Below, one piece after another: positions 1 to 64,000 of a stretch of DNA of 64,000 bases. This DNA is from Acidobacteriota bacterium (GTDB lineage Bacteria; Acidobacteriota; Vicinamibacteria; Marinacidobacterales; Marinacidobacteraceae): contig JAJDVI010000032.1 in assembly GCA_022826195.1 (NCBI GenBank), positions 1 to 64,000 on the forward strand, written 5' to 3'. The notes under the pieces were generated by a model. That model saw nothing but the letters and a program-made list of their open reading frames with translations. It was not told where the DNA came from and made no database searches. How positions within the stretch are numbered: position 1 is the stretch's first letter; every line of letters begins with the position of its first letter. Position numbers and translations under genes: made by a program.

Positions 1-356
1 TCCCCGTCGCGTTTGCGCTCCGGCGACCCTGCCTTTCGGGGCCTGGGTCGGGGCTGCAAGCGACCCCCCCTTCCGGGGCGAAAAACGGCCCCGTCGCGGA
101 GTGCTTGTCCCACTCTCCTCCCCGGGCCGGGGGTCGCTTGCAGCCCGCGCCTCCGGCGCGAGTGATCCCTGCGGGAAGGCTCTCAGGCCCGTGGCCCGCC
201 AAGCAAATCTCTTGGCGATCCAGCGGCGCAAACATGGAGGACCGCCACGGTCGCTTCGTCCTCAATTCATGGACACCATAGTGGTCCGGCGTCGCCGGCC
301 CTTCTCCTTGGCAATGGCCAGCGACCGGCTCGGTCGCGGATCTCTCCGCGCCCGGA
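1..356. other. Left-end stretch without a supported gene
   Basis: I see no convincing gene here. Open frames exist on both strands, but their translations are Arg/Pro/Ser-rich and typical of random GC-rich DNA. The only clear structure is the inverted repeat listed separately at 51-146. The stretch may be the far side of whatever boundary brought in the restriction-modification operon, which is inference. Confidence 0.5.
51..146. repeat. 18-bp perfect inverted repeat
   Basis: GGGCTGCAAGCGACCCCC at 51-68 is repeated exactly in reverse complement at 129-146, separated by 60 nt. The arms are too long and exact to be chance in a window of this size. No transposase or target duplication is visible near it, so I call it only an inverted repeat. 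It could be part of a dispersed intergenic element or a cruciform-forming site at the edge of the restriction-modification island. Confidence 0.7.
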
Positions 357-776
357 TCAGACCACGCTACCGTCCCAGCGGCCCAGCTCCTTCAGCCGTG
401 TGGTGTAAGACGCCCATGCTCGCTCTGGGGTGCAACCATCATTGTAGAGATACGCCTTGCGTGCTCCATCACCGCCATCACAGACAGATCCGGAATGGGA
501 AATGGCCATTAGCTGGCGCTCGCTCGGCTTGCGTCTGAGCAACAGGGCAACGATCAGCCGGTAGTCTCTGTCCAGGACCTCCACACGCCGGCCCACGACA
601 TGCACACAGTAAGGCAGAGCCTTGAACACAGATCCTTGGTGCCACCGATCGGTCTGCGGCTGGTGGGTCGTCGGCGGCTTGTTCGTCCGGTCCCTGTGTG
701 CGGCCGGCTCATGCGGCCCCGTTGCGACTGGGTGGTCACTGAATCGATCAGTCACAGTGTTCGCGCGCACCTTCAC
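357..776 (-). CDS. Doubtful hypothetical protein
   Basis: This is a 139-codon frame reading leftwards. The N-terminal third is low-complexity (Thr/His/Pro-rich) and probably not coding. The last 85 residues have a more protein-like composition (a VGRRVEVLDRDYRLIVALLL stretch, then KAYLYNDG and TTRLKELGRW). I do not recognise the family. It may be the 3' remnant of a decayed accessory gene next to the hsd operon, or a chance frame. There is no ribosome-binding site I would rely on. Confidence 0.2.
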   Translation of the reverse strand: MKVRANTVTDRFSDHPVATGPHEPAAHRDRTNKPPTTHQPQTDRWHQGSVFKALPYCVHVVGRRVEVLDRDYRLIVALLLRRKPSERQLMAISHSGSVCDGGDGARKAYLYNDGCTPERAWASYTTRLKELGRWDGSVV

Positions 777-974
777 GGTTCTGAACGGTCGGCGCGGGCA
801 GCGCCCCCCGGTCCGGACATCACCTCATTCTAGATTCATCCTTGGAGACGAGTCGCGGCCAAGCGATGCCATCCCGTATCCGGACACTGGTTCGGCGAGC
901 CCACCCCGACACCCACGTCGTGTCCGGAACAAGCCCGGGCTCCTGACACATACTCCGAAAGAGACGGCCATCCG

Positions 975-3779
975 GTGCCACTGACGCCCGAACAGCAAGC
1001 CCGCGAGAACATCGACGAGCAACTCGAAGCCTGCGGCTGGGTGGTCCAGGACTTCGCGTCCATGAACATCCACGCGGCGCGCGGCGTGGCCGTTCGAGAG
1101 TATCCGCTGAGGTGGCGAGAGGACACCCGTATCCGAACCGGGGTCGCCGACTATCTGCTCTACGCCGACGGAGGGGCCATCGGGGTCGTTGAGGCCAAGC
1201 GTGCGGGCCACACCCTCCAAGGAGTGTTGATTCAATCCGAGAAGTACACCGAAGGCCTCGACAAGCGCGTTCCGGCGCGGTACCGACCCCTCCCCTTCGC
1301 CTACGAGTCCACCGGCGAGGTGACGCAGTTCACCAACGGACTCGATCCCGACCCCCGCAGCCGGGAAGTCTTCACCTTCCACCGGCCCGGGGAGTTGCTG
1401 CGACTACAGGATCTGGGATCGGCGCAACTGCGCCGGTTGCTGCAGAAGATGCCCGCACTGCCGCAAGGCAAGCTCTGGCCCGTGCAGCACGAGGCGATCC
1501 TGAACCTCGAGGGGTCGCTCGCCCACGGTCGGCCGCGCTCCCTGATCCAGATGGCGACGGGCAGCGGAAAGACGTTCACGGCGGTCACGGCCTGCCAGCG
1601 GCTCATCAAGCACGCCAAGGCCGAGCGCATCCTTTTCCTCGTGGACCGCAACAACCTCGGCAAGCAGACCCTGAGAGAGTTCAAGGAGTTCCGGGAACCA
1701 GGCTCCGCCTACACGTTCGCTGAGGAGTTCGTGGTCCAGCGACTCGGCGGCAACGCCGTTGATTCGGCCGCCAAGGTGGTCATCACGACGATTCAGCGCC
1801 TCTACTCGATGCTCAAGGGCGATCCCGAGTACGACCCGGCCAACGAGGACGAGTCGCTGTTCGAATCCGGCGGCCCGCTCGGCGGCGAGCCCGTCCCGGT
1901 CGAATACACGCCGGGTCTGCCACCCGAACACTTCGACTTCATCGTCATCGACGAGTGCCACCGCTCGATCTACAACGTCTGGCGGCAGGTCATCGAGTAC
2001 TTCGATGCCTTCCTCATTGGGCTGACCGCGACCCCGAGTCCGCAGACCATCGGTTTCTTCAGTAACAACGTGGTGCAGGACTACTCACACACAAGGGCGG
2101 TGGCCGATGGGATCAACGTCGGCTACGACGTCTACCGCATCAAGACGAAGGTTACCGAGGAGGGTGGAGCGGTGGTGGCCGAAGCCGGCGCGTACGTGCC
2201 CCGGCGCGACCGGCGGACCCGCAAGACCACGCACGCGGAGCTTGACGACGATCTGACCTACACTGCGAACCAGCTTGACCGCGACGTGGTCGCGCCGGAC
2301 CAGATCCGGCTCGTCGCCCGCACCTTCCGCGACCAACTGTTCACGAAGATCTTCCCCGGCCGCGAGGAAGTCCCCAAGACGCTCGTGTTCGCGAAGAACG
2401 ACAGCCACGCGGACGACATCGTGAGGATCCTCAAGGAGGAGTTCGGCAGGGGCAACGAGTTCTGCCGGAAGATCACCTCGAAGACGACGGGGGCCTCCCC
2501 GGAGGACCTGCTGAGCAGCTTCCGCAACTCCTACAATCCGCGTATCGCGGTCACCGTGGACATGATCGCGACCGGCACCGACGTGAAGCCGCTCGAATGC
2601 CTGCTATTCATGCGCAACGTCAACTCGGCGGGCTACTTCGAACAGATGAAGGGGCGCGGCGTCCGCGTTATCAAGCCCGGCGACCTCCGAAAGGTCACCC
2701 CGGACGCGAAACACAAGACCCACTTCGTGATCGTGGATGCGGTTGGCGTGTGCGAGCGCGACAAGACGGTGTCGCCGCCGCTGGAGCGCAGGCCCTCGGT
2801 GAGCATCAGGACGCTGCTACAGAACGCCGCGATGGGGATGGCGCACGCGGACTTGGTGTCGAGCCTCGCGTCGCGTCTGGCGCGGCTCGGCCGCCGGGTG
2901 GACGAGGGGCAGGCGGCACGGATCGCAAAGGAGGCGGACGGCCTGAGCTTGGCGTCGCTGACCGGGGCTCTGCTCGACAGTATCGAGCCGCACCATATCC
3001 ACGACGCGGCGGTGAAGCGGTACGGACTGGCCGCGGACGACGACCCGACCATCGAGCAACTGGACGCCGTGGAGCGCGAGCGCATGGCCGAGGCGCTCAA
3101 GCCGTTCACAAGGCCGGAGCTCAGGAAGGCGGTCGTCGAGGTCCACCAGAGCCTTTACCAGATCATCGACGAGGGGGCCATCGATGTGCTGCTCGACTTC
3201 GGCCACAGCGAGGCGGCGGTCGAGAGCGCCCGGTCCAAGCTGGACGACTTTCGGCGGTTCATCGAAGAGAACAAGCACGAGATCGAGGCCCTCCGGATCC
3301 TGTACAGTCAGCCGTACCGGGCCGGGATTCGCTACCGCCACGTCAAGGAGCTTCGCGACGCGTTGCGGACGCCGCCGGTCAGCCTTCACGACCCGGCCAA
3401 CGGCCTTTGGCGGCTCTACGAAGCGCTGGAGCCGGAGAAGGTGACTGGGGCGGGCGGGAACGCGCTCGTCGATCTGGTGGCGATCGTGAGGCACGCGATC
3501 GAGCCCGAGGAAGTGCTCGTTCCCGTGGCCGAGCAGGTGGAGGCGCGCTACCGGGAGTGGCTCGAGGAGAAGGCGCGTGGCGGGCACGCGTTCACCGCCG
3601 AGCAGCGGCGGTGGCTGGACGCGATCAAGGACCACATCGCATCCAGCCTTGCCATCGAGCGTCAGGACTTCGAGGACGTGCCGTTCAACCAGTGGGGCGG
3701 GCTCGGCGGCGCCTGGAGGGCGTTCGGCAAGGATCTGGACGGCGTGCTGGCCGAGTTGAATGAGAGGTTGGCGGCGTGA
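975..3779 (+). CDS. hsdR: Type I restriction enzyme R subunit (HsdR)
   Basis: This is the motor and nuclease subunit of a type I restriction-modification complex, which translocates unmethylated DNA with ATP and cleaves it. The 934-residue protein starts with a GTG. An N-terminal PD-(D/E)xK nuclease fold is visible as D59, then E73-A-K75 in GVVEAKR. Superfamily 2 helicase motifs follow: Walker A GSGKT at 196-200, DECH box at 326-329, then GLTATP, and a second RecA domain with ATGTDVKPLECLLFMR and QMKGRGVRVI. A long C-terminal domain typical of EcoEI-type HsdR follows. The stop overlaps the hsdS start, so the genes are translationally coupled. Length is normal for the family and nothing looks broken. 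Confidence 0.96.
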   Translation: MPLTPEQQARENIDEQLEACGWVVQDFASMNIHAARGVAVREYPLRWREDTRIRTGVADYLLYADGGAIGVVEAKRAGHTLQGVLIQSEKYTEGLDKRVPARYRPLPFAYESTGEVTQFTNGLDPDPRSREVFTFHRPGELLRLQDLGSAQLRRLLQKMPALPQGKLWPVQHEAILNLEGSLAHGRPRSLIQMATGSGKTFTAVTACQRLIKHAKAERILFLVDRNNLGKQTLREFKEFREPGSAYTFAEEFVVQRLGGNAVDSAAKVVITTIQRLYSMLKGDPEYDPANEDESLFESGGPLGGEPVPVEYTPGLPPEHFDFIVIDECHRSIYNVWRQVIEYFDAFLIGLTATPSPQTIGFFSNNVVQDYSHTRAVADGINVGYDVYRIKTKVTEEGGAVVAEAGAYVPRRDRRTRKTTHAELDDDLTYTANQLDRDVVAPDQIRLVARTFRDQLFTKIFPGREEVPKTLVFAKNDSHADDIVRILKEEFGRGNEFCRKITSKTTGASPEDLLSSFRNSYNPRIAVTVDMIATGTDVKPLECLLFMRNVNSAGYFEQMKGRGVRVIKPGDLRKVTPDAKHKTHFVIVDAVGVCERDKTVSPPLERRPSVSIRTLLQNAAMGMAHADLVSSLASRLARLGRRVDEGQAARIAKEADGLSLASLTGALLDSIEPHHIHDAAVKRYGLAADDDPTIEQLDAVERERMAEALKPFTRPELRKAVVEVHQSLYQIIDEGAIDVLLDFGHSEAAVESARSKLDDFRRFIEENKHEIEALRILYSQPYRAGIRYRHVKELRDALRTPPVSLHDPANGLWRLYEALEPEKVTGAGGNALVDLVAIVRHAIEPEEVLVPVAEQVEARYREWLEEKARGGHAFTAEQRRWLDAIKDHIASSLAIERQDFEDVPFNQWGGLGGAWRAFGKDLDGVLAELNERLAA

Positions 3780-5275
3780 GCGCCTTGCCGACGGGTTGGG
3801 CGAGTGCTGCCTTGTCGGAGGTCACCGAGGTCGTAATGGGCCAGTCTCCTCCTTCGGCGGCTTACAACGACGAGGAGCTTGGCCTCCCGTTCCTTCAGGG
3901 CAAGGCGGAGTTCGGCGCACTCCGTCCCATGCCCGTGAAGTGGTGCACCGATGTCAAGAGGGTGGCGGAAGCAGACGACATCCTCGTGTCCGTTCGAGCT
4001 CCGGTTGGACCTACCAATCTCTCGCCGACGAGATGTTGCATCGGGCGGGGCCTCGCCGCCTTGAGGCCTTTGGGTGGCTTGGCGAACCGGTTCCTTCTTT
4101 ACCAGATTCGGGCCCGGGAGCATGAGCTTGAGCGCTTGGGCCATGGGGTGACCTTCAAGGCCATTCGCCAGAAGGAATTGACCTCTTGGCCGACGCTGAT
4201 CGCCCCGCTCCCCGAACAGCACCGCATCGTCGCCCGGATCGAGTCCCTGTTTGCGCGACTAGACGAGGGCATCGCCGCACTCAAGCGGGCGGAGGCCATT
4301 CTGGAGCGCTACCGGGCGTCCGTCCTCAAGGCGGCGGTCGAGGGTAGGCTGACCGAACAATGGAGGAGAGAGAACCGGCCCGCGGAGACCGGAGCCGAGT
4401 TGCTGGCACGGATTCTGGTCGAACGGCGGAAGCGCTGGGATGAGGAGCAACTCGCGAAGTTCGCAGCGAAGGGACGGAAGCCACCCAAGAACTGGAAGGC
4501 GAAGTACGAGGAGCCCGTCGCACCTGACACCGGCAGGCTTCCGGAGCTGCCTGAGGGATGGTGCTGGACGACGGTGGATCAGGTGACGGCGTCCATGCGG
4601 AACGGGCGCTCGGTTCGTTCGCGACCTGGCGGTTTTCCGGTGTTGAGACTCAGCGCGATCACAGGCGGCGCGTTGGATGACCAGGACTCGAAAGACGGCG
4701 ACTGGGAACAAGAGGAGGCGGAACCGTTCCGGGTGCGTCCCAGCGACTTTCTCGTGTCACGGGGCAACGGGTCGTTGGACTTGGTCGGGCGCGGGTCCTT
4801 GGCGAGCAATGGGACTCGCGAGGTCGCCTTCCCTGACACCATGATCAGACTGAGCTTCGCGTCTGGTCGGCTCGTGGACGCACGGTTCGTCGTCGCAGTC
4901 TGGAACAGCCAACTGGTTCGACGACAGATAGTCGGTAGCGCCCGAACGAGCGCAGGAATCTACAAGATCAGTCAGCAGGACCTGCGCCACGTGCATCTCC
5001 CGATCCCCCCTGCGAGAGAACAGGCGAGGATCGTTGATTCACTGTGGATATCCGAGAAGGCCGAGTCCCGCCACCTGGACCGCCTGGAGTACTCCATTCG
5101 GACGGCCTCCGTCCTTCGCCAATCGATTCTGAAGCGCGCCTTCGAGGGTGGACTGGTCCCGCAGAATCCCGCCGACGAGCCCGCTTCCGTCCTCTTGGAG
5201 CGCGTTCGCGCCGCACGGAAGCGGAGCACTCGCCGCGCGAAGCCGAGTCGCCAACGCAGGAGCCGAGTCCCCTGA
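3776..5275 (+). CDS. hsdS: Type I restriction-modification specificity subunit (HsdS)
   Basis: This is the DNA-recognition subunit that sets the target sequence for both methylation and restriction. Its 499 residues form two target-recognition domains. The first begins LPTGWASAAL and ends at the conserved PLPEQHRIV, followed by a helical spacer (IESLFARLDEGIAALKRAEA). The second begins LPEGWCWTTV and ends at PPAREQARIV with another helical region. This is the usual two-half layout for a bipartite site. The GTG start overlaps the hsdR stop (GTGA), and the stop overlaps the hsdM ATG by one base. The C-terminus is a basic Arg/Ser-rich tail. The target sequence cannot be read from the protein. 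Confidence 0.93.
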   Translation: MSALPTGWASAALSEVTEVVMGQSPPSAAYNDEELGLPFLQGKAEFGALRPMPVKWCTDVKRVAEADDILVSVRAPVGPTNLSPTRCCIGRGLAALRPLGGLANRFLLYQIRAREHELERLGHGVTFKAIRQKELTSWPTLIAPLPEQHRIVARIESLFARLDEGIAALKRAEAILERYRASVLKAAVEGRLTEQWRRENRPAETGAELLARILVERRKRWDEEQLAKFAAKGRKPPKNWKAKYEEPVAPDTGRLPELPEGWCWTTVDQVTASMRNGRSVRSRPGGFPVLRLSAITGGALDDQDSKDGDWEQEEAEPFRVRPSDFLVSRGNGSLDLVGRGSLASNGTREVAFPDTMIRLSFASGRLVDARFVVAVWNSQLVRRQIVGSARTSAGIYKISQQDLRHVHLPIPPAREQARIVDSLWISEKAESRHLDRLEYSIRTASVLRQSILKRAFEGGLVPQNPADEPASVLLERVRAARKRSTRRAKPSRQRRSRVP

Positions 5276-6789
5276 TGCCGAACGACACCGGGCAGGTCGT
5301 CAACAAGGCGTGGAGCTTCGCGCACCTGCTCCGCGACGACGGCCTGTCGTACATGGCCTACACAGAACAGATCACGTTCCTGCTGTTCCTCAAGATGGCC
5401 GACCAGCGAACCCGGCCACCGTGGAACCAACCTCCCATCGTACCGGAGGGACTCGACTGGCCGAGCCTTCTCGTCCGCGACGGCGAGGAACTTGAGACGC
5501 ATTACCGGCGCATCCTGACCGAGCTTTCCAAGCGGGGCGGGATGCTGGGGGAGATCTTCAAGAAGGCCCGGCAGGAGATCCAGAACCCGGCGACGCTCAA
5601 GCGGCTGGTCGTGGACCTGATCGAGCCCGAGGAATGGATGTCGATGCGCGCGGACGTGAAGGGCGACATCTACGAGGGCCTGCTGGCCAAGTCGGCTCAG
5701 GAATCGCCGAAGGGCGCGGGCCAGTACTTCACGCCCCGCGAACTCATCAGAGCTGTCGTGGACTGCATGCGCCCGGGACCGGACGACACCGTGTGTGATC
5801 CGGCCTGCGGAACGGGCGGGTTCCTGCTTGCCGCCCACGAGTATGTGGTTCGCGAGCACGGGAGCGCGCTCGACCCGGACCAGAAGGCCCATCTGCGAAC
5901 GGGCTTCGCACAGGGCTGGGAGATCGTGCCCGCGACCGCGCGGCTCTGCATCATGAACCTCTACCTGCACGGGATCGCCCCCGACGAGTCCCCGATCCGG
6001 TCGGGGGTGGACAGTCTGGCCAACGACCCCGGCGAGCGCTTCTCGATGGTGCTCACCAACCCGCCGTTCGGGAAGAAGAGCAGTGTCCGGATCGTGAACG
6101 AGGAGGGCGAACTGGAGACGGAGTCCGACACCTACGAACGTCAGGACTTCTGGACGAGCACCAAGAACAAGCAACTCAACTTCCTCCAGCATGTGAAGAC
6201 GCTGCTCGGGATGCACGGCACCTGCGCCATCGTGGTTCCCGACAACGTGCTGTTCGAGGGCGGCGCGGGCGAGACGGTGCGGCGGAACCTGCTCCAGGCG
6301 TTCGATGTCCACACACTTCTCCGGCTCCCGACGGGCATCTTCTACGCCCAGGGGGTGAAGGCGAACGTCCTGTTCTTCGACGCGAAGCCCGCGCGGGAGA
6401 AGCCGTGGACGGAGCGGCTGTGGGTCTACGACCTGCGCACGAACAAGCACTTCACGCTGAAGATGAAGCCGCTCCGTAGGGGCGACCTGGACAACTTCGT
6501 TGCCTGCTACCGGCCCGGGGAGCGACACAAGCGGGAGCCGACGTGGACCCCGGAGCACGAGGACGGCCGCTGGCGGGCGTTCGAGTACGACGAACTCGCC
6601 CAGCGCGACAAGCTCAACCTCGACCTGCTTTGGCTCAGGGACAGCGCACTGGAGGACGGTGAGAACCTCCCCGAGCCCGAGGTGCTGGCCGCCGAGATCG
6701 TCGAGGATCTGCACGCCGCATTGGAAGCTTTCCAAACCATCGCCGAGGAGCTTGAGTCGTCGGGAGACGCCACCCAGACCACGTCGTAG
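5275..6789 (+). CDS. hsdM: Type I N6-adenine DNA methyltransferase (HsdM)
   Basis: This is the modification subunit, which transfers a methyl group from S-adenosylmethionine to N6 of adenine in the HsdS target. I start it at the ATG overlapping the hsdS TGA, giving 504 residues beginning MPNDTGQVVNKAWSFAHLLR, the usual HsdM N-terminal helical domain. A longer open frame upstream exists only as a shadow of hsdS. The SAM-binding motif DPACGTGGF lies at about 175-183 and the catalytic NPPF at 262-265. The order R-S-M with methylase last is less common than R-M-S or M-S-R. Nothing appears truncated. Confidence 0.96.
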   Translation: MPNDTGQVVNKAWSFAHLLRDDGLSYMAYTEQITFLLFLKMADQRTRPPWNQPPIVPEGLDWPSLLVRDGEELETHYRRILTELSKRGGMLGEIFKKARQEIQNPATLKRLVVDLIEPEEWMSMRADVKGDIYEGLLAKSAQESPKGAGQYFTPRELIRAVVDCMRPGPDDTVCDPACGTGGFLLAAHEYVVREHGSALDPDQKAHLRTGFAQGWEIVPATARLCIMNLYLHGIAPDESPIRSGVDSLANDPGERFSMVLTNPPFGKKSSVRIVNEEGELETESDTYERQDFWTSTKNKQLNFLQHVKTLLGMHGTCAIVVPDNVLFEGGAGETVRRNLLQAFDVHTLLRLPTGIFYAQGVKANVLFFDAKPAREKPWTERLWVYDLRTNKHFTLKMKPLRRGDLDNFVACYRPGERHKREPTWTPEHEDGRWRAFEYDELAQRDKLNLDLLWLRDSALEDGENLPEPEVLAAEIVEDLHAALEAFQTIAEELESSGDATQTTS

Positions 6790-7093
6790 GGTTTGAGGGC
6801 CAAGAATCTTCGAGGAACCTCAGACGGGCTCGATAAGCCGACCCGTCTCGCGCATCCGCCCTAGACGACGACCGAGTTGGCGATCAGTGCGGGTGACAGC
6901 CGCGGTCATGTCCAAACTCCAGGATTGAACTTGAGTCTGGGACGAAATAGCGTGTTACGTCCGTAGCAGAATGGCCTAGAGGACGGCGTTTCAAGCCGTC
7001 TCGCGCTTCTTGTCGCTCTGGCCCAGCGCCGCGACGGACCAACGCCAAGGGCATAGACTCGCGCTGGGCGGGTGTTTCCCAGGAGGGATGCGG
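6790..7093. other. Intergenic region between hsdM and amidohydrolase
   Basis: This is about 300 bp without a gene. It contains a terminator-like hairpin (6823-6847) just after hsdM and a second hairpin at 6982-7000 with a 7-nt loop that superficially resembles a tRNA anticodon arm. A CATAGACT string near 7049 could be a -10 element for the downstream gene. An AGGAGGG at 7081-7087 supplies the ribosome-binding site for the amidohydrolase. Confidence 0.5.
6823..6847 (+). terminator. Possible terminator hairpin after the hsd operon
   Basis: GACGGG at 6823-6828 pairs with CCCGTC at 6842-6847 around a 13-nt loop that can itself form a short GGCT/AGCC pairing. It lies 34 bp past the hsdM stop, a suitable place to end the operon. 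No U-tract follows, so an intrinsic terminator is not proven. Confidence 0.35.
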
Positions 7094-8419
7094 ATGACTG
7101 CATCGATGTACGGCCTTTCGCGTCGCGAGTTCTTGGCCGGCTCCGCCGCTTTCACGCTGGCGTGCTCCGCCCGGTCGGCCGGCGAACCCGAGTTCGACCT
7201 GCTGCTCAAGGGCGGCCACCTGATCGATCCCCGGAACGGGCTGAGCGCGGTCCGCGACGTTGCGGTGCACGAAGGCAAAGTGGCGGCGGTCGAGGAGGCG
7301 ATCGACCCGGGACGAGCCTTCAAGGTCGTGGAGTGCGGCGGGCTCTACGTCACGCCCGGGCTTTTCGATATGCACGTGCACGCGTTCGCGGGCACCAACG
7401 AACCGCGATCGCTCGTAGGCGACAGCAGCCTCTATCCGGACGGCCATACCTTCCGCTCGGGCGTTACCACCGTGCTCGACGCCGGGTGCGCCGGCTGGCG
7501 GGACTTCGAGACCTTCCGGGAGACCGTCATCAGCCGCGCCCGGACGCGCGTACTGGCGCTCGTGAACATCGTCGGCCACGGGATGCGGGGCGGAGAGATC
7601 GAGCAGAACCGGAGTGACATGGAGGCCGCGCCGACCGCGGCTCTCGCGCGCGATCACGCCGATGTCATCGTCGGGATCAAGACCGCCCACTACGCCGCCC
7701 CGGACTGGTTCGCGGTGGACGAATCGCTTCGGGCCGGCGAGGCGGCGGGCCTTCCCCTGATGGTGGACTTCGGGGACGATCACCCGGAACGCCCGCTCGA
7801 GGCCCTCCTCGGTGAGAAGCTCCGCCGGGGAGACATCTACACCCACTGCTACGCGGGGAACCGGCGCGAGCTGCTCGCGGACGGCACGCCGAATCCCGGC
7901 CTCTTCGCGGGCCGCGAACGAGGCGTGCTCTTCGATGTGGGGCATGGCGGCCGCAGCTTCCGTTGGAGCGTGGCGGCGCGCTGTCTCGAAGCCGGTTTCC
8001 CGCCGGACGCGATTTCGACAGACCTCCACATCGGCTCCATGAACTCCGGCATGCACGATCAGATCACGACCATGGGCAAGTTCCTGGCGCTCGGGGAGAC
8101 CCTGGAGGAAGTGATCGCACAATCCACCTGGAAGCCGGCCCTCGCCGTCGGACGCGAAGACATCGGACACTTGTCGGTCGGCGCGACGGCGGACATCGCG
8201 GTCCTCCAGAAAGAGACCGGTAACTTCGGCTACGTGGACAGCTTCGGCGCGCGCCACGACGGATCCGAAAGACTGGTGGCGGAACTGACCTTCAAGGATG
8301 GCCGGCTCGAATGGGACCGAAACGGGAGAACCCGCGGGGACTGGCGCGAACTGCCGCACGATTACGGAGAACAGGGCGACCCGCGCTGGGACGGCATCCT
8401 CTACCGGCAGCGTTCGTAA
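7094..8419 (+). CDS. Tat-exported amidohydrolase/deacetylase-family metallohydrolase
   Basis: This is a metal-dependent hydrolase of the amidohydrolase superfamily, in the group annotated as amidohydrolase/deacetylase (dihydroorotase-like). The substrate cannot be deduced; small amides or acylated amino acids are typical. The 441-residue protein starts with a twin-arginine signal (SRREFLAGSAAFTLACS), so it is probably folded in the cytoplasm and exported. Metal-site signatures are visible: MHVHAFAG (the HxH motif), a mid-protein VGIKTAHYAAPDW with the candidate bridging Lys, THCYAG, DVGHGG, and STDLHIGSMN near the end. I prefer the ATG at 7094 because AGGAGG lies 7 nt upstream, whereas the ATG at 7088 abuts it. 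Confidence 0.85.
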   Translation: MTASMYGLSRREFLAGSAAFTLACSARSAGEPEFDLLLKGGHLIDPRNGLSAVRDVAVHEGKVAAVEEAIDPGRAFKVVECGGLYVTPGLFDMHVHAFAGTNEPRSLVGDSSLYPDGHTFRSGVTTVLDAGCAGWRDFETFRETVISRARTRVLALVNIVGHGMRGGEIEQNRSDMEAAPTAALARDHADVIVGIKTAHYAAPDWFAVDESLRAGEAAGLPLMVDFGDDHPERPLEALLGEKLRRGDIYTHCYAGNRRELLADGTPNPGLFAGRERGVLFDVGHGGRSFRWSVAARCLEAGFPPDAISTDLHIGSMNSGMHDQITTMGKFLALGETLEEVIAQSTWKPALAVGREDIGHLSVGATADIAVLQKETGNFGYVDSFGARHDGSERLVAELTFKDGRLEWDRNGRTRGDWRELPHDYGEQGDPRWDGILYRQRS

Positions 8420-8434
8420 GAGGGGGAGGGAAAC

Positions 8435-8578
8435 ATGACTGTCAAGATGACCCGGCGGCGCGTGCTGCAGGGCGGCTCATCCGCCGCCGTCCTGGGAGGC
8501 GCGGCCTGCGGCCCCGCGCCGAGCGCCCCGGACCAGGGGAGAACCGTCAGACCGTCGGACCGTCGCGACCGTCGGTAA
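8435..8578 (+). pseudogene. 5' fragment of a Tat lipoprotein gene cut by a mobile element
   Basis: After a GGGGGAGGG ribosome-binding site, a frame opens with a clear Tat signal and lipobox: TRRRVLQGGSSAAVL, then GGAAC. It runs only 47 codons. The last part is built of repeated ACCGTC strings, and the stop codon TAA (8576-8578) is supplied by the terminal inverted repeat of the element inserted at 8575. Only the signal peptide is recognisable, so the function of the lost protein is unknown. It probably belonged with the preceding amidohydrolase. Confidence 0.6.
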
Positions 8579-8878
8579 GCGTTCGGTCGTGGGTGTATGG
8601 ACATGTGGTTGACCCAGCCGGCCGCGCCGTCGGCGTCCGGAGAAAACCGGCGCAGGGCGACTGCCGCGCCCTCCACGGGCAGCGCATTCATCGCGTCCCG
8701 GATCGCCGCCAGCCCCTTGCCCCACAACGCTTCGAGCAGCGACACCGTGCGCCCGCACTGCTGCGGGCGGCCGGCTCCGTCCACTGCAACTCGTCCCCGC
8801 TCCTTGTCTCCGCTGTGTCGGCCCACGCGCTGACCACCCCGTTGCCCGTCTGTCATACACCCACGACCGAACGCTTAC
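8575..8878. mobile_element. IS66-like miniature inverted-repeat element (304 bp)
   Basis: A 25-bp perfect terminal inverted repeat starts GTAAGCGTTCGGTCG at 8575-8599 and is mirrored at 8854-8878. Both ends are flanked directly by the same 8-bp word GACCGTCG (8567-8574 and 8879-8886), a textbook target-site duplication. Inverted repeats beginning GTAA, about 20-30 bp long, with 8-bp duplications are the known hallmark of the IS66 family. The interior, about 250 bp, holds no recognisable transposase, so this is a non-autonomous element that would need an IS66 transposase from elsewhere. The word GTAAGCGTTC occurs again at 8886-8895, hinting at an older, decayed end in the target. Confidence 0.88.
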
Positions 8879-8886
8879 GACCGTCG

Positions 8887-9248
8887 TAAGCGTTCCTTTG
8901 ATGGCCTCACTCTTCCAACGAATCGCGGGAGTGATAGACAGGGTGATATCCGAATCACTACATCACACGTAAGACCAATGTAACACCTTGATTAATAATC
9001 CGGTTATGGTTGTTCTTCAGGTCGACACCCGAGGCCCGCAGGGCCGCGGGCGGTTCGTGGCCAACCCGAGTCGACGGACGCGCAGCTGCGCCATCCCGGC
9101 GAATGACGTCCGTCCCGCCGCCCGCCTGCGGCGGGCTGTGCCGGCTGAAGCCGGCGTTCCAAGCCGGCGGTGCCAGCCGGGCTGTTGGCCAACCCCGCAC
9201 GACCGCACTTTCACAGCAACTGGGCCGCGTGGGTTGTGTCACAGGCTG
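8887..9248. other. Intergenic stretch containing dispersed repeat copy A
   Basis: The first 110 bp are comparatively AT-rich with no gene. From about 9080 it is very GC-rich and palindromic (CCGGCTGAAGCCGG and GCCGGCGTTCCAAGCCGGC). The right half is copy A of the repeat listed at 9159-9250. No promoter or RNA gene is evident. Confidence 0.5.
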
Positions 9249-9250
9249 TT
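9159..9250 (+). repeat. Dispersed repeat copy A (inverted partner at 10455-10546)
   Basis: Read on this strand from CCAAGCCGGCGG to CAGGCTGTTA, this about 92-bp segment matches the reverse complement of 10455-10546 with only scattered mismatches. The shared core CCGGGCTGTTGGCCAACCCC and ACGACCGCACTTTC is identical. The two copies face each other and bracket the sigma-factor/membrane-protein pair. It ends on the sigma gene's stop codon. It is probably a dispersed intergenic repeat rather than an active element, because no target duplication is visible. Confidence 0.75.
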
Positions 9251-9950
9251 AACCAGGACCTGTTCGCTCCGCTCGCCGCCGGCGGGACGCCGCGGGCCGC
9301 CTCTCCGTTCGGTAGCGGCGCCCGGCGAGCGAGGTGCGGAGCGCCCGTTTGATCAGCGTGATCCGGCGGCCCACCGAGGAAGCGCTGAGCGGCACCGCCC
9401 GCAGGCGCGCGATCTGCGGAATGCTGCAGCGGTCCCGGAAGTAGAGCTGGAACAGCAGCCGGTTCAGGGCCTGCTGGCGTTCGTCCAGGGAAATCCGCCG
9501 CAGGATCGTCTCGACGCACTCGTTCATCTCCCGCATCCGGACGGCGGCCTCCGGGTCGTCGCCGATGTCCTCGATCGGGCTTTCCGCCAGCGCCGCTTCG
9601 AGCCGCCATGCCTCATCGGCCGAAAAGGACTGCTCGACGTGTCGCCGGTAGCCGTCGCGCCGGAACTGGTCCCGCACGATGTTCTCGGCAATCCGGCGGA
9701 TGAAGACCTCGAACGTCTCCTCCCGCTTCCCGGCGAAGCTGCGGATCACCCGGCGCCCGTCGGAGACGAGCCGCTCCATGACGTCCTGCGACAGGTCGTC
9801 CACGGCGCCGCGATCCATGCGCCGGCGGCCCGCGAAGCGCGCGTGCACGACCACCCCGATGAGGGTCCGGCAGCGCCGGAACAGCACGGCCCACAGGGGG
9901 TCGTCCGGACGCGCCGCCACCAGGCGGCGAAACAGCTCCCAGGAGTCCAT
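9249..9950 (-). CDS. ECF-like sigma-70 family RNA polymerase sigma factor
   Basis: This 233-residue protein has the two-domain plan of small sigma factors. A region 2 segment (DDLSQDVMERLVSDGRR through FEVFIRRIAENIVRDQFRR) would bind core polymerase and the -10 element. A C-terminal region 4 helix-turn-helix (SIPQIARLRAVPLSASSVGRRITLIKRALR) would bind the -35. It presumably redirects polymerase to a small regulon. No classical anti-sigma gene is adjacent; the next gene downstream by orientation is not co-directional in a coupled way, but a small membrane protein lies just upstream on the same strand. The C-terminal 20 residues are Arg-rich and reach the dispersed repeat, so the true end may have been altered by it. 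Confidence 0.82.
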   Translation of the reverse strand: MDSWELFRRLVAARPDDPLWAVLFRRCRTLIGVVVHARFAGRRRMDRGAVDDLSQDVMERLVSDGRRVIRSFAGKREETFEVFIRRIAENIVRDQFRRDGYRRHVEQSFSADEAWRLEAALAESPIEDIGDDPEAAVRMREMNECVETILRRISLDERQQALNRLLFQLYFRDRCSIPQIARLRAVPLSASSVGRRITLIKRALRTSLAGRRYRTERRPAASRRRRAERTGPG

Positions 9951-10035
9951 GCGCAGCGAAAGCAGGGGAGTCTATTGCCTCGAAACCGTCTCCGGACCCC
10001 CTCTTCGACGCCTGTTTTGAATATGTTACGCCAAA

Positions 10036-10443
10036 TTACAGCGGAGCGGCCGTCCCCTTGCCGCCGCGGTTCCCCGCGGCCGTACGGACCAGCGCAACCG
10101 CCGTCACGGCGGCCAGGACACCGTCCGAAACGGCGAACGCGAGGAACAGGGGAGGCGAGTCCCGGAGCAGGAAGTCCAGCACGAAGAGCAGAGCCCCGCC
10201 GCCCTTGAGCACCGGTCCCATGATCCAGATGTACCAGCGGTTCGCCTCCAGGTTCCTCAGGATCGCGAAGTACCCGAGGCCGACCGCGAGCGCGAAGAGT
10301 CCGTTCAGGTTCGCGTGGATCGGAAAGCGGGGCGGCTCGGTGCCGAACAGCTGCCGGACCTCGTCCAGGGCGAAGAGCAGCGCGCCGCCCAGGAGCACGT
10401 CGTAGATGCCGCTGACGACGACGACGCCAAGGAGCAACCTCAT
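10036..10443 (-). CDS. Small four-helix integral membrane protein
   Basis: This 135-residue hydrophobic protein has four likely transmembrane helices: residues about 3-26, 46-64, 70-92 and 95-118. The loop FGTEPPRFPIHANLNG links the first two. I do not recognise a characterised family; it resembles uncharacterised small membrane proteins found in many bacteria. It lies 85 bp upstream of the sigma-factor gene on the same strand. A membrane-bound regulator of that sigma factor is possible, but it lacks an obvious cytoplasmic anti-sigma domain, so this is only positional inference. Confidence 0.7.
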   Translation of the reverse strand: MRLLLGVVVVSGIYDVLLGGALLFALDEVRQLFGTEPPRFPIHANLNGLFALAVGLGYFAILRNLEANRWYIWIMGPVLKGGGALLFVLDFLLRDSPPLFLAFAVSDGVLAAVTAVALVRTAAGNRGGKGTAAPL

Positions 10444-10454
10444 CGGCCAAGCCT

Positions 10455-10546
10455 AACGGCCGGTGGCAAAACCCACGCGTCCCGGTTCCTGGGAAAGTGC
10501 GGTCGTAAGGGGTTGGCCAACAGCCCGGATGGCTCCGCCGGCTTGG
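10455..10546 (-). repeat. Dispersed repeat copy B (inverted partner at 9159-9250)
   Basis: In reverse complement this reads CCAAGCCGGCGGAGCCATCC, then the same GGGCTGTTGGCCAACCCC core, ACGACCGCACTTTC and CGCGTGGGTT as copy A. It sits just upstream of the membrane-protein gene. With copy A it forms a head-to-head pair about 1.2 kb apart around the sigma-factor region. Confidence 0.75.
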
Positions 10547-10704
10547 AGCCCCCACCGGGAGCACTGGCCCCACCGGGAGAACGGGGCCTCACCCGTCTCG
10601 GCGCTCACGTGGGTTTCACCACCGGTCGTTGACGGCCGGCGGGGACCCCGCGAAGGGCCGGCGGCGGCGTGTCATCCGCCCATTACAGGCAATTGGGCCC
10701 CGGC

Positions 10705-10710
10705 TATACT
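10705..10710 (+). promoter_or_regulatory. Candidate -10 box for hslVU
   Basis: TATACT in the context GGCTATACTGCC resembles a housekeeping -10 element. ATTACA lies 17 bp upstream as a weak -35. It gives a leader of about 100 nt to hslV. The call rests on sequence similarity only. Confidence 0.4.
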
Positions 10711-10815
10711 GCCTGACTGCCCCGTGTGGAAGACCGCATGCGGCGCCCGGGTATCGGCGGGGTGCGCGCGCGGCATTGCGATGGTCCAGGTCCGCGGGGG
10801 CTCCGCAGCAGTTCC

Positions 10816-11352
10816 GTGCCCTCCCCGTTCCACTCCACGACCGTGCTGGCCGTCCGCCGCGGCGGGAGTACGACCCTGGCCGCCGACGGGCAGGTCACCC
10901 TGGGCGACATCGTGGTGAAGCACGGGGCGCGCAAGCTGCGCCGCATGAGCGACGGAGCGGTCCTCGCCGGTTTCGCCGGCGCCACCGCGGATGCCCAGGC
11001 GCTGTTCGCGAAGTTCGAGACCAAGCTCGAAGCCCACCGGGGGAACCTCGAACGCGCGTGCGTGGAGCTCGCCCAGGACTGGCGCACCGACCGGGTGCTC
11101 CGCCATCTGGATGCCCTGCTCCTCGTCGCCGACAAGGACCACGTCTTCCTGCTTTCGGGCGACGGCGACCTCATGCAGCCCGACGACGGCATCATGGCGA
11201 TCGGCGCGGGCGCGCCCTTCGCGATGGCGGCGGCGCGCGCTCTCGCGTCCCGCACCGAACTCACGGCCCGGGAGATCGCCGAGGAGGCGATGCGCGTCAC
11301 CGGCGGCATCTGCATCTACACCAACGGTCAGGTGATCTACGAAGAGGTGTGA
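10816..11352 (+). CDS. hslV: ATP-dependent protease proteolytic subunit HslV
   Basis: This is the peptidase of the HslVU (ClpYQ) two-component protease, a double-hexamer ring with an N-terminal threonine nucleophile. From the GTG at 10816 the product is 178 residues. It begins with a short propeptide (VPSPFHS) before TTVLAVRRGG, where the first Thr is the catalytic residue after processing. Family blocks are intact: AADGQVTLGDIV, VLAGFAGATADA, DWRTDRVLRHLDALLLVAD, and GGICIYTNG near the C-terminus. The frame is open further upstream, but nothing there matches HslV. hslU follows 24 bp later, so the two subunits are co-expressed. Confidence 0.95.
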   Translation: MPSPFHSTTVLAVRRGGSTTLAADGQVTLGDIVVKHGARKLRRMSDGAVLAGFAGATADAQALFAKFETKLEAHRGNLERACVELAQDWRTDRVLRHLDALLLVADKDHVFLLSGDGDLMQPDDGIMAIGAGAPFAMAAARALASRTELTAREIAEEAMRVTGGICIYTNGQVIYEEV

Positions 11353-11376
11353 CTTCTGGTCGAGTATCTCCCCCCC

Positions 11377-12795
<1,419 letters not shown>

Positions 12796-12829
12796 CGGCG
12801 CGCCGATTCCCGCCGACTGCCGGGGCTCG

Positions 12830-14701
12830 ATGAAGACGCTCGCCGCGCTCGCTCTCGTCCTGATCGCCGCCGCCGCCGGCTGCGGCCGGCGGGGTCCGCC
12901 GCTCGCGCCGCTTCAGGTGGACCCGGAAACGCCCCGGGTGCTGCCGCTCCGGCAGGAGAACGGCGCGGTCGTGGTGCGCTGGTACGCGCCCCGGCTGGAC
13001 TCCGGGGGGGACCCCGCGGACCTGCGGCTGCGGAAGGCGATCGTGTCCTACCGGATCGTGGACCTCCATGCCCTCGCCGCGGAGGAGCGCGCCGCCCAGC
13101 GCCGGCCCCCGGAGGAAGAGGACGAAGAGGCACCCGAGGACACCCCTTCCGGAGACGAGGACGCGGCCGAAGTCCTGGAACCGGAGAGTCCCGGGCCCGG
13201 GGAGGAAGCGGCGCCGGACGCGGTGGCGCCCGAGACCGGAGAGATCGTCCCCGGGCAGCCGCCCGTAGCGGCGGAAGAGCAGCCCCCCGCCGGCGAGCCT
13301 CCCCCCGAGGAAGCGGAAACAGACCCGGAGCAGGAGGCGGAGCCGGCGCCGGACCCGGAACAGGAGGCGGAAACGGCGCCGGACCCGGAACAGGAGGCGG
13401 AAACGGCGCCGGAGCCGGAACAGGAGGCGGAAACGGCGCTGGACCCGGAACAGGAGGCGGAAACGGCGCCGGAGCCGGTAGCGGAAACGGAGCCTGACGA
13501 GCCGCAGGAAGCGGCGGGCGCCGGAGAACCGGCCGGGGAGGAGGCGGGCGGTGAGACTCCGGAGCAGGCCCCGGAGCTGGAGCCCGAGGCGGAACCCGAG
13601 CCGGAGCCCGCAGCGGAGGTTGAGCCCGAGGCCGAGCCGGAACCCGAGGGAACCCTCCTCGACTACGAGGAACTCGAGTTCGAAGTGCTCTCCGAGATCG
13701 AGTCCGAAGTGCCCGGCGAGGAACAGGTCCTCGAGCTGCCGGTGGAACCTGACTGGATCGGACGCCGCCTGGAGATCACCGTTCGCTACGAGGCGCGCGG
13801 CGGGGCGAGCGAGGAGAGCGAACTCCAGTCCCTCGACGTCACCGGCCCGCTTCCGGCGGTCGAGGGCGTTCTTGTCGAGGTCGGGCCGCGGGAGCTGACC
13901 ATCCGCTGGCAGGATCCTCGCGGGGCCCTGGCCGAGGCGCCCGTGGCGGACCCCGTGTTCGAGGTCTTCCGGAGGCGCGGAGAGGAGTCCGAGCGGCTGG
14001 GACGGTCCTTCGGCCCGAGCCAGACGGATGCCGACGTGGTCTGGGGGGAAGAGGTCTGCTACGGCGCGCGGCTGGTCGTGGCGGGGGCCGCGGAGGAGCG
14101 GGTGCTCCCCGACCCCGGGCCCGTCGCGCCGGCCGACCCCGAGGGGGACGCGAGCGCCGGCGAGCCTCCGGCTCCGGACCCGGACGCCGCGGAAACGCCG
14201 GCTCCGGACGAAACCGTTGAGGCAGGCGCCCCGGAGACACCCGATGCGGAGCCCGAGGCTCCCGAGGCGGACGCAGCGCCGGTGCCGGACGAACCCGAGG
14301 CGGAGGAAGACCCGTGGACCCCGATCCCGATCCGGGTCCCCGGCGCCGGAACCGGAGCGCTGAGCGTCGGACCGATGTCGGCCGAGGAATGCGTCGTTCC
14401 GGTGGACGTCTTCCCGCCGGTCCCGCCTTCGGACCTCCGCCTCTTCTGGCGAAACGAGGCGACCGAGCTCAGTTGGAGGGACTCGGCGTCCACCGACGTC
14501 GCCGGGTACCACGTCTACCGCACCGGCCCGGACGGCACCGGCTTCCAGCGGCTGACCGAGTCGCTGGTCGAGCAGACGAGCTACACGGACGCGGCGCGCG
14601 ATCCGCGGGGCGCCTACCGCTACGCCGTCACCGCGGTGGACGGCGCCGACCCCCCGAACGAGAGCCTGCCCTCCGACCCCCGCACCGCGAATCCGCGGTG
14701 A
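12830..14701 (+). CDS. Acidic repeat lipoprotein with fibronectin type III-like C-terminus
   Basis: The ATG at 12830 starts a 623-residue protein. It has a lipoprotein signal ending AAAAGC, followed immediately by GRRGPPLAP, the short CGxxGPP motif seen after the lipidated Cys in LptM/YifL-type small lipoproteins. A predicted beta domain with VRWYAPRL follows, then a very long Glu/Pro/Ala-rich acidic spacer (about 85-290) carrying a 10-residue tandem repeat. More beta segments and a second acidic linker lead to a clear FN3-like domain at the C-terminus ([39 protein letters not shown]). It is likely anchored in the outer membrane and spans the periplasm. The biochemical role is unknown. Confidence 0.72.
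13322..13471 (+). repeat. Five tandem 30-bp coding repeats
   Basis: Five near-identical 30-bp units start at 13322, 13352, 13382, 13412 and 13442. Each encodes ten residues of the type [10 protein letters not shown], and a partial sixth follows. The third and fifth units match the second closely, so they arose by recent slippage or unequal exchange. Copy number may vary between strains, lengthening the acidic periplasmic spacer. Confidence 0.9.
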
Positions 14702-14809
14702 GCGGCCGCGACGCACCCCGGCGGGTCGCCCAGCGGCCGTGATGGCGCTCCGAGCTCCAGCCGTTCTCGCGACGGCCTGGAAGGCCGCGTCACCCGTGCC
14801 GCCAACCGG

Positions 14810-14815
14810 TAGAAT
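14810..14815 (+). promoter_or_regulatory. Candidate -10 box for fsa and the carboxylase genes
   Basis: TAGAAT in the context GGTAGAATTGCGCC lies 64 bp before the fsa ATG. It matches the TANAAT-GCGCC pattern also seen ahead of the trp leader and the Rieske gene. The -35 side is unclear. Confidence 0.4.
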
Positions 14816-14879
14816 TGCGCCGGGGTTTGGGGACCTGGATTCCGGGCCGAACTCCGGATTGACGAGGTGCCGGGCGCGC

Positions 14880-15527
14880 ATGCAGATCTTTCTTGACACC
14901 GCGAACGTTGACGAGATTTCCCGGGCCGCCGCGATGGGGCTCGTGGACGGCGTCACGACGAATCCGTCGCTCATGGCGAAGGAGACGGGAGATCCCCGCG
15001 AGATCCTGACCCGCATCGCGGCGCTGGTTCCCGGCGACGTCTCGGCGGAGGTCCTCTCGACCGACACCGCCGGGATGGTGGCCGAGGGCCGGGAGCTCGC
15101 GACCATCGCCCCGAACGTCATCATCAAGTGCCCGCTGACGCCCGACGGCCTGCGCGCGGTGCGCGAGCTGAAGGAGGAGGGGATCCGCGTCAACGTGACC
15201 CTCTGCTTCAGCGTTCCGCAGGCGCTCTTCGCCGCCAAGGCGGGCGCCTTCATCGTGAGCCCCTTCGTCGGCCGGCTCGACGACATCTCCGCCCCCGGCA
15301 TGCAGCTCATCGCGGACATCCGGGAGGTCTACGACAACTACGGCTTCGCCACCCAGATCCTGGTTGCCAGCATCCGGAACCCCCTTCACGTCGTGGAGGC
15401 GGCGCGGCTCGGCGCCGACATCGCCACCATGCCCGCCAAGGTGCTCGACCTGCTCATCAGGCACCCGCTGACGGACATCGGTCTGGAGCGTTTCCTGAAG
15501 GACTGGGAGGCAGCGAGGGTCACCTGA
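14880..15527 (+). CDS. fsa: Fructose-6-phosphate aldolase/transaldolase-like protein
   Basis: This is a class I aldolase of the small transaldolase (TalC/FSA) family, acting in the cytoplasm on sugar phosphates. From the ATG at 14880 it has 215 residues, the family length, and begins [13 protein letters not shown]. The TTNPSL motif (26-31) and the Schiff-base lysine K83 in VIIKCPLT are present. So are [28 protein letters not shown] and QILVASIRN. Whether it is a true transaldolase or FSA cannot be settled from sequence. The carboxyltransferase gene follows 13 bp downstream. Confidence 0.9.
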
Positions 15528-15540
15528 TCCTCCGGATCGG

Positions 15541-17106
<1,566 letters not shown>

Positions 17107-17126
17107 GGCGGGACGCCGACAGCCCG

Positions 17127-18641
17127 ATGTTCCGCCGCGTCCTCGTAGCCAACCGGGGTGAGATCGCGGTCCGGATCATCCGGGCCTGCCGCGACCTCGG
17201 CGTTTCCCCGGTGACGGTGCACTCCGAGGCCGACCGGGACAGCCTGCACGTGCGGCTGGCCGACGAGTCCTTCGAGGTGGGGGGAGCGGCCTCGCGCGAC
17301 AGCTACCTGAACGGCGAGCGGGTCATCGAGGCGGCGCGGGTCATGGAGGCCGAGGCCCTCCATCCGGGTTACGGGTTCCTGGCGGAGAACGGCGGTTTCG
17401 CCGCGCGCTGCGCCGAGCGCGGCCTCGTCTTCGTGGGACCGCCTCCCGAGGCCATGCGCCGGATGGGGGACAAGGCCGCGGCACGGGCGGCGGCGGTCGA
17501 GGCCGGGGTCCCGGTCGTCCCGGGCTCGGACATCGTGGCGGGGCGGGACGCGGAGCGCGCCGCCCCGGAGATCGGGTTCCCGCTGCTCATCAAGGCCGCC
17601 GCCGGGGGCGGGGGCATGGGAATGCGGCTCGTGCGGGATCCGTCGGACTTCTCCGACTCCCTGCGGGAAGCGCAGTCCGAGGCGGAGGCGGCCTTCGGAG
17701 ACGCCCGGGTGTTCCTCGAGCGCTTCGTGGAGAACCCGCGTCACGTGGAGATCCAGGTGTTCGGCGACGACTTCGGTGCCGTCGTTCACCTGGGCGAGCG
17801 TGACTGCTCGATCCAGCGCCGGAACCAGAAACTCCTCGAAGAGAGCCCCTCGCCGGCGATCTCTCCGGAACTGCGGGCCGGGATGGGGGAGGCGGCCGTG
17901 CGCCTGGCGCGCGGCGCCGGCTACCGGAACGCCGGGACCGTCGAGTTCCTGCTCGATCCGGAAGGGCGCTTCTACTTCCTCGAGATGAACGCGCGGCTCC
18001 AGGTCGAGCATCCGGTGACCGAACTGATCTCGGGAACGGACCTCGTCGCGCTCCAGTTGCGGGTCGCCGCCGGCGAACCGCTCGGCTTCGCGCAGTCCGA
18101 CGTCTCGCTCCGCGGGGCCGCGATCGAGCTCCGGATCACCGCGGAGGACCCGTTCGCCGGCTTCGTCCCGGCCACCGGCCGCATCCGCGAGTTCCGTCCT
18201 CCCGCCGGTCCGGGAGTCCGCTGCGACGCCGGGATCGTTTCGGGGAGCGTGGTGTCGCCGCACTACGACCCGCTGCTCGCCAAGATCATCGTTTCCGGGC
18301 CCGACCGGGAGACGGCCCGGAAGCGGGCGATTCGAGCCGTCCGGGAAACCAGGCTCGTCGGCGTGGCCTCGACCCTTCCCTTCTTCGAGCGGGTGCTGTC
18401 CAGCGCCCCCTTCCGCAGCGGGGAGTTCGACACCTCGTTCGTCGCCCGGCACTGGCCCTCCCTCAGCCGGAACGGAGAGGACGGCGAGTCCGCGGCGCGG
18501 GCCGAACTCGCGCCCCTGGCGCTCGCGGCGGCGGCCGCCGAGCTGTGGCGGCGTGAGGGCGCGAACGCGAAGGCGTCCGCCGCGCCCCCGTCGCGGTGGC
18601 GGCTCGCCGGCGTCGCCGAAGCGCACCGGGAACGGCTGTAG
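17127..18641 (+). CDS. Biotin carboxylase subunit of acyl-CoA carboxylase
   Basis: This subunit uses ATP and bicarbonate to carboxylate biotin on the carrier protein. I start it at the ATG at 17127, giving 504 residues that begin FRRVLVANRGEIAVRIIRAC. Longer open frame upstream is a shadow of pccB. The ATP-grasp signatures are complete: AAAGGGGMGMRLV, EIQVFGDDFG, ERDCSIQRRNQKLLEESPS and EMNARLQVEHPVTE. The protein ends after the carboxylase C-domain with an Ala-rich tail and lacks a biotin domain, which is supplied by the next gene. Its TAG overlaps the GTG of that gene. Confidence 0.92.
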   Translation: MFRRVLVANRGEIAVRIIRACRDLGVSPVTVHSEADRDSLHVRLADESFEVGGAASRDSYLNGERVIEAARVMEAEALHPGYGFLAENGGFAARCAERGLVFVGPPPEAMRRMGDKAAARAAAVEAGVPVVPGSDIVAGRDAERAAPEIGFPLLIKAAAGGGGMGMRLVRDPSDFSDSLREAQSEAEAAFGDARVFLERFVENPRHVEIQVFGDDFGAVVHLGERDCSIQRRNQKLLEESPSPAISPELRAGMGEAAVRLARGAGYRNAGTVEFLLDPEGRFYFLEMNARLQVEHPVTELISGTDLVALQLRVAAGEPLGFAQSDVSLRGAAIELRITAEDPFAGFVPATGRIREFRPPAGPGVRCDAGIVSGSVVSPHYDPLLAKIIVSGPDRETARKRAIRAVRETRLVGVASTLPFFERVLSSAPFRSGEFDTSFVARHWPSLSRNGEDGESAARAELAPLALAAAAAELWRREGANAKASAAPPSRWRLAGVAEAHRERL

Positions 18642-19162
18642 TGCGGCGCGTCCTGTCCCTCGACGGCGAGGACCGCCGGGTCGAGGTGCGGGCGGCGGAC
18701 GGCGTCCTCAGGGTCGGGATCGAGGGCGGCGGCGCCGAACTGATCGCTCGCGAGACGCCCGGCGGCTGGACGATCACGAACGGCCGCCGCACGGTCGAGG
18801 CCGGCGTTGCCGGCGGGCGGAACGGAGAACTGGTCGTCGAGATCGCCGGACACACCTACCGGTTCGCGGCGGACCAGGGCGCGGCCGGCGGTTCCCGGCG
18901 GCGCGGCGCGGCGGCCGGCGGGACGGCGGGCGGACGCTCCGAAGTGCGCACCCCGATGCCGGGCAAGGTGGTACGCCTCCTGCGGGAAGAGGGAGAGCAG
19001 GTCGCCGCCGGCGACGGTGTGCTGGTGTTCGAAGCGATGAAGATGCAGAACGAGATCCGGGCCCCGGCGAGCGGGGTCATCGCTAACATGAGGGCTGCCC
19101 GGGGGACTCCCATGGAGGGCGGCGAACTCCTGTTCGTCGTGGAGCCCGCGGAATCTGCGTGA
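18641..19162 (+). CDS. Biotin carboxyl carrier protein
   Basis: This is the carrier that shuttles carboxybiotin between the biotin carboxylase and carboxyltransferase. From the GTG overlapping the previous stop it has 173 residues. An N-terminal beta domain (about 1-75) may tether it to the carboxylase complex. A Gly/Ala/Arg linker (80-100) leads to a biotinyl domain with EAMKMQNEI, where K134 is the biotinylated lysine. In many bacteria this domain is fused to the biotin carboxylase; here it is a separate small protein. Its stop overlaps the tamB-like GTG, which is unusual given the unrelated functions. Confidence 0.9.
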   Translation: MRRVLSLDGEDRRVEVRAADGVLRVGIEGGGAELIARETPGGWTITNGRRTVEAGVAGGRNGELVVEIAGHTYRFAADQGAAGGSRRRGAAAGGTAGGRSEVRTPMPGKVVRLLREEGEQVAAGDGVLVFEAMKMQNEIRAPASGVIANMRAARGTPMEGGELLFVVEPAESA

Positions 19163-22100
19163 CTGCTCCCGCTCCGAACCACCGCAACCGCCGGTTCTGG
19201 CTGGTACTGGCGGGCGCCGCTGCCGCCTCGGCGGTTTCCCTCGGGGTGGTCCTCTGGGTGGTGTCGAGCCTGGACCCGCAGCGTCTCGGCGCTTACGTCA
19301 CCGGCCGGCTCAGCGCTGTCCTCGGCCGCCCGGTCGCGGCGAGCGGCTTCGAGTTCTCGGTTCGGGAGGGCGAGTTCGTCCTTCGCGGACTCCAGCTCGG
19401 GAGGGAGCCCACCGACATCGGTCCGCCGCCGCCGGCGTTTTCGATCGACCGGATCCGCGGCGGCCTGAGCTGGCGGTCGTTCTTTCCGGCGCGCCTCCAC
19501 CTCGAGAGCCTCGATGTCGAGGGGGTGGGCCTGTGGGGTCTCGACGACGGCGGAAAGCCGCGACCCGAGTCCGCCCCCCTCGGACCGGCCATCGAGGCGA
19601 TCGCTGCCCGGCTGTCGTTCTCCTCGAACCGGATCTCGGTGTCCGGAACCACGATCGGCTACCGGAACCGGCCGACGCCGTGGGAGGTCCGCGCCGACGA
19701 CGTCACGTTCAGCCTCCAGGCCGCCGGAGCGGGAGGGGTGGACGGCGAGATCCGGTCCGGCTGGGGCGTGATCCGCCTCTGGGAGCGGCCGGACCTTCCG
19801 ATGGCGCTGTCGTCGGACTTCCGGATCCGGGGGGACGACCTCCATTTCGACTTCCTCGAGCTCCGCTCCGACCTGCTCGAGGTGCGCTTCGACGGCACCA
19901 TGGACATGGCCAACGATCTCGACGGCCGCCTGCGCATGGTCGGCGGCGGGGACGCCGGCGGCCTCGGCCGTTTCCTGTTCGAGTTCGAGGGAATGGACAC
20001 CGAGGGGGACCCGTGGCTCGAGTTCGAGGGAACGGCGGGGTTTCAGGAAAACGGCCTGGCGATCGACGGCGACTTCGCCCTGCCGCGGGGCCGGTTCTTC
20101 GGCGTGCCCCTCCGGGACTGGACGGGAGTCGTGCACTGGGATCCCGACCGCGTCGAAATCCTCTCCTCGCGTGGACTTGCGTCGGAGGGGCCGGCCACCC
20201 TGCAACTGCTCCAGGTGCAGCCGCGGGAGGACAACCCCGCGGAAATCCTCCTGAGCGTCCGTGACGGAGCGCTGGCGCCCGCGCTCGAGGGCGTTTTCGG
20301 AATGCCCACCGCGATCCGTTCGCAGGTGACGCTCGACGCGGATTTGCGGATGCCCTTCGCCGACCCGGGGCTCATGACCGGGACGATCCAGGCCACCGGA
20401 CTCATGCCGGACGAGACGGGACCCGGAGAGTTGCCGCTCGGCTTCGAGACCGGCCTGCGCATGGACGACACGGCAACCGACATCGACCGCGTCGTGCTGG
20501 AAGGCGAGGCCTTCCGCGGCTCCCTCGCAGGCCGCTATCCGCGCACGGGGAACGCCAGCATCGCGGCGACGGCGCTGGCGGGAGAGTCAGCGGAGGCCGA
20601 CGCCATGCAGCAGGAGCTGCGCCGGGTGCTCTTCGGGGAAGATCCCGAGACGACCTTCTGGGACGTTTCCGGCGCGGGCGGGTTCGAGGGCATCGTCCGC
20701 GGCCGCTGGCCCGATCTGGTGCTGGAGGGAGAGGTCGAGGGTCAGATGATGCGCTTCTCCACGATCCACACGGAGACGCTGATCGCGGCCGGGAGGATCG
20801 AGCGCGACGCGATCTTTCTCGACAGCCTGAACGCGCGGTTCGGCGGAGGAACGATCTCCGCCTCCGGAGTCTTCGACCGCGCCGCGGTCGAGTATCCGGA
20901 CATGGCGTTCGACGCCGACTGGGAGGCATGGGACGCCCGGGAGATCATCGATTTCCTCGAATGGGACCTCGAGGCGGACGGAACCACCACCGGCCGCAGC
21001 CACACCGTGCGGCGGGACGAGCGCTACACCGGAGGCGGATCCGTGGTCGGCTCCGACGGGCACGTCCTCGAGCAGCCCTTCGACGAGGTGGCCATCACCT
21101 GGGACATGGATGGCGACACGGCCCGGCTGGCTCCCATGAGCGGCGTGTTCCGCGAGGGCGCCGCCGAAGGGACCCTCGACATCGGCCTCGTGGACTGGGA
21201 GATGGAGGGCCTCGTCACCGGCAGCGACTACCCCCTGACGCCCGGTCTGGCGCCCGAGTGGATCTCCATACGCTCCGACTTCCGCCTCGAAGTCGGCGGC
21301 GACCTCCTGGTTCCGGAACTCCTGCTCGAGGCGCGGGTGCCGAACGCCGCGGTCCTCGGGCTGTCCCTCGGCCCGGGCGACATCCGGGGGTCCGTCCATG
21401 GCGAGGACTTCGAGGGCAGCGGGGCCCTCGATTCGGGCGCCGCGTCCTTCCGGATGCAGGGACGGGTTCCGCTCGGCACCGACGGCGCCGGCACCGTCAC
21501 GCTCCGGGAGGTCGACGTCGCCCCGATCCTGTTCGACGCGCCGGCCGAGCGCGGGTTTCAGGTCGTGGTCGGCGGGTCCGGAGACTTCCACATCGAGGAT
21601 CCGCTGGACGAATGGATGACCGGCACGGCGACTCTCGAGAGCCTGAGGATCACGGCGCCGGACTTCGTCGCCGAGACGGGTGGTCCGACGACCGTTCGCC
21701 TGGAGGACGCGCGGGTGCACGTCGAGGGTCTCCGTCTCCTGCATGCCGACAGCCAACTGGCCCTCGCGGGGTCCATCGGACTGGACGACGAGCTTCTCGA
21801 CCTCTCGCTCCTCGGGCAGACGTCGCTGCTCGCCACCGCGCCCTTCGTGCCCTGGCTCGCCGCGGACGGCGAGTTCGGTCTCGAGGCCGCGGTGGTCGGT
21901 CCCTGGACCGAGCCGGAGGTCCTCGGCACCGGGACGATCCGGGGCGGCTCCTTCCGGGTCGAGGGGTTTCCGCACGCCCTGAGCGACGTGGAGGGCACCG
22001 TTGACTTCGACCAGCGGACGCTGCGGATCGCGGAAGTCATCGGCCGCATGGGCGGCGGCGACGCCGTCGTATCGGGCTCGATCTCGGTCGAGGACGCCGA

Positions 22101-23073
22101 GTTCGCCGCCACCGACCTGCGCGTCCAGCTCACCGGCTCCAGCTTCCGCTATCCGAGTGACCTGAGCGCGACCGTGGATGCCGACCTGCGGCTCCTGGGC
22201 GATCAGAGCGGCCGCCTGCTGACCGGCGAGGTGATCCTCGATCAGGCGGTCTGGAGCCGCGAGTACGAGTTCTTCGCCAGCATCCTCGCCGACGTCAACA
22301 GCGTCGCGCGCTCCGAGGAGACCGAGTCGAGCGGGTTCCTGGACGAGCTGCGGATGGACGTCGAGGTGGAGACGGACTCTCCCTTCGCGGTCCGGAACTC
22401 CATCTTCCAGCTCGACGCCGCGGCGGACTTCGGCCTTCGCGGGACGGCCGGATCCCCCGCGGTGCTGGGCCGCGCCGACCTGGTCGGGGGAGAGGTGTAC
22501 TTCGGCGCGCATCGCTTCCAGATCGTCGACGGCCGGGCTGACTTCATCGATCCCGAGGGGATCCAGCCGGTGTTCGAGATCGAGGCCGAGACCAGCGTCC
22601 GCAGCTACCGGGTGCGGCTCGCGGCGACGGGGACCGCGGAGCAGATCGACGCGAACCTGAGTTCCGAGCCGCCGCTGCGGGAGGCGGACATCCTCAGACT
22701 CCTCGCCGGCGCCCCGGAGCAGGACCTCCTGACGGCCGCGAGCGACGACGAACTCGCGGCCGCCTCGGCGGCGAGCCTGTTGAGCCAGCAGCTCAGCAAC
22801 ATGATCGGACGGCGCGCCGGCCGGGTGTTCGGGATCGACCGGGTGAGCATCGATCCCTTCATGATCGGCCGCTTCAGCAACCCGACCGCGCGGGTGACGC
22901 TCGGCAAGCAGGTCACCCGGGACCTCAACGTCCGCTACTCCTCGAGCCTGTCGGACGCCGAGGAATCCATCATCGTGGTCGAGTACACCCCGACCGGCCC
23001 CGTCTCCTGGATCTTCTCCCGCGATCAGGACGGCTCGCTGGGGGTCGACGTCCGCTTCCACCGGAGTTTCTAG
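19159..23073 (+). CDS. tamB: TamB-like translocation/assembly or lipid-transport protein
   Basis: This 1304-residue protein has one N-terminal membrane helix (about 12-36) and is otherwise a very long beta-rich, repetitive protein of the AsmA/TamB type. The C-terminal TamB domain is recognisable: GRADLVGGEVYFGAHRFQI, IEAETSVRSYRVRL, SEPPLREADILRLLAGAPEQ and a closing beta region VTLGKQVTRDLNVRYSSSLS. Such proteins bridge the inner and outer membranes, assisting autotransporter assembly or carrying phospholipid in a groove. It starts at a GTG overlapping the biotin-carrier stop. The Omp85 gene 8 bp downstream is the expected TamA-like partner. Confidence 0.88.
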   Translation: MTAPAPNHRNRRFWLVLAGAAAASAVSLGVVLWVVSSLDPQRLGAYVTGRLSAVLGRPVAASGFEFSVREGEFVLRGLQLGREPTDIGPPPPAFSIDRIRGGLSWRSFFPARLHLESLDVEGVGLWGLDDGGKPRPESAPLGPAIEAIAARLSFSSNRISVSGTTIGYRNRPTPWEVRADDVTFSLQAAGAGGVDGEIRSGWGVIRLWERPDLPMALSSDFRIRGDDLHFDFLELRSDLLEVRFDGTMDMANDLDGRLRMVGGGDAGGLGRFLFEFEGMDTEGDPWLEFEGTAGFQENGLAIDGDFALPRGRFFGVPLRDWTGVVHWDPDRVEILSSRGLASEGPATLQLLQVQPREDNPAEILLSVRDGALAPALEGVFGMPTAIRSQVTLDADLRMPFADPGLMTGTIQATGLMPDETGPGELPLGFETGLRMDDTATDIDRVVLEGEAFRGSLAGRYPRTGNASIAATALAGESAEADAMQQELRRVLFGEDPETTFWDVSGAGGFEGIVRGRWPDLVLEGEVEGQMMRFSTIHTETLIAAGRIERDAIFLDSLNARFGGGTISASGVFDRAAVEYPDMAFDADWEAWDAREIIDFLEWDLEADGTTTGRSHTVRRDERYTGGGSVVGSDGHVLEQPFDEVAITWDMDGDTARLAPMSGVFREGAAEGTLDIGLVDWEMEGLVTGSDYPLTPGLAPEWISIRSDFRLEVGGDLLVPELLLEARVPNAAVLGLSLGPGDIRGSVHGEDFEGSGALDSGAASFRMQGRVPLGTDGAGTVTLREVDVAPILFDAPAERGFQVVVGGSGDFHIEDPLDEWMTGTATLESLRITAPDFVAETGGPTTVRLEDARVHVEGLRLLHADSQLALAGSIGLDDELLDLSLLGQTSLLATAPFVPWLAADGEFGLEAAVVGPWTEPEVLGTGTIRGGSFRVEGFPHALSDVEGTVDFDQRTLRIAEVIGRMGGGDAVVSGSISVEDAEFAATDLRVQLTGSSFRYPSDLSATVDADLRLLGDQSGRLLTGEVILDQAVWSREYEFFASILADVNSVARSEETESSGFLDELRMDVEVETDSPFAVRNSIFQLDAAADFGLRGTAGSPAVLGRADLVGGEVYFGAHRFQIVDGRADFIDPEGIQPVFEIEAETSVRSYRVRLAATGTAEQIDANLSSEPPLREADILRLLAGAPEQDLLTAASDDELAAASAASLLSQQLSNMIGRRAGRVFGIDRVSIDPFMIGRFSNPTARVTLGKQVTRDLNVRYSSSLSDAEESIIVVEYTPTGPVSWIFSRDQDGSLGVDVRFHRSF

Positions 23074-23080
23074 TCAGGCC

Positions 23081-25870
23081 GTGGTGAAAGCGCCCCGCAC
23101 GAGCCCTTGGGCGGCCCAGACGCGGAAGCGAGTGGTTCTGCTTGCCGGCGTCGTGTTGGGGATCTCGGCGGTACCTGCCGTCGGCGGGCAGACCGTAACC
23201 GGTCAGTCCGAGGACCCGCTGTCGCGGCGGGTGGATTCGGTCGTCGTCCGCTGGGCGGACGGGAGCACCGAACCGGTGCCCGACGAGGTCTCCCGGCTGA
23301 TCTCGGTCCGTCCCGGAACCCGCTTCCGTCCGCTCGTGGTGCGTCAGTCGGTGAAACAGGTGTTCGCGCTCGGCCGTTTCCGCGACGTCCGGGTGCGGTC
23401 GGAGGAAGCGCCGGGCGGGGACCTGCGGCTCGTCTTCGAACTCGACCCCATCCCCGGCATCGCCCGCCTGAGCGTCGAAGGCGCTCCCCCCGGGGAGGAC
23501 CTGAACCTGATCGCGACGCTCGGTCTCGAGGTGGGGGAGCCCGTCCCGGACGATCTGCCGGTCCGGGCCGAGCGCGGCGAGAACTGGCTTCGCTCGCGCG
23601 GCTACGTGAGCGCGGAGGTGGGCATCCGGAGCGTTCCGGACGGGCGGGACGCGCTGCTCGAGGTGGTGGTCGCCGCCGCCGAGCAGGCGCGGGTGGCCTC
23701 GATCGAGGTCCTCGGGGTGGAGGATGCACTGGGCCGCGACCTCGTCTCCGCGCTGGGAATCTCACGGGACGATCCGTGGATCGAAACGGACGTCACGGGG
23801 CGGCTGCCCGAGGTGGAGGAGAGGCTCCGCGACCGCGGGTTCCTGTTCGGCACGGCAAGCCTCGACTGGCGGCCGACCGGCGCGGGGGATGTCGAGGTCC
23901 AGCTGTCGGTGGACCGCGGCCCCGAAGTCACCCTGGAGGTGCAGGGGTTCGGCGCTTCCCAGGGAGACGCCCAGGGAGTCGTGGACGGGCTGTCCGGACA
24001 GACCCTGACGCTCGATGCGATCGAGGCGGCCCGGCAGGAACTCCTCGACGAACTCCGGCGCGAGGGACGGCGGGACGGCGCCGTCACGGTGGAGAGCGTC
24101 GAGAGCGCCGGCGGTGGACACCGGACCTTCCGGTTCTCCGCTGACCCGGGCCCCCGCTACGTCGTCGGCGCCGTCTCCTCGGAGGGGGCGCCTCCCGAGG
24201 AGGCGGACACCGTCGCCGAGGTCCTGTTGCCGCTCCGGCCCGGCCGCCCCTACCGCGAAGAGGAGTGGCGGGCGCTGACCGAGAGTCTGCGCCGGACGCT
24301 CCGCGGCCTGGGGTACTTCGAGGCCGAGGTGGCGCCGCTCCCGCCCCAACCCGGGGAGCCGGCGGAGGACGGCGTTTCCATCGATCTCCGGGTGCGGATC
24401 GAGCCGGGTCCGCTCGCTTCCGTCGCGGCGGTGCGCTTCGAGGGGGGCGCCGCGTTCACCGACGCCGAACTGGCCGAAGTGGCGGCCCTGGCCCCCGGTT
24501 CGCCGTACGTGGCCGAAGGAATCGTGAATGCCCGCGAGGACCTGGAGACGTTTCATCGGAACCGGGGGTACCTCGAGGCGCTGGTGGAGGTCGAGGCCCC
24601 GGTGGACCCGGTCACTCACGAGGCGGAGGTCGTCTTCCGGATCCGCCCCGGGAGCTACTTCACGGTCGGGGGCATCATCGTCGCGGGCCTCGACACCACG
24701 CGGGACTCGGTGATCCGCTCCCGCCTCCCCTTTGCGGAGGGGGAGGCGCTCGGGAGCGGCGACCTGCTGGAGGTGCGCCGGCGCCTCGTGTCCATGGGGA
24801 TTTTCCGCAGCGTGGACGTGAACCTGCTGGAACCCGAGGAACCGATCAGCGAACGGAACGTGCTGATCCGGGTGGTGGAGGGCCCCCGCACCAGCATCGG
24901 CTACGGCGCCGGCTACAGCGAGCGCGAGCAGGTTCGGGGTGAGGGCGAATGGACCCGGAACAACCTCTTCGGGATGGGCCACACCCTGAGCCTGTTCGGC
25001 CGTTTCTCGCTCAAGGGCACGCGCATGGTGGCCACCTACCGGGGCGCGGAGAGCGTCGAGGGCGAGATTCCCATCTTCGTGAGCGCGTTCCGGGAGTCGC
25101 AGGACCGGGAGAGTCTCGACTTCATCCGCTCCGGCATCGGCGTCCAGGTGACCCGCCGGATCCTGGGGCGCAACGTGTTCCTGCGCTACGACCTGACCAC
25201 CAGCGAACTGTTCAACCTGAAGATCAACCCGATCCAGATCGATCGGAACTTCGCCGACAACCTCTGGCTCTCGGCGGTCTCGGCCTCGGTGGTCACGGAC
25301 ACCCGCGACGATCCGGTGGATCCCCGCCGGGGCCGTTTCGGCATCGTGGACGTGGAGTGGTCGTCGGCGCTCCTCCGGTCCCGGGCGCCGTTCGTGAAGG
25401 GCCTGGGGCAGCAGTACCTGTTCTTCCCCGTCGGCGAAGCGGTCGTCCTCGCCGTCAGCGGGCGGCTCGGCCTCGCGTGGACGCTGGGGGCGGACGAGCC
25501 GGCCCTGGTGCCCATCACCGAGCGGTTCTTCGCCGGGGGCGCCACCAGCCTTCGCGGCTACAAGCTGGACCGCGCCGGACCGCTCGATCCGAGCGGATAC
25601 CCGGTCGGCGGGAACATGCTCATCGTGGGAAACGTCGAGGTCCGGTTCCCCATCATGGGAAGCCTCCGGGGCGCCGTGTTCTCGGATCACGGCGGGGTCT
25701 ACAGCGAGGTCCGTTCGTTCCGCCTGCCGGATCTCGGGCACAACGTCGGCGCCGGGCTCCGCTGGAACACCCCGCTGGGACCGCTCCGGTTCGACTACGG
25801 AGTCCGGCTGGGCGACATCGGCGACGCCCCACGGGGCCAGTGGCACTTCACCATCGGCCACGCGTTCTAG
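23081..25870 (+). CDS. Omp85 outer-membrane assembly protein (BamA/TamA type)
   Basis: This 929-residue protein has an N-terminal signal (VVLLAGVVLGISAVPAVGG), several POTRA repeats in tandem (roughly 45-610), and a C-terminal 16-strand barrel. The barrel's conserved loop-6 motif appears as GGATSLRGYKLDR, corresponding to the VRGF/Y signature. Strands include GYGAGYSEREQVRGEGEWTR and the terminal LRFDYGVRLGDIGDAPRG. It ends in the aromatic WHFTIGHAF, a typical outer-membrane C-terminal signal. Placement directly after a TamB-like gene favours a TamA-like role. The number of POTRA repeats (more than three) is BamA-like, so I leave the symbol blank. Confidence 0.88.
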   Translation: MVKAPRTSPWAAQTRKRVVLLAGVVLGISAVPAVGGQTVTGQSEDPLSRRVDSVVVRWADGSTEPVPDEVSRLISVRPGTRFRPLVVRQSVKQVFALGRFRDVRVRSEEAPGGDLRLVFELDPIPGIARLSVEGAPPGEDLNLIATLGLEVGEPVPDDLPVRAERGENWLRSRGYVSAEVGIRSVPDGRDALLEVVVAAAEQARVASIEVLGVEDALGRDLVSALGISRDDPWIETDVTGRLPEVEERLRDRGFLFGTASLDWRPTGAGDVEVQLSVDRGPEVTLEVQGFGASQGDAQGVVDGLSGQTLTLDAIEAARQELLDELRREGRRDGAVTVESVESAGGGHRTFRFSADPGPRYVVGAVSSEGAPPEEADTVAEVLLPLRPGRPYREEEWRALTESLRRTLRGLGYFEAEVAPLPPQPGEPAEDGVSIDLRVRIEPGPLASVAAVRFEGGAAFTDAELAEVAALAPGSPYVAEGIVNAREDLETFHRNRGYLEALVEVEAPVDPVTHEAEVVFRIRPGSYFTVGGIIVAGLDTTRDSVIRSRLPFAEGEALGSGDLLEVRRRLVSMGIFRSVDVNLLEPEEPISERNVLIRVVEGPRTSIGYGAGYSEREQVRGEGEWTRNNLFGMGHTLSLFGRFSLKGTRMVATYRGAESVEGEIPIFVSAFRESQDRESLDFIRSGIGVQVTRRILGRNVFLRYDLTTSELFNLKINPIQIDRNFADNLWLSAVSASVVTDTRDDPVDPRRGRFGIVDVEWSSALLRSRAPFVKGLGQQYLFFPVGEAVVLAVSGRLGLAWTLGADEPALVPITERFFAGGATSLRGYKLDRAGPLDPSGYPVGGNMLIVGNVEVRFPIMGSLRGAVFSDHGGVYSEVRSFRLPDLGHNVGAGLRWNTPLGPLRFDYGVRLGDIGDAPRGQWHFTIGHAF

Positions 25871-25925
25871 CTTGGAACGCCGGTCTCCAGACCGGCACGC
25901 GCGGTGGTCCGCACCGCGCACGGCA
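25871..25925. repeat. REP-like palindromic intergenic repeat, copy 1
   Basis: CTTGGAACGCCGGTCTCCAG followed by ACCGGCACGCG starts one base after the Omp85 stop. GCCGGTCT (25879-25886) pairs with AGACCGGC (25889-25896), and GCGCGGTG pairs with CACCGCGC just after. The same double-hairpin unit recurs at 28051. It probably acts as an mRNA-stabilising or terminator-like element and has extended the apparent reading frame of the downstream gene. Confidence 0.75.
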
Positions 25926-26006
25926 CAACCCCACGCGGAAGAGCGGCCCCCGTCCCTCGCGCGCAATCCGGCCATCCGCCCCCCCGGGCTGTGCCAGACT
26001 GTCCCC

Positions 26007-26762
26007 GTGCGCAGACACGGCCGAATCGCGGGGAGGGCTCTGAGCTCCCTCCACCGCCCCTCCCGGTGGTCCGCCCGCCTCCTGCTGGGCATCCTCCTGC
26101 TGCTCGGTCCCGTCCCGGTGGTCCTGGGAGGCGACTCGCGCGCGCCCGGACAGGTGCGGCCGGGAGCGGACCCCGCGCGGGTGGACCGGGTACTCGCGGT
26201 CGTGAACGGCGAACCGATCACCTACTCGGAGGTCCTGGAGGCGATCGCCCTGATGCCGGGGATGACGCCGCCCCCGACCCTCGAGGAGGCGCTGGAGCGC
26301 CTCATCGACGCGAGGCTCATGGAGCACGAAGCCCGCCGGTACCTCCAGGAGCCGCCGTCGGAGGAGGAGAGCGAGGCGACGCTGCGGGCGCTCATGGACC
26401 GGTTCGCGACCCCGGAGGACTATCGCGCCACGCTGCGGCGCCTCGGGGTCGCCGAGGACTACCTGCGGAAGCGCATCCAGCGGGAGCTGATCGTGGACCG
26501 CTACGTGGACCGTCGTTTCCGGCCGCTGGTGCAGGTGGCCCAGCGGGACGTCGAGGAGTACTACCGGACCGTGCTGCTCCCGGATCTGGACGCCGGCTCG
26601 CCCGCAAGTTTGGTTGAAGTGGAGAGCCTGATTCGGAATATACTTGAACAGCGCGATCTGAACCGGCGGATTTCCGCCTGGGTGGACGAGTTGAAGTCCA
26701 GCGCCAGCATCGTGCGCTTGCCGCTCTCCGAGCCTCCCCAGTCGGACGGCCGGTTCGACTGA
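26007..26762 (+). CDS. SurA-N-like periplasmic chaperone without PPIase domain
   Basis: I start at GTG 26007 because frame further upstream is made of the palindromic repeat. The 251-residue product has a signal peptide (SARLLLGILLLLGPVPVVLG) and then the SurA N-terminal fold: RVLAVVNGEPITYSEVLEAI, EEALERLIDARLMEHEARRY and YLRKRIQRELIVDRYVDRRF. A C-terminal helix (LNRRISAWVDELKSSASIVRL) closes the chaperone domain. The parvulin prolyl isomerase domain between these segments is missing or reduced to about 30 residues. It likely escorts outer-membrane proteins to the adjacent Omp85. Confidence 0.78.
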   Translation: MRRHGRIAGRALSSLHRPSRWSARLLLGILLLLGPVPVVLGGDSRAPGQVRPGADPARVDRVLAVVNGEPITYSEVLEAIALMPGMTPPPTLEEALERLIDARLMEHEARRYLQEPPSEEESEATLRALMDRFATPEDYRATLRRLGVAEDYLRKRIQRELIVDRYVDRRFRPLVQVAQRDVEEYYRTVLLPDLDAGSPASLVEVESLIRNILEQRDLNRRISAWVDELKSSASIVRLPLSEPPQSDGRFD

Positions 26763-26874
26763 AACGTCGGGCTGAATCGTCCGGGCGGGGCGATTCGAGG
26801 CCCCATCCGCGGGGAAGGGAACCCTTGGTTCGGGTGCGGCGTTATTCCTTTACCCATGGGTGAGGAGGAGTGAG

Positions 26875-26921
26875 TCACCTCGTCAAGAGGTGACCGGAAG
26901 TGCCGCTCGGAGACGGAGCGG
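26875..26921 (+). promoter_or_regulatory. Two hairpins in the leader of the sigma-factor gene
   Basis: TCACCTC (26875-26881) pairs perfectly with GAGGTGA (26887-26893) around a 5-nt loop. CCGCTC (26903-26908) pairs with GAGCGG (26916-26921) around a 7-nt loop. They lie 84-130 nt ahead of the sigma-factor ATG, followed by CTATAGACA at about 26961. Whether they terminate upstream transcription or structure the sigma mRNA leader is unknown. Confidence 0.45.
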
Positions 26922-27004
26922 TCGGAGCAGTGAGGATGGCACGCTGCGTGCTTATCACCCTATAGACACGAAGCAGGCCAACAAGGAGATATCTGGAGGG
27001 CGTT

Positions 27005-28039
27005 ATGGACCCTACGAGTACGGAATACGAAACCATCGAGTTTGTCGACGAGACGTTCGAGATCGAGGAAGAAGAGGAAGAGTCCGCTGAGGACGAGGCA
27101 GCCGCGGCGACCGAGCTCGGCCTCGCTCCCGACACGCACCAGACCGGTGATCTGGATTCGATGGGGCTCTATCTGCGTGACACGCACCGGCACCGTCTGC
27201 TCACCAAGAACGACGAGCAGCGCTACAGCCGGGCCATGCAGAAGGCCTGGCAGGACATCGAGAACTCCGACGATCCTTCGAACCAGGACCTCGCGGCCTT
27301 CTACAAGAACCGCGAGAAGATGATCGAGGGGAACCTGCGCCTCGTCATCTCCATCGCCAAGCAGTCCCGGGGAAAGGGACTCCCGCTGGGCGATCTCATT
27401 CAGGAAGGCAACATCGGACTCATGCAGGCGGTTCGCAAGTTCGAGCCCGAGCGGAACCTCAAGTTCTCCACCTACGCCACGTGGTGGATCCGCCAGGCGA
27501 TCTGGCGCGCGCTCTCGCAGAAGTCCCGCACCATCAAGGTCCCGATCAACAAGCTGGACCTCCATCGCAAGGCGTCCAAGGTGAGGGCGGAGCTCGAGCA
27601 GCGGTACCGGAACGATCCGGCGCGCCGCGGCAAGCGTCAGTTCCCCTCCACCGACGACGTCGCTCGCGAAATCGGCGTGCCGCCGGAGAGGCTGCGCGAC
27701 GCGCTCCGTTCGGTGCCGCAGATCGACTCGCTCGATGCGCCGCTGGTTCCCGACGGGACCCCGCGGATCCAGCTGACTCCCGATCCGGACCAGCTGAACC
27801 CGATCGAAGGCGTCACCGACGCCGAGCAGCGCCGGCACGTGCGGGATGCCATTTCGGACCTCCCCGACCGGCTGCAGCACGTGCTCAAGCGCCGCTTCGG
27901 CATTCTGGGCGGGCCGGAAGCCAACCTGGAGGAGATCGGGCGCGAGCTTCACCTCACCCGGGAGCGGGTGCGGCAGCTCGAGGCGGAAGCGCTCACCCGG
28001 CTCCGCCAGGACCCGCGCCTCCGCGTCTCCGCGAACTGA
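27005..28039 (+). CDS. Primary-type sigma-70 factor (RpoD/RpoS-like)
   Basis: This sigma factor directs RNA polymerase to housekeeping-type promoters. The 344-residue protein starts at an ATG with GGAGGG 4 nt upstream and has an acidic N-terminus (about 10-35). Region 1.2 is [21 protein letters not shown]. Region 2 runs from [21 protein letters not shown] through [19 protein letters not shown] to [18 protein letters not shown]. Region 3 is [22 protein letters not shown], and region 4 ends [23 protein letters not shown]. It lacks the long region 1.1 and non-conserved insert of large RpoD proteins, so it may be a short primary sigma or a group 2 sigma. Confidence 0.88.
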
Positions 28040-28050
28040 CCGCGCGCCGG

Positions 28051-28165
28051 CTTGGAACGCCGGTCTCCAGACCGGCACCGCGGCGCTCCGCGCCGCGCAC
28101 GGCGTAACCTCCATCCCCCTCACGGCACGCGCGGTGCTCCGCACCGCGCACGGCGCGACGCCAAC
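28051..28165. repeat. REP-like palindromic intergenic repeat, copies 2 and 3
   Basis: The unit CTTGGAACGCCGGTCTCCAG then ACCGGCACCG begins 12 bp after the sigma-factor stop and is identical to that at 25871. A second hairpin GCGCGGTGCTCCGCACCGCGC follows near 28129, with a CACGGCG tract after each. The repeat fills most of the 187-bp gap before the amidase gene. Confidence 0.75.
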
Positions 28166-28214
28166 TCGCGGAGCGGCTCCCTTCCCGCTCGCCCACCCGA
28201 ACCGGCCCGGCGGA

Positions 28215-28220
28215 TACGAT
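28215..28220 (+). promoter_or_regulatory. Candidate -10 box giving a leaderless amidase mRNA
   Basis: TACGAT ends 6 bp before the amidase ATG, so transcription would start at or within a few bases of the start codon. No Shine-Dalgarno sequence precedes the ATG. The -35 region is weak, so the call is tentative. Confidence 0.4.
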
Positions 28221-28226
28221 GGCGCC

Positions 28227-29837
28227 ATGCGTCATCCCCTGCCGTTCCCCGTCGCCCTCCTGGCCGGGGCGCTCGCCGCCCTGGCCCTCCTGTCCGCCGC
28301 CCCCAGCGAGTCCGCGCAGTCGCGCGAGATCGACCTCACCACCGCCACGATCGCCGAGATCAACGAGGCGGTGGATGCCGGCGTCCTGACCGCCGAGCGG
28401 CTCGTCGAGCTGTGTCTGGCGCGAATCGCGGCCTACGACGATCAGGGGCCGCGGATCAACGCCGTCATCTCGGTGAACCCGAACGCCCGGCAGCGGGCCC
28501 GGGAAATGGACGCGGAGCGGGAGCGGTCCGGGCGCCGCTCCCCGCTGCACGGGATCCCGGTCCTCCTCAAGGACAACTTCGACACCGCGGACATTCCCAC
28601 CACCGCGGGGTCCTTCCTGCTACAGGATTCGCGGCCCCCGGACGATGCCTTCGTGGTGCGGAAACTGCGGGAGGCCGGCGCGATCGTGCTGGCCAAGGTG
28701 AACCTGAGCGAGTTCGCCTCCGGGGGCGCCATGAGTTCGCTCGGCGGCATCACCCGGAACCCGCACGATCCCACCCGCACCCCCGCCGGCTCTTCCGGCG
28801 GCACCGGCGCGGCGGTGGCGGCCGCGTACGGCTTTGTCGGGTTGGGTTCGGACACCGGCGGCTCGATCCGCGGTCCCTCCACGGCGAACGGGCTGGCGGG
28901 CCTCAAGCCGACGCTCGGGCTCCTGAGCCGCGACGGCATCGTGCCCCTGGCGCTCTCCTTCGACACCGGTGGACCGATGGCGCGCAGCGTGTATGACGTG
29001 GCGGTCTCGCTCGGAACGATGGTGGGCGTGGACGAGGCGGATGCGGCGACGGCGAGGAGCGCCGGGCAGTTCCACGACGACTACACGCAGTTCCTGGACG
29101 CGGAGGCGCTGTCCGGGGCGCGTCTGGGCGTGGCCCGGGACTTCATGGGCACGGACCGCGAGGTCGACTGGGCGATCGAGGCGGCCCTCGATGCGATGCG
29201 CGACGCCGGCGCCGAAGTCGTGGACGTGCACTTCCCGGAGTGGCTACTCGAGGTCGAGAGCGACCTCTACCTGACGGTGCGCTGGCCGGAGTTCCGCAAG
29301 CAGATCGCGGAGTACCTGCAGGGTCTGGGTGACGGCTATCCGCAGACGCTCGACGACCTGGTCGAGCGCTCCATGCGGCTCCCCTCCCACGGCGACGGGC
29401 TGCGTCCCAACCCGGGACGCTGGAGCCTGTTCCTGCGCGAGAACGCCAGCGGGGAGGTCACCGACTACGCCCACCTCGCCGTGCGAGAGCACGCGCTCCC
29501 GCTGGTCCGTGCCCTGGTGGAAGGCCTGATGGACGAGGAAGACCTCGACGCCATCGTCTATCCGACCTCTCCGACGCGTCCGGCGCTCATCGATCGGGCG
29601 CCGGATCTCTACGGACCCTCCCCCGTGCGCCTGGCCAACATGAGCGGGTTTCCGGACCTGATCGTGCCCGCGGGATTCACCGGGGGAGGACTCCCGGTGG
29701 GCATCTCGTTCCTGGGCCGGGCGTTCAGCGAGCCCCGGCTGCTGGCCCTCGGCTACGCCTTCGAGCAGCGGGTGAGGGCCCACCGGGTCCCGGCGCACAC
29801 GCCGCCGCTGCCGGGCGAAAGGATCACCATTCCGTGA
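28227..29837 (+). CDS. Exported amidase (amidase-signature family)
   Basis: This amide hydrolase uses the Ser-cisSer-Lys triad. From ATG 28227 it has 536 residues with a cleavable signal peptide (LLAGALAALALLSAAPSESA), so it acts in the periplasm or outside the cell. K115 in PVLLKDNFDT is the general base. TPAGSSGGTGAAVAA supplies the cis-Ser (189/190), and S213 in DTGGSIRGPS is the nucleophile. The C-terminal DLIVPAGFTGGGLPVGISFL is standard. The substrate is unknown; these enzymes act on peptide amides, aryl amides or nitrile-derived amides. A second, lipid-anchored paralogue is encoded at 41892-43466. Confidence 0.88.
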   Translation: MRHPLPFPVALLAGALAALALLSAAPSESAQSREIDLTTATIAEINEAVDAGVLTAERLVELCLARIAAYDDQGPRINAVISVNPNARQRAREMDAERERSGRRSPLHGIPVLLKDNFDTADIPTTAGSFLLQDSRPPDDAFVVRKLREAGAIVLAKVNLSEFASGGAMSSLGGITRNPHDPTRTPAGSSGGTGAAVAAAYGFVGLGSDTGGSIRGPSTANGLAGLKPTLGLLSRDGIVPLALSFDTGGPMARSVYDVAVSLGTMVGVDEADAATARSAGQFHDDYTQFLDAEALSGARLGVARDFMGTDREVDWAIEAALDAMRDAGAEVVDVHFPEWLLEVESDLYLTVRWPEFRKQIAEYLQGLGDGYPQTLDDLVERSMRLPSHGDGLRPNPGRWSLFLRENASGEVTDYAHLAVREHALPLVRALVEGLMDEEDLDAIVYPTSPTRPALIDRAPDLYGPSPVRLANMSGFPDLIVPAGFTGGGLPVGISFLGRAFSEPRLLALGYAFEQRVRAHRVPAHTPPLPGERITIP

Positions 29838-29850
29838 CCCTGAGGATTCC

Positions 29851-30801
29851 CTAGTCCGGGATCCGCAGCACCCCTTCGGCGACTTCCACGGCCTGTCCGC
29901 CGACGCGGACCAGCGACGGTTGCCCGCCTTCCCGTTCGACCTCCACGTGGATCGAACTGGGACGGCCCATCTCGTAGCCCTGTTCGATCACGAGGCGGAC
30001 CGGATCCCGGTCACCGTCTTTCACCAGTCCGTGCCGGACCAGCCAGGCCCCGAGCGCGCCCGCGGCGCTGCCGGTCGCCGGGTCTTCGTGCACGCCGAGC
30101 CCCGGAGCGAACATCCGGGCGTGCGCGGCGCTGTCTTCGCGGGCGCACTGGGTGGAGAACACCATCATGCAGTCGGAGCCGATCTCCTCGCGGTTGAGCA
30201 GCGCCTGGGCCGCCGCCGGATCCAGTTCGAGCTTCTCGATGCCGCGCAGCGACCGCACCGGCACCATCAACTGGGGAAGCGCCGTCGAGACGACCTGCGC
30301 CGGCCGTCCGTCGGGAAGGAGTTCGTCGGCGCCGATCCCGAGGCAGCCGGCAAGGGAGTTCCGATCCGTGAACTCGGCGAAGAAGCGCGGGGGCGCCTGC
30401 GTCATGACGACCTGCTCCACTTCGCCTCCACGGACCCGGATGTCCACCGGCAGCACCCCGGCGCCACATTCCTGGTGGATGCGGTGGACGCCGGTGCCGA
30501 GGTTGCGGAGCGCCTCGCCGAGACCGAGTTCGCCGCGCCGCGCGAGCACGAAGAAGGTCCCCACGACCGGATGGCCCGCCAGTGGAAGCTCCGTGTTGGG
30601 GGTGAAGATCCGCAGGCGGCAGAGCGCCTGCACGTCGGTCGGCGGCAGCACGAACGCGGTCTCCGAGAGGTTCATCTCGGCGGCGATCCGCTGCATCTCC
30701 TCGCCCGACAGCCCCTCGGCGCCGGTGACGATGGCCAGCGGATTCCCGGCGAACGCGCGGTCGGTGAAGACGTCCGCCTGAAGGAACCGGTACTCGCGCA
30801 C
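29851..30801 (-). CDS. PhzF-family isomerase/epimerase-like protein
   Basis: This 316-residue protein has the duplicated diaminopimelate-epimerase-like fold of the PhzF family. The GTG start at 30801 gives VREYRFLQADVFTDRAFAGNPLA, the canonical N-terminus. The catalytic Glu lies in AAEMNLSETAFVL; IFTPNTELPLAGHPVVGT and HEDPATGSAAGALGAWL are the other family blocks. PhzF itself isomerises a phenazine precursor, but most members have no known substrate and no phenazine genes are present here. Frame further upstream overlaps RNase HI and is not used. Confidence 0.87.
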   Translation of the reverse strand: MREYRFLQADVFTDRAFAGNPLAIVTGAEGLSGEEMQRIAAEMNLSETAFVLPPTDVQALCRLRIFTPNTELPLAGHPVVGTFFVLARRGELGLGEALRNLGTGVHRIHQECGAGVLPVDIRVRGGEVEQVVMTQAPPRFFAEFTDRNSLAGCLGIGADELLPDGRPAQVVSTALPQLMVPVRSLRGIEKLELDPAAAQALLNREEIGSDCMMVFSTQCAREDSAAHARMFAPGLGVHEDPATGSAAGALGAWLVRHGLVKDGDRDPVRLVIEQGYEMGRPSSIHVEVEREGGQPSLVRVGGQAVEVAEGVLRIPD

Positions 30802-30814
30802 GAACGCCCCGAGT

Positions 30815-31300
30815 CTATCCGTTGGAGACGAAGAGCCGGCCGCCCCGCTCGGGCCCGGGCGCCCGCCGCCCCTGCCGGGCGGCGGCTTCCGAGGCGAGGG
30901 TATGGGCCCTTTCGTTTCCCGGATGGCCGGCATGACCCGGGACCCACTCGAACCGGACCCCGGGCCGCCCGGCGCGCGCCGCGGCCAGCCGCCGCCACAG
31001 GTCGGCGTTCTTGACCGGGCGGCGGTTCGCCGTCTGCCAGCCGCGCCGGACCCAGGACGGAAGCCACTGGGTGATGCCCTTGACCACGTATTGGCTGTCG
31101 CACAGCACCGTGGCCGCGGCTCCTTCCGGCACCGCTTCCACCGCCCGGATGGCGGCGGTGAGCTCCATGCGGTTGTTCGTCGTGTTCGGTTCACCCCCCG
31201 ACAGGACCCGTTCCTCTCCGGCAGCGGTCAGGATCACCGCCGCCCACCCTCCGGGCCCGGGGTTCCCGAGGCAGGAACCGTCGCACGCGATCTGCAGCAT
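30815..31300 (-). CDS. rnhA: Ribonuclease HI with Asp-to-His change at the fourth active-site position
   Basis: RNase HI degrades the RNA strand of RNA-DNA hybrids such as R-loops and Okazaki primers. The 161-residue protein carries D7 (ACDGSC), E46 (NNRMELTAA), D68 (LCDSQYV) and the flexible-loop H123 in PGHAGHPGNER. The fourth carboxylate, Asp134 in the E. coli enzyme (NERCDELA), is His133 here (NERAHTLA). From memory of mutagenesis work, D134H in E. coli RNase HI retains activity, so this enzyme is probably active. It lies 14 bp upstream of the PhzF-like gene on the same strand. A short C-terminal extension (143-161) is unusual. Confidence 0.9.
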   Translation of the reverse strand: MLQIACDGSCLGNPGPGGWAAVILTAAGEERVLSGGEPNTTNNRMELTAAIRAVEAVPEGAAATVLCDSQYVVKGITQWLPSWVRRGWQTANRRPVKNADLWRRLAAARAGRPGVRFEWVPGHAGHPGNERAHTLASEAAARQGRRAPGPERGGRLFVSNG

Positions 31301-31341
31301 CCGCTCGGTATCCTACGTGGAGGGTTCTTCCTCCCCTTCGA

Positions 31342-31899
31342 ATGTCCTGGATTCACATGGTTCCGCCCACCGCTCCCGAGGGGCAGGCGGGGCGGCTCGG
31401 GAAGCTCTATCGGCGTCATCGCCGGCCCGACGGACTGGTGGACAACATCCTGAGGGTGTCCAGCCTGAATCCCGAGGCGCTGGAGCACCACCTGTCCCTG
31501 TATGAACACCTCATGCGGGGCGAGTCGGGCCTGAGCCTCGCCGAACGGGAACTGATCGCGGTCGCCGTTTCGGTGGTCAACGACTGCCACTATTGAATCG
31601 AGCATCACCGGAGAGGTCTTCTCCGGCTGACCCGGGATCCCGATCTGGTGGAACGCCTGCGGCGTGACCCGGAGGGCTGTCCGCTCTCGACCAGGCATCG
31701 CGCGCTCGCCGACTACGCCATCAAGCTGGCGCGGAACCCGGGGAGCCTGGCGGAAGAAGATCTCGAGCCGCTCCGCAGCGCCGGACTCTCCGACCGCGAC
31801 ATCCACGACGCGTGCGCGGTGGCCTCCTACTACTGTTTCGTGAACCGCATGGCGAACGGCCTGGGGGTGGAGCTGGAGGAGGCGGCAGCCGGCAGCTAG
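31342..31899 (+). CDS. AhpD-like/peroxidase-related selenoprotein (CxxU), TGA read as Sec
   Basis: One continuous frame of 186 codons is interrupted by a single TGA at 31594-31596 (codon 85). Both halves belong to the carboxymuconolactone decarboxylase/AhpD-like peroxidase-related family. The family redox motif is CxxC followed by two His; here it reads C82-H-Y-TGA-I-E-H88-H89, so the TGA sits exactly at the resolving Cys. The downstream half (RHRALADYAIKLARNPGSL and DACAVASYYCFVNRMANGLG) is well conserved, arguing against decay. A SECIS-like hairpin follows (31608-31626). The predicted product is a 185-residue thiol/selenol peroxidase or disulfide reductase. Its stop overlaps the convergent ABC-F gene by 4 bp. 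SelA-D genes are not in the window. Confidence 0.85.
31608..31626 (+). promoter_or_regulatory. Candidate bacterial SECIS hairpin
   Basis: CCGGAGA (31608-31614) pairs perfectly with TCTCCGG (31620-31626) around the loop GGTCT. The loop begins 18 nt after the TGA, inside the 16-37 nt window known for bacterial SECIS elements, and has G in the first loop positions. As I recall it, the E. coli fdhF SECIS also presents GGUCU in its apical loop at nearly the same distance. It would recruit SelB with Sec-tRNA while the sequence still encodes amino acids. Confidence 0.8.
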
Positions 31900-33830
31900 G
31901 GGTTGCCGGCGCCCTGCTGCACCGCGGCGTCGAGGCGTTCGAGTTCCTCGTAGAGCGCCGGCAGCCGGCCTTTCAGGTCCTCGTAGGTGGCCGTGACCTT
32001 GCGGGAACCCTCGCGGTCGCCGAAGAAACCGGGCGCCGCCATCCGCGCTTCCAGGCTTTCGACGGCGGCCTCGGTGTCCGCGATCGCCTCGAACACCTCG
32101 CGCCACTCGCGCCGCAGCTGCCGCAGCCGGTTTTTCCCGGGCGGCCGGCGCGCGCCGGCCTTGCCCGCCTCTCTCGCGCGTCGCTGCGGCCGTTTCGCCG
32201 CCGCCGGTGGGGACGCCGGGGAAGCGGCCACGCCGGGCTCCGGGGGGCTGAGCCTGGCCAGGTAGTCCGAGTAGTTGCCCCAGTAGAGAGCCGCGCCGCC
32301 CCCGCCGATCGCGGCGACCCGGGTGGCCAGGGCATCCATGAAATAGCGGTCGTGGGCGACGAACACGATCGTGCCCTGGTAGTTCGAAAGGGCGTTCAGC
32401 AACGCCCGCTTGGCGTCGAGGTCGAGATGGTTGGTCGGCTCGTCGAGGAGGAGGAGGTTCGCGGGACGGAGGAACAGGCGGGCCAGCGCCAGCCGGCTTC
32501 GTTCGCCGCCGGAGAGGACCGCGGTCTTCTTCTCCACGGTGCCTCCCGAGAACAGGAAGGCGCCCAGGATGTTGCGGATCTCCGGCAGCATGGCGAGCGG
32601 CGCCGCGTCGGCCATGGTCTCGCGGACCGTGCGGTCCGGGTCGAGATCGTGCCGGTCCGGCCCGTAGTAGGCGATCCGGACGTTGTGGCCCAGCTCCCGA
32701 TGCCCGGAGTCCAAGCTGGCTTCACCGGCGATCAGCCGGATGAGGGTGGACTTCCCGGCGCCGTTCCGCCCGACGAGCGCGAGCCGCTGGCCTCGTTCCA
32801 CGACGAGGTCCACGTCGCGGAAGACCTCGTTCGTTCCGAAGGCCTTGGCGGCGGCGGAGAGCGTCACCAGAACCCGCCCCGAACGCGGCGGATGCGGGAG
32901 GCGGAGGGCCACCCGCCGGGGCTCCGGCGGCACTTCGATCCGCTCGACCTTCTCGAGCATGCGGACCCGGCTCTGGACCTGCCGCGCGCGGCTGGCCTGG
33001 TAGCGGAACCGGTTGATGAAGCGTTCGGTCCGCTCGATCTCGGCGGCCTGCTCGGCGGCGCGCTTGCGCAGGTCGGCGATCTCGGCGGCCCGCTGGGTCT
33101 CGTAGCGGCTGTAGGTGCCCGGGTAGTTGCCGAGCCGGCCCAGGCCGATCTCGGTGATCCGGGTCACCACCGAGTCGAGGAAGTAGCGGTCGTGGGCGAC
33201 CAGCACCAGGCCGCCGCGGTGACGGGCCAGGAAGCCGAGCAACCAGGTGCGGGCCTCGATGTCCAGGTAGTTCGTGGGCTCGTCGAGCAGGACGAGGTCG
33301 TTCGCCTCGACGAGCAGCTTGGCGAGCGCGATGCGCATCTGCCAGCCCTGGCTGAAGGTCTCCACCGGGCGCTCCTGGTCCCCGGCGGCGAATCCCAGGC
33401 CGGAGAGGACCTCGCTGATGCGGGTGTCCATCTCGTACCCGCCGCGGCGCTGCCACTCCTCTTCCAGTTCGCCGTAGCGGGCGACGAGCTCGGGCTGGTC
33501 CGGGGCGTCCGCGAGCCGTTCCGCCACGTCCTCCTGTTCGCGCCGCAGCCGGAGCAGGTCGGCGAAGGCGGTGCGCACCTCCCCGGAAACGGTGCGGCCC
33601 TCGAGCCGCAGCCCCTCCTGGGGGAGGTAGCCCACGCGCTTCCGCCTGGCCAGCACGACCTTTCCGGCGTCGGCGGGGACCAGCCCCGCGAGGATCTTCA
33701 GGAGCGTGGTCTTGCCGGATCCGTTCGGCCCGACGAGACCGACGCGGTCGCCGTCGCCGACCTGCCAGGAGACATCGCGGAGCAGGACCTGTTCTCCGTA
33801 GGCCTTGGAGGCCTCGACGAGCTGGATCAT
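31896..33830 (-). CDS. ABC-F family ATP-binding protein (Uup/EttA-like)
   Basis: ABC-F proteins have two ATPase domains and no membrane helices. They act on the ribosome to resolve stalled or slow translation states, and some give antibiotic protection. From the ATG at 33830 the product has 644 residues. Domain 1 has GPNGSGKTT, FSQGWQMRIALAKLL and LLDEPTNYLDIEA. A helical linker follows (RAAEIADLRKRAAEQAAEIE). Domain 2 has GRNGAGKST, LSGGERSRLALARL and LLLDEPTNHLDLDAKRA. The C-terminus is a basic linker plus a coiled coil (about 560-640), as in Uup/YheS. A longer upstream frame exists but is antisense to the next gene. Confidence 0.93.
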   Translation of the reverse strand: MIQLVEASKAYGEQVLLRDVSWQVGDGDRVGLVGPNGSGKTTLLKILAGLVPADAGKVVLARRKRVGYLPQEGLRLEGRTVSGEVRTAFADLLRLRREQEDVAERLADAPDQPELVARYGELEEEWQRRGGYEMDTRISEVLSGLGFAAGDQERPVETFSQGWQMRIALAKLLVEANDLVLLDEPTNYLDIEARTWLLGFLARHRGGLVLVAHDRYFLDSVVTRITEIGLGRLGNYPGTYSRYETQRAAEIADLRKRAAEQAAEIERTERFINRFRYQASRARQVQSRVRMLEKVERIEVPPEPRRVALRLPHPPRSGRVLVTLSAAAKAFGTNEVFRDVDLVVERGQRLALVGRNGAGKSTLIRLIAGEASLDSGHRELGHNVRIAYYGPDRHDLDPDRTVRETMADAAPLAMLPEIRNILGAFLFSGGTVEKKTAVLSGGERSRLALARLFLRPANLLLLDEPTNHLDLDAKRALLNALSNYQGTIVFVAHDRYFMDALATRVAAIGGGGAALYWGNYSDYLARLSPPEPGVAASPASPPAAAKRPQRRAREAGKAGARRPPGKNRLRQLRREWREVFEAIADTEAAVESLEARMAAPGFFGDREGSRKVTATYEDLKGRLPALYEELERLDAAVQQGAGNP

Positions 33831-33935
33831 GGCGGGCTGGTGGCCGGGAACCGTATCGCGGGGGACAGCCCGCGAACGGTCGTTCGGGTTCCGGGCGGAC
33901 ACCGCCTCCACCGGTTGAAGTCGGCGCGGGTTGGT

Positions 33936-33941
33936 CATAAT
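33936..33941 (+). promoter_or_regulatory. Candidate -10 box for the TPR/CRTAC gene
   Basis: CATAAT ends 9 bp before the ATG at 33951 and is preceded by TTGAAG at 33914-33919 (spacer 16 bp). Transcription would start close to the start codon, leaving little or no leader, although GGGGAG overlaps that space. Confidence 0.45.
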
Positions 33942-33950
33942 GGGGAGTCC

Positions 33951-36900
33951 ATGTTTCGGTGCCCGAACCCCCGCCTCCGGCCGCTCCTGCCGCTCGCGGC
34001 CGCGGTCGTCCTGTCGTCGGCCGGCGCACGGACGCCCCAACCCGAGGCGGACGCCGGGATGAGCCGCGGGGTGGCGCTGCTCGAGCAGTTCCGGTTCTCC
34101 GACGCCGCCGCCGAGTTCGCGCGAGTGGTGGAGCTCCGGCCCGAGTCGGCGGCCGCCCACGTGAATCTCGGAATCGCCTGGTTCAACGAGCGCGATTTCC
34201 TCGCCGCCCGCGCTTCCTTCGCGCGAGCCCTCGAACTCGATCCCGGCGGGCTTCACGCGCGCTACAACCTGGGTCTCATCGAGAAGCTCGAGGGCAACAC
34301 CGACGCGGCGCTCGCCGCCTTCCGGCAGGTCGCCGAAGCCGACCCCGACGACGCGATGACGCAGTACTACCTGGGCGCCGCCTACGCCGCGGTCGGCCGG
34401 CTCGAGGAGGCGGAGACCGCCCTGCGCACCGCCATCCAGCTCCAGCCGGAGCACGAGTCCGCCCACTTCAGCCTGGGGAACGTCCTCGTGCGGGCGGGCC
34501 GCCGGGAGGAGGGCCGCGCCCAGTTGATGCGGTTCCAGGAACTGAAGAACAGCTTCTCCGGGGGCGGAGTTTCCGCCGGGCTCCAGTACACCGAGCTCGG
34601 GCCGTACGCGGAGGCCGTCGAAGCGCGTCCGGTGTCGCTGCACGGCGCCCAGGACGAACCCGCATCAACAGGTGAGGTCCGTTTTTCGGAGGCAACCACG
34701 GAATGGAATCTGGCGCTGCCGGCCGCCGGTGCGCCGCCCGATCCTCCGGCGACGCTGAGAGCAGAGGACTACTCCGCCGACTGGGTGGCGGCGAACGTGC
34801 TGCCGCAACTCGGCTCGGGCGTCGCCATCCGTGATCTGGACGGAGACGGCCGGCCGGAGATCCTCCTGGTGCGGGACGGGAGGGTGGCCCTGTTCCGAAA
34901 CACCGGCGACGGCTTCGAGGCCTGGACGGACTCCGGGCTCGAGACGGACGGGGCGGTCAGCGTGACCGTCGGCGACGTGGATCTCGACGGCGATCCCGAC
35001 CTCTACGCGGCGGGAGCCGGCCCGAACGCGCTCTTCTGGAACCGGTCGGGTGAGCCCGGGGCGCTCTTCGCCCGGGCGGAGGCATCGGGAGCCGAGGGGG
35101 ATGACCTTTCGGTGGGCGCCACCTTCGCGGACTTCGATCACGACGGCGACCTCGACATCCAGGTCTCCAACTACGCCCCCGCTTCCCTCGGGGCGTCCGC
35201 TTCCATGCCGGAGGTTCTCCGCGTGCCGGACGACCTTCCGGGGGCGCCGAACCGTCTCTACCGGAACAACGGGGACGGCAGCTTCACGGACGTCGCCGGG
35301 GAGACCCGGACGGACGGCGGGGCGCGGCGCAGTCTCTTCGCGCTGTTCTCCGACTGGGACGACGACCGCGACGTGGACTTCCTGGTGGTGAACGACGGCA
35401 GCCCGGTGCAGGTCTTCTCGAACGATCGGATCGGAACGTTCACCGAGAGCTCGGAGGCCTGGGGCGTCGAGACCGCCACCCGGATGCGGGGAGCGGCGGC
35501 CGCCGACTACGACCGGGACGGCTTCTTCGACCTGCTGCTCGCGGCCGAGGGGGGCGCGCTGAACATGCTGCTCCGGGGATCCGGACCCGGCGGGTTCTCT
35601 CCGGACGTCGGGTCCCCCTTCCTGCTGCGCGCCGGCGTCCCCGGGGCCCGCTACGGAGTCTCCTTCGTCGATGCCGACCACGACATGGACCTGGACCTCC
35701 TCATGGCCACCTCCGGGGCCGAGGGGCCGCTCACCCTCTACGAGAACTCCCCCGGCGGGTTCTCACGCGCGGGAGCGGTCTCCGCCGGGCTGGACTCCGG
35801 CGAGGAGCCGCGGGCGCTCGCGACCGGGGACCTCGACGGTGATGGAGATCTCGACGCCGTGATCGGCACCACGCGGGGCCGCATCTTCGCCTTCCGCAAC
35901 GACCGGACGGGGGCCGGCAACTGGATGGCGGTCCGTCCGCGGGGCCTGCGCAGCAACCTGGACGGGGTCGGCGCCAAGATCGAGGTCCGGGTCGCCGGGG
36001 TGAGCCAGCGGCGTCAGGTGCGGACCACCTCGGGGTACCTCTCGCAGAGCGATCTTCCCGTCCACTTTGGGCTGGGAGACGCGCTCGCGGCCGACTACGT
36101 CCGTTTTCTCTGGCCGGGAGGGGTGAAACAGGTCGAACTGGACGTGCCGGCGCTCGCCGTGGCGTCCGTCGAGGAGCTGAACCGGAAGGGCACCTCCTGC
36201 CCCGTCCTCTACGCCTGGGACGGCCAGCGGATTCGCTTCGTCACCGATTTCCTGGGCGGCAGCGCGCTCGGGAACCTCCTCGCTCCCGGCGCCTACAACT
36301 ATCCGGACACCGCGGAAGTCGTGAAGATGGAAGCGTTTCCGCTCGTTCCCCGGGACGGGGCCTACGAGATGCGCTGGGTGAACCAGCTCGAGGAGGTCAT
36401 CTTCTACGACCGGGCGGCCCTCTGGGTGGTGGACCATCCAGAAGACGTGGACGTGTTTCCGCGGGAACGCCTGATGCCGGGCCCTCCGTACCCCGACCCG
36501 GGTCTGATCGCGGTCCGGAACCGGCGGCCTCCGTCCCGGGCGTCGTCTTCGACGGCCGCGGGGAAGCGGGAGGTGACCGCGGCGCTCGCCCGGGTGGACC
36601 GCGTCTACGTCGACGACTTCGCGCTCCTCCCCTTCAAGGGATACGCGGAGACCCACGACCTGACCCTCACGTTCGACGGGGTGCGCCCCGGCGTCCCCCA
36701 GGTCCTCCTCCTCTACGGCTGGGTGGATTACGCCGACTCGAGTTCCAACCTTGCCGCTTCCCACGCCGGGGTCGGAGCCCAGCCGCCGATCCTGGAGATT
36801 GCCGACGGCGACGGGTTCCGCATCGCCACCGACCGGATGGGATTCCCGGCGGGCCTGCCCAAGACGATGGTGGTGCCCCTCGCGGACGTCCCGGTCGAGA

Positions 36901-37547
36901 GCGGGCGGCCGCTCCGGATCCGGACCAACATGCGCATCTACTGGGACCGGATCGAGCTCGCCGAGGTCGCCGACGTTCCCGTTCAGGAGTGGCGGCTCGA
37001 CGCCCAGACGGCGGAGTTCGGTTTTGCCGGGTATCCCGAACCGCATCGGCCGCGCGGGATCCCGCCCACCGAGTACCGCTACGGAACGCGCGCGGCGCGG
37101 GACATCTGGGGAGCCCACGAGGGGGAATACACGAGGCACGGCGACGTGCGGCCCCTCCTCGACGCGATCGACGACCGCTACGTCATCGCCCGGCACGGCG
37201 ACGAGCTGCGGCTTCGTTTCGACGCGCGGCAGGTCCCGCCGCCGGCCCCGGGGACCCGGCGTTCGTTCTTCGCGTTCGCCGACGGTTTCGGCAAGGACAT
37301 GGACCTGAACTCCGCCCGGCCGCACACCATCGAGCCGCTGCCGTTCCACGGGATGCCGAGCTATCCCTATCCCCCGGACGCCTATCCGGACACTGAGGAG
37401 CTGGCCCGCTGGCGCGCCGAGTACAACACCCGGCGGATCGGCCCGGAGGGGCGGCACGGGTTCCTCGACGACGGCGTACCGCCGGTCGAGACGACCGGGG
37501 AGCCGGAGGCTGCCGTGGCCGGCCGGGAGCGGCGGCGCGAGCGTTAG
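33951..37547 (+). CDS. TPR + FG-GAP/VCBS propeller + ASPIC/UnbV (CRTAC-type) protein
   Basis: The ATG at 33951 starts a 1198-residue exported protein with a signal (PLLPLAAAVVLSSAGA). Residues about 35-200 are tetratricopeptide repeats (AAHVNLGIAWFNERDF, ARYNLGLIEKLEGN, TQYYLGAAYAAVGRLEEAE). Then come repeated calcium-binding VCBS/FG-GAP blades (IRDLDGDGRPEILLVRDG, GDVDLDGDPDLYAAG, FADFDHDGDLDIQVSN, GDLDGDGDLDAVIG). An ASPIC/UnbV domain follows at about 660-740 (NWMAVRPRG, GVGAKIEV, DYVRFLWPGGVKQ). About 450 further residues show no family I recognise. Such proteins occur in Acidobacteria, Planctomycetes and Gemmatimonadota; their function is unknown, probably surface binding. The next gene starts 2 bp after its stop. 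Confidence 0.85.
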   Translation: MFRCPNPRLRPLLPLAAAVVLSSAGARTPQPEADAGMSRGVALLEQFRFSDAAAEFARVVELRPESAAAHVNLGIAWFNERDFLAARASFARALELDPGGLHARYNLGLIEKLEGNTDAALAAFRQVAEADPDDAMTQYYLGAAYAAVGRLEEAETALRTAIQLQPEHESAHFSLGNVLVRAGRREEGRAQLMRFQELKNSFSGGGVSAGLQYTELGPYAEAVEARPVSLHGAQDEPASTGEVRFSEATTEWNLALPAAGAPPDPPATLRAEDYSADWVAANVLPQLGSGVAIRDLDGDGRPEILLVRDGRVALFRNTGDGFEAWTDSGLETDGAVSVTVGDVDLDGDPDLYAAGAGPNALFWNRSGEPGALFARAEASGAEGDDLSVGATFADFDHDGDLDIQVSNYAPASLGASASMPEVLRVPDDLPGAPNRLYRNNGDGSFTDVAGETRTDGGARRSLFALFSDWDDDRDVDFLVVNDGSPVQVFSNDRIGTFTESSEAWGVETATRMRGAAAADYDRDGFFDLLLAAEGGALNMLLRGSGPGGFSPDVGSPFLLRAGVPGARYGVSFVDADHDMDLDLLMATSGAEGPLTLYENSPGGFSRAGAVSAGLDSGEEPRALATGDLDGDGDLDAVIGTTRGRIFAFRNDRTGAGNWMAVRPRGLRSNLDGVGAKIEVRVAGVSQRRQVRTTSGYLSQSDLPVHFGLGDALAADYVRFLWPGGVKQVELDVPALAVASVEELNRKGTSCPVLYAWDGQRIRFVTDFLGGSALGNLLAPGAYNYPDTAEVVKMEAFPLVPRDGAYEMRWVNQLEEVIFYDRAALWVVDHPEDVDVFPRERLMPGPPYPDPGLIAVRNRRPPSRASSSTAAGKREVTAALARVDRVYVDDFALLPFKGYAETHDLTLTFDGVRPGVPQVLLLYGWVDYADSSSNLAASHAGVGAQPPILEIADGDGFRIATDRMGFPAGLPKTMVVPLADVPVESGRPLRIRTNMRIYWDRIELAEVADVPVQEWRLDAQTAEFGFAGYPEPHRPRGIPPTEYRYGTRAARDIWGAHEGEYTRHGDVRPLLDAIDDRYVIARHGDELRLRFDARQVPPPAPGTRRSFFAFADGFGKDMDLNSARPHTIEPLPFHGMPSYPYPPDAYPDTEELARWRAEYNTRRIGPEGRHGFLDDGVPPVETTGEPEAAVAGRERRRER

Positions 37548-37549
37548 CC

Positions 37550-38023
37550 ATGCCCCGCGACACCCTGCGCGCCGAGCTCTACCGGTTGCTCTTTGACGAC
37601 CGGCAGGGGGCGGCGGCGTTCCTGGCGCCGCGGATGCTCGCGGATCCGCAGTCGCTCACCCCGGAAGTGCGCTGGTGCCTGATCTACCTGCTGCGCGGGA
37701 TCCGCTCGGTGGCCGCGAGCAGCCGCCTGCTCGAGCCGGACTCGGTGCTGCACCTGGTGGCGCACACGGTGGAAGCCGCGCGCCGGGCGACCGCCCGTAT
37801 CGACGGGCATTGGTACGAGATCGCGAGGGAACTCCCGGGCCACTGGTTGCGGCGCTACGAGCAGGGGGAGGTCCGCTACTCGCTGGACGAGCTCCGCTAC
37901 CTGAACGTGCTGCTCGGCCGGTTGTGGTTCGTGGAGCGGCAGCGGATCGCCTTCATGGACCCGCCGTTGCTACCCCGCTATCTGCGCCCCGAGGGGACGG
38001 GGGCGATGCTCCCGGCGGGCTGA
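37550..38023 (+). CDS. Uncharacterised helical protein next to the CRTAC gene
   Basis: This 157-residue protein has no signal peptide or membrane helix. It is rich in Arg, Leu and aromatic residues (RWCLIYLLRGIRSVAASSRLLEPD and HWYEIARELPGHWLRRYEQGEV). It is probably all-helical and cytoplasmic. I do not recognise a family. The start is only 2 bp after the preceding stop, so it is very likely translated from the same mRNA and may serve the same process. Confidence 0.7.
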   Translation: MPRDTLRAELYRLLFDDRQGAAAFLAPRMLADPQSLTPEVRWCLIYLLRGIRSVAASSRLLEPDSVLHLVAHTVEAARRATARIDGHWYEIARELPGHWLRRYEQGEVRYSLDELRYLNVLLGRLWFVERQRIAFMDPPLLPRYLRPEGTGAMLPAG

Positions 38024-38096
38024 CCCGGAGCCACGCTCCCGGCTTCCGCGGGAAGCGGCCGAGCGGTGACCCGGCCGGCGGAATACTCCTGACCGC

Positions 38097-39191
38097 CTAG
38101 CCGCCTTCGCAGACCCCGTCCTCGATGTCGAGGATCATGTCCTCGACGTCCGCCGCGCGCGAGTCGCCTCCGGCCAGGCGCATGAACGCCCTGAAGTAGC
38201 GCTCCGCGGTGCTGCACTGGCCGCGATTGAAGGCGATCACGCCCAGCGAGTAGTTCGCGTCCCGGGCGTTCGGGTTGTTGGGGTCCGCCTGGAGCGCCGC
38301 CCCGTAGTGGCGCATCATGGCGCTCTCGTCGGTGCTGCGTCCCGCGATGAACCCGAGCATCCAGTGGACCTCGGTCGCGTACTGGCCTTCCGGTTCCGCT
38401 TCGAGGTACTTGCCCAGCCGCTCGGCAGCGGTGTCGAACTCCTGGGCGTTGTAGGCGAGCTGGCCGGCCAGGAAGAGAACCTGGGACAACTGCGGGATGT
38501 CCGGGTTCAGGGCGATGACGGATGCGAACGATTCCTCGGCGCCGGCGTCGTCGTCCTCCTGGAGAAGCGCGAACCCGAGCCGGAAGTGGGCTTCGGCGTC
38601 GGACGGATCGGCTTCGGCGACCTGCCGCAGCAAGGGGATCGCCGCCGCCCGGTCGCCCGTTTCGCTCTTGGCGATCGCGACGTTGCGCCGCGCCATGTTG
38701 ATCTGGTCGCCGAGCTGGGCGGCCATCTCCGGATTCGCGTCGGCGGCGGAGAGGAACTCCTCGAAGGAACCGATGGCCTCGGTCGCGTTTCCGGTCCCCT
38801 GATGGGCGAAGCCGAGGAAGAGGTGGGCGACGAAGAAGTCGGGAGTCGTCGCGAGGATTGCCGGGCAGGCGGTGAGGGTGGTGTCCCAGGCGCCGGACTG
38901 GGCCGACTCCACGCACTGCTGCTGGTTCTGGTAGTTGATCGTGGTGTGGGCGTATTCCACGTTCTCCTTGTAGAACTCGTACGCGGGATCGCTCTCGTCG
39001 AGGGTGGAGAGCAGCGGTTCACAGGCCGCGATCACGTCCTCCCAGACCTGGCTCTCGATGGCGGCCTCGCACACGTCGCCCGGGTCCTCCTGCAGAGGCG
39101 CAGGCGGGGAGACGGCGGCAAGCGCGAAAGCGGGGAAGGCGAGGGTCGCAACGAGCAGGAGCGGGAGTCCGATGTTGCTCCGGAGTGACAT
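38097..39191 (-). CDS. Exported TPR protein, paralogue 1 of 3
   Basis: The ATG at 39191 has an AGGAGG 7 nt upstream. The 364-residue protein has a signal peptide (LPLLLVATLAFPAFALA) followed by TPR-type helical repeats: DFFVAHLFLGFAHQGTGNATEAI, AAIPLLRQVAEADPSDAEAHFRLGFAL, and VLFLAGQLAYNAQEFDTAAERLGKYL. It ends VEDMILDIEDGVCEGG. It shares this repeat architecture and many exact blocks with the two genes upstream on the same strand (39396-40451 and 40538-41506), so the three arose by tandem duplication. The role is unknown; periplasmic TPR scaffolds often organise envelope complexes. Confidence 0.85.
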   Translation of the reverse strand: MSLRSNIGLPLLLVATLAFPAFALAAVSPPAPLQEDPGDVCEAAIESQVWEDVIAACEPLLSTLDESDPAYEFYKENVEYAHTTINYQNQQQCVESAQSGAWDTTLTACPAILATTPDFFVAHLFLGFAHQGTGNATEAIGSFEEFLSAADANPEMAAQLGDQINMARRNVAIAKSETGDRAAAIPLLRQVAEADPSDAEAHFRLGFALLQEDDDAGAEESFASVIALNPDIPQLSQVLFLAGQLAYNAQEFDTAAERLGKYLEAEPEGQYATEVHWMLGFIAGRSTDESAMMRHYGAALQADPNNPNARDANYSLGVIAFNRGQCSTAERYFRAFMRLAGGDSRAADVEDMILDIEDGVCEGG

Positions 39192-39395
39192 GACAGAACC
39201 TCCTCGAGGGCGGGTAGGGCGCGACGGCCGGCGAGAGCCGGCGAAACCCCCATAGTCCCCGTCCCCATTACGGGAACGAGGCAGCCTAGCACAGGCGATT
39301 GACATGGGTGCAAAGGCCAGCACAGAGATCGAATGGCGGGTTGATACTGCAGATTCGGGGCCCGTCAGCGACGCCGCCGGACGGGGCCGCCGGGC

Positions 39396-40451
39396 TCAGC
39401 CTCCCTCGCAGCCGCCTTCCGCGATCGACGCGAGGATCTCGGTCACCTGGGCGGCGTTCGCGTGGTCGGGAGCCAGTTCCATGAACGTCTGGTAGTGGGT
39501 CTCGGCGTTTCCGCAGTCGTCGCGGTTATAGAAGATGGTGCCGAGGGCGAAGTTGGCGTCCACGACCCGCGGGTCTCCCGCCGCGGATCCGGACAGGAAG
39601 CCCTGGTAGTGGGTGACGGCCCGGTCCTCGTCCGAGCCCTGGAGCGCCTGCGCGAGCATGAAGTGCGCGTCGGGCACGCCCCGGTCTCCCCCGGCGTTCG
39701 CCAGGTAGGCGGTCAGCCGGCTATCGGCCTTGGCGTAGTCGCCGGCGTTGTAGTTGAGCTGTCCGGCCAGGAACAGGACGCTGGCGATCGGGTTCGGAGC
39801 GTTGTCGATGACCACCGAGAGCGCGCGTTCGGCGCCCGCGGAGTCACCGGTGCTGAGGAGGGCGATCCCCAGCCGGTAGTGCACCTCCACGTCGGTCCCG
39901 TTCGCCCCGGCGGCCGCCTGCAGCAGCGGAATCGCGTCCTGCAGCGCGTTGGCGCGGGCGTAGGCGATGCCGCCGGAGCGCTGGGCGGTGGCGATCTGGT
40001 CCGAGAGCTGCGACGCCGCCTCGGAGTTTCCCCGGACCCCGTCCAGGAAGGCGGCAAAGTTGACCGCCGTGTTGGCCCAGTCCTCTTTCGTCTGGTGGGC
40101 CACGCCGAGGAAGTAGTTCATGATGAATGCCCCGGGGTTCGCCTCGACCGCCATCTGGCAGTAGGCGATCACGCTGTCCCACTGCTGGGCTTCGAACGCC
40201 GGCTGGCACTGGAGGCTGTAGGCGTAGTTCACGGTCTGCGCCCAGTGGGCGTAGTACGGATGGTCCTCGGGAAGGACCTCCAGCACCTCGGGGCAGGCCG
40301 CGAGGACCTGTTCGTAGTTGGCGGCGTCCACCGCCTGCATGCAGGCGGCGGCTTTCTGCGGGTCCACATCCTGGGCCGTCGCCTCTGGGGCGCTTCCCAT
40401 GAGTACGCCGAATGCGGCGACTACCGACAGGGCGAGGATTCGGGTGGGCAT
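39396..40451 (-). CDS. Exported TPR protein, paralogue 2 of 3
   Basis: The ATG at 40451 (AAGGAGA 8 nt upstream) opens a 351-residue protein with a signal peptide ending ATAQ. Repeats include YYAHWAQTVNYAYSLQCQPAF, GAFIMNYFLGVAHQTKEDWANTA, and IASVLFLAGQLNYNAGDYAKADSRL. The final ITEILASIAEGGCEGG-type tail (VTEILASIAEGGCEGG) closely matches paralogue 1, including the terminal C-E-G-G. Conserved Cys pairs in the early repeats (AACMQAVDAA, LAACPEVL, YCQMAVEA) could form periplasmic disulfides. Confidence 0.85.
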   Translation of the reverse strand: MPTRILALSVVAAFGVLMGSAPEATAQDVDPQKAAACMQAVDAANYEQVLAACPEVLEVLPEDHPYYAHWAQTVNYAYSLQCQPAFEAQQWDSVIAYCQMAVEANPGAFIMNYFLGVAHQTKEDWANTAVNFAAFLDGVRGNSEAASQLSDQIATAQRSGGIAYARANALQDAIPLLQAAAGANGTDVEVHYRLGIALLSTGDSAGAERALSVVIDNAPNPIASVLFLAGQLNYNAGDYAKADSRLTAYLANAGGDRGVPDAHFMLAQALQGSDEDRAVTHYQGFLSGSAAGDPRVVDANFALGTIFYNRDDCGNAETHYQTFMELAPDHANAAQVTEILASIAEGGCEGG

Positions 40452-40537
40452 GACGAATGTCTCCTTGACGGGATGACCGGACGCCCCGTGGCGCGCACTT
40501 GGGTAAAGGCGGTCGCGGTCCGTGCGAACGGGGGAAA

Positions 40538-41506
40538 CTAGCATAGCCCTTGGGAATTCAGCGAATTCCCGGCGGGCGCCGGACAGGGCGCGAAACCCTC
40601 CTCCAGGTAGCGCCGGACCTCCGACGCGCGTTCGTGGTCGGGGGCAATCCGGAGGAAGTCCTCGTAGTGCCGGCGGGCCTGATCGCACTCCTCCCGGTCG
40701 GCCGCGATGGTGCCGAGGAAGTAGTGCGCGACCGCCGCGCGGGGACTGTCCGGTTCGGCCTCCAGGAGCGCGGCGAAGTGGCCCCGCGCCTCGTCGGCGG
40801 CGCCGGGGTTCGCGGTCTCGGACTCCGAGCTGCGCAGGGCGATGGACCCGGCCATCCAGTGGGCGTCGGCGGCAAAGGGGCCGGCCGGCGCCGCTCCCAG
40901 GTAGCGGCCGAGGTGAGCGCCCGCCGCTTCGTAGTCCCCCGCGTCGTAGCGGAGTTGCCCGGCGAAGAAGAGCGCCTGGCTGATCTGGGGGGCCTCCCGG
41001 ATCACGACGGAAAAGGCCGCCTCCGCCCCTTCACCGTCACCCCCCTGCATCAGGCCGACCCCGAGGAAGAAGTGAACTTCGGCGTCGGCCGGATCCGCTT
41101 CGGCGGTCCTCCGGAGGAGAGGGAGTGCGGTCTCGGGGTCTCCGCCGCGAAACCACGCCAGCCCGGCGCTCCGCGCCGCGATCCCGAGTTGCTCGTCCGG
41201 TCGCGGAGCGTCTTCGGGCAGCGCCTCCGCGGCGGTGAGGAAGGACTCGAACGCGCTGCCGGCCTTCGTCCATTCCTGCCTCGCCTGGTAGGCGAAACCC
41301 AGGAAGTAGTGGATGCCGTAGGTGTCGGGGGCCTCGCGGATCGCTTCCTCGCAGCGGGTGACGGCGGCGTCCCAGTCGGACGCTTGCGCGGCCGCCTCGC
41401 ACTCCGAAACGGCGTCCGAGCCCTGCTGCGCCGGCAGCGCGAACAGGGGACCGGCGGCGAGCAGGCAGGCGGCGCTCCAGCCGGGCCTACCCGGCGCGCG
41501 ATTCAC
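40538..41506 (-). CDS. Exported TPR protein, paralogue 3 of 3
   Basis: This 322-residue protein has a short signal (GWSAACLLAAGPLFALPAQ). It carries the shared blocks YGIHYFLGFAYQARQEWTKAGSAFESFL, TALPLLRRTAEADPADAEVHFFLGVGLM, and ALFFAGQLRYDAGDYEAAGAHLGRYL. It is the shortest of the three and lacks the first repeat found in the other two. It ends CPAPAGNSLNSQGLC rather than CEGG. Its start lies inside the 3' end of the FmdB-like gene (20-bp overlap), so these genes are probably co-transcribed leftwards. Confidence 0.82.
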   Translation of the reverse strand: MNRAPGRPGWSAACLLAAGPLFALPAQQGSDAVSECEAAAQASDWDAAVTRCEEAIREAPDTYGIHYFLGFAYQARQEWTKAGSAFESFLTAAEALPEDAPRPDEQLGIAARSAGLAWFRGGDPETALPLLRRTAEADPADAEVHFFLGVGLMQGGDGEGAEAAFSVVIREAPQISQALFFAGQLRYDAGDYEAAGAHLGRYLGAAPAGPFAADAHWMAGSIALRSSESETANPGAADEARGHFAALLEAEPDSPRAAVAHYFLGTIAADREECDQARRHYEDFLRIAPDHERASEVRRYLEEGFAPCPAPAGNSLNSQGLC

Positions 41507-41831
41507 TGGAGGACGAGGAGGTCTTCGCGCCGCTCGTCGCTGCCGGCGTGGCTCCCGAACTCTCCTTCGCCTTTGTCTTTCCGGAGTCCGGTTTCTCCGG
41601 TCCGCCCTTCGCCCCCGACCCGTTCTTCCCGTTCGCAGCCTTGCCGCCGGACTTCCTCGCGTAGTCGGTCACGTACCAGCCGCTCCCCAGGAACTGGATG
41701 GCCGGGCTGGAGACGATCCGCCGGGCGGCTCCGCCGCAGTGACGGCAGGCGTCGAGCGGCTCGTCGCTGATGCGCTGGATGGCCTCGAACACCTGCTCGC
41801 AGTCGTCGCAGCGATATTCGTAGATGGGCAT
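41487..41831 (-). CDS. FmdB-type zinc-ribbon regulatory protein
   Basis: This 114-residue protein begins MPIYEYRCDDCEQVFEAIQRI, the standard FmdB N-terminus. Its CxxC...CxxC zinc ribbon is C8/C11 and C29/C32. A middle segment (RIVSSPAIQFLGSGWYVTDYARK) is also typical of the family. The C-terminal 50 residues are a Lys/Gly/Ser-rich disordered tail. FmdB-like proteins are widespread small putative regulators with no settled molecular role. It overlaps the start of the TPR paralogue 3 gene. Confidence 0.88.
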   Translation of the reverse strand: MPIYEYRCDDCEQVFEAIQRISDEPLDACRHCGGAARRIVSSPAIQFLGSGWYVTDYARKSGGKAANGKNGSGAKGGPEKPDSGKTKAKESSGATPAATSGAKTSSSSSESRAG

Positions 41832-41891
41832 GGGTTTTCGGAGCGTCGGCGCGGGGAGTGTAGCGAAGAGAGGCCGGCCGGTCCGGCGCGC

Positions 41892-43466
41892 CTAGCGGAC
41901 CAGGGACGGGGTCGTTGGCGGCGGTTTCCGGTGACCGGTCGCCTGCTCGTAGGCGTACGCGATGCGGAACAGCGCGCCCTCGCCGAGGGCGTTCCCCAGG
42001 AGTTGCAGTCCACCCGGAAGACCGGACGGGGTAAAGCCCATGGGAACGGTGACCGCCGGAAACCCGGTGGGAGGGGAGAGCTGGGGCGAGTTGTTCCCGT
42101 CGGGCGTGGTCAGGTCACCCAGCAGGCGCGGGGGGTTGCTCCAGGTGGGGAAGGCAAGCGCGTCGAGTTCCTCGGCATCGAACAGGGCCCCGACCTCGGC
42201 CCGCAGTTCACCGGCGCGCCGGTTCGCTTCGGCGCAGATGTCGTCCGGTTCGCCCTCCACCTCGAGCGCGGTTTCGAGCCTTGGCCGGATCGACGGGTGG
42301 TAATCGCCGCCCTCCAACAGCTCCTCGAGCGTCGTCACCGGCGCGTTCGGTCCGAGGCTCGCCAGATAGGCCTCGAGCTGGGCGCGGAAGGGGTTGCACC
42401 ACAGCGATCCCTCGGCTTCGAGCCCTTCGATCCGCACCGGGTCCACGACCGTGACTCCGAGCGCCCCGAGGTCGGCGAGGGCCGCTTCGAAGAGCGCCCC
42501 GATGTCGGCATCCGCGGTCTCGGTGTCGCTGAGCTGGCGGACCACGCCGATCCGGAAGTCGGTGAGCGGCCCCGCGTCGAGGTACCGGAGGTAGTCGTCC
42601 TCGCGCTCGAACCCCTCGGTGGCCTCGTCGGCCGGGTCCGGCCCGGCCAGCACGTCGAAGACCCGCACCGCGTCTTCGACGGTGCGCGCCATCGGGCCGC
42701 CGATGTCCCGGAAGAGGTTGAGCGGCACGATCCCGTCCCGGCTCGTCAGGCCCATCGTGGACCGGATGCCGAAGAGGGCGTTGTGGGACGAGGGCCCGCG
42801 GATGGAGTTGCCGGTGTCCGTCCCGAGGCCGGCGGCCCCGAAGCTCGCGGCCACGGCGGCCCCGGTGCCTCCCGAGGACCCGGCCGGCACCCGGTAGGGG
42901 TCGTAGGGGTTCCTGACGTGGCCGGGGATGACCGAGCCGAGGCTCTGATAGGCGCTGAAGGCGAACTCGGCCATGTGGGACTTGGCGAGGACGATGGCGC
43001 CCGCTTCCCGGATCCGCTGCACCTGGAACGCGTCATCGGGCGGGATCGAGTCCGCGAGCGACGCCGATCCGGCGGAGGTGGGAAGGTCCGCGGTGTCGTA
43101 GTTGTCCTTCACGATCATCGGGACGCACTCGAGCGGCCGGTCCGGGTCGAGCCCGGAGCCCGTGAGGCGCGCGTCGGCTTCGGCGGCCCGCTCCATCGCC
43201 GCCGGATTGACCGTCACGATCGCGTGGAGGGCCGGACCCTCGCGGTCGTAGGCCTCGATCCGCGCCAGGTACGCCTCGACCAGTTCCACGCAGGTGAAGT
43301 CGCCGGCCTCAAGGCCCCGGTGGATTCCGGCAATATCGAGTTCCACCACCTCGAGACCGGTGTCCGCCTCCGGCGCCGGAGCGCCGCAACCGGCCGCACC
43401 GCATGCGAGCGCCGCAGCCAACGCGAGACAATATCCCGTCTGCCAAGTTGCGGAGCTACCGTTCAT
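41892..43466 (-). CDS. Lipoprotein amidase (amidase-signature family)
   Basis: The ATG at 43466 gives a 524-residue protein with a lipoprotein signal (CLALAAALACGAAGC, lipobox GAAGC), so it is probably anchored in a membrane. The amidase triad is present: Lys in PMIVKDNYDTADLPT, cis-Ser in VPAGSSGGTGAAVAA, and nucleophile Ser in DTGNSIRGPS. The usual Gly before that serine is Asn here, which may affect the oxyanion hole or substrate choice. It is about 40% similar by eye to the secreted amidase at 28227-29837. The longer upstream frame is not used because the signal peptide begins at this ATG. Confidence 0.87.
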   Translation of the reverse strand: MNGSSATWQTGYCLALAAALACGAAGCGAPAPEADTGLEVVELDIAGIHRGLEAGDFTCVELVEAYLARIEAYDREGPALHAIVTVNPAAMERAAEADARLTGSGLDPDRPLECVPMIVKDNYDTADLPTSAGSASLADSIPPDDAFQVQRIREAGAIVLAKSHMAEFAFSAYQSLGSVIPGHVRNPYDPYRVPAGSSGGTGAAVAASFGAAGLGTDTGNSIRGPSSHNALFGIRSTMGLTSRDGIVPLNLFRDIGGPMARTVEDAVRVFDVLAGPDPADEATEGFEREDDYLRYLDAGPLTDFRIGVVRQLSDTETADADIGALFEAALADLGALGVTVVDPVRIEGLEAEGSLWCNPFRAQLEAYLASLGPNAPVTTLEELLEGGDYHPSIRPRLETALEVEGEPDDICAEANRRAGELRAEVGALFDAEELDALAFPTWSNPPRLLGDLTTPDGNNSPQLSPPTGFPAVTVPMGFTPSGLPGGLQLLGNALGEGALFRIAYAYEQATGHRKPPPTTPSLVR

Positions 43467-43892
43467 TTGGCGGATTCTATGGGGCTGGGGAAACGGGGCA
43501 ACGGACAGTGTGTGCCGGACCTCGCCGTGAGCGATCGGCGATTGGCTGGCTGCGCCTGATGACATTATTCTGCTGCTGGCACCGAGGAATTCATCACGCG
43601 CGTTTGAGAGGCTCGTCCGAAGGAACTGCGAAGCGACGTATTGGGGATTCGGGGATCTGAGGTCGGAGTTGGGCGAGTACATACGAGGCGTGGAGGCGGA
43701 GGCGACGATCGTCCTCATCCGTCACATGCGTCCGATGGGCGCTCGTGGTCCTGAAGCGCAAGCGTCTTATGGAGTGGCTCCCCGTGCTGAGGACGACCGC
43801 CAGAATCAGCCGGAACGGTCGCCCCGTCGGCGTGACGAGACCGGACGTTGGCGTTCGGGGCGCATCCGGCGTCAGTGATTGCGCCACTGCGA
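43467..43892. other. Boundary region before the SNF2/Hsp70 module
   Basis: These 425 bp separate the amidase from the helicase gene, and base composition falls visibly from here on. The only suggestive content is the open, startless frame at 43531-43878, listed separately. I see no tRNA, integrase or direct repeat marking an insertion site. A promoter for the helicase gene must lie here but no strong hexamers stand out. Confidence 0.45.
43531..43878 (+). pseudogene. Possible gene remnant (open frame without a good start)
   Basis: A 115-codon frame stays open between stops. Its first 65 codons have protein-like composition: AIGDWLAAPDDIILLLAPRN, then SSRAFERLVRRNCEATYWGF, then GDLRSELGEYIRGVEAEATI. 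There is no ATG, and the only usable start, a TTG at 43669, would remove most of this. I do not recognise the family. It could be a 5'-truncated accessory gene left at the island boundary, or chance. Confidence 0.25.
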
Positions 43893-46800
43893 ATGCAAGA
43901 AGCGGCGTTCGAGGCCGGACAGCAAGTTCGTCTCAAGCAAGATCCGGGTCGGATCGGGGTCGTCACCAAGAAGATCCGCGACTACGGCGGCGCACGGCGC
44001 CTCTTCGTCAGGTTTGCGAATGGCGGGCAGTACGTGCCGGAAGACCAGCTCGAAGAGATTGGGCCCGAGGGCGACGATCCGCTCGACCTGCTCGAGCGTG
44101 GCCGGCTCGGCGACGCAGCGGACTTGCGGCGCGCGGTGACGCACGCCCGCCTTACCGGGCGGCTCGCCGACGTGATCTACAGCATGGACACGACGGGTAC
44201 CGATTTTTATGCCCATCAGTTCAAGCCGATCGTCAAGCTCATGAATTCGGTGAGCCGCGGCATCCTGATCGCCGATGAGGTCGGACTCGGAAAGACGATC
44301 GAAGCCGGCCTCCTCTGGACGGAACTACGCACTCGCTTCGACTTTCGTCGCCTGTTGGTGCTCTGTCCGCCGACACTGCGGCAGAAGTGGAAACGCGAAC
44401 TTCGTCAGCGCTTCGGTGTCACTGCAGACGTGCTGGACGCCGCCGGAACGCTGGAACGCCTTCGACAGGCGCCGGATGGCGGCCCTTCCTCGGGCTTCGC
44501 CATTATCGGCAGTTTGAACGGATTGCGCCCGAACAGAGGGTGGAACAAGGACGACGCCGAACAGACTACTGGAGCGTCGTCCCGGCTAGCCCGTTTCATG
44601 GAGGCCCGGAGGGAGCACGACCCTCTCGTCGACATGTGCATCATCGACGAGGCGCACCATCTGCGGAATCGCGCGACGATGACATCTGAGCTGGGCCGGC
44701 TCGCTCGGTCCATTTCTGACTTCATCGTGCTGCTGTCTGCGACGCCGATCCACCTGAAGAGTGGCGATCTCTATGAACTGCTACACCTGCTCGACGAGAA
44801 CACGTTTCAGCGCGAGCAGTCGTTCGACGACATTTTGGAGGCGAACGGTCCGCTGGTGCGCGCCCGCCAGCTGATCCTGGATCCGCGCGATGTTCCGGCC
44901 GCGGAAACGAGTGCGGCCGTGGAGCAGGAGTTGCGACGCGCCTACCAGCACCGATTGCTGGCGGAGAGCCGGCAATTGGCGGCGCTGATTGAGGAACAGG
45001 TGTGGCTCGGGGACCTGAAGCAGCCCGACGTGCGAGCGCGTCTGGGAGAACGGCTGGATCGCGTGAATCTGCTTGGTCACGTGGTAACTCGGACGCGGAA
45101 GCGCGATGTCGAAGAGCGGCGAGTGGTTCGCGACGTCAACGCACTCGATGTTCAGCTAAGTGGTCCGGAACGGGACTTCTACGAGCGAGTGACGGAGTGT
45201 GTCCGCGATTACTGCATGCAGCGTGATGCGCATGAAGGGTTTCTCCTGACGACGCCACAGCGCCAGATGTCCAGCTCCATGCCAGCCGCTCTTCAGTTTT
45301 GGCAACAGGGTGGGGTGCTCGAAGAGGAAGAGGACTCGGATGATGCGGAGCACGATGATCCGAACCTGCGAGCCGAGCTGAGGAAGCGCGCCTCGGAACT
45401 GGGTGACTCCTTACTCTTGTGGCGTCAAGATAGCAAGTATTCGATGCTCCTCGCGCAGCTTCGATCGCTGTTCGAAAGTGAGCCTGCAACCAAGGTCGTG
45501 TTGTTCTCGTATTTTCGTGCGACGCTGAGCTATCTACATCAGCGCCTTGGCGAGGATGGCATCCGGTCGATCAAGATGCACGGGGGGCACAAGGACAAGG
45601 ACCGGATCGTGGATGGTTTCCGGGAGTCACCGGACCTCCCCGTTCTGCTGTCGTCGGAGGTCGGTAGCGAGGGTATAGACCTTCAGTTCGCCCGTATCGT
45701 CATCAACTACGATCTTCCCTGGAATCCGATGCGGGTAGAACAGCGGATCGGTCGCATTGACAGGCTCGGTCAGCAAGCCGAGAAGATTCATGTTTGGAAC
45801 CTGTTCTACGAAAACACGATCGATGATCGGATCTACCGCCGTCTGTTCGAGCGGCTCGGCGTCTTTGAGGGTGCCTTGGGCGGTCTCGAGACGGTTCTGG
45901 GTGATCGAATTCGGGAGTTGAGGCGGGACTTGTTCAGTAAACGCCTGACGCCCGAGCAGGAATCGGCGAGGATCGAGCAAACCGCGTTGGCACTCGAAAC
46001 CCGACAACTTGAGGAGACGCGACTGGAGCACGAGGCGGCTCACCTCACGGCGTATGGTGACTACATTCTGCGCCAGGTGAAGGCCGCGCGAGAACTTCAC
46101 CGTTCCATTTCGGCGCAAGATCTACGGTCGTACGTCACGGACTACTTCGACGTCCACTACACTGGCTCCGAGTTTCGACAGGTCACTGCTGATGGCACGC
46201 GGTTCGATGTCGACCTCTCCGTCGACGCGCGACGTGACTTCGCGGCGTATCTCAGAAACCACCGGGTACCGGAACAGAGCCGGCTCGCTGGTTACGCTGT
46301 CCGACATGTGCGTTGTCGGTTCGAAAACACCGCCGTACCGGATCTCAGGGGTCGCGAAGAGGTGATCAGCCAATTCCACCCGTTGGTACGGTTCGTGTCC
46401 GAACGTCTCAGTGCACCCGACGAGCAGCGGCGCCCAGCAGTGGCCATACGCTTGGCCGTCGACGATCTGGAGGTTGCGGTGGAGCCGGGCCTGTACGCGT
46501 TTTCGGTGCTGCGATGGTCCGTGCGCGGATTGCGTGACATGGAACGGCTCGACTACGCGGCGGCGGCGGTCGGGGAGGGAAAGACCCCGCTCCAGCCTGT
46601 AGAGGCAGAACAGCTCATTGCGGCCGCGGTCAATCGCGGAATGGCGTGGCCAGGCGCTCGTAGCTCGACGCAGTTGAGTCTGATCGTGGAATCGGTGATT
46701 GCGATCGGCGGCGCCCAAGAGTCGAGGTTCAAGAGTTACGTCAAGGATCTCCGCGCGGAGAACGCCGACCGCGCGAGCGTCCAGGAACGAATTCTCGACG

Positions 46801-47030
46801 AGCGCTATCGGACGCAGCGAAGCGGGCTCGAGGATCTGCTCGAGAGATATCGCCGAGAAGGGCGGACACGCGCCTTCTCGCTCACCGAGGGGAGGCTGCG
46901 AGCGCTCGAGATTCGCACCAAGCGACAGCGGCGGGACATTGAGGATCGCCGCGAAATCCGGTCCTCTCTCCCGGTGCCTGTCTGTCTGGGTGTCATCAAC
47001 GTCACGGCGGCAGGAAGAGCCGCGGCATGA
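43893..47030 (+). CDS. SNF2-family helicase/ATPase, candidate defence protein
   Basis: This large SNF2/RapA-like translocase has about 1045 residues from the ATG at 43893. TTG 43848 and GTG 43875 are in-frame alternatives and no ribosome-binding site decides between them. The N-terminus has a small beta domain (QQVRLKQDPGRIGVVTKKI). ATPase motifs follow: DEVGLGKTIEAG (Walker A), CIIDEAHHLRN (DEAH), LLSATPIH, and a second RecA domain with VVLFSYFRATLSYLH, SSEVGSEGIDLQFARIVINY and VEQRIGRIDRLGQ. The last 400 residues are helical with no family I recognise. Codon use and GC are unlike the neighbouring genes. The next gene overlaps by 4 bp, so the two products probably work together. Confidence 0.85.
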   Translation: MQEAAFEAGQQVRLKQDPGRIGVVTKKIRDYGGARRLFVRFANGGQYVPEDQLEEIGPEGDDPLDLLERGRLGDAADLRRAVTHARLTGRLADVIYSMDTTGTDFYAHQFKPIVKLMNSVSRGILIADEVGLGKTIEAGLLWTELRTRFDFRRLLVLCPPTLRQKWKRELRQRFGVTADVLDAAGTLERLRQAPDGGPSSGFAIIGSLNGLRPNRGWNKDDAEQTTGASSRLARFMEARREHDPLVDMCIIDEAHHLRNRATMTSELGRLARSISDFIVLLSATPIHLKSGDLYELLHLLDENTFQREQSFDDILEANGPLVRARQLILDPRDVPAAETSAAVEQELRRAYQHRLLAESRQLAALIEEQVWLGDLKQPDVRARLGERLDRVNLLGHVVTRTRKRDVEERRVVRDVNALDVQLSGPERDFYERVTECVRDYCMQRDAHEGFLLTTPQRQMSSSMPAALQFWQQGGVLEEEEDSDDAEHDDPNLRAELRKRASELGDSLLLWRQDSKYSMLLAQLRSLFESEPATKVVLFSYFRATLSYLHQRLGEDGIRSIKMHGGHKDKDRIVDGFRESPDLPVLLSSEVGSEGIDLQFARIVINYDLPWNPMRVEQRIGRIDRLGQQAEKIHVWNLFYENTIDDRIYRRLFERLGVFEGALGGLETVLGDRIRELRRDLFSKRLTPEQESARIEQTALALETRQLEETRLEHEAAHLTAYGDYILRQVKAARELHRSISAQDLRSYVTDYFDVHYTGSEFRQVTADGTRFDVDLSVDARRDFAAYLRNHRVPEQSRLAGYAVRHVRCRFENTAVPDLRGREEVISQFHPLVRFVSERLSAPDEQRRPAVAIRLAVDDLEVAVEPGLYAFSVLRWSVRGLRDMERLDYAAAAVGEGKTPLQPVEAEQLIAAAVNRGMAWPGARSSTQLSLIVESVIAIGGAQESRFKSYVKDLRAENADRASVQERILDERYRTQRSGLEDLLERYRREGRTRAFSLTEGRLRALEIRTKRQRRDIEDRREIRSSLPVPVCLGVINVTAAGRAAA

Positions 47031-48490
47031 CGTGGCGGCGCCGGCTTCGGCGGCTCGTTGAGTGGGTTCGGCACCGCAGCCCGGGGAAGCCGCCATCTGA
47101 CGCGACCGTCGCCGCCGACCCCGCGTCTGCTTCGCCGGAACCGCTTCAAGCCCCCGCCGTGGCGGACCCGGCGACGCAATTCGCCGGGGCTACTGGAGAC
47201 GTCATAGATCTCGTCGTAGGCCTCGATTTCGGTACTTCCTGCACCAAGGCCGTTGTACGGAGTCCTTTCGCGTTCAGAGCCCGTGCGACGGCCGTTCGCT
47301 GGCGCAGTGGAACCGCGGAGAGCCCTTATCTGCTGCCCACTGTGCTCTACGAGACGAATGCCGGCTTCGAGCTAGACCCCAGCGACGCAACACGCGAAAC
47401 GCACACGAGCCTCAAGGTCGCCTTGATGAACAACCCTCGGTCACGGGATGCCCGCGTTCGGGCAGCCGTCTATCTCGGGTTGGCCCTGCGGTCTGCAAGG
47501 CGGTGGTTTCTCCATAGCGAGCGCGACGCCTACGGGGATGCTCATCTCCGGTGGGCGGTGAACTTGGGAATACCGTCGGCCGGATACGATGACGAGCCGG
47601 TACGCGAGGCATTCCGTGCAGTGGCGGGCGCCGCTTGGCAGCTCTCACTCCGCCAAGCACCCCCGACTTTCGACGAAGCAGCCGACGCGGTTTCGGAAGC
47701 GGAGAAGCAAACGCACGCCGGAGAGCCGATCAACGTCGTTCCCGAGATTGCGGCGGAGGTTGCTGGGTACGCGCGTTCCAAGCATCGGCGGGAGGGCCTA
47801 CACGTGATGTTCGACGTTGGGGCTTCCACGATCGATATCTGCGGCTTCGTCCTGCACTCCGACGAGCCCCAGAACGGAGACCGGTACAGTTTGCTCACTG
47901 CGCTTGTGCAACGACTGGGATTGCATGAACTTCATTCGCGGCGGCGGAGGGTTGTGGAGGATGCAGACGAACGACTGTGTCCGGGTGCCGCTACGGTGCC
48001 GAGTCCGATGGGAGCGATTCCGGATGCGGGGAGGTCGTATGTGGACGATCCGGAGCAATCCCTGCGGGCCGTGTTGGACGGAGTGGACCGGACGTACACA
48101 AACGAGTGCAAGGCGGCAATCTTGACCGTTCTGGTGGATCTCCGGCAGCGGAGGGATCCGAACGCGCCGCTCTGGACGTCTGGACTCCCGGTGTTTGTGG
48201 GCGGCGGCGGCGGTCGCTTCGGGCTGGTGAAGAAGGCCCTGGACTCGTCTCACTGGTATCTGGTCGAGCACGTCGTGAAGCAAGGCATCAACCAAAGGCG
48301 GTTGCCAGAGCTTGCCCTATCGAATTCGGACGATGTTCCCGAGGACATGACTGGTCGCCTGGATGTCGCGTTCGGCCTCAGCTTGGAGCGGTTTGACATC
48401 GGCGAGATTGTCCCGCCTCACCGCATCGAGGACGTGCCGGAAATGCCTGTGCGCCCCAAGCGCGACGCAGTGGGCAAGGAGCAGGTTTGA
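47027..48490 (+). CDS. Hsp70/actin-fold ATPase partner of the SNF2 helicase
   Basis: This 487-residue protein has the three nucleotide-binding signatures of the actin/Hsp70 ATPase fold. Phosphate 1 is VVGLDFGTSCTKAVV (about 63-77), phosphate 2 is HVMFDVGASTIDICGF (about 263-278), and the adenosine motif is PVFVGGGGGRFGLVKKAL (about 388-405). It lacks the Hsp70 substrate-binding domain, ending soon after the ATPase core. The N-terminus is a basic helix followed by a Pro/Ala-rich linker. The ATG overlaps the helicase stop (ATGA), giving strict translational coupling. The function is unknown; it may sense or gate the helicase. Confidence 0.8.
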   Translation: MTWRRRLRRLVEWVRHRSPGKPPSDATVAADPASASPEPLQAPAVADPATQFAGATGDVIDLVVGLDFGTSCTKAVVRSPFAFRARATAVRWRSGTAESPYLLPTVLYETNAGFELDPSDATRETHTSLKVALMNNPRSRDARVRAAVYLGLALRSARRWFLHSERDAYGDAHLRWAVNLGIPSAGYDDEPVREAFRAVAGAAWQLSLRQAPPTFDEAADAVSEAEKQTHAGEPINVVPEIAAEVAGYARSKHRREGLHVMFDVGASTIDICGFVLHSDEPQNGDRYSLLTALVQRLGLHELHSRRRRVVEDADERLCPGAATVPSPMGAIPDAGRSYVDDPEQSLRAVLDGVDRTYTNECKAAILTVLVDLRQRRDPNAPLWTSGLPVFVGGGGGRFGLVKKALDSSHWYLVEHVVKQGINQRRLPELALSNSDDVPEDMTGRLDVAFGLSLERFDIGEIVPPHRIEDVPEMPVRPKRDAVGKEQV

Positions 48491-48600
48491 GGGTTGCGGC
48501 CGCGGAGAGTCGGCGCAAGCCGCCCGGGATGCTCGTGACCTGCAAGCGAGTGTCGCGGCCAGCCTGAGAGCCGAGGGATGCGCGTGGAAGCGCCCTTCGC

Positions 48601-48606
48601 TACAAT
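48601..48606 (+). promoter_or_regulatory. Candidate -10 box for the trp operon
   Basis: TACAAT in the context GCTACAATCCCGCGCCC ends 9 bp before the leader-peptide ATG. Transcription would therefore begin at or just before the ATG, making the leader nearly leaderless. The same TANAATCCCGCGCC string precedes the Rieske gene at 55273. Confidence 0.55.
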
Positions 48607-48615
48607 CCCGCGCCC

Positions 48616-48720
48616 ATGACGCTCAGCGAGTCAGCCCGATCGCGCCAATCCCGGCATTGGCTGTGGCGATGGCGATTTTGCATTAGGCCGGGCTCGTCTC
48701 GCGTCCGTTCGATCCACTGA
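48616..48720 (+). CDS. trpL: trp leader peptide with three clustered Trp codons
   Basis: This 34-residue frame (MTLSESARSRQSRH, then WLWRWRFC) has TGG at codons 15, 17 and 19. Three Trp in five residues upstream of trpDCFBA is the hallmark of a ribosome-mediated trp attenuator: when charged tRNA-Trp is scarce, the ribosome stalls there. The three codons (48658-48672) lie in the loop of a stem formed by CCCGGC (48650-48655) and GCCGGG (48687-48692), so stalling would melt that stem. It is short enough to be overlooked by gene callers. No U-tract terminator follows, so control could be on trpD translation instead. Confidence 0.7.
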   Translation: MTLSESARSRQSRHWLWRWRFCIRPGSSRVRSIH

Positions 48721-48728
48721 TTGCGGCG

Positions 48729-48755
48729 GGAGGCGGCCCGACCCGGGACGCCTCC
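48729..48755 (+). promoter_or_regulatory. Candidate attenuator hairpin downstream of trpL
   Basis: GGAGGCG (48729-48735) pairs perfectly with CGCCTCC (48749-48755) around a 13-nt loop containing ACCCGGGA. That loop (CCCGG) is complementary to the CCGGG of the upstream stem at 48688-48692, so the two structures can exclude each other. The partner of trpD's GGAGCC (48847-48852) may be GGCTTC at 48796-48801. There is no run of U, so termination is not shown. Confidence 0.5.
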
Positions 48756-48858
48756 GGACGACGGCGCGCGAGGGTGCTTGAGGGCGCCCGCCAAAGGCTT
48801 CGAGGTTCCCGGTTCGGGACGCGCTGACCGTCACTCACCCCACCAAGGAGCCACCCCC

Positions 48859-49890
48859 GTGATCGCCCCCCTCCTCGAAACCCTGCTCTCCGGCGAGGCC
48901 GCCGATTCCGGTGCGCTGGAGACGGCGCTCCACCGGATCCTGGCCGGAGAGGCCGATGTCGCCCAGACGGCGGGACTGCTCGTCGCTCTCCGGATCAACG
49001 AGCCCGACGCCGCCACGCTGGCCGCCTGCGCCCGCGCGCTCCGGGGTCACCGCAAGGCCGTCATGTCCCAGGTGCGGCCGCTGGTGGACACGTGCGGGAC
49101 CGGTGGCGACAAGAGCGGCACCTTCAACATCTCCACCGCCTCGGCGCTGGTGGTCGCGGCCGCCGGCGGCGCGGTGGCCAAACACGGCAACCGCAGCGTC
49201 TCGTCCATCACCGGCAGCGCCGACGTGCTGGAGGCGTGTGGAGCGCCCCTCCACCTCGAGCCCGGTCAGGCGTCGCGGATCCTGGACTCCACGGGCTTCG
49301 TCTTCCTGTTCGCGCCCGCCTTCCACCCCGCCATGGCCCACGTCGGGCCGGCGCGCCGGGCGCTCGGGATCCGCACCCTCTTCAACGTCCTCGGCCCGCT
49401 CGCGAATCCGGCGCTCGCCGACCGCCAGTTGATCGGTGTCTACGATCCGTCGCTGACCGAGACCGTTGCGGGCGCGCTCGCCGAACTCGGGTCGGCCTCG
49501 GCGCTCGTCGTGCACTGCGAGGGGTTGGACGAGATCGGCCTCCATGCCACGACCCGGGGCCACGCGCTGAACGACGGAAAGGTGACGCCGGTCGAGATCC
49601 GGGTCTCCGAACTGGGACTCCGCGAAGCCTCGATCGAGGAGCTGCGCGGGGGCGCCACCTCGCAGAACGAGGAGATCCTGCGCGCCGTGCTCTCCGGAGA
49701 GGACGAGGGACCGAAGCGGGACGTGGTCGCCGCGAACGCGGGCGCCGCCCTCACCGTCGCCGGGCTCGCGCCGGACCTGCAGGCCGGCGTGAAGACCGCC
49801 CTCGAGACCCTGGCGTCGGGCCGCGCGCTGCGCACGCTGGAACGCTACGTGGAGACCAGCATGCGGATGACGGGAATGAATGTCGCGTGA
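48859..49890 (+). CDS. trpD: Anthranilate phosphoribosyltransferase
   Basis: This enzyme joins anthranilate to PRPP, the second committed step of tryptophan synthesis. I start at GTG 48859 with AAGGAG 8 nt upstream; the longer frame begins in the leader. The 343 residues include the PRPP/Mg motif VDTCGTGGDKSGTFNISTA, KHGNRSVSSITGSADVLE, FAPAFHPAMAHVGPARRALG and RTLFNVLGPLANP, all intact. trpE and trpG are not in the window. Its stop overlaps the trpC GTG. Confidence 0.95.
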   Translation: MIAPLLETLLSGEAADSGALETALHRILAGEADVAQTAGLLVALRINEPDAATLAACARALRGHRKAVMSQVRPLVDTCGTGGDKSGTFNISTASALVVAAAGGAVAKHGNRSVSSITGSADVLEACGAPLHLEPGQASRILDSTGFVFLFAPAFHPAMAHVGPARRALGIRTLFNVLGPLANPALADRQLIGVYDPSLTETVAGALAELGSASALVVHCEGLDEIGLHATTRGHALNDGKVTPVEIRVSELGLREASIEELRGGATSQNEEILRAVLSGEDEGPKRDVVAANAGAALTVAGLAPDLQAGVKTALETLASGRALRTLERYVETSMRMTGMNVA

Positions 49891-50663
49891 CCGCAGGGGT
49901 ACTCGAGGGACTCGTCCGGGCCGCCGGGGCGCGAGCGGAGCGGCTCGCGGCCGGTCCGGCGCCCGGCGCGCCTGAGCGTCCGGCCCCTTCCTTCCGGGAC
50001 GCGATCGCCGGGCGGGATCCGCTCGCGGTGATCGCCGAGTTCAAGCGGAAGAGCCCGAGCGCCGGGGCGATCCGCGACGACGATCCCGGCGCCCGGGCGC
50101 TGGCGTACCGGGAGGCCGGCGCCTCGGCCGTTTCGGTGCTGACCGACCCGGACGCCTTCGGGGGATCCCTCGAGGACCTGCGGGCGGCCTCGGCGGCCTC
50201 CGGCCTTCCCATCCTCATGAAGGACTTCATCGTGGACCCGGTGCAGATCCGGGCGGGCTGGGCGGCGGGAGCGTCCGCGGTGCTGCTCATCGTCCGCTGC
50301 CTGGACGACGCCCGGATGCGTCATCTCTACCGGGAAGCGCGCTCGCTGGGGCTCGACACCCTGGTCGAGGTGCACGATGCGGCGGAACTGGAGCGCGGCC
50401 TGGCGCTCGAGGACGCCATCGTGGGGATCAACAACCGGGACCTCGACACGCTGCGGACGGACCGCCGCCGCGCCCGCGAGCTTCTTCCCCGGGTTCCGGC
50501 CGGGCGGATCGCGGTCGCCGAGAGCGGGTACCTCGAGCCGGAGCACCTGGCGGAGCTGCGGGGGCGGGCGGACGCGGTGCTCATCGGGACGGCGCTGATG
50601 CGCGCCGCCGATCCTTCGGCATTCCTCCGGGCCGCCACCGAACCCGTGCCGGCTGGCGTCTAG
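49887..50663 (+). CDS. trpC: Indole-3-glycerol-phosphate synthase
   Basis: This TIM-barrel enzyme closes the indole ring from carboxyphenylaminodeoxyribulose phosphate. From the GTG overlapping trpD's stop it has 258 residues. The signature VIAEFKRKSPSAGAI carries the catalytic Lys. LMKDFIVDPVQIRAGWAAGASAVLLI, TLVEVHDAAELERGL, IVGINNRDLDTLRTD and AVAESGYLEPEHL follow the family order. It is separate from trpF, which follows 18 bp later. Confidence 0.95.
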   Translation: MTAGVLEGLVRAAGARAERLAAGPAPGAPERPAPSFRDAIAGRDPLAVIAEFKRKSPSAGAIRDDDPGARALAYREAGASAVSVLTDPDAFGGSLEDLRAASAASGLPILMKDFIVDPVQIRAGWAAGASAVLLIVRCLDDARMRHLYREARSLGLDTLVEVHDAAELERGLALEDAIVGINNRDLDTLRTDRRRARELLPRVPAGRIAVAESGYLEPEHLAELRGRADAVLIGTALMRAADPSAFLRAATEPVPAGV

Positions 50664-50681
50664 GGGGCGCCGGCGCGCGTC

Positions 50682-51305
50682 GTGGAGATCAAGATCTGCG
50701 GCCTCCGGAGGCCGGAGGACGCCCGTCTGGCGGTGCGGCTCGGAGCCCGGTGGATCGGGGTGGTCCGGGCTCCGGACTCCCCGCGCTCGGCAACGCTCGA
50801 AGAGGCCCGCCAGGTGATCGCGGCCGCCCGCGAGGTCGATCCGGAGGTGCGCCCGGTGCTCGCGACCGGGAGGCGGACCCGGGACGAGGTCGCCTCGGAC
50901 GCGTTCGCGCTGGGAGTGGATCGGGTCCAGCCCCACGGTCTCTCCGAAGCCGGGGTCCGGACGCTGACCGAAGCCGGCCTCATCGTGCACCGGGTCGTGA
51001 CCGTGCCCGAGACCGCGGCCCGGCTTCCGGACTTCGAGCCCCCCGCAGCCGACGACGGGCCGCTCGTGTTCGACGTGGGTGGCGGCGGCAGCGGCCGGGC
51101 CTTCGACTGGCGCATCCTCGGGGAGCGTGCGCCCGGGCGGGCGTTCATCGCGGGAGGCCTGCGGCCCGAGAACATCGGCCGGCTGCTTCCCTACCGGCCC
51201 TGGGGCGTGGACGTCTCGAGCGGGATCGAGTCGTCGCCCGGCGTCAAGGACCCCGAGCGGCTGCGGCGGTTCTTCGACCTGCTGCGGCCGGTGGCCGTGT
51301 CATGA
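50682..51305 (+). CDS. trpF: Phosphoribosylanthranilate isomerase
   Basis: This small TIM barrel catalyses the Amadori rearrangement before TrpC. The 207-residue product starts at GTG 50682, giving VEIKICGLRRPEDARLAVRLGA, where Cys6 is the catalytic base region. Later blocks are PRSATLEEARQVI, VDRVQPHGLSEAG, LVFDVGGGGSGRAFDW and AGGLRPENIGRLL, ending GVDVSSGIESSPGVKDPERLRRF. It overlaps trpB (ATGA). Confidence 0.93.
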   Translation: MEIKICGLRRPEDARLAVRLGARWIGVVRAPDSPRSATLEEARQVIAAAREVDPEVRPVLATGRRTRDEVASDAFALGVDRVQPHGLSEAGVRTLTEAGLIVHRVVTVPETAARLPDFEPPAADDGPLVFDVGGGGSGRAFDWRILGERAPGRAFIAGGLRPENIGRLLPYRPWGVDVSSGIESSPGVKDPERLRRFFDLLRPVAVS

Positions 51306-52498
51306 CGTCCTCGCTCCGCCCCCGCCAGGGCGCGTTCGGCTCCTTCGGAGGGCGTTTCGCTCCGGAACTCCTCACCCCCGCGCTCGAGGAACTGGAGACG
51401 GCCCGGCGGGAGATCCTCCCCACGAGGACGTTCCGGGACGAGCTGGACCGCGAGGCGCGCGCCTGGGTAGGGCGGCCGACGCCCCTCACGAGCGCCCCGC
51501 GGTTCTCCGCGCGGGCCGGCCTCGAAACCGTCTTCAAGCGCGAGGACCTGCTCCACGGCGGAGCCCACAAGGCGAACAACGTGCTGGGACAGGCGCTCCT
51601 GGCGCGGCACATGGGCAAGACCCGGCTGATCGCGGAGACCGGCGCCGGACAGCACGGGACCGCCACCGCGATGATCGCCGCCCGTTTCGGAATGGAGGCG
51701 GTGATCTACATGGGGGAGAAGGACATGGAGCGCCAGGCCCCCAACGTGAAGCGGATGGAGCTCTGCGGCGCCGAGGTGATCCCCGTGACCGCGGGCGCCC
51801 GCACCCTCAAGGACGCGATCAACGAGGCGCTCCGCGACTGGACGGCGAGCCTGTCCACCACCCACTACCTGCTCGGGACCGCCGCGGGACCGCATCCCTT
51901 CCCGCGGCTGGTGCGGGATTTCCAGGCGGTCATCGGCCGCGAGGCGAAGCGGCAGTGGCGGCGCGAGTTCGGCGGGCTCCCCGACGTGGTGGTGGCGTGC
52001 GTGGGCGGCGGCAGCAACGCCATCGGCATCTTCCACGCCTTCGTGCCCGAGAAGCGGGTGCGGCTCTTCGGCGTCGAGCCCGGCGGAGCGGGACTGGACA
52101 GCGGCCGCCACGGGGCCACCCTGGTCCGTGGAACGCCCGGCCTGCTCCACGGGGCCCGCACCATGATCCTGCAGGACGACGAAGGACAGATCCTCGAACC
52201 GCACAGCATCTCGGCCGGACTCGACTACCCCGGCGTCGGCCCCGAGCACGCCCATCTCCAGGAGACCGGCCGGGCCCGCTACGTGGCCGCCACCGACGAG
52301 GAAGCGCTGGCGGCCTTCGAGGTGCTGTCGGCCACCGAAGGCATCGTGCCCGCCTTCGAGCCGTCGCACGCGCTCGCGTTCGTGCTGCGCGCCCGGGAGT
52401 CGGGAGAGATCCCCGCCGGGGCGCGGGTGCTCCTGAACCTCTGCGGCCGGGGCGACAAGGACCTCGAGACCTACTTCGCGCTGGGCCGGTCCTCATGA
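51302..52498 (+). CDS. trpB: Tryptophan synthase beta chain
   Basis: This PLP enzyme condenses indole with serine. The ATG at 51302 overlaps the trpF stop and yields 398 residues. The PLP lysine lies in EDLLHGGAHKANNVLGQALLA, followed by ETGAGQHGTATAMIAARFGM and the PLP-phosphate loop VVACVGGGSNAIGIFHAF. EGIVPAFEPSHALAF and LNLCGRGDKDLETY complete it. It is the TrpB1 type that pairs with TrpA, encoded next. Confidence 0.96.
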   Translation: MTSSLRPRQGAFGSFGGRFAPELLTPALEELETARREILPTRTFRDELDREARAWVGRPTPLTSAPRFSARAGLETVFKREDLLHGGAHKANNVLGQALLARHMGKTRLIAETGAGQHGTATAMIAARFGMEAVIYMGEKDMERQAPNVKRMELCGAEVIPVTAGARTLKDAINEALRDWTASLSTTHYLLGTAAGPHPFPRLVRDFQAVIGREAKRQWRREFGGLPDVVVACVGGGSNAIGIFHAFVPEKRVRLFGVEPGGAGLDSGRHGATLVRGTPGLLHGARTMILQDDEGQILEPHSISAGLDYPGVGPEHAHLQETGRARYVAATDEEALAAFEVLSATEGIVPAFEPSHALAFVLRARESGEIPAGARVLLNLCGRGDKDLETYFALGRSS

Positions 52499-53292
52499 GC
52501 CTGGCCGCCCTCCGCGCCTCGATGCGGCGGGGACCGGCGGTCTCGCCCTTCCTGATGCTCGGCGACCCAACCCCGGACCTCAGCGTGGAGTTGGCCCGGA
52601 CCGCCGTCGAGGCGGGCGCCGGGATGCTCGAGATCGGGTTTCCCTACAGCGATCCCGCGGCCGACGGGCCGGCGATCCAGGCGGCCACGGGGCGGGCGCT
52701 CGCCGGGGGGACGTCCACCCGGCGCGGTTTCGAACTCCTGCGCAGGATCGCGGAGTCCTGTCCCGGCGTTCCGCTCAACCTCCTCGTGTACGGGAATCTC
52801 GTCCACCGGATCGGCTACGAACGGTTCGCGGACACCGTGACCGGGGCCGGGGCGTCCACGCTGCTGGCGCCGGACATCCCGCTGGAGGAGGCGGCCCCGC
52901 TGCGCCGGGCCTGCCGGCGCGCCGGGCTCGGCCACGTGGAGCTCGCGGGTCCCCGCACGCCGGGCCCGCGCCTGCGGCGTCTCGCCCGGGGCTCCGCTTT
53001 CGTCTACCTCGCGGGCTTCCAGGGCGTGACGGGAGTCCGTCACGGCGGGTTTGCCGCGGTCCTGCGGCGCGTCACCGAAGTGGCCGAGTCCGTGGACGTT
53101 CCCGTCTGTCTCGGGTTCGGCCTCTCCAGCCGGGAGCAGATCGTCCGCGCCTTCGAGGCCGGCGCGCGGATCGCGGTCGTCGGAAGCCACCTCGCCCGGG
53201 TCGTGGAACGCCTGCACCGGGGTGAGGGCGACGCAGCGGTCCTGATCGCCGGTTACCGTTCCGCCGTGCTCGGACTCACCGCGGGGCGGTAA
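52495..53292 (+). CDS. trpA: Tryptophan synthase alpha chain
   Basis: This TIM-barrel subunit cleaves indole-3-glycerol phosphate and channels indole to TrpB. The ATG at 52495 overlaps the trpB stop, giving 265 residues. The catalytic Glu and Asp are in MLEIGFPYSDPAADGPAIQAA, the block containing E. coli Glu49 and Asp60. YLAGFQGVTGVR, VPVCLGFGLSS and AVVGSHLARVVE are typical. It closes the trpDCFBA run; the DAHP-synthase-like gene starts 24 bp later. Confidence 0.94.
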   Translation: MSLAALRASMRRGPAVSPFLMLGDPTPDLSVELARTAVEAGAGMLEIGFPYSDPAADGPAIQAATGRALAGGTSTRRGFELLRRIAESCPGVPLNLLVYGNLVHRIGYERFADTVTGAGASTLLAPDIPLEEAAPLRRACRRAGLGHVELAGPRTPGPRLRRLARGSAFVYLAGFQGVTGVRHGGFAAVLRRVTEVAESVDVPVCLGFGLSSREQIVRAFEAGARIAVVGSHLARVVERLHRGEGDAAVLIAGYRSAVLGLTAGR

Positions 53293-53316
53293 AGGGCCAG
53301 GGAAGAACGGAACGTC

Positions 53317-54321
53317 ATGCTCGTCATCATGGGGACGAACCCCACCGAGGAACAGTGTGGGCGGGTGGAGACTGCTATCCGCGACATGGGTTTCACCCCG
53401 CTCCGGGTGCCGGGCGCCGACCGGACCGCGATCTGCGTCACCGGGAACCGGGGTCCGGTGGACCCCTCGTTCCTGATCCGGCTCCCCGGGGTCGTCCGCT
53501 GCATCCCGGTCACCAAGCCGTTCAAGCTGGTCAGCCGCGAGGTCCATCCCGCGGACACCGTCGTCGGTGTCGGCGGGGTGGCGGTGGGAGGAGGGGAATC
53601 CGTCGTGATCGCCGGCCCGTGCAGCGTCGAGACCGAGGCGCGCACCGTCGAAATCGCTCGCGCGGTCCGGGCAGCGGGGGCGGATCTGTTCCGTGCCCGG
53701 CTCGGGAGGGAGCGAGTCGGGCCCTATCAGTTCGCGGGCGTTGGCGAAGAGGGCCTGCACACTCTCGAGCAGGTGCGCGAGGAGACGGGACTGCCGGTGG
53801 TGACGGAGATCGTGGACCCACGCACCGCGGGTCGCGTGGCGGAGCGCGTGGATGCGGTCGAGATCTCGGGCAGTCACATGGAGAACGAGCCGCTCCTCGA
53901 GGTTGCCGCCGAGCTGCCGGTGCCGGTCATCCTGGAGCGGGGTCCGTCCGCAACGGTTGAAGAGTGGCTGATGGCGGCGGAATCCCTTCTCGCCCGGGAG
54001 AAGCGGGACGTGATCCTCTGCGAGCGCGGCATTCGCACCGGCGGCCAGCGCCGTACCCTGCTCGATCTGCACGGGGTTCCGGTGGTCCGGCGCATGTCGC
54101 ATCTGCCGGTGCTGGTGGACCCCTCACATGCGGTCGCCGAACGGGACCGCGTTCGCCCACTGGCCCGGGCCGCGCTCAGCGCGGGAGCCTCCGGGATCGC
54201 GATCGCGGTGCACACGCACCCCGACACCGCCTATACCGATCCCATGCAGACGGTGGACATCCCCACCTTCGAAGGCATCCAGCGCGATCGGGCCAGAATC
54301 AGGGAACTCGAGGCGATCTGA
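53317..54321 (+). CDS. Divergent DAHP synthase family protein
   Basis: The 334-residue protein has the N-terminal ACT/FeS-like domain (MLVIMGTNPTEEQ) and TIM barrel of AroF-type DAHP synthases, which make the first shikimate intermediate from PEP and erythrose 4-phosphate. Metal and general blocks remain: IAGPCSVETEARTVEIARAV, LPVVTEIVDPR, ILCERGIRT, VLVDPSHA. Three substrate-binding spots differ from the family: FKPRTSPYSF is GRERVGPYQF, the Arg of GARNMQN is Ser (SGSHMEN), and the Lys of LLKRGMSAT is Glu (LERGPSAT). It may be an inactive regulator or use another substrate. Position after trpA supports an aromatic-pathway role. Confidence 0.78.
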   Translation: MLVIMGTNPTEEQCGRVETAIRDMGFTPLRVPGADRTAICVTGNRGPVDPSFLIRLPGVVRCIPVTKPFKLVSREVHPADTVVGVGGVAVGGGESVVIAGPCSVETEARTVEIARAVRAAGADLFRARLGRERVGPYQFAGVGEEGLHTLEQVREETGLPVVTEIVDPRTAGRVAERVDAVEISGSHMENEPLLEVAAELPVPVILERGPSATVEEWLMAAESLLAREKRDVILCERGIRTGGQRRTLLDLHGVPVVRRMSHLPVLVDPSHAVAERDRVRPLARAALSAGASGIAIAVHTHPDTAYTDPMQTVDIPTFEGIQRDRARIRELEAI

Positions 54322-54340
54322 CCCTCGGCTGGAACCGCAC

Positions 54341-55234
54341 ATGACCGATCAGGCTCCGTCTCCTCCGCCGCCCGAACCCGGCGACGTTTCGTTCGGGCGG
54401 ACCCTGCTGCAGTTCTTCGTGATCCCCATGCTGGTGGTGATCCTCGGGGTGGGGATCTTCCTGGGGTTCGCGTGGCTCGTCTCCGACGACACCACCGCCG
54501 GGGAACAGCTCCAGCGGATCCGTTCCGGGGGACACCGCGAGGCGCGGCAGGCGGCGTTCGAACTCGCGAACCGCATCCAGCACGGTGATCCCGCGGAGTT
54601 CCGCGCCCTCGGACCCGACCTGGTGCGGGCCTTCGAAGAAGCGGCGCCGCCGGCGGATCCCTGGGTGCGCCAGTACCTCGCCCTCGCCCTCGGAACCCTT
54701 TCCGAGGCGACGGCGGTTCCGGCGCTCGCCGCGGCGCTCGCCGATCCCGACGAGACGGTCCGGGTGTACGCGGCCTGGGCGCTCGGCTCCATCGGGGGCA
54801 ACGCCGCGGTCTCCGCGCTCGGCGACGCCAGCCGGGCCGACGACGCGGGACTTCGCACCATGGCGGTCTACGGCCTCGGGGCCATCGGCGATCCCGCGGG
54901 CGCCGAGGCGCTCCGGCGGGCGGTCGACGATCCCGTGCTGGACGTTTCCGTGAACGCGGTGGTGGCGCTCGCCCGCATCGGCGATGACGCGGCCGCCGAA
55001 CGGCTGCTCGGCATGATGGAGCCGGACTACTGGGCGAACGTGCCCGGAATGCTGGACGGCGAGCGGACGCTCGCCCGGCTGAGCGCCGTGCAGGCGGCCG
55101 GCGTCCTCGAGTCCCCGGTGGTCCGCGCCCGGCTCGAGGAGGTGGGGGACAGCGATCCGGACCTCAGGGTTCGCGAGGCCGCGCTTTCGGCCCTTGCCGG
55201 AGGGGGAACGGCGGGACGGCTCCCACCTCGCTGA
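54341..55234 (+). CDS. Membrane-anchored HEAT-repeat protein
   Basis: The ATG at 54341 starts a 297-residue protein with a Pro-rich N-terminus and one membrane helix (about 22-46, LLQFFVIPMLVVILGVGIFL). The rest is a stack of HEAT/PBS-type helical repeats: VRQYLALALGTLSEATAVPAL, VRVYAAWALGSIGGNAAVSAL, LRTMAVYGLGAIGDPAGAEAL and VSVNAVVALARIGDDAAAERL. It probably faces the periplasm as a protein-binding scaffold. It lies upstream of the Rieske/cytochrome b operon in the same direction, but a promoter-like box at 55273 suggests separate expression. Confidence 0.82.
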   Translation: MTDQAPSPPPPEPGDVSFGRTLLQFFVIPMLVVILGVGIFLGFAWLVSDDTTAGEQLQRIRSGGHREARQAAFELANRIQHGDPAEFRALGPDLVRAFEEAAPPADPWVRQYLALALGTLSEATAVPALAAALADPDETVRVYAAWALGSIGGNAAVSALGDASRADDAGLRTMAVYGLGAIGDPAGAEALRRAVDDPVLDVSVNAVVALARIGDDAAAERLLGMMEPDYWANVPGMLDGERTLARLSAVQAAGVLESPVVRARLEEVGDSDPDLRVREAALSALAGGGTAGRLPPR

Positions 55235-55272
55235 GGCGACAGATCCATGACTCCACTTCGGGGGGCTTCCGT

Positions 55273-55278
55273 TAGAAT
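55273..55278 (+). promoter_or_regulatory. Candidate -10 box for the respiratory operon
   Basis: TAGAAT in GTTAGAATCCCGCGCCG lies 35 bp before the Rieske ATG. It shares TANAATCCCGCGCC with the trp leader promoter at 48601, which supports a common sigma factor. A -35 is not obvious. Confidence 0.45.
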
Positions 55279-55313
55279 CCCGCGCCGATCCAGAATTCCT
55301 CGAACTCCAAGCA

Positions 55314-55868
55314 ATGCCTGATCCCCCGGCCCCATCGGCAGCCCCCAAACCGGCTCCCCGGCGGGCTGCCGGCGCCGCAAAGAAGGTCACCCGCCGGGAG
55401 TTCCCGTTCCTCGCCATCGGCTGGGGCATGTTCACGGCCGCGATGGCGGCCGGCCTGACCGCGGCGGGCCGGTTCATGTTCCCGAACGTGCTCACCGAGC
55501 CGCCCTCGACCTTCACGGCCGGCTTCCCGGATGACTTCGCCATCGGGGTCGTCGACACCCGTTTCAAGGAGCGCTACCAGGTCTGGATCGTCCGGGACGA
55601 GGAGGGGATCTACGCGCTCTCCACCATCTGCACCCATCTGGGATGCACCCCGAACTGGCTCGAGGCCGAGGCCAAGTTCAAGTGCCCGTGCCACGGCAGC
55701 GGCTTCTACGCCTCCGGGATCAACTTCGAGGGACCGGCGCCCCGGCCGCTGGAGCGCGTGGGAGTGAGTCTCGCGGAGGACGGCCAGGTCCTCATCGACA
55801 AGTCGCGCCTCTTCAAGTTCGAGGCGGGTCAGTGGAACGACCCCGCCTCCTTCCTCTCCCTGACGTAA
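55314..55868 (+). CDS. Rieske iron-sulfur subunit of a cytochrome bc-type complex
   Basis: This subunit carries the [2Fe-2S] cluster that takes the first electron from quinol. The 184-residue protein has a basic N-terminus with a twin-arginine-like [13 protein letters not shown] and one anchoring helix (about 32-54). The cluster ligands are in [10 protein letters not shown] (Cys and His) and [12 protein letters not shown] (Cys and His), with both disulfide cysteines present. The [11 protein letters not shown] loop follows the second box as in bc-complex Rieske proteins. It opens a collinear operon with cytochrome b and octaheme cytochrome genes. Confidence 0.93.
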
Positions 55869-55887
55869 TCGAAAGGCAAGGGGCGTC

Positions 55888-56688
55888 ATGTTGAACCGCA
55901 TCCTGGCGCCTCTCTCCGCCGCCTGGAAGGAGGCGACGGACTCGCAGGTCTGGACCTCGATCTTCCGTCACGGCAAGCCGGTCAGCAACCGGAACCGGGC
56001 GCTCGTGATGATGAGCAACGTGTTCCTGCACCTGCACCCGGTGAAGTCCCGGAAGGCGGGGATCAAGCTCCGCTACACCTGGTGCATGGGCGGCATCACC
56101 TTCTTCCTGTTCCTGGTGCTCACCTTCACCGGGCTGCTCCTGATGTTCTACTACCGGCCCACGGTGGAGTACGCCTACGCGGACATCGTGGACCTGCAGG
56201 AGCACGTGCCGCTCGGCATCATGCGCGAACTCCACCGCTGGGGCGCGCACGCCATGGTCATCACCGTGTGGCTGCACATGCTGCGCGTCTTCATGACCGG
56301 TTCCTACAAGCCGCCGCGGGAGTTCAACTGGGGCATCGGGGTGGTCCTGCTGGTGCTCACCCTGCTCCTCTCCTTCACCGGCTACCTGCTCCCCTGGGAC
56401 CAGTTGGCGATCTGGGCGATCGCGGTGGGTTCCAACATGGCGCGCGCGACGCCGCTGCTCGGCACCGAGGGGCCGTTATCGGCGTCCCTCACCCTGGGGG
56501 ACATCAGCCTCATCAACGCGGGGAACGACGCGCGCTTCGCGCTGCTGGGCGCCCGCTCGGTCGGCCAGCCGACGCTCCTCCGCTTCTACGTCCTCCACTG
56601 CGTGGGGTTGCCCCTGGTCGCCGCCTTCCTGATGGCGGTGCATTTCTGGCGGGTCCGCAAGGATGGGGGCATCTCGGGACCGATGTAG
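55888..56688 (+). CDS. Cytochrome b, N-terminal (haem-binding) half
   Basis: This integral membrane protein of 266 residues has four helices carrying the two b haems. The His pairs are in [24 protein letters not shown] and, in helix 4, [28 protein letters not shown]. The Q-site-associated [15 protein letters not shown] is present. An unusual N-terminal extension (about 1-60) precedes the first helix. The C-terminal half is encoded by the next gene, so cytochrome b is split as in b6f-type complexes. Confidence 0.92.
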
Positions 56689-56740
56689 GTCCGCATCCCA
56701 CGTTTGAGAGAAGACGCTCCGGCCGCGACCCGTTGAGACA

Positions 56741-57862
56741 GTGATCGACCTCTTCAAGGACCTCGTGAACTGGGCCTCGGGGCCCACGGTCCTGTTCACG
56801 ATCGCGACGCTCGGCCTGCTGGCGGCCTTCCGCTTCACCCAGGTCTGGAGCAAGACCTCGGCGAAGGTGTTCTTCGTGGTCCTCGCCGTGTTCTACACCG
56901 CGAGCATGTGGGACCCCGACTTCTTCCTGATCGTCGCGAAGCCCGACAACATCCCGATCACCGGGGTCATCTTCCTGGTGTTCTTCTTCACCTGGTACGC
57001 GATGCACCAGGGGATCCAGAACGACCGGCGGAGCGCGGGCGAGGAAGAGGTCCTTGAGCGGCAGGAGTCCGAAAAGGTCTGGGTGTGGCCCGATCTCGTC
57101 TACACCGAGATGCTCGCGATGGTGATTCTCAGCATCGTGCTGCTGGTGTGGTCCATCCTGCTGGCGGCGCCGCTGGAGCAGCCCGCGAACCCCGCCGACT
57201 CGCCGAACCCGTCGAAGGCGCCCTGGTACTTCCTCGGGCTCCAGGAGATGCTCGTCTACTTCGACCCCTGGCTCGCGGGGGTGGTGTTCCCCACGCTCAT
57301 CATCGTGGGGCTGATGGCGATTCCGTACATCGACACGAACCCCAAGGGCAACGGCTACTTCACCTTCAAGGAGCGGAAGGCCGAGATCGTCATCTTCCTG
57401 TTCGGCTTCCTGATCCTCTGGTGCCTGCTGGTGGTTTCCGGCACGTTCCTGCGGGGGCCCAACTGGAACTTCTTCGGCCCCTACGAGTACTGGGACGTCC
57501 ACCGGGTGGAGCCGTTGCTCAACGTCAACGTCTCCGACTTCTTCTGGGTGAAGCTGCTCGGGCGTCCGCTGCCCACCGGCGGGTTCTTCGCCGCGCTCAT
57601 GCGGGAATGGCTCGGCATCCTGATGGTGGGCGCCTACCTGTTCGTGCTTCCGGTGGTCATGTCGTGGCCGCGGGAGCGGTTCCCCACCGGGCTCAAGTGG
57701 CTGAGCTGCCACCACTACTTCGAAAAGATGGGCGCCACCCGCTACTACCTCGGCGTCAGCCTCTTCCTGATGATGATGAGCCTGCCGATCAAGATGTACC
57801 TGCGGTGGGCCTTCAACCTCAAGTACATCGTCGCCTTCCCCGAGATCTTCTTCAACATCTAG
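56741..57862 (+). CDS. Cytochrome b, C-terminal half (subunit IV-like), enlarged
   Basis: From GTG 56741 this is a 373-residue membrane protein. Three or more helices precede the family core, which contains SKAPWYFLGLQEMLVYFDPWL, equivalent to the PEWY Q-site region (here P-W-Y), then FPTLIIVGLMAIPYID and further helices. The usual subunit IV is only about 160-200 residues; the extra N-terminal helices (about 15-90) and C-terminal 130 residues are additions. They may contact the octaheme cytochrome encoded 10 bp downstream. Confidence 0.85.
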   Translation: MIDLFKDLVNWASGPTVLFTIATLGLLAAFRFTQVWSKTSAKVFFVVLAVFYTASMWDPDFFLIVAKPDNIPITGVIFLVFFFTWYAMHQGIQNDRRSAGEEEVLERQESEKVWVWPDLVYTEMLAMVILSIVLLVWSILLAAPLEQPANPADSPNPSKAPWYFLGLQEMLVYFDPWLAGVVFPTLIIVGLMAIPYIDTNPKGNGYFTFKERKAEIVIFLFGFLILWCLLVVSGTFLRGPNWNFFGPYEYWDVHRVEPLLNVNVSDFFWVKLLGRPLPTGGFFAALMREWLGILMVGAYLFVLPVVMSWPRERFPTGLKWLSCHHYFEKMGATRYYLGVSLFLMMMSLPIKMYLRWAFNLKYIVAFPEIFFNI

Positions 57863-57872
57863 GCAACCACCC

Positions 57873-60680
57873 GTGTCCAAAGTCGCGCCCGGCCACGCTC
57901 ACAACATCTCGAAGCTGAACGTCATCTTCGCGGTCTCGAGCGTCTTCCTCCTCTTCTCGACGCTGTGGATGATCTGGTTCGACTACTCGCGCGAGTGGAA
58001 GGGCTACCAGCGGCAGTTCGTCCAGATGGAGCGCGACCTCACCGCGCGGCAGATCCAGGAAGCGCAGCAGGGGATCAACCAGGCCGAGCTGCAGAGCGTT
58101 CAGGCGGAACTCCAGCAGGCGGAGACCACCCTCGCCGCCGAGCAGGCCGCGCTGGAGGGTCTCGAAGCCGAGATCGAGGACCTCGACACCCGCCGCACGC
58201 TGGCGGACATCCGCGAGCGTGAGATCAAGGCGGTCTACGACTCCGACAAGTTCTATTATGAGGAGACCCGCGAGCGCGGCACGCCGCTCGGCAGGGCGGT
58301 GAGCGACGAGGAGTTCCAGGCGCTCGAGGCGAGCTTCTTCGGAGCGCGGGACGTCCGGGTGGCCCTCGACTTCGAGTTGACCGAGAAGCGGGCGGAACTG
58401 AGGGAACGGCGATCCAGCGTGACGGAGCTGGCCGGAAGAATGGAAGAGCTGACCCAGGCGGTGACGCTCGCCCGCAACAAGCTCGACGGCCTGGCTCCCA
58501 GCTTCCCGAACACCTTCCGGAACCTTCCCGTCGTGGACTTCATCGATCCCTCCATCGAGGTCCGGCAGGTGCTGGTCCGGAACGTCACCGAGGAGCTCAA
58601 CTTCGCCCAGGTGCCCCGGATCGACCGCTGCCAGACTTGCCATCTCGGGATCGACAACCCCGACTACGCCGACGCGCCCCAGCCCTTCACCACGCACCCG
58701 AACCTGGACATGTTCGTCAGCCGCGAGTCCAACCACCCGGTGGACGACTTCGGCTGCACCTCCTGCCACCTCGGGCGCGGCCGCAAGCTGAGCTTCAGCG
58801 GCGCCACCCACACGCCCGAGTCGGTCGAGGAAGAGCACGCCTGGATGGAGCAGTACGGCTGGAAGGAAGACCACTACTGGGACAACCCGATGTACCAGGC
58901 GAACCTCACGGAGGCGGGCTGCATCAAGTGCCACCGCGACCAGGTCTTCATTCCCGGAGCCGAGCAGCTCAACCAGAGCCGGATGACCTATGAACTCGCC
59001 GGCTGCTGGGGGTGCCACAACACGGTCGGTTACGAGGACAAGCGGAACCGGGGGCCGTCGCTGAAGGCGATCGCCCACAAGACCGACCGCGACTTCGTGG
59101 CGCGCTGGATCCGGGACCCGAAGGCGTTCCGGCAGTCCACCTGGATGCCGACGTTCTGGAACCTCGACAACAACCCGGACTCCGACCTCAGGGCTCGGAA
59201 CGACACCGAGGTCGCGGCGATCGTGGAGTACGTCTTCGAGCACTCGACGGACGAGGCCGACTACGCCGCGCCCCCGCGCGGGAACGCGGAGCGCGGCGAG
59301 GCGCTGGCGAACGAGGTCGGCTGCCTCGGGTGCCATCTCACCGACGAGACCGGCTACGACCAGGCGAGCATCTACCGCCGGCGCGGTCCGGCGCTGGTGG
59401 GCACCGGAACCAAGCTCGACGCCGGTTTCGTCTACGAGTGGGTCCGGAACCCGCGGCACTACTGGGAAGAGACCTACATGCCGGACCTCCGGCTCACGAA
59501 CCAGGAGGCCGCGGACATCACCGCCTGGCTCATGGGGCTCGAAGCGGCCGGTTTCGCCGCGATGGCGGTTCCCCAGCCGGACGCCGGCCAGCTCGACGAG
59601 CTGACCCGCGAGTTCCTGAGGACCAGCCTCCCGGATGCGATGGCCGCCGACCGGCTCGCCGGGATGTCGGAGCGGGAGAAGCTGTTGTTCTCGGGTGAAT
59701 GGCTGATTCGCCGGCACGGCTGCTTCGGCTGCCACGAGATCGGCGGCTTCGAGGACGCCCAGAAGATCGGCGTGGACCTCTCCACCTGGGGCTCCAAGAT
59801 GGTGACCCGCCTCGATTTCGGGTACATCGACATCCCGCACACCCGCCAGGCCTGGCTGGAGCAGAAGCTCACCGCGCCCCGGAGCTACGACCGCGGGAAG
59901 GTGAAGGCCCCGGCCGAGAAACTCCGCATGCCGCAGTTCGGTTTCACGGACGACGACCGGCAGCACATCGTGCGCAACGTGCTGGGACTGGTGCGCGACG
60001 AGTTCCCGCAGGAGGGGACCAAGACGCTCTCCGCGGCCGAAGCGGTCGCCGAGCAGGCCCGCCACCTCATCCACAACTACAACTGCCGCGGGTGCCATCT
60101 CATCGACGGCGTCGGCGGCGGGATCTACGAAACGATCGAAGACACGGGCATGCACCCGCCCAACCTGAACACCCAGGGAAGGCGGACGCAGGCGGACTGG
60201 CTCTACCACTTCCTGGCGGACCCCACCGAGGTGCGGTTCTGGATGAACGTCCGGATGCCCTCGTTCAACTTCACCAACGAAGAAGCCAACACCCTGATCT
60301 CCGGTTTCCTCGCCATGGACGGCGCCCAGCCCTTCGACGAAGAGCAGGAGCGGGTGTATGACCGCGCGGAACTTCGGGTGGGCGCGCAGCTCCTCGACCA
60401 GCTCCAGTGCGAGCGCTGCCACATCGCGGCGGCGGCCGGCACCATGGAGGCGTCGCAGCTCGCCCCGTCCTTCCGGCTTTCCGGGGAACGGCTGACCCAC
60501 GACTGGATCGTGGACTGGATGCTCGATCCGCAGTCGATCACCCCGGGGACCCAGATGCCGCAGTTCTGGCCGACCGATCAGCAGGGGAACCGGCTGACTC
60601 CCCTGCCGGACGTGCTGGGCGGCGACCCGATGGCGCAGATGCGCGCGGTGGCGTCGTACCTCATGAACTACGACCGCTGA
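57873..60680 (+). CDS. Membrane-anchored octaheme cytochrome c of the bc-type complex
   Basis: This 935-residue protein has one N-terminal membrane helix (about 15-36), then a long Gln/Glu/Ala-rich coiled coil (about 50-125) and eight CxxCH haem motifs: CQTCH (253), CTSCH (295), CIKCH (350), CWGCH (378), CLGCH (484), CFGCH (617), CRGCH (738) and CERCH (846). The last four repeat a cytochrome-c-domain pattern of GCxGCH followed about 60-90 residues later by a Met-Pro-type segment. It probably replaces cytochrome c1 and carries electrons towards the adjacent oxidase. The start is GTG with no strong ribosome-binding site, but the helix begins properly. Confidence 0.92.
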   Translation: MSKVAPGHAHNISKLNVIFAVSSVFLLFSTLWMIWFDYSREWKGYQRQFVQMERDLTARQIQEAQQGINQAELQSVQAELQQAETTLAAEQAALEGLEAEIEDLDTRRTLADIREREIKAVYDSDKFYYEETRERGTPLGRAVSDEEFQALEASFFGARDVRVALDFELTEKRAELRERRSSVTELAGRMEELTQAVTLARNKLDGLAPSFPNTFRNLPVVDFIDPSIEVRQVLVRNVTEELNFAQVPRIDRCQTCHLGIDNPDYADAPQPFTTHPNLDMFVSRESNHPVDDFGCTSCHLGRGRKLSFSGATHTPESVEEEHAWMEQYGWKEDHYWDNPMYQANLTEAGCIKCHRDQVFIPGAEQLNQSRMTYELAGCWGCHNTVGYEDKRNRGPSLKAIAHKTDRDFVARWIRDPKAFRQSTWMPTFWNLDNNPDSDLRARNDTEVAAIVEYVFEHSTDEADYAAPPRGNAERGEALANEVGCLGCHLTDETGYDQASIYRRRGPALVGTGTKLDAGFVYEWVRNPRHYWEETYMPDLRLTNQEAADITAWLMGLEAAGFAAMAVPQPDAGQLDELTREFLRTSLPDAMAADRLAGMSEREKLLFSGEWLIRRHGCFGCHEIGGFEDAQKIGVDLSTWGSKMVTRLDFGYIDIPHTRQAWLEQKLTAPRSYDRGKVKAPAEKLRMPQFGFTDDDRQHIVRNVLGLVRDEFPQEGTKTLSAAEAVAEQARHLIHNYNCRGCHLIDGVGGGIYETIEDTGMHPPNLNTQGRRTQADWLYHFLADPTEVRFWMNVRMPSFNFTNEEANTLISGFLAMDGAQPFDEEQERVYDRAELRVGAQLLDQLQCERCHIAAAAGTMEASQLAPSFRLSGERLTHDWIVDWMLDPQSITPGTQMPQFWPTDQQGNRLTPLPDVLGGDPMAQMRAVASYLMNYDR

Positions 60681-60763
60681 TCCCTTGGGATCCCTGATCG
60701 AAGCCGCACCGGAGCGCCTGGGCCGACAGGCGTTCCGCCAGTAAACCCCAGGAGAAACATCAG

Positions 60764-61633
60764 ATGGCCGATGAACCGAAGGGAAGCCGCGGAAGTCTTC
60801 AGGGGATCGCCATGGCGGTCGTCATCTGGGCAATCGTGGTGCTCTCGTCGCTCTACTACGTTCGCTACGGCGTGCCCGAGCTGGCATCCGACCGCGGCTA
60901 TCTGGACAGCCTCTACTACGTGATCCTCGGGATCACCGGGGCCGCCTACATCCTGTATCAGCTCGCGCTCGGCTACGTCATCTACCGGTACCGCGGCGAC
61001 CGGCCCGGCGCCGAGTCGAGCTACTGGCACGAGAGCCACAAGCTCGAACTCACCTGGACGATCGGCACGGCGGCCATCCTGATCCCGATCGTCTTCACCG
61101 GCCTGATCTACTGGGACCGGGTCCGGGGACCGGCGCCGGAGGATGCGGTGACCGTGATGGCGGTCGGGGCGCAGTTCCAGTGGGACTTCCACTATCCCGG
61201 TGCGGATGGCGAGTTCGGCCGCTTCGACCCCACGCTCTACGCCATCGACAACCAGATCGGGCTCGACGAGACCGATCCGGCGGCGGCGGACGACTGGGTG
61301 CTCACCAACCAGCTCGTCATCCCGGTGAACCGTCCGACGCGCATCCTGATGCGCTCGAAGGACGTCCAGCACGCGCTTTTCCTTCCCAACTTCCGCGTGA
61401 AGCAGGACCTGGTGCCGGGCATGACCACCGAGGTCTGGTTCACCCCGGTGAAGACCGGGAGTTACGAGGTGGCCTGCGCCGAGCTCTGCGGGCTCGGTCA
61501 CTACCGCATGCGCGCCTTCCTCGAGGTGATGGAAGAGGCCGACTACCGGCAGTGGCTGAGCGACAACGCACCGGCCGCGGTGGCGGACGCCGCGGAGCCG
61601 GCGGCGGAGGCCCCGTCCGCCTCGGCGGAGTAG
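60764..61633 (+). CDS. coxB: Cytochrome c oxidase subunit II
   Basis: This subunit carries the binuclear CuA centre that accepts electrons from cytochrome c. The 289-residue protein has three hydrophobic segments (about 12-30, 44-68 and 87-110), one more than the usual two. The cupredoxin domain follows with QFQWDFHYPG, VQHALFLPNFRVKQD and the CuA ligand block CAELCGLGHYRM. The first segment may be a signal peptide, since no lipobox is present. An Ala/Glu-rich tail ends the protein. An AGGAGAA lies 9 nt before the ATG. Confidence 0.93.
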   Translation: MADEPKGSRGSLQGIAMAVVIWAIVVLSSLYYVRYGVPELASDRGYLDSLYYVILGITGAAYILYQLALGYVIYRYRGDRPGAESSYWHESHKLELTWTIGTAAILIPIVFTGLIYWDRVRGPAPEDAVTVMAVGAQFQWDFHYPGADGEFGRFDPTLYAIDNQIGLDETDPAAADDWVLTNQLVIPVNRPTRILMRSKDVQHALFLPNFRVKQDLVPGMTTEVWFTPVKTGSYEVACAELCGLGHYRMRAFLEVMEEADYRQWLSDNAPAAVADAAEPAAEAPSASAE

Positions 61634-61694
61634 GCGAACCGGCAAACAGGCGAACGAAGAAGCGGATCCCCCCCAAGAACTACGGAGTAAAGCG

Positions 61695-63419
61695 ATGGAG
61701 CACGAAAAGCAAGGCTTCGTGAGCAAGTACATCTTCAGCTTCGATCACAAGATGATCGGCAAGCAGTACTTCACGCTCGCGATGAGCATGGGGTTCATCG
61801 GCGGGATCCTGGCGGTGCTGATCCGCCTCCAGCTCGGCTTCCCCTCGCAGCCCTTCCCCTTCCTCGAGAACCTGTTCCCGGTCGGCATGGCCAGCGGGAT
61901 CATGACTCCCGAGTTCTACGTCTCGCTGTTCACCATGCACGGGACGATCATGGTGTTCTTCCTGCTCTCGCTGCTCCCGGTCAGCGGCTTCGGGAACTTC
62001 CTGATCCCGCTTCAGATCGGGGCGCGCGACATGGCGTTCCCGTTCCTGAACATGCTGTCCTTCTGGACCGTGGTTCCCGGCGCGATCATCATCATCATTT
62101 CCTTCTTCGTGGAGGGCGGGGCTGCGGCCTCCGGCTGGACGGCCTACCCGCCGCTCTCGGCGATCCGCAGCGCCATCCCGGGCTCCGACCTGGGCCAGAC
62201 CCTGTGGCTGGTCGGGATGATCTTCTTCGTGGCCTCCTTCACCATGGGCGGCCTCAACTTCGTGGTGACGATCCTGAACCTCAGGACGAAGGGGCTCCGG
62301 ATGATGCGGATGCCGCTCACCACCTGGGCCCAGTTCATCGTCGGCATCCTGGGCCTGCTGTCCTTCCCCGCGCTGGCCGCGGGCGCCCTGCTGCTGACCT
62401 TCGACCGTTCGCTCGGAACCAGCTTCTTCCTCCCGGCCGGCATCTTCATCGGCGACACCCTGATGCCCCACGAGGGCGGCACGCCGCTGCTCTGGCAGCA
62501 CCTCTTCTGGTTCCTCGGCCATCCCGAGGTCTACATCATCATGCTGCCGGCCATGGGGTTCACCTCGGACATCCTGGCCACCTTCTGCCGCCGGCCCATC
62601 TTCGGCTACAAGTCGATGGTCTACGCCATCTGGGCGATCGGGACCCTGAGCTTCCTGGTCTGGGGCCACCACATGTTCGTGAGCGGGATGAGCCCGTTCC
62701 TCGGCAGCCTCTTCGTGGTCACCACGCTCGCGATCGCCATTCCCTCGGCGGTGAAGGCGTTCAACTGGCTGTTCACGATCGCGCGGGCGAAGATCCAGTT
62801 CACGAGCGCCTCGCTGTTCGGGCTGGGCGTGGTCTCGCTGTTCGTGACCGGCGGCCTCACCGGCATCTTCCTGGGCACGAACGCGACGGACATCCAGTTG
62901 CACGACACCTACTTCGTGGTCGGGCACTTCCACTTCATCATGGCGGGCGCCGGGCTCTTCGGGGCCTTCGGGGCGGTCTACTACTGGTATCCCAAGATGT
63001 TCGGCAGGATGCTGAGCGAGCGGCTCGGGAAGATCCACTTCTGGATTACCTTCGTCGCCTACTACGCGGTGTTCTTCCCGATGCACTACCTGGGCGTCTC
63101 GGGAATGATGCGCCGCATCTACGACCCGAACGTCTACGAGTACCTGCAGCCGCTGCAGCCGGTGAACCTGTTCATCACGATCTCCGCCTTCGTGCTCTTC
63201 ACCGGGCAGTTGATCTTCATCTACAACTACTTCGCGAGCATGCGGCGGGGCGCGCCGGCAACCTCGAACCCGTGGAACGCCACCGGCCTCGAGTGGTCCA
63301 CGCCGCCCCACCCGGGGCACGGCAACTGGGAGGGCGAGATCCCGCCGGCCCACCGCTGGCCCTACGACTACTCCGAACCCGGCAAGAAGCGCGACTTCAC
63401 GCCGCAGTGGGAGGCGTGA
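61695..63419 (+). CDS. coxA: Cytochrome c oxidase subunit I
   Basis: This is the catalytic subunit with haem a, haem a3 and CuB, reducing oxygen to water while pumping protons. The 574-residue protein has the 12-helix core. The low-spin haem ligand is in MHGTIMVFF. CuB/haem ligands are in WQHLFWFLGHPEVYIIMLPAMG and FLVWGHHMFVSG. The region HDTYFVVGHFHFIMAG provides the last two histidines. The His-Pro-Glu-Val-Tyr block supports an A-type oxidase. The soluble C-terminus is rich in Pro. Confidence 0.96.
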   Translation: MEHEKQGFVSKYIFSFDHKMIGKQYFTLAMSMGFIGGILAVLIRLQLGFPSQPFPFLENLFPVGMASGIMTPEFYVSLFTMHGTIMVFFLLSLLPVSGFGNFLIPLQIGARDMAFPFLNMLSFWTVVPGAIIIIISFFVEGGAAASGWTAYPPLSAIRSAIPGSDLGQTLWLVGMIFFVASFTMGGLNFVVTILNLRTKGLRMMRMPLTTWAQFIVGILGLLSFPALAAGALLLTFDRSLGTSFFLPAGIFIGDTLMPHEGGTPLLWQHLFWFLGHPEVYIIMLPAMGFTSDILATFCRRPIFGYKSMVYAIWAIGTLSFLVWGHHMFVSGMSPFLGSLFVVTTLAIAIPSAVKAFNWLFTIARAKIQFTSASLFGLGVVSLFVTGGLTGIFLGTNATDIQLHDTYFVVGHFHFIMAGAGLFGAFGAVYYWYPKMFGRMLSERLGKIHFWITFVAYYAVFFPMHYLGVSGMMRRIYDPNVYEYLQPLQPVNLFITISAFVLFTGQLIFIYNYFASMRRGAPATSNPWNATGLEWSTPPHPGHGNWEGEIPPAHRWPYDYSEPGKKRDFTPQWEA

Positions 63420-63435
63420 TCCGGCTTCCCGCAGG

Positions 63436-64000
63436 ATGACCAAGATGAGTTCCTGGACCGCCGGAGCGGCAGCGCCCATCGACGCGGCGCGGACCTCGTC
63501 CGACCGGCGTCACATCAACCGCCTCGGCCTGCTCGTGGCCCTCGGCGGGATCACGATGCTGTTCGCCGCCTTCACCTCCGCCTACATCGTGCGGAGCGGC
63601 GGCGGGGACTGGGCGGCCCTCGAACTGCCTCCGGTCCTCTGGATGAGCACGGCGCTGATCGCGGCCAGTTCCCTCACGCTCGAGTTGGCCCGGCGGGCCT
63701 TCCAGCGCGGCAGCCTCCCGTCCTTCCGGTCGTGGAGCGCCGCGACCGCGGCGCTCGGGACCGGGTTCCTGGCGAGCCAGTACGCCGCCTGGCTCTCGCT
63801 CAACGAGGCCGGGATCTACCTCCAGAGCCACCCGAAGAGTTCCTTCTTCTTCGTGTTGACCGGGGTCCACGCCGTCCACCTGCTGGCCGGCGTGCTGGCG
63901 CTGCTCGCGCTGTTCGGGCTGGCCGCCGCCGGCCGGCTCGTTCCCGGGCGTTCGGACGCGCCCACCCTGACCGCCATCTACTGGCATTTCGTAGGCGGCC
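63436..64000 (+). CDS. coxC: Cytochrome c oxidase subunit III (3' end cut by window)
   Basis: The frame opens at ATG 63436 (ATG 63445 is an equally plausible start) and runs off the window end after about 188 codons. Visible features are an N-terminal segment (SSDRRHINRLGLLVALGGIT), several helices, and the family block SFFFVLTGVHAVHLLAGVLALLALF, with a final YWHFVG matching the last helices of subunit III. Subunit III stabilises subunit I. It is the third gene of a coxBAC cluster. A complete gene would continue a few codons to tens of codons beyond 64000. Confidence 0.88.
   Translation, partial: MTKMSSWTAGAAAPIDAARTSSDRRHINRLGLLVALGGITMLFAAFTSAYIVRSGGGDWAALELPPVLWMSTALIAASSLTLELARRAFQRGSLPSFRSWSAATAALGTGFLASQYAAWLSLNEAGIYLQSHPKSSFFFVLTGVHAVHLLAGVLALLALFGLAAAGRLVPGRSDAPTLTAIYWHFVGG

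Follow-up and report, generated by a model that had tools for sequence, protein, structure and literature searches.

An in-frame TGA in the redox motif of an acidobacterial AhpD-like gene is very probably read as selenocysteine

An open reading frame that is cut by a stop codon within its active-site motif may be a broken gene, a misread one, or a gene in which the stop codon is decoded as selenocysteine (Sec). One such frame lies in a stretch of 64,000 nucleotides from an acidobacterial contig (JAJDVI010000032.1), hereafter the window. We therefore asked how the TGA at its codon 85 is read, and what the protein may do. The features of the locus are as follows.

31342..31899, + strand: putative AhpD-like/peroxidase-related (TIGR01926) selenoprotein gene of 185 codons, stop TAG, translated with TGA as Sec
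31585..31593, + strand: codons for C82-H83-Y84, with which the CxxU redox motif begins
31594..31596, + strand: in-frame TGA at codon 85, taken as Sec, within the motif C82-H-Y-U85-I-E-H-H89
31608..31626, + strand: bSECIS-type hairpin CCGGAGA-GGUCU-UCUCCGG with a 7-bp stem and the loop GGUCU; a lower stem may extend it (48-nt fold)

Translation of 31342-31899(+) yielded a protein with a single internal TGA (MSWIHMVPP...VVNDCHY-TGA-IEHHRRG...; LGVELEEAAAGS). An initial annotation, made from the sequence alone, had described one frame with these ends and a lone TGA at codon 85 within C-H-Y-TGA-I-E-H-H, and retranslation showed its coordinates to be correct. Open reading frame calling with table 11 divided the gene into two pieces of 84 aa (31342-31596) and 83 aa (31648-31899), the same split that had been foreseen for a standard caller. 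The locus is an example of a gene split at its active site by such programs.

To assess conservation of the TGA, codon 85 was read codon by codon in 69 homologue rows from the phylum (two of the TGC rows represent the same genes, reached through overlapping loci). The position was occupied by TGA in 58 rows, by a Cys codon (TGC) in 8 and by a Ser codon (AGC) in 3, with neither TAA nor TAG in any of the 69. Homologues with Cys at residue 85, which the initial annotation had named as support for Sec, were thus found, and the other stop codons that it had named as counter-evidence were absent. Among 60 relatives searched, the same TGA was present in all seven other genomes of the genus (85-91% identical) and in both genomes of the same family, and in a sample of 396 genomes TGA-bearing homologues occurred in many families of the phylum. 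Across the TGA rows E70, C82 and H89 are invariant, gaps apart. Median dN/dS values within the genus were 0.09 upstream of the TGA and 0.18 downstream, indicating that both halves of the gene are under purifying selection. The 58 TGA genes, together with their Cys and Ser relatives, provide a set for tracing SECIS turnover and Sec/Cys exchange.

A pseudogene, or a sequencing or assembly error, would explain the TGA as a mutated or miscalled Cys codon; TGA is one base away from TGC and TGT, the window comes from a draft genome of 107 contigs, and the named relatives within the genus are metagenome bins (Acidobacteria, one labelled Vicinamibacteraceae), but this reading is refuted by the retention of the TGA across seven separately assembled genomes of the genus and 58 of 69 homologues, and purifying selection on both halves, the lack of other stops and the presence of the hairpin leave it a negligible probability. 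The initial annotation had likewise considered sequencing error unlikely, citing the hairpin.

Two further observations concern the relatives. The Ser codon at the Sec position occurs in three loci (L062, L063 and L041) that form one group in the tree (support 100/100), and these are possibly one-Cys variants like sestrin. Extra in-frame TGAs in some relatives, considered as second Sec sites, were rejected: every one that was read falls at the C-terminus (for L080, L084 and L039 at query positions 180-182) and represents an ordinary stop.

The genome from which the window derives contains tRNA-Sec (69.7 bits, anticodon UCA), SelA (493 bits), SelB (300 bits, or 321.8 including a C-terminal part in the same frame) and SelD (246 bits), all above the curated cut-offs. 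The genes selB, selC and selD, whose absence the initial annotation had regarded as contradicting a selenoprotein, are therefore present, as is selA. The 60 relatives were scored as Sec-positive when tRNA-Sec reached at least 59 bits or SelB exceeded its cut-off; the threshold of 59 was preferred to the family cut-off of 47 because weaker matches, at 47-53 bits, stand apart as a group of their own, taken to be tRNA-Ser or similar. tRNA-Sec and/or SelB were detected in 49 of the 60. A TGA homologue was present in 30 genomes, every one of them among these 49 and none among the other 11 (Fisher p = 3e-4, relatedness not corrected). A genome free of the machinery (G015) carries three copies of the gene, all with Cys at position 85, one of which, having Thr at position 82, adjoins a TGA gene in the tree (support 96/89). 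This looks like a swap of Sec and Cys, in whichever direction, that follows the presence or absence of the machinery.

The same Thr82 form (L065 and L040; G015:C125:5578-6009) reads TRYC: Cys82 is lost, and of the pair it retains just the residue that corresponds to Sec in other genes. Two genomes (G057 and G024) have a TGA homologue and tRNA-Sec with no SelB above the cut-off, and this gap may reflect a missing contig or a divergent SelB.

Could the codon instead be recoded as another amino acid, as in a code with TGA as Trp, or be merely leaky? In favour of this reading, TGA is the sole stop type seen at position 85. However, TGA also terminates homologues of the window gene (L080, L084 and L039) and, judged by eye, an apparent hslV at 11350 in the window; where position 85 does not hold TGA, the residue is Cys or Ser and in no case Trp; and the Sec gene set of the genome is complete. 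Recoding or leakiness is accordingly extremely improbable.

For a bacterial TGA to be read as Sec, as we favour here, the signal would be the hairpin downstream. Its loop corresponds to nucleotides 22-26 counted from the T of TGA and begins with two Gs. In E. coli fdhF, the SECIS has the identical hexamer AGGUCU at the identical place (nucleotides 21-26 from the UGA), while its stem sequence differs and the enzymes are unrelated. Taken alone, the hairpin in the window gene is not strong evidence, because the single-sequence fold of one 70-nt piece after the TGA is unremarkable (z = -0.32); compared with synonymous shuffles, the signal was modest (p = 0.03). An Rfam scan of the window found no RNA family.

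The hairpin was then considered across the TGA genes. Four hairpin registers fit 49 of 55 genes, leaving six outside, compared with ~15 on average and at most 23 in 500 synonymous-codon shuffles. The registers had been drawn up after 35 of the 55 rows were seen, and the 20 rows fetched later provide the fair test: 16 of these fit, against an expected 3.4 and a maximum of 10 in 1000 shuffles. The median free energy of the hairpin was -10.5 in TGA genes versus -3.7 in Cys/Ser homologues (p = 5e-5). Two-sided exchanges were observed at pairs 17-27 (G-C in 15 genes, C-G in 8), 19-29 (A-U in 10 genes, C-G in 5), 21-27 and 24-37. Codons 79-90 form the sole 12-codon stretch without any change within the genus, which fits both an active-site and a SECIS constraint. 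The earlier claim that a hairpin of the right type follows at the right distance therefore holds, since it is present at 31608-31626, recurs at the same place in relatives and exceeds synonymous shuffles.

In most relatives the register lies 2 nt away from the one used in the genus of the window. Whether the SECIS has moved within this one gene family of one phylum, occupying at least three registers (loop start ~20-21, 22 or 28 from the UGA) at the same TGA, is in our judgement evenly balanced. If true, the shift would represent a recoding signal turning over beneath a nearly fixed coding sequence, and the SelB of these bacteria would tolerate it.

To place the protein in a family, the read-through translation was scored against profiles with the Sec residue written as Cys. 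It matched TIGR01926 ("peroxidase-related enzyme") with 141.2 bits, above the curated cut-off of 81.8, and shows the motif of that family: C82 and U85, H89 four residues on, and E70 twelve residues before C82. Pfam CMD scored 60.7 bits and the sestrin match was weak. The closest solved chains (3c1l, 2pfx and 6k40) are AhpD-like peroxidase-related proteins with Cys at position 85 in the alignments. The profile for AhpD proper (TIGR00777) gave 19.4 bits, below its cut-off of 191.95. Two other groups also contain CxxU AhpD-like selenoproteins, but the window gene belongs to neither: the match to NF041238 (AhpD_rel_CFYUT) reached 45.2 bits over 180 residues, covering only half its length and far under the cut-off of 175, and that to the GSU3128 family (NF041047), a distant AhpD homologue, reached 14.7 bits (cut-off 110).

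Taken together, the frame, the conservation of the TGA, the Sec genes, the hairpin with its two-sided pair changes and the catalytic residues are each supported by sequence, and from them we infer that Sec is actually incorporated. The TGA of codon 85 is almost certainly read as Sec in an AhpD-like CxxU protein. The assignment in the initial annotation to a CxxU selenoprotein of the AhpD/peroxidase-related type is thereby backed by the TIGR01926 score, Cys homologues, Sec genes, TGA conservation and a SECIS-type hairpin.

Selenoproteins of this family have been described before. CxxU AhpD-like proteins of COG2128 were reported from the Sargasso Sea in 2005 (27 sequences; PMC1088965) and from GOS in 2008 (299 sequences, "AhpD-like 1"; PMC2398784), and a 2026 review lists TIGR01926 CxxU among selenoprotein families (PMC13188914). 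The window gene shares with these COG2128/TIGR01926 proteins the family, the CxxU motif, the Sec position and a downstream SECIS hairpin, and differs in that its host is an acidobacterium. No discussion of the family in Acidobacteriota was found in the selenoprotein literature searched. Because the family was already known, the window gene is a small surprise, a well-supported further case of a selenoprotein family recognised since 2005, and it adds such a protein to a phylum little covered in that literature.

We propose that the gene product would be an AhpD-like protein that works as a thiol/selenol peroxidase or as a redox adaptor. When the ribosome arrives at the UGA of codon 85, Sec-tRNA(UCA) would be supplied by SelB sitting on the hairpin, which starts 11 nt past the UGA, and after Sec insertion translation would run on as far as the TAG at 31897. 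E70, Y84 and H89 of the folded helix-turn-helix site would activate Sec85 for attack on either a hydroperoxide or a partner in oxidised form. Cys82 and Sec85 would then form a selenenylsulfide, which a cellular dithiol may reduce. The first-attacking residue, the substrate and the reductant are what we infer for this protein.

The proton relay of AhpD consists of Glu, Cys, His/Tyr, Cys and His (PMC3141380), and the corresponding residues of the window protein are E70, C82, Y84, U85 and H89. M. tuberculosis AhpD (TIGR00777) has the Glu, Cys, x, Cys, His relay residues in common with it; the window protein differs in that Sec replaces the second Cys and in belonging to another family. The identity of the nucleophile is disputed within the AhpD-like family. 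M. tuberculosis AhpD forms a mixed disulfide with AhpC through its exposed second Cys (Cys133), not the first, whereas the first Cys matters more in B. thailandensis AhpD (PMC6626918), and sestrin relies on the first alone (PMC4674687). The initial annotation had placed the TGA at the resolving-Cys position, a label that is doubtful and probably wrong: in the alignment, Sec85 falls on Cys133 of M. tuberculosis AhpD, the residue that bonds to AhpC. Sec at the second position would fit an exposed nucleophile at residue 85 that is partnered by Cys82.

A peroxidase role for the window protein is likely, judging from its sequence. A selenoprotein that is not a peroxidase, whether a sestrin-like/CMD-type enzyme or some other thiol oxidoreductase with the same fold, appears rather unlikely by comparison, as all five AhpD proton-relay residues (E, C, Y/H, C/U, H) are present. 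It would nevertheless be compatible with a family assignment that is general (Pfam CMD with a weak sestrin match), with the weak peroxidase activity of the AhpD-like protein PA0269 (PMC3141380) and with the lack of an evident peroxidase partner gene next door. The neighbouring genes (rnhA, PhzF-like, amidase-like and ABC-F, named by eye) are kept throughout the genus and to some extent across the family, and were not found beside the gene in more distant relatives (loci checked ~1.5 kb each side); they do not suggest a partner.

Codon-position GC was also used to scan the window for further Sec-encoding TGAs, and no second case was convincing. The highest-ranking candidate, the in-frame TGA at 11350 (+) between two long coding-like open stretches, was rejected because it reads as an ordinary hslV stop with hslU next in the same frame (by eye). 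At its 3' end, the putative selenoprotein gene shares its final CTAG (31896-31899) with the minus-strand ABC-F-like gene, such that the two stop codons overlap tail to tail.

Follow-up and report, generated by a model that had tools for sequence, protein, structure and literature searches.

In an AhpD-like gene from an Acidobacteriota bacterium, an in-frame UGA very probably codes for selenocysteine through a hairpin just behind it

Introduction

In the window, by which we mean the whole 64,000-nucleotide stretch of DNA that was analyzed, a mechanical list of open reading frames (ORFs) holds two neighboring frames on the plus strand, 31342-31596 and 31648-31899 (the latter GTG started), the first of which closes with a TGA codon. 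An earlier note, made from the letters alone, had read the sequence behind this codon as a bacterial SECIS hairpin. The locus thus raises the question of whether the TGA ends a gene or is a codon for selenocysteine (Sec) inside a gene that plain ORF calling has split in two. Judged from comparison of homologous sequences, the in-frame UGA of this AhpD-like gene is very probably read as Sec via the hairpin just behind it.

Results

Taking the UGA (31594-31596, plus strand) as a residue yielded a protein of 185 amino acids, encoded by positions 31342-31899 of the plus strand, with the motif NDCHYU (CHYU, a CxxU motif) and a putative Sec at residue 85. The protein matched PF02627 with 60.7 bits (cutoff, 23) and, with Sec read as Cys, the TIGR01926 peroxid_rel model with 141.2 bits over residues 22 to 177 (curated cutoff, 81.8); the joined frames and these family matches define a probable AhpD-like/CMD (TIGR01926) selenoprotein gene. 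PDB entry 3c1l aligned over residues 26 to 175, across the UGA and with Cys at residue 85, and a second solved relative, 2pfx, likewise spanned the UGA with Cys at that residue. These matches to solved structures settle the predicted AhpD-like fold of the 185-residue protein. The residues E70, C82, H83, Y84, residue 85 (C/U), and H89 were invariant in 15/15 aligned relatives, and the codon of Cys82, the first residue of the CxxU motif, lies at 31585-31587 (plus strand). Mycobacterial AhpD has the same spacing of Glu, Cys, Cys, and His, which we take to be the catalytic set (E70, C82, C/U85, and H89).

The genes on either side lie outside the proposed mechanism. An RNase HI gene (rnhA; 30815-31300, minus strand), divergent and kept in the family, and an ABC-F type ATPase gene (31896-33827, minus strand), convergent and with a 4-nucleotide overlap, were identified by family search and locus comparison. 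Both phzF and rnhA adjoin the selenoprotein gene in 10/10 family loci (L016 to L025), and the convergent ABC-F gene was present at nine of the ten; in the tenth lineage (L125), ABC-F is found elsewhere in the locus. By eye, an ORF at 27005-28039 (plus strand) resembles a sigma-70 family RNA polymerase sigma factor, and the translation of a long frame at about 33960-37547 (plus strand) contains TPR-like and FG-GAP/ASPIC-like stretches; the mechanical ORF of this latter frame is given too early a start, at 31812, which lies within the selenoprotein gene. Two families, NF041238 (AhpD_rel_CFYUT) and NF041047 (GSU3128), are AhpD-related selenoprotein families with CxxU in a 2026 review (PMC13188914), and membership in either was rejected: the window protein scored 45.2 bits against a cutoff of 175 for NF041238 (34.2 bits by genome search) and 14.7 bits against a cutoff of 110 for NF041047.

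That the TGA might be a genuine stop codon or an error of sequencing, with a decaying or separate ORF downstream, agrees with the output of the ORF caller, which stops the gene at 31596 and opens its GTG-started frame at 31648. Against this stands the conservation of the codon. TGA was found in the matches in the host genome, seven other genomes of the genus, and both other genomes of the family (10/10), with the protein conserved on both sides of it. In the class set, which leaves aside L070 and L071 (no match over codon 85) and nine weak or partial places, 99 distinct homologues carried TGA (59), TGC (35), AGC (3), AGT (1), or GGC (1) at codon 85. In a named genome collection, the best 80 of 330 relatives had TGA at the same codon in 79 cases and TGT in one, a proportion that is no census because the pattern used for the scan was built from aligned UGA proteins, with Cys substituted for Sec, and only the best 80 of 330 are counted. 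The nearest named records among these 80 were Acidobacteria metagenome-assembled genomes (85 to 91%) and a Vicinamibacteraceae metagenome-assembled genome (74%), and further records were named as Gemmatimonadota, Calditrichia, KSB1, Chloroflexi, Planctomycetota, Marinimicrobia, and others. Because the UGA is common to many phyla, error or decay is an unlikely source, and we regard this reading as extremely improbable.

In four homologues Ser replaces Sec/Cys at residue 85 (CxxS): L056, L057, and L041 (AGC) and L109 (AGT). None of the four has a SECIS-like stem at the usual place, and two CxxS homologues sit in genomes (G010 and G012) that also hold UGA paralogues. The single non-UGA member of the 80 named loci, L166 (TGT; record titled Thaumarchaeota archaeon), has no stem of the bacterial type where one usually lies. 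The host genome itself carries a distant Cys-type paralogue (L065, G000:C21:4352-4834; 27 to 28% identity). A second TGA was flagged in some matches: for L082 it falls at query residue 181, at the gene end, and for L024, L039, L080, and L084 none lies inside the alignment. These second TGAs are taken as ordinary gene ends.

The host genome contains selA, selB, selD, and tRNA-Sec. SelA scored 493.5 bits (cutoff, 267.9), SelB 300.4 bits, or 321.8 bits with its C-terminal piece (curated cutoff, 242.25), and SelD 245.6 bits (cutoff, 125), while the tRNA-Sec, with the anticodon UCA, scored 69.7 bits, above the gathering score. At an E value of 1e-30, SelA was detected in 152/193 genomes of the class, 147 of them above the cutoff; it was present in 50/52 class genomes with a UGA homologue versus 102/141 without (Fisher P of 0.00012, relatedness ignored). 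In neither G018 (contig C25) nor G165 (contig C83), which both carry a UGA-type gene, was SelA found; incomplete sequence or faulty binning may be the reason, G165 being 85% complete and the G018 copy standing at a contig start. Cys is the usual exchange for Sec, and 35/40 non-UGA homologues of the class set have Cys at residue 85. Both this and the full Sec machinery, including tRNA-Sec(UCA), speak against decoding of the UGA by some other tRNA, such as a suppressor that carries Trp or Cys, an explanation to which, on this evidence, we give next to no credence.

Starting 12 nucleotides after the UGA, the window has the 5' arm CCGGAGA (31608-31614; nucleotides 12 to 18 after the UGA), the apical loop GGUCU (31615-31619; nucleotides 19 to 23), and the 3' arm UCUCCGG (31620-31626; nucleotides 24 to 30), all on the plus strand and visible in sequence and fold, the arms also in homologue pairs. 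The sequence bears out the description in the earlier note of a perfect 7-bp stem with a GGTCT loop behind the TGA, with 18 nucleotides between the TGA and the loop. The likeness to E. coli fdhF that the note gave was likewise confirmed: in E. coli K-12 the GGTCT begins 19 nucleotides after TGA codon 140, as it does here. The hairpin also falls within all limits of the bSECIS model as given in a figure legend of the 2026 review (PMC13188914, Fig. 2: a loop of 3 to 9 nucleotides with G in its first two positions, mostly G[G/U], a stem of 4 to 16 bp, a UGA-loop spacing of 16 to 37 nucleotides, and an energy of at most -7.5 kcal/mol), with its 5-nucleotide loop GGUCU, 7-bp stem, 18-nucleotide spacing, and -13.7 kcal/mol. 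No contradiction with this bSECISearch consensus was found. An Rfam search of the window at gathering thresholds gave no match.

Folding energy alone is weak evidence for the hairpin, since shuffle z-scores were modest and a different fold appeared in a longer context. RNAfold predicted for the 40 nucleotides from the TGA the 7-bp hairpin, lengthened below a bulged C by three further pairs (-13.7 kcal/mol), with a z-score of -1.68 (13/200 shuffles as good); the z-scores were -0.38 at 50 and -1.22 at 69 nucleotides, and at 69 nucleotides the minimum-energy structure was a different one. When the protein was held fixed, 502/40000 synonymous recodings drawn from the codon usage of the gene and 221/40000 drawn uniformly reached the observed hairpin score, so that the hairpin in this single sequence stands out at roughly the 1% level. 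Those 502 recodings and the weak energy z-scores would suit an account in which the UGA is Sec and the hairpin is a by-product of protein and codon bias rather than the target of SelB. It is the comparative evidence, not energy, that makes the hairpin convincing.

For the comparison, 179 rows (99 and 80) were reduced to 126 UGA and 41 other sequences after two rows, L079 with an N and L058 on account of its shortness, and ten duplicates had been removed. Stems were sought under the published model, with a loop of 3 to 9 nucleotides that has G among its first two bases and a spacing of 16 to 37 nucleotides. Stems of 6 bp or more, at a spacing of 16 to 19 nucleotides, were present in 90/126 UGA sequences versus 0/41 Cys/Ser/Gly sequences, a difference that speaks against a by-product of protein and codon bias. 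With stems of at least 5 bp at the same spacing, the counts were 109/125 UGA rows used in the tree versus 1/41 others, and at any allowed spacing 124/126 versus 20/41. Thus, the expectations raised in the earlier note, that orthologues with TGA should have the hairpin and that Cys-type orthologues should lack an equal stem, were both borne out. The hairpin excess over synonymous recodings had a mean z of 1.25 in UGA sequences (37/126 at P of ≤0.05) and 0.05 in non-UGA sequences (2/41 at P of ≤0.05). On the homologue tree the Sec label needs nine changes; in five supported independent pairs the hairpin went with Sec in three to five and never the opposite way, five pairs being too few to reach 0.05.

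Within the ten family genes, rare codons are placed exactly in the stem and loop, a further point against a mere by-product. AGA stood at codon 91 in 7/10 genes and at 0/180 Arg codons outside codons 86 to 95; GGT stood at codon 92 in 10/10 genes versus 6/112 Gly codons elsewhere, and CTT at codon 93 in 6/10 versus 5/230 Leu codons elsewhere. The top pair of the stem was A-U in six genes, G-C in three, and broken in L019 (A18 opposite G24). The conservation of synonymous sites proposed as a check gave a divided answer: the synonymous difference was lowered to 0.152 in codons 89 to 95, versus 0.287 outside codons 86 to 95, but other windows of the gene were lower still. As sole proof it was therefore rejected, although it is supportive; the rare synonymous codons and the A-U/G-C/C-G exchanges do lend the stem support.

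We described the position of each stem by its register, the sum of the paired positions with nucleotides counted after the UGA, which is 42 in the family of the window. In the 124 UGA sequences whose stems reached 5 bp or more, the registers were 38 (65 sequences), 42 (17), 55 (14), 41 (9), 39 (8), and 40 (8), with one sequence each at 43, 47, and 62. The register followed the residues behind Sec, with G-A-G-L-R mostly in 38, R-R-G-L or G-R-G-L in 42, G-E-G-L-L in 40 or 41, A-A-V-A-A in 39, and D-L-R-A-E in 55. Base pairs were exchanged on both sides in register 38 (14-24, G-C/C-G), register 42 (16-26, A-U/C-G; 18-24, G-C/A-U/C-G), and register 55 (21-34, C-G/U-A; 18-37, C-G/G-C), and the two pairs of register 42 supply compensatory changes in the TGA set, which the earlier note had named as support. 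Position 19 was G in 109/117 distinct UGA sequences versus 17/41 others.

The pairing percentages within a register are biased because registers were assigned by best stem; a class of 66 UGA sequences defined by motif avoids this bias. In these 66, pairs 12 to 16 of register 38 were formed in 97.3% of cells, compared with 21 to 56% for the same pairs slid through nine registers. The same pairs were formed in 66% of cells in ten Cys/Ser homologues with L-R there and in 43% in all 41 non-UGA sequences. On a tree built without residues 86 to 97, at least 16 register changes were needed, a number that is soft because some sequences form several stems and many branches are weak. The hairpin reading of the earlier note was upheld with a qualification: outside the family of the window the stem usually lies in other registers, and a test of the single stem would for that reason understate the evidence. 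Given that both partners of base pairs are exchanged and that the stem re-forms elsewhere when the amino acids change, we consider it very unlikely that the hairpin is a by-product; read from these homologues, it is almost certainly a true bacterial SECIS, set in a gene of an already known selenoprotein family.

Discussion

The hairpin, the conserved UGA, the continuation of the frame through the remainder of the family fold, the genomic Sec machinery, and the covariation were all seen directly. Under the mechanism that we propose, a ribosome arriving at the UGA (31594-31596) would meet SelB, loaded with Sec-tRNA-Sec and bound to the GG(U) at the apex of the hairpin ahead; SelB would then deliver Sec at the UGA, and the release factor would be outcompeted. 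The product would be a 185-residue AhpD-like thiol/selenol peroxidase with C82-H-Y-U85 as its presumed redox pair.

AhpD-like CxxU selenoproteins are on record, so that the gene in the window joins an already known selenoprotein family. An "AhpD-like protein TIGR01926 CxxU" is named among the selenoproteins of the 2026 review (PMC13188914), AhpD-like CxxU selenoproteins are included in the Sargasso Sea selenoproteome (PMC1088965) and reported from Global Ocean Sampling data (PMC2398784), and selenoproteins of Acidobacteria are already recorded (PMC1794560). The known TIGR01926 CxxU selenoproteins share with the window protein the family model and the CxxU motif; the gene in the window differs in its Acidobacteriota lineage, its R-R-G-L-L-R version, its register of 42, and its GGUCU loop. 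The SECIS of E. coli fdhF has GGUCU at nucleotides 19 to 23 after the UGA, identical to the window in bases and spacing, but belongs to an unrelated protein and has a different stem, which is interrupted in the RNAfold prediction, whereas the stem in the window has seven perfect pairs.

The less ordinary part of the finding, which we have not met in print, is the rebuilding of the register around nearly fixed loop bases, with the loop G mostly kept at nucleotides 18 to 20; a keyword search of the open-access literature found no description of shifting SECIS registers, a result that does not show absence from print. On balance, we favor the view that the SECIS of the TIGR01926-type family is a movable hairpin, with a loop G/GG(U) about 17 to 21 nucleotides after the UGA and a stem rebuilt in at least five registers (38 to 42, plus 55, with a loop near nucleotide 25) as the residues behind Sec change. 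If this is true, SelB in these bacteria would read how far the loop G stands from the UGA and whether a helix is present, and the exact sequence and place of the stem would matter little to it.

Overall, a gene split by plain ORF calling is put right, and a probable selenoprotein with a textbook SECIS is added to a lineage of Acidobacteriota that metagenome-assembled genomes have made known. The 126 UGA homologues across many phyla amount to a natural experiment on the requirements of SelB, in which the loop G and its spacing are mostly kept and the stem varies in sequence and register, and such knowledge would aid SECIS predictors and the engineering of Sec insertion.
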